A DNA stretch of 9,265 nucleotides. It comes from Anaerolineae bacterium. Its GTDB lineage: Bacteria > Chloroflexota > Anaerolineae > JAFGEY01. Every line of letters starts with the position of its first letter. The stretch's first letter is position 1. The notes under the pieces are model-generated. The model was given only the letters and a program-made list of their open reading frames with translations, searched no databases and was not told where the DNA came from. The position numbers and the translations under genes are program-made. Shown in pieces: positions 1 through 9,265 of this stretch. The stretch spans positions 1-9,265 of the forward strand of contig JAFGJF010000129.1 in assembly GCA_016929205.1 (NCBI GenBank), in the 5' to 3' direction.

Positions 1-79
1 CTACCAATTCGACCGCTCGCGCGGTGTAACCGGCTTTCCTGCCAGGCCACAAGACGTGCTATGATGATCTTGGGTTTAT
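1..79. other. Short upstream stretch without an identifiable gene
   Basis: No gene can be assigned here. Two + frames are open from the window edge and stop early (TAA at 27-29 and TGA at 62-64), so the last few codons of an upstream gene could be present, but there are too few residues to recognise. In Firmicutes holB often follows tmk and small genes, so a tmk-like gene further left would be unsurprising. A small perfect stem (ACCGC/GCGGT, 12-25) has no T-run after it and is not a convincing terminator. Confidence 0.4.
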
Positions 80-108
80 TTGGGCTCCAGGTCATTCTAT
101 GGTACAAT
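80..108 (+). promoter_or_regulatory. Predicted sigma-A-type promoter with extended -10 for holB-ricT
   Basis: TTGGGC (80-85) and TACAAT (103-108) are separated by 17 bp, and TGG directly before TACAAT gives an extended -10. Transcription would begin near 114-116, leaving a leader of about 14 nt that contains the ribosome binding site at 118-123. The same core, CTATGGTAYAAT, recurs on the minus strand at 5745-5756 upstream of the hydrolase gene. The prediction is from sequence only; the -35 matches just the TTG of the consensus. Confidence 0.55.
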
Positions 109-117
109 ATTCCTCTT

Positions 118-123
118 GGGAGG
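118..123 (+). promoter_or_regulatory. Shine-Dalgarno that sets the holB start at GTG 129
   Basis: GGGAGG lies 5 nt before the GTG at 129. The in-frame ATG at 99 overlaps the predicted -10 element and has no ribosome binding site before it, so translation most likely begins at the GTG. Confidence 0.7.
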
Positions 124-128
124 AAAAC

Positions 129-1088
129 GTGTGGTCAATCGTGGGACACGAATTCGCAGTCGAATTGTTGGCTCGTAGCATAAAAACGCGCAAAATCAGC
201 CATGCCTACCTGTTGGCGGGGCCATCGCGCATTGGCAAAACAACGTTAGCGCGAGAGCTTGCTCAGACACTGAACTGTGCCGCCTCTGAGCCGCCTTGTG
301 GTGTATGCCGGAGCTGCCAGCTTGCCCAGGCAGATAAACACCCGGATATCAGAGTGATCGCGCCGGAAAACAATCGAATCAAGATTGAAAAAATTCGCGA
401 GCTGCAAAACGCTGCGGCTTTGTCGCCAGTAGAGGGCCGCTACCGGGTGTTCGTCATCAGTCAAATCGATGCTGCGACACCTTCGGCCGCAAACTGTTTG
501 CTCAAAACGCTTGAGGAACCGCCAGAACGTGTCGTTCTCATCCTCACTGCCGATCGCGCCGAATCACTCTTGCCGACGATCATCTCTCGCTGCCAGATGC
601 TGGCACTGCGTTCCCTAACCACAGGACAAATCATATCCGCTTTGCAGGCACGTCACCTCTCAAATGAAAGCGCTACGTTACTCGCTCACTTGGCGCAGGG
701 ACAAATCGGCTGGGCACTTGAGGCTGCGCACGACGACAAGATCCTCGAACGACGAAAGCAGTTCGTCCAGGATCTTTTCCAACTGAACGATGCCTCGTGC
801 ACTGAGCGCTTTGACTATGCCGAACAACTGGCCAAAAAACCGGACCAGATTCCCGATGTGCTGCACGTCATGAGCAGCCTATGGCACGATATCTTGCTCG
901 TCGCTTCAAAAAGTACAGTTCCCATTGCCAATATCGATCACAAAGCCAGATTGGACCATTTGGCAGCGCATACGAGCATCGACACAGCCTTCCGGGTACT
1001 GGACAGTATTCAGAAAACGGCCCAGAGGTTGGAACTCAATGCCAACCCGCGTTTATCGCTCGAGGTGCTGCTGCTCGACCTGCCTTGA
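129..1088 (+). CDS. holB: DNA polymerase III, delta' subunit (clamp-loader ATPase)
   Basis: Clamp-loader subunit that, with delta and tau/gamma, opens and loads the beta sliding clamp during replication. Counting from the GTG at 129 (319 aa), the protein has the AAA+ layout: a Walker A GPSRIGKT at about 31-38, four zinc-ligand cysteines at about 50, 57, 60 and 63 (ending CGVCRSC), a Walker B-like strand VFVISQID at about 107-114 that lacks the usual DE pair, the NCLLKTLEEPP signature at about 122-132, and the SRC motif at about 153-155 whose arginine acts in trans on a neighbouring ATP site. The length and the absence of a long C-terminal extension fit delta' rather than DnaX (tau/gamma). A longer form from ATG 99 is open but unlikely. 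ricT follows 63 bp downstream on the same strand, a pairing known from Firmicutes, which supports the call. Walker A is intact while Walker B is degenerate, so ATP hydrolysis by this subunit is doubtful, as in many delta' proteins. Confidence 0.9.
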   Translation: MWSIVGHEFAVELLARSIKTRKISHAYLLAGPSRIGKTTLARELAQTLNCAASEPPCGVCRSCQLAQADKHPDIRVIAPENNRIKIEKIRELQNAAALSPVEGRYRVFVISQIDAATPSAANCLLKTLEEPPERVVLILTADRAESLLPTIISRCQMLALRSLTTGQIISALQARHLSNESATLLAHLAQGQIGWALEAAHDDKILERRKQFVQDLFQLNDASCTERFDYAEQLAKKPDQIPDVLHVMSSLWHDILLVASKSTVPIANIDHKARLDHLAAHTSIDTAFRVLDSIQKTAQRLELNANPRLSLEVLLLDLP

Positions 1089-1108
1089 GCCAGGATCGGT
1101 CACGGTTG

Positions 1109-1125
1109 CAGGGCGTGATGCCCTG
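1109..1125. other. Perfect stem-loop in the holB-ricT gap
   Basis: CAGGGC (1109-1114) and GCCCTG (1120-1125) form a 6-bp stem with a 5-nt loop, 20 nt after the holB stop. No T-run follows, so it is not a standard terminator. It could stabilise or process the holB-ricT mRNA. An AT-rich GATAAT (1133-1138) just downstream resembles a -10 but has no well-spaced -35. Confidence 0.35.
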
Positions 1126-1151
1126 GAATCTAGATAATACAAGGTGGAATG

Positions 1152-2009
1152 ATGCCCCAGGTCATAGGGATCAAATTTAGAAACTCTTCCAAAGTATACT
1201 ATTTTTCGCCAAACGGCATAGACAGCCCCAGGCTGAACGAATTTGTCATCGTTGAAACTGCACGTGGACAGGAAATTGGCAAGGTCGCTTTTGAGCCGCG
1301 TGAGGTAAGTGACAAAGAGATTCGTGGCAAACTCAAAGATATTCTGCGCCGGGCAACGGCAGTCGACCTGACACAGATGGAAAAGTATCAGCAACAGGAA
1401 AATCAGGCCCTGCGCCAGTGCCGGGAGCAAGTTACAGAACACGACCTGCCAATGAAAGTCATCCGTGCCGAATACAATTTTAACGGCACACACCTCACTT
1501 TTTACTTTACGTCTGAACGCCGCGTGGACTTTCGCGCTTTGGTCAAGGAACTGGCGCGCATCTTTCACGCACGTATCGAACTGCGTCAAGTGGGTGTGCG
1601 TGACGACGTTAAACTGCTCGGTGGCTACGGACGATGTGGTCGCCCCCATTGTTGCTCCACCTGGCTCAACGAGTTCTGCCCCATTTCGATCCGGATGGCG
1701 AAACAACAAGACTTGCCATTAAGCCCGATGGAGATTTCCGGCATCTGTGGGCGTCTGTTGTGCTGCCTGGCATATGAAAATGAATTCTATGGGGAAATGA
1801 AATCAAAAATGCCGCGCGTTGGTCGAACCATTGATACGCCGCAGGGAAAGGCCAGGGTCAAGGCACTAAACGTCCTGCAAGAGACCATCACTATCGAGCT
1901 GGCGGATGAAGTGACGACCACGATCAGCCTGCAGGATCTTGAACCAGAACCACAAACCGATCCCAAACCGCCTTCTCGCCGCCGCAGGAAAGCAAAAAAA
2001 ACAGAGTGA
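1152..2009 (+). CDS. ricT: PSP1-domain protein, RicT/YaaT family
   Basis: Homologue of Bacillus RicT (YaaT), which with RicA and RicF forms an Fe-S-containing complex that directs RNase Y mRNA processing and affects sporulation, biofilm and competence; that role is known from Bacillus and only inferred here. The protein is 285 aa from ATG 1152. The PSP1 core is clear: LGGYGRCGRPHCCSTWL near 156-172 and SGICGRLLCCLAYENE near 196-211, giving the conserved CxxxxCC and CxxxxCC cysteine groups (about 162, 167, 168 and 199, 204, 205). The C-terminus is a basic tail ending SRRRRKAKKTE. Two ATGs lie in tandem (1149 and 1152); AAGGTGG (1141-1147) is only 1 nt from the first and 4 nt from the second, so the second is preferred. 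No RicA or RicF gene is in the window. The stop codon lies in a hairpin shared with the convergent PHP gene. Confidence 0.88.
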   Translation: MPQVIGIKFRNSSKVYYFSPNGIDSPRLNEFVIVETARGQEIGKVAFEPREVSDKEIRGKLKDILRRATAVDLTQMEKYQQQENQALRQCREQVTEHDLPMKVIRAEYNFNGTHLTFYFTSERRVDFRALVKELARIFHARIELRQVGVRDDVKLLGGYGRCGRPHCCSTWLNEFCPISIRMAKQQDLPLSPMEISGICGRLLCCLAYENEFYGEMKSKMPRVGRTIDTPQGKARVKALNVLQETITIELADEVTTTISLQDLEPEPQTDPKPPSRRRRKAKKTE

Positions 2010-2032
2010 GTCGATTATCGATTCACCCTGTT
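2000..2032 (-). terminator. Hairpin terminator shared by convergent ricT and PHP genes
   Basis: A near-perfect inverted repeat is centred on 2016: 16-nt arms with one G-T wobble (2010/2022) and one A-C mismatch (2005/2027). On the minus strand it is followed by a run of eight T (complement of A at 1994-2001), the pattern of a Rho-independent terminator for the PHP gene. On the + strand the sequence after the stem is only mildly T-rich, so it may work less well for ricT. Both stop codons (TGA 2007-2009 on +, TAA 2015-2017 on -) lie inside the stem. Confidence 0.75.
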
Positions 2033-2929
2033 GCTGTTCGTTTGTGCGTCTTGAACAAGCTCTGTCTCAAGACCTCCGGTAGGCCGAGGTCGAGAACCTC
2101 GTTTCCGGATACGATCGCGTGCCGATTCTAATTCTTCTACCGCCGACCAGGGCACGTCTACGCCCCCGATGTCGGCCGAATCCAGCACCTGCGGCCCGTG
2201 ATAATCGCTTCCGCCAGTGGCGATCAGGCCATGCTTGTGTGCCAACCTGGCCAAAAATTGTTGTTCGACCTCTGAATAGCTGCCATAGTAGACTTCCAGG
2301 CCGACGAGACCGGCTCTAACCAGAGACGGAATGTGCTCGACCACATAACTGGGATGAGCGAGCACGGGCACCCCACCCGCTTCCAGAACGAGTTCGATCG
2401 CCTCCTGAGGAAGAAGCTTTGGGCGGGGCACATAGGCATCCGCGTTGCGCCCAATATAGCGTTGAAATGCGTCTTGTACAGATGCAGCATAGCCGGCTTC
2501 AACCAATACCTGTGCAATATGGGGTCGGCCGACGACCCCATCGCCTGCCAGGCCAAGTACGCGCTCCCACGAAACCGTACAGCCCATCTGCGCCAATCGC
2601 TCCCATATCTTGCGGGCACGATTCAGTCGCGACTCACCCATCACCGATAATTGCTCTTGCAGGGGAGCATAATCGACGTCGACATAGTAACCAAGCATGT
2701 GGATCTCGTATTTACCCGGCACGTCGGTGCTGATTTCCACACCGGGAATGACCGTCACTTCCTCGATCGACCGCGCAGCATCCAGTGCCTCTTGCACGCC
2801 AGCCAGCGTATCGTGGTCGGTCAGGGAAATGACCTCAACCTGCTTTTCCAGGGCAAGTTGCACCACCTGGGTGGGCGAATATTGCCCATCCGACGCAGTG
2901 CTATGTAAATGCAAATCCACGCGAGTCAT
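2015..2929 (-). CDS. PHP-domain phosphoesterase, RNase AM/YciV/TrpH-like
   Basis: Metal-dependent phosphoesterase of the PHP superfamily. E. coli YciV (RNase AM) removes 5' nucleotides from RNA and hydrolyses 3',5'-bisphosphate nucleotides; this protein likely acts on a similar cytoplasmic substrate. It is 304 aa with all PHP metal-ligand motifs visible: LHLHST (His7, His9), Asp14, TDHD (Asp38, His39), GVEIS (Glu65), His77, GRPHIA (His137), LAHPS (His192) and GSDYHG (Asp242, His244). The stretch at about 97-170 fits the insertion typical of the YciV group. A low-complexity tail (about 279-304) extends beyond the catalytic core, and its last codons form part of the terminator hairpin. The start ATG lies 17 nt after the spoVS stop, so the two genes are probably one transcript. 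No strong Shine-Dalgarno is seen, which fits translation coupled to spoVS. Confidence 0.85.
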   Translation of the reverse strand: MTRVDLHLHSTASDGQYSPTQVVQLALEKQVEVISLTDHDTLAGVQEALDAARSIEEVTVIPGVEISTDVPGKYEIHMLGYYVDVDYAPLQEQLSVMGESRLNRARKIWERLAQMGCTVSWERVLGLAGDGVVGRPHIAQVLVEAGYAASVQDAFQRYIGRNADAYVPRPKLLPQEAIELVLEAGGVPVLAHPSYVVEHIPSLVRAGLVGLEVYYGSYSEVEQQFLARLAHKHGLIATGGSDYHGPQVLDSADIGGVDVPWSAVEELESARDRIRKRGSRPRPTGGLETELVQDAQTNSNRVNR

Positions 2930-2946
2930 TCTGGCTCATCCATTAT

Positions 2947-3207
2947 TTACTTGGGTACGACAGACAACTTGACCGCCGTACGCTCCTGACCATCAATCTC
3001 GACCTCGACAAACGCCGGAATACAGACCACATCAATCCCATCCAATTCCAGATACCCACGTGCAATGGCCACCGCTTTAACAGCCTGATTCACTGCTCCC
3101 GCGCCGATCGCTTGCACTTCAGCCCGTCCACTTTCTCGCACAACCCCGGCAATCGCACCTGCTACTGACGTAGACCTGGACTTGGCCGATACTTTGATGA
3201 TTTCCAT
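2947..3207 (-). CDS. spoVS: Stage V sporulation protein S family protein
   Basis: Small protein of 86 aa matching the SpoVS family over its full length: it opens MEIIKVSAKSRSTSVAGAIA, continues with GRAEVQAIGAGAVNQAVKA, and ends with the basic KLSVVPK. SpoVS is needed for coat formation and dehydration of Bacillus spores but is also found in non-sporulating bacteria; the family has an Alba-like fold that suggests nucleic-acid binding. No other sporulation gene is visible here, so a general regulatory or RNA/DNA-binding role is more likely. The reading frame is open further upstream, but the ATG at 3205-3207 is the start because AAGGAGG (3216-3222) stands 8 nt before it and the family begins at this residue. 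It is followed by the PHP gene after 17 nt. Confidence 0.92.
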   Translation of the reverse strand: MEIIKVSAKSRSTSVAGAIAGVVRESGRAEVQAIGAGAVNQAVKAVAIARGYLELDGIDVVCIPAFVEVEIDGQERTAVKLSVVPK

Positions 3208-3215
3208 AGGTGTCG

Positions 3216-3222
3216 CCTCCTT
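3216..3222 (-). promoter_or_regulatory. Strong Shine-Dalgarno of spoVS
   Basis: The minus strand reads AAGGAGG, 8 nt before the ATG at 3207. It excludes a longer reading frame that is open up to 3324. Confidence 0.8.
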
Positions 3223-3273
3223 TGCTTTTGCAAGTAGGAGCATAGAATATGGAACGATGCTATGATGTAGGTC

Positions 3274-3291
3274 CTTCCTACGCTTCCTACG
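3274..3291. repeat. Tandem 9-bp repeat in the spoVS leader
   Basis: CTTCCTACG occurs twice in direct succession (3274-3282, 3283-3291). A nearby GTAGG (3267-3271) is inverted relative to CCTAC (3277-3281), giving a small dyad. It falls in the predicted 5' leader of spoVS. It could be a protein-binding site or chance; nothing else in the window repeats it. Confidence 0.4.
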
Positions 3292-3376
3292 CTGGCCTTG
3301 TCGGTCCTCAGACCCTCTATGCACTAGATATAAATGGGGTTTCTTGGGAGCAAAATTCTACACTTGTCCTGCATAC

Positions 3377-3405
3377 ATTGTACACGATTCCGCCCATAAA
3401 CGCAA
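3377..3405 (-). promoter_or_regulatory. Predicted promoter for spoVS-PHP
   Basis: On the minus strand TTGCGT (3400-3405) and TACAAT (3377-3382) are 17 bp apart, the same architecture and -10 hexamer as the holB promoter. This would give a leader of about 160 nt before spoVS. A second -10-like TAGAAT (3355-3360) lies downstream without a good -35. The gap between spoVS and the next gene (3208-3441) holds no coding sequence that I can support. Confidence 0.45.
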
Positions 3406-3441
3406 GAGGCAATTCCATGTTTTTTCAAGATAATCTAACTG

Positions 3442-5538
3442 TCAGGGTGAATCGTTCTCTACCGAAAGAAAAAACGCCTCATCGTATGCGGCTCCCGCGT
3501 TCCAGTAGCACCAGCCCTCGTCGTTGGCCGCTTCAGCAGCACGGCGCTGCTCGGCGATTTCGTAGCGCTCATACCAATAGTGCTGAAGCCAGGGTCGAAT
3601 AATCGTATCCGTCCGCGCCATACCGTATGCCATGCTGATTTCGACCACCTCGTAGGGCTGATCGGATGGCGATGCGAGTCCCAAGTTTCCGGGAATAAAG
3701 GTCGATGGATAGACCATCGGGCAGACGTAATCCACAAGTGGCGCAATGTCCATCAAACGCTGCCCGATGCGCATATCGTGCTCGGGAGTGACCGAGAGTG
3801 CAAAGCCAAAGATATCGGCCGAAAGGAACGCCGGGGTCGGATCGATCGCCGCCTTGGCGGCAGCGACAAAGCCCGAGACCGCCGCGACGCGCGATTCGAG
3901 CGAGTACGGAATCGAATAAATCAGCGCCCGGACGACCTCGAGACTGGTGCTGTCTGAAGGATAGCGCAGGTAATCGTATTGAATTTCGTCAAACCCCATC
4001 CGGATCGCTTCCTTGCTGATCGCAATGTTGTATTCCCACACTTCTTCTCGCGTCGGATCGCCCCACGCCATCCCCTCGCGATCGTAAAAAATCTCGCCAT
4101 CAGGATGCCGGACGGCCAACTCGGGTCGAGCGACGATCAACTCGTTGTCTTTGAATATCACCATCCGGGCGATGGTATAGATCCCCTTTTCCTTGCACAA
4201 ACTCAGAAATTCGGGCAGCGGAAGCCGGGGCGTAGACATCGCATTGCTGACGGATGCGACGATCGGATCGTCCGACTCGAAGGCGATAAATCCACGATCG
4301 CTCTTGATATCGACGACAATGGCGTTCAAGATCGGACTGCGATCGACCATGTCGATGAGCTCCAGCACCCGTTCCTTGTTCCACATCAGCAAATTAAAAT
4401 TGACATAGATGCCTTTGACCGCAAAATGCGTCAGGCTGATTTCAACACAAGAAAGGCCGCTTGGATCCCGGCACGCCTTCAAGTGTTCGTTGTCCGCCGC
4501 CTTGACCCCGGGCCCAACTGGAATGGTCACCCGCTCATAACCCGGCGTTTTGACCAACAGCGTGTACACCCCCGTCAGCTCGGGCAAATGGTACCGCCCC
4601 ACCCGATCGACCGATGCCATGTCCCCGTTGAACAAGACGAGCGTATCCGTCAGCGGCTCTCCCGTCTCGACATCGCGAACAAAGCCGACGAGTTGGCGGG
4701 GAACCAGCTCGACCGAATAAGCCGCCTGGCCATCATAGTCAAACGTCGCCGTAAAATAGCCCTCTCGACGCACCGTAGCTGCGGCGTCATCCGCGAGGCC
4801 GTGCACGACGATCGTCCCCGAAGCATCGGCCTCATCACAAACAGCATCGTCCAGGCACACGGACGCCTCTGAAACCGCGAATCCCGTCAACGAATCATAC
4901 ACGCGAACGGTTGTCGTGATCGGCTCCAGCCGCCAGATCGACGTCGAACCGTCATAACTGCCGCTGTACGTTTGATACCCCGGACGGGACGCCGTCAAGA
5001 CGTCGCCGTTGGCCACACGAGTCAACACAAATCGAGCTTGGGCGTCCAGCGCCGCCTGCTGATCACCGATCGTCAGCGTCGCATCCACCAGCGGGCGATC
5101 CTTGTGCCCCAGAACCTGTCCCATCACTTTGTTGGGCTCGAGTTCCATCTCGACCACGAACGGCGTCTCCTTGCGCAGTGCCACAGTCAGCGCTTGCTGC
5201 CCTTCGAGGTATCGCGCAGACTGGACATAGGCCGTATAGCTCGCCTCGTTCTTGATCCACACCGTGCACGCCCCATCACCATCCGTCAGGCCCTCGTTTT
5301 CGCCGATACGGACCCGGGCATCGGCCACAGGCGCTTGCGTTTCTGCATCTCGGACGACGACCTGCACCTCGACAAACGCCGGCGGTGTCGGCGTCGGTGT
5401 CGGCGTGGACGTCGGCGCTGGCGTAGCCGTACTCTCTGCTTTGGCCAAAGACGAGATCAGCGGTGGCAGCCAAAAAACAGACGACAAGCCGATCACGATC
5501 AAAACGACAATCCCAATCACAATGAAGCGACGATTCAT
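3442..5538 (-). CDS. Membrane-anchored predicted glycoside hydrolase (DUF4015) with four tandem Ig-like/CarboxypepD_reg-type repeats
   Basis: A 698-aa extracytoplasmic protein. Residues 5-25 form a hydrophobic signal anchor; 36-53 are a Pro/Thr linker encoded by hexanucleotide repeats. Four beta-sandwich-like units follow at about 55-134, 137-206, 208-280 and 282-345, with the feature of carboxypeptidase-regulatory-like domains (for example VRDAETQAPVADARVRI, VRDVETGEPLTDTLVLF). Paired cysteines at 228/234 and 356/364 could form disulfides. The C-terminal part, about 371-698, matches the DUF4015 predicted glycoside hydrolase family: GIYVNFN at 377-383, VVDIKSDRG at 408-416, FDEIQYDYLRYPSD at 516-529, ADIFG at 574-578, VCPMVYPS at 605-612 and GWCYWNAG at 675-682. 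Asp410, Glu518 and Asp522 are candidate catalytic residues by position in a TIM barrel (inference). The substrate is unknown; a cell-wall or exported polysaccharide is plausible. Its promoter region carries a foldback element. Confidence 0.82.
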   Translation of the reverse strand: MNRRFIVIGIVVLIVIGLSSVFWLPPLISSLAKAESTATPAPTSTPTPTPTPPAFVEVQVVVRDAETQAPVADARVRIGENEGLTDGDGACTVWIKNEASYTAYVQSARYLEGQQALTVALRKETPFVVEMELEPNKVMGQVLGHKDRPLVDATLTIGDQQAALDAQARFVLTRVANGDVLTASRPGYQTYSGSYDGSTSIWRLEPITTTVRVYDSLTGFAVSEASVCLDDAVCDEADASGTIVVHGLADDAAATVRREGYFTATFDYDGQAAYSVELVPRQLVGFVRDVETGEPLTDTLVLFNGDMASVDRVGRYHLPELTGVYTLLVKTPGYERVTIPVGPGVKAADNEHLKACRDPSGLSCVEISLTHFAVKGIYVNFNLLMWNKERVLELIDMVDRSPILNAIVVDIKSDRGFIAFESDDPIVASVSNAMSTPRLPLPEFLSLCKEKGIYTIARMVIFKDNELIVARPELAVRHPDGEIFYDREGMAWGDPTREEVWEYNIAISKEAIRMGFDEIQYDYLRYPSDSTSLEVVRALIYSIPYSLESRVAAVSGFVAAAKAAIDPTPAFLSADIFGFALSVTPEHDMRIGQRLMDIAPLVDYVCPMVYPSTFIPGNLGLASPSDQPYEVVEISMAYGMARTDTIIRPWLQHYWYERYEIAEQRRAAEAANDEGWCYWNAGAAYDEAFFLSVENDSP

Positions 5539-5576
5539 ACCTTATGGACTCCACAACCATACGACTTTTGGATAGA

Positions 5577-5727
5577 TTGGACTTTTGACAAAGGTCAAGG
5601 AACCAGGTTTTTGATCATATGAGCAAGATATGAGATACAAGCTAGAACAATCTTTGATGCATTATGCTCGTATTTGAGGTGAAAAACCTGGTTTCTGATC
5701 GCCTCTAAAGAATTATCAAAAGTCCAA
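5577..5727. mobile_element. MITE-like foldback element with 12-bp terminal inverted repeats and 6-bp target duplication
   Basis: The ends are perfect inverted repeats: TTGGACTTTTGA (5577-5588) and TCAAAAGTCCAA (5716-5727). Directly outside both ends lies the same hexamer GATAGA (5571-5576 and 5728-5733), as expected from target-site duplication. Inside are a second perfect 12-bp pair, AACCAGGTTTTT (5601-5612) with AAAAACCTGGTT (5682-5693), and a third pair ATATGAGCA (5617-5625) with TGCTCGTAT (5665-5673) that differs by one G-T pair. The three blocks occur in the same order on both sides but with unequal spacers. At 151 bp it is too small for a transposase, so any movement would depend on an enzyme encoded elsewhere. 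It lies in the 5' leader of the hydrolase gene. The alternative is a regulatory hairpin unrelated to transposition, but that would not explain the flanking direct repeat. Confidence 0.72.
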
Positions 5728-5893
5728 GATAGATATAGGCGGGGATTATACCATAGCTTGCCCAAAGAGACCAAGTGAGAAGAGTAGACAGGCCGGATTT
5801 AGCCGCTGCAGCGGTGTAGCGCGGGTGTTGCCGGGCAGCTCGGTACGCAATACGCAGCACGGTTTCACAAACGCCCAAGCACCTACACATCAT
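5705..5893 (-). CDS. Possible small hydrophobic protein, 3' end changed by the foldback element
   Basis: A 62-codon frame that I do not recognise. Its ATG codons (5893 and 5890) overlap the 3' end of the preceding gene (ATGATGTGTAG), suggesting possible translational coupling. The N-terminal half is basic, and residues from about 35 are hydrophobic (TLLTWSLWASYG, then IIPAYIYLGLLIIL), fitting one or two membrane segments. The last seven codons fall inside the foldback element. If that element and one GATAGA copy are removed, the frame runs on for nine other codons and stops at TAA 5542-5544, just before the hydrolase ATG. Against it: a strong promoter motif lies within the frame, and no homologue comes to mind. 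Confidence 0.3.
   Translation of the reverse strand: MMCRCLGVCETVLRIAYRAARQHPRYTAAAAKSGLSTLLTWSLWASYGIIPAYIYLGLLIIL
5745..5774 (-). promoter_or_regulatory. Extended -10 promoter for the hydrolase gene
   Basis: On the minus strand the perfect TATAAT (5745-5750) is preceded by TGG (5751-5753), an extended -10, and TTGGTC (5769-5774) sits 18 bp upstream as a -35. Transcription would start near 5738, just before the foldback element, giving a leader of about 200 nt before the ATG at 5538 that is mostly foldback sequence. Confidence 0.6.
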
Positions 5894-6416
5894 CGCCCGA
5901 CCCCAGGAACCAGCCTATGAACCCACCCACAATGCCGCTGAATACACCCACCATCGCCATTGGCGTTCCGGGAAGATAGGCCATTTCAAACATCTCGCCA
6001 AACAAGCCGCCCACAACCGACAGCCCGAGAATCTGCATGCCTTCCAGGACGATCTGTCCGGCAAGCGCGCCGGCGAGCAATCCGGCGATAACGCCGACAA
6101 CCGCCCCATCAGACCGGTGATGCCGTTTCCCGGAACCTGGATCGATCAAGCCAGCTCCGCTTGCGCCCCCAACGGCGCCGGCGATGACACCGATCAACAC
6201 ACCTGCACTCGTCCAAACCTGTACCCCGACCAACATCCCCTCAAGTACCGTTTGCATCGTCCAGGACGGCCCCGAACTGCCGGCGGTCCCGCCAAAGAGC
6301 AAAGCAAAAAACGTGCCGGGCAAACCGCCCACAACCGCGCCGCTGAGCGCGCCAAACGTCGTGCCCCGCACCAGTCTTTTGGTGTGCTTGTTTGTGATCT
6401 GTGTGCCTTTGCTCAT
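5883..6416 (-). CDS. Glycine-rich multi-pass membrane protein of unknown function
   Basis: I do not recognise the family. From ATG 6416 the protein has 177 aa: a short basic N-terminus (about 1-18, ending KHTKRLVRG) and four to five hydrophobic, Gly/Ala-rich segments near 21-43, 61-86, 104-125, 127-142 and 154-172, separated by a polar loop near 92-104 (DPGSGKRHHRSDG). The two halves look alike: each has a GAVVG-type stretch followed by VLEGM (about 57-61 and 123-127), hinting at an internal duplication. Glycine-zipper packing is suggested by the many GxxxG spacings. An upstream GTG (6434) is in frame, but GGAAG (6424-6428) lies 7 nt before ATG 6416, which is preferred. It follows the 6438-7031 gene by 21 nt and probably shares its transcript. 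Confidence 0.65.
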   Translation of the reverse strand: MSKGTQITNKHTKRLVRGTTFGALSGAVVGGLPGTFFALLFGGTAGSSGPSWTMQTVLEGMLVGVQVWTSAGVLIGVIAGAVGGASGAGLIDPGSGKRHHRSDGAVVGVIAGLLAGALAGQIVLEGMQILGLSVVGGLFGEMFEMAYLPGTPMAMVGVFSGIVGGFIGWFLGSGDDV

Positions 6417-6437
6417 ATCATTGCTTCCAATCACAGC

Positions 6438-7031
6438 CTAGCGCAGCGTGCGCAATGCGTGTTGAAACCGGTCCGCATCCGCCTTGGTAAGTACAGGGCT
6501 GATGGTGATCAGCATATTGCCTTTGTGAAACTCGCTGTAAGTAAAGCGAAAAGATGAGTGCAGCGCAATGGACGCGTGTGCGCGTCTGATGCGCCTCAGT
6601 TCAGCACGCGTCCGGAAGAACGTGATCTCACCAGTACGATCCGGCGCGATGAGCAACCTGTCTCGAAAAGAATACTTGACAGCCATACCGCCGGGATATT
6701 CGATCGGTCGCAGATCGGTTGAGGCAATCAGCCCCTGCTCGATCAACACCCGGCTCACTTTTTCAAAGTCATATTTGCGCCAGTCACCGTGCACGATCAA
6801 CAGCACCAAGCACAGCACCGCGATCGAGATCGGGCCGATCAGGTACGAGCGCCCATAGTCACTGACGATCCGTTTGCCCAGCGCCACCACCGACCGCCAC
6901 ATGTCCCAGGCCGCTTCCCGCAGCCGCCTGGACAAAGTCAGCGCCAGCGTCAAGAGCGCGCCACACACCGCCAGCTCGACGATCAACTCAAGCCATGGAA
7001 AATCGGTATCAAAAGGGTACATAATGATCAT
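6438..7031 (-). CDS. Uncharacterised membrane protein with two transmembrane segments and a cytosolic-type C-terminal domain
   Basis: A 197-aa protein that I do not recognise. Hydrophobic helices lie at about 13-33 and 63-81, with a basic loop between them (SRRLREAAWDMW and LGKRIVSDYGR). The rest, about 82-197, is soluble and alternates strands and helices, with ISPVLTKADADRFQHALRTL at 177-196 as a likely final helix. The positive-inside rule places the loop in the cytoplasm and the C-terminal domain outside, although the basic stretch RTRAELRRIRRAH (140-152) makes this uncertain. The start at 7031 overlaps by four bases (ATGA) the stop of a short upstream frame. The next gene begins 21 nt after its stop, so the two very likely act together. 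A second in-frame ATG at 7022 cannot be excluded. Confidence 0.62.
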   Translation of the reverse strand: MIIMYPFDTDFPWLELIVELAVCGALLTLALTLSRRLREAAWDMWRSVVALGKRIVSDYGRSYLIGPISIAVLCLVLLIVHGDWRKYDFEKVSRVLIEQGLIASTDLRPIEYPGGMAVKYSFRDRLLIAPDRTGEITFFRTRAELRRIRRAHASIALHSSFRFTYSEFHKGNMLITISPVLTKADADRFQHALRTLR

Positions 7032-7093
7032 TCTATCTCAAGCTCCGCCAGCAAGGCTTTCTCCTCGTTTATCCGTTCCCGTATGCATCCCAT
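7028..7093 (-). CDS. Very short frame (21 aa), possible coupled leader or gene remnant
   Basis: ATG at 7093 to TGA at 7028-7030, the TGA overlapping the next ATG as ATGA. The peptide is a charged helix-like sequence (ERINEEKALLAELEIE), more protein-like than most shadow frames. The same frame is open back to a TGA at 7154-7156, which lies in the loop of the palindrome 7115-7177, so this could be the tail of a gene cut by that repeat. A GTG at 7132 would give 34 aa. No Shine-Dalgarno supports either start. Confidence 0.22.
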   Translation of the reverse strand: MGCIRERINEEKALLAELEIE

Positions 7094-7114
7094 CGTGTCA
7101 AACGGGCCATGATT

Positions 7115-7177
7115 TGGGACACCGACGAGCACGGAGTTTTGCGTTTTCCGCGTTCATCCGTCCTCGTCCGCGTCCCA
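7115..7177. repeat. Imperfect 21-bp palindrome in the gap between membrane cluster and PLP enzyme
   Basis: Arms 7115-7135 (starting TGGGACACCGACGAG) and 7157-7177 (ending CTCGTCCGCGTCCCA) pair at 18 of 21 positions around a 21-nt loop. The minus strand is built from degenerate units of about 10 nt of the type GACGCGGACG, AGGACGGATG, AACGCGGAAA. No T-run follows on either strand, so a simple terminator is unlikely. It looks like an intergenic repeat of a dispersed family. Apart from this and the short frame at 7028-7093, the gap 7032-7227 is empty. Confidence 0.55.
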
Positions 7178-7227
7178 CCTCAATTAGAAACGAAACAACC
7201 TTCAACTTGCGGCGTTTAACCTGCCGT

Positions 7228-8511
7228 CTAGACGCGCTTCATCACCCGGTAGGCCAACGAACCCACCCACCCTTTCAAGGTGCGCGCACAAAGCGCCTGG
7301 TCCAGATCGCGGATCAGATCGTCCGCGCTTTCCAGCCCGATGCTGGCGCGCACGATGCCCTCGCCGGTCCATTCGCGGATGCGATGTTTCTGCGCCTCGC
7401 TGTAAAAGGGCATGGCGTCGATCGTCATATCGGTGGGATAATAAAAAAGCAGGCTGTGGGCGTGACCGAGCGACGTGGCGTAGGAAAACACGCGGATCTT
7501 TTCCGCCAGCGTGATCGCCGCGCCCAATCCGCCCTTGAGGCAAAAGGTCAGCATGCCGCCAAAATCGGCCATCTGCCGCGCCGCCAGCGCGTGATGGGGG
7601 TGGCTTTCCAGCCCCGGATAGAACACCCGCACCACCCGGGGATGGCTTTCCAGGAAACGGGCGACGCGCATGGCGTTTTCACAGTGCTGTGCCATACGCA
7701 CGGGCAGCGTAGCCAATCCACGTACGATCAGCCAGGCGTTAAAGGGGCTGAGCGCGCCGCCGAGATGGACCAGCATCTCTTTGCGAATGCGGTGTACGTG
7801 TTCGGCGGACCCCAGCACCGCGCCCCCCAGGGCATCGCCGTGGCCGTTCAGATATTTGGTCAGGCTGTGCAGGACCAGATCAGCACCCAGGTCGAGCGGT
7901 TTTTGCAGGCTTGGTCCGGCCCAGGTCGAGTCCACAGCCAGCAGTGCGCCCGCGTCGTGGGCGATCTCTGCCAGGGCCGCGATGTCCGAGATGCGCAGGA
8001 TGGGATTGACCGGCGTCTCGACGTAGACCAGCTTGGTGTTCGGACGCAGCGCGGCGCGCACCTGTTCCAGGTCGCTGGTATCCACCAGGCTGACCTCGAT
8101 CCCAAAACGCGGCAGGTGCAGACCAAACAACTCGACCGAACCGGCGTAACAGACCTCGCTGGCGATCAAGTGGTCGCCGCTGCTCAGAAAAGTCAAGATC
8201 GTCGCCGAGACCGCCGCCATCCCGCTGGCGGTGACCACGGCTGCTTCGGCGCCTTCCAGCGCCGACAGGCGGTCTTCAAGGGCGCGCAAGGTGGGGTTGC
8301 CCCAGCGCGTGTAGGCGAAAGGCGGGCGGGTCGAGTCCATCAGCAGCGCGTCGAACAGCTTGATCCCGAACTTGGGCAGTTTGAACGTCGTCGCCATGTG
8401 CAACGGCAGGCGCGTCGCTCCCGTGGTGGGGTCGGGGCTTTCGCCGGCGTGGACGGCGAGCGTCTCAAAATCGAACCCCTCGCTCGGCGTCTCAAAATCG
8501 AATTCGTCCAT
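7228..8511 (-). CDS. PLP-dependent Cys/Met metabolism enzyme (cystathionine gamma-synthase / methionine gamma-lyase family)
   Basis: Fold-type I PLP enzyme of the trans-sulfuration family, 427 aa, which makes or breaks C-S bonds in methionine, cysteine or homoserine compounds in the cytoplasm. Family landmarks: LAVHAG at 18-23, YTRWGNPT at 67-74 (Tyr67 and Arg69, phosphate contacts), SGMAAV at 96-101, Tyr122, ETPVNP at 165-170, AVDSTWAGP at 192-200 (Asp194 to the pyridine N), HSLTKYLNGHGDALGG at 215-230 with Lys219 as Schiff-base lysine, and VRASIGLE at 387-394 with Arg388 for the substrate carboxylate. The position of the methionine gamma-lyase cysteine (in YGCT) is occupied by YAGS, which argues against a typical methionine gamma-lyase; the exact reaction cannot be read off. 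GGAGG stands 4 nt before the ATG. The first 12 residues carry a 9-codon duplication. The kinase-fold gene ends 47 nt upstream. Confidence 0.88.
   Translation of the reverse strand: MDEFDFETPSEGFDFETLAVHAGESPDPTTGATRLPLHMATTFKLPKFGIKLFDALLMDSTRPPFAYTRWGNPTLRALEDRLSALEGAEAAVVTASGMAAVSATILTFLSSGDHLIASEVCYAGSVELFGLHLPRFGIEVSLVDTSDLEQVRAALRPNTKLVYVETPVNPILRISDIAALAEIAHDAGALLAVDSTWAGPSLQKPLDLGADLVLHSLTKYLNGHGDALGGAVLGSAEHVHRIRKEMLVHLGGALSPFNAWLIVRGLATLPVRMAQHCENAMRVARFLESHPRVVRVFYPGLESHPHHALAARQMADFGGMLTFCLKGGLGAAITLAEKIRVFSYATSLGHAHSLLFYYPTDMTIDAMPFYSEAQKHRIREWTGEGIVRASIGLESADDLIRDLDQALCARTLKGWVGSLAYRVMKRV
8460..8502. repeat. 16-bp direct repeat inside the PLP-enzyme N-terminus
   Basis: GCGTCTCAAAATCGAA occurs at 8460-8475 and 8487-8502, 27 bp apart and in frame. 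It encodes FDFET twice (residues 4-8 and 13-17), so it extends the N-terminus by exactly nine codons. The second protein copy leads into the conserved LAVHAG, so the first copy is the added one. Confidence 0.8.
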
Positions 8512-8558
8512 AATGCCTCCGCTTCACCCAGTTTCGTTGCCGGACACTGCCCTGGCGC

Positions 8559-9265
8559 TTATAAGTCAAGCTGCTTGATCAGGCTTCGCGCCTCATCTGC
8601 CCGGTCAAGGCAAAATGCATTGAGATAAACCCAGCTTGCTAGCACTTCTTTGGCCGAATGTCCATACATATCCTGTACGTGGTCTTTGGAATCTGGGGGT
8701 AGGCTGAATGGTGTCCAACCCGGCAGGTATTCCATAAAGAACGAGAGCGAAATCAGGTAACCCAACCGCACCAGGCGCGGGTCGATCTCTACCCGATGAT
8801 CGGCAATCCCGGCAAGATAACCCTCCAACAAGACAGCTTCGAGCGTTTCCACATCGTAAGGATCGTAATCGAAGAAATACAGGCTGTTTCCAACCAGCCC
8901 TCCCAGGTCATTGCCTGCGGCGCCCGGGCCAGTGAAAGCCCAGTCAACGCCGATCAGCTCCTTTTGGTTCGTTTGGGGTGAATGTGCCCACATGAAATTC
9001 TTGCGGTGTACGTCATTATGGCAGAGCACCTGCGGCAAGCGGCTGTTGACAAGATCAAAGCGCAGGTTTTCCACAATCAGTTGCAGCAAACGCAGCTTTT
9101 GCCTGTCATTCAACGCGCCCTCGACAATCGGCAGTTTCCAGGCATTTTGTTCGAACTCGGGGTCCATAAAACCTGACCACCCATTCTGCTCTGCCCAACC
9201 GATGCCAAAGAAAGGCCCGCAGAGCCAGGGCTGATCGGGGAGCGGGGTGCCGCACAGGTAAGCGC
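8559..9265 (-). CDS. Phosphotransferase of the APH/choline kinase fold, N-terminus outside the window
   Basis: Partial gene: the frame is open through the right edge with no stop, giving 234 visible residues, so the ATG at 9167 is internal rather than the start. The edge-proximal part reads YLCGTPLPDQPWLCGPFFG. The C-terminal lobe has the catalytic loop VLCHNDVHRKNF (HND with the following Asn, Brenner motif) and, about 20 residues on, GVDWAFTGPG with the metal-binding Asp, followed by GNDLGGL. These mark aminoglycoside phosphotransferases, choline/ethanolamine kinases and related small-molecule kinases. Substrate cannot be deduced; antibiotic resistance should not be assumed. The N-terminal lobe with the phosphate-binding loop is missing. 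The gene ends 47 nt before the PLP enzyme on the same strand, and this gap (8512-8558) holds no terminator hairpin. Confidence 0.8.
   Translation of the reverse strand, partial: AYLCGTPLPDQPWLCGPFFGIGWAEQNGWSGFMDPEFEQNAWKLPIVEGALNDRQKLRLLQLIVENLRFDLVNSRLPQVLCHNDVHRKNFMWAHSPQTNQKELIGVDWAFTGPGAAGNDLGGLVGNSLYFFDYDPYDVETLEAVLLEGYLAGIADHRVEIDPRLVRLGYLISLSFFMEYLPGWTPFSLPPDSKDHVQDMYGHSAKEVLASWVYLNAFCLDRADEARSLIKQLDL

Follow-up and report, generated by a model that had tools for sequence, protein, structure and literature searches.

What kind of mobile element carries several inverted repeats nested one inside the other? The question is raised by a 151-bp element at 5577-5727 of the window (the whole stretch of 9,265 nucleotides of an Anaerolineae bacterium contig that was analysed), which has no room for a transposase and lies in the intergenic space that separates a DUF4015 gene, which starts at 5538 on the minus strand, from an ORF that has its end at 5883 (Table 1). 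A first-pass annotation had read it as a MITE with perfect 12-bp terminal inverted repeats, a second perfect 12-bp inverted pair, a third 9-bp pair with one G-T and the hexamer GATAGA abutting both ends, and every one of these features is present where it had been placed, the duplication (5571-5576 and 5728-5733) being exact. That annotation overlooked the nature of the inner pair, whose halves are arms of a REP/REPIN-type family tied to RAYT genes, a family that recurs in MITEs with other ends. We consider it probable, at roughly three chances in four, that the element is a chimera in which DDE-type ends surround a REPIN-type core, while the route by which the two came to be joined is one that we infer.

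The terminal repeat TTGGACTTTTGA is perfect over 12 bp and its 15-nt arms match at 14 of 15 positions, and the same fraction is found for the second inverted pair (5598-5612 and 5682-5696), which includes a perfect 12-bp part and is of the AGAAACCNGGTTTTT...AAAAACCNGGTTTCT type. The third pair (5617-5625 and 5665-5673, with its one G-T) was read by eye. Outside the inner arms lie 21 nt of the element on the left and 31 nt on the right, and the GC content of the element is 36.4%, versus 56.4% for the window. Random windows from a first-order Markov model, 400 with the composition of the whole window and 400 with the local one, held 104 and 121 perfect 12-bp inverted pairs spaced 60-400 apart, but in neither set was any pair bounded on both sides by an exact 6-bp duplication; the actual window has two perfect 12-bp pairs, one of them with the duplication. 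Eight bases of the terminal repeat, GACTTTTG, recur as a direct repeat at 5563-5570, just outside the left duplication and 17 nt ahead of their counterpart in the terminal repeat.

Table 1. Features of the element and its flanking genes, in window coordinates
Feature	Position	Strand	Remark
DUF4015 putative glycosyl hydrolase, neighbouring gene	3442..5538	-	38 nt between start and element
Target-site duplication, left copy GATAGA	5571..5576	.	exact match to 5728-5733, abuts repeat
Left terminal inverted repeat TTGGACTTTTGACAA	5577..5591	+	14/15 complementary to 5713-5727
Left REP arm AGGAACCAGGTTTTT	5598..5612	+	1 mismatch to AGAAACCNGGTTTTT
Doublet interior, variable, 69 nt	5613..5681	+	contains 9-bp pair 5617-5625 / 5665-5673
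Right REP arm AAAAACCTGGTTTCT	5682..5696	+	0 mismatches; then GATC at 5697-5700
Right terminal inverted repeat, TTGGACTTTTGATAA on minus strand	5713..5727	-	
Target-site duplication, right copy GATAGA	5728..5733	.	abuts repeat
183-aa ORF upstream, same direction	5883..6434	-	no Pfam match at 0.001

The genes around the element include, by their Pfam matches, a DNA polymerase III delta'-type clamp-loader subunit, PSP1, PHP, SpoVS and DUF4015, together with a Cys/Met PLP enzyme and an APH-like protein, and three of the four DUF4015 homologs for which an organism is given come from Anaerolineae. Among the orthologs compared as DNA, the nearest (L001, 53% identity) is too distant to serve as an empty site, and by eye the element is absent upstream of it; no exact 12- to 13-mer of the arm or the terminal repeat occurs within the 46 ortholog loci. 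A search of 5400-5950 against Rfam gave a single match, far under its gathering score, and three patterns run against viral contigs returned 0 stretches. As RNA, the plus strand of the element has a predicted fold of -52.4 kcal/mol (z -6.86), and the interior alone folds no better than its shuffles (z 0.15). The local effect of the insertion is likely to be a strong predicted hairpin that stands 38 nt ahead of the DUF4015 start.

The outer repeats were traced by a DNA search of the 396 genomes in the class of G001, the Anaerolineae MAG from which L001 comes. At E <= 0.1 per genome, short matches appeared in 57 of the 396, and because about 40 of these are expected by chance, the matches were judged by structure; two groups then stood out, one covering the outer repeat with the first inner bases and the other the inner inverted pair. 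Ends identical to the left repeat bound an insertion sequence (IS) in a relative's genome (L082 1389-2967) as well as MITEs in L056, L061 and L090. Once five pairings that combined the ends of separate elements or took in near-matches from inside an element were left out, nine of the 12 kept terminal-repeat pairs have a 6-8-bp target-site duplication (ATTTTAGA, TATAGA twice, TCGGTTA, TTGTAA, TAGTGA, ACTCAGA, TCCTTA and TGGTTGA), and seven of these nine are non-autonomous copies of 103-229 bp. The MITE reading is thereby borne out, as two things that the first-pass annotation had named among its checks, further copies with differing duplications and an IS sharing the ends, exist in related genomes, the duplications being mostly different.

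The IS is 1,579 bp long, is flanked by TCGGTTA and encodes a 472-aa transposase ORF that scores 430.9 bits against NF041680 (cut-off 440) and 85.1 bits against Pfam DDE_5 (cut-off 27), with weak scores to IS701 models; a second long copy of similar length (L087 611-2160) has no ORF of 250 aa. Since the window element shares its ends with this transposase-bearing IS and with the duplication-flanked copies, it is, judged from those ends, a MITE of an NF041680-like (IS701/DDE_5-related) IS that is known from another genome, and the family, which the first-pass annotation could not assign from the ends alone, can be assigned. In the 12 pairs, the base beside TTGGAC is an A 11 times at the left end and a T 10 times at the right end, which is not so in the window, so that the true duplication may be two shorter than the one scored. 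The duplications TATAGA (in L061 and L090) and GATAGA (in the window) suggest a target preference for ATAGA. No REP arm was found inside the IS within 2 mismatches at the nine IS/MITE loci.

These ends bear on two simpler readings. The element might not be a MITE at all but a REPIN with a long stem, of which the outer repeats would be an extension, and the doublets do fold as one long hairpin; we hold this highly improbable, given target-site duplications and ends identical to those of an IS with a DDE transposase. Alternatively, it may be an ordinary MITE whose internal repeats are remnants or hairpin-forming filler, their likeness to other repeats being irrelevant. The ends, the duplication and the partner IS would suffice to account for the presence of such a MITE, and the window interior is unlike other interiors, with a best local score of 21 under a shuffled maximum of 27 (not significant). 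However, the 15-nt inner arms are members of a family that reaches 281 single copies in one genome (control 0), the 97-nt core has the usual doublet spacing of that family, and among 300 Markov sequences of each composition none held an arm with at most one mismatch, and we therefore regard an ordinary MITE as unlikely.

Of 199 genomes in the class, 10 contain the doublet pattern GAAACCNGGTTTTT-N55..85-AAAAACCNGGTTTC, one of them as many as 60 times, and none contains its reversed control; a short form with a gap of 0-30 is present in 15 of the 199, its reversed control in none. In a choice of 20 genomes, a gap of 31-54 gave matches in six and a gap of 86-116 in three, once each. The short form was absent from five genomes from elsewhere, from 150 genomes in the class of a Chloroflexia MAG and from 150 in the phylum of a Gemmatimonadaceae MAG. 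The family takes the forms of bare 33-34-nt hairpins and of doublets, mostly of 94-98 bp: under a pattern that allowed 83-113 nt for nearly all, 79 of 86 core lengths are 94-98 nt and 83 of 86 are 92-99 nt, with close kin making up 36 of the 86. In 75 of 90 doublets one arm has a centre base complementary to that of the other (35.6 expected if independent), and the same holds for 45 of 51 short forms (23.1 expected); these counts take in related copies and do not amount to a count of events. Duplicates were removed before ends, interiors, centre bases and core lengths were counted. The consensus arm is itself a near-palindrome (6 of 7 dyad pairs), a GA.C tail is by eye frequent in the doublets of relatives, and a GT[AG]G foot occurs in only 15 of 290 feet. 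Having a 1-nt centre without room for the crossover spacer that an integron attC needs, the arms were dropped as attC candidates.

Several copies depart from the two usual forms. Doublets at L244-L253 and at places in G110 and G034 are shortened in a graded manner from about 78 to 30 nt, the arms being kept and the middle lost, and look as if hairpin tips had been trimmed. In G181 there are 50 short-form copies, most of those listed measuring 55-57 nt and two standing in tandem (L234-L242), and by eye the flanks of several of them also resemble inverted repeats. Bare 34-nt hairpins appear to lie in frame in conserved flavoprotein-like genes (L211 1500-1533, L213 1500-1533 and L212 247-280); the peptide RNQVFPKKPGFY of an in-frame hairpin is found at the same place in two orthologs, and alignment of L213 with its solved relative 2i0z gives 7 extra residues at the hairpin.

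RAYTs are REP-associated Y1/HUH tyrosine transposases, a group that works on single-stranded hairpins. In eight repeat-rich genomes, one of 26 Y1_Tnp loci (L281, in G090) has arms nearby and 25 do not. There, a doublet ends 13 nt before the ATG of a 191-aa Y1 protein, probably a RAYT, and a perfect 33-nt bare hairpin lies directly at its stop; the protein scores 75.8 bits against NF047646 (REP-associated tyrosine transposase; cut-off 80) and 28.4 against PF01797 (cut-off 23), and its sole PDB match by sequence is TnpA-REP (4er8, E 7.4e-4). Its closest homolog in 392 genomes, a 72% identical RAYT in G241, has bare hairpins of the same family 4 nt after the stop and 26 nt before the start, and eight of the nine exact arms in G241 are on the contig of that RAYT. 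At 70% identity or more, the RAYT is found in two of the 392 genomes, the query's own included. In G090, which has three RAYT matches, two lie beside other hairpin types.

The association extends to other RAYTs, of which many have hairpins of their own. With one of 30 loci (L304) left out because no ORF was found by motif, a hairpin of at least 12 bp stands on both sides of the gene at 11 of 29 loci, on one side at eight and on neither at 10, against two of 159 control windows. These hairpins are perfect, differ in sequence and mostly have a 15-bp stem and a 3-nt loop, and two of 52 hairpin folds at RAYT loci have a GT[AG]G foot. The arms at the RAYT genes of L290-L319 and L321-L325 are often themselves near 7-1-7 palindromes. 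RAYT matches occur in 9 of 15 hairpin genomes versus 39 of the remaining 184 of the 199 (p 0.002, a value that assumes all 199 to be among the 392 searched and ignores kinship), and at 1e-20 none was found in six of the 15. In the doublet-rich G034, a RAYT fragment that covers query residues 101-190 at 60% identity has a near-arm, AGAAACCGGGTTTCT (L320 1384-1398), some 10 nt away. Because its arms are dispersed and flank RAYT genes, and because many related RAYTs have hairpins of their own, the inner family is, by sequence and gene context, a REP/REPIN-type element.

One could instead suppose that the arms are a site for a host protein or an RNA signal, such as a terminator or an RNA-stabilising hairpin, which was selected because it makes a MITE insertion tolerable. 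The very stable fold of the element, the complementary centre bases and the many bare hairpins that appear intergenic when their flanks are judged by eye are all compatible with such a signal, but the hairpins closely adjoin RAYT genes, and their sequence changes from one RAYT to the next. Moreover, three of the 14 hairpin loci shown apparently have the hairpin in frame inside conserved proteins (a stricter pattern missed one of 15, L205), and the interiors of 20 sampled cores show no more structure than chance would give (mean z -0.16), which makes a host signal an improbable explanation.

If the core is a separate element, it should be asked which ends surround it elsewhere. We assembled 87 distinct cores, the window included, from the copies listed, of which, for example, 20 of 46 were fetched from G034, 10 of 60 from G090 and 10 of 48 from G110. 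Terminal repeats matching at 10 or more of 12 positions flank 30 of the 87, compared with 7-18 in controls. An exact duplication of at least 6 bp is added in 11 of the 87, in five classes of repeat and duplication, and is missing from the other 76, while re-dealing the right flanks 20 times gave 0 such cases 16 times and one case four times. The classes are TTGGACTTTTGA with a 6-bp duplication in the window; GTAACTGCTCAG-like ends with 7-8 bp in six copies from G034, G147 and G110; GTAAGCGTTCA with 9 bp and ACTTGTTTAGCGT with 12 bp, both in G116; and TTCAYTACCCGACA-like ends with 7-8 bp in G063 and, on a 64-nt core, in G149. Further ends, CCGGACACTTTT, ACTACAACGAG and CATTGTTA, lack a clean duplication. 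The end types named besides TTGGAC are GTAAC, GTAAG, TACCSGACA and TTTAGCGT, and the GTAAC and GTAAG ends may be those of IS66.

In the copies with a duplication, the end lies 19-25 nt from the core, the right side of the window element (32 nt) being the exception. By their interiors the cores sort into groups, each with a single labelled end class, and no similarity was found across the groups, which indicates that unrelated elements share the arm pair and, largely, its spacing. The idea that the interiors are a conserved noncoding RNA was dropped, since there was neither excess stability in the 20 sampled nor similarity across the labelled end classes. The sole other core with TTGGAC-like ends on both sides, L054, has no duplication by script; by eye, TGCTGACC occurs twice there, and the left tip is 2 nt short. 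As a possible exception to the grouping of interiors by end class, a doublet in L142 (G090:C11:10959-11453) combines a TTGGAC-like end on one side with an interior of the TACCSGACA group, possibly through an exchange of ends.

Our results lead us to the following picture of the element. The outer parts would be the ends of an NF041680-like (IS701/DDE_5-related) IS, whose transposase, acting in trans, most likely inserted the element and left the GATAGA duplication. The centre, 5598-5696, would be a REPIN-type doublet of two inverted AGAAACCNGGTTTTT-type arms with a 69-nt spacer, and a RAYT would be the cognate enzyme that multiplies and spreads the arms. For the joining of the two we favor a RAYT-dependent route by which the doublet would enter palindromic MITEs at their central loop while the DNA is single-stranded, as this would explain the central and symmetric place of the doublet in unrelated MITE families; alternatively, the ends of one ancient chimera may have been exchanged later, or the arms may have been selected for in all of them. 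Beyond this locus, we tentatively propose that the RAYT-dispersed REPIN core of Anaerolineae may serve as a shared chassis to which five or more unrelated transposon families have lent their ends (with duplications of about 6, 7-8, 7-8, 9 and 12 bp), that the resulting miniature elements would be open to single-strand HUH as well as double-strand DDE transposition, and that the core would enter via the loops of palindromic MITEs.

MITEs and REPINs count as two distinct kinds of nonautonomous element, each with enzymes of its own. If the repeated combination of the two with like geometry is true, one mobile unit could borrow several unrelated transposases, and such chimeras would make testable both the origin of new MITE families and the spread of REPs outside the reach of their own RAYT. 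The letter strings of the arm and the terminal repeat were not found in the open PMC literature, and no REPIN inside a DDE MITE was recognised in the part of that literature that was covered.

With the MITEs of DDE-type ISs, the window element shares terminal repeats that match an IS, a target-site duplication, a length of 151 bp and the lack of room for a transposase, and it differs from them in the REPIN-type doublet at its centre. According to the available part of the source, REPINs consist of two inverted REPs around a less conserved spacer, in which spacer length and hairpin capacity matter, and they occur beside RAYTs with compensatory changes (PMC3116915). As far as that part allows a comparison, the doublets resemble them in their inverted conserved arms, variable spacer of constrained length, complementary centres and RAYT neighbors, and differ in arms that mostly have no GT[AG]G foot, are near-palindromic and lie inside DDE-type terminal repeats. 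Palindromic elements of Rickettsia lie in frame inside genes, as a few of the hairpins here appear to do; in the portion of the source at hand they are about 150 bp long, in contrast to the 33-34 nt of the hairpins here, and no RAYT link is described for them (PMC10969869), whereas the window's own copy is intergenic. TIRYTs, as the available text presents them, are Y1 transposases with terminal inverted repeats carrying GGGG[AT][CG]A[CG] (PMC6006769) and so also link Y1 enzymes to inverted repeats, but the outer repeats here belong to a DDE-type IS. GTAG repeats have been reported from Chloroflexi in the accessible portion of another study (PMC3733652), and in contrast to those the arms here are not GTAG footed. 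RAYT genes flanked by REPs are described, in the text available, from proteobacteria (PMC2817692), and the atypical hairpins of TnpA-REP subclass 2.6 mostly from Bacteroidetes (PMC6006769). By the textual description in the accessible part of that source, subclass 2.6 resembles what we find, that is, RAYT genes flanked by noncanonical hairpins with copies elsewhere in the genome, and the RAYTs of this class, with their 33-nt hairpins and near-palindromic arms, would add a REP type mostly without the GTAG foot.
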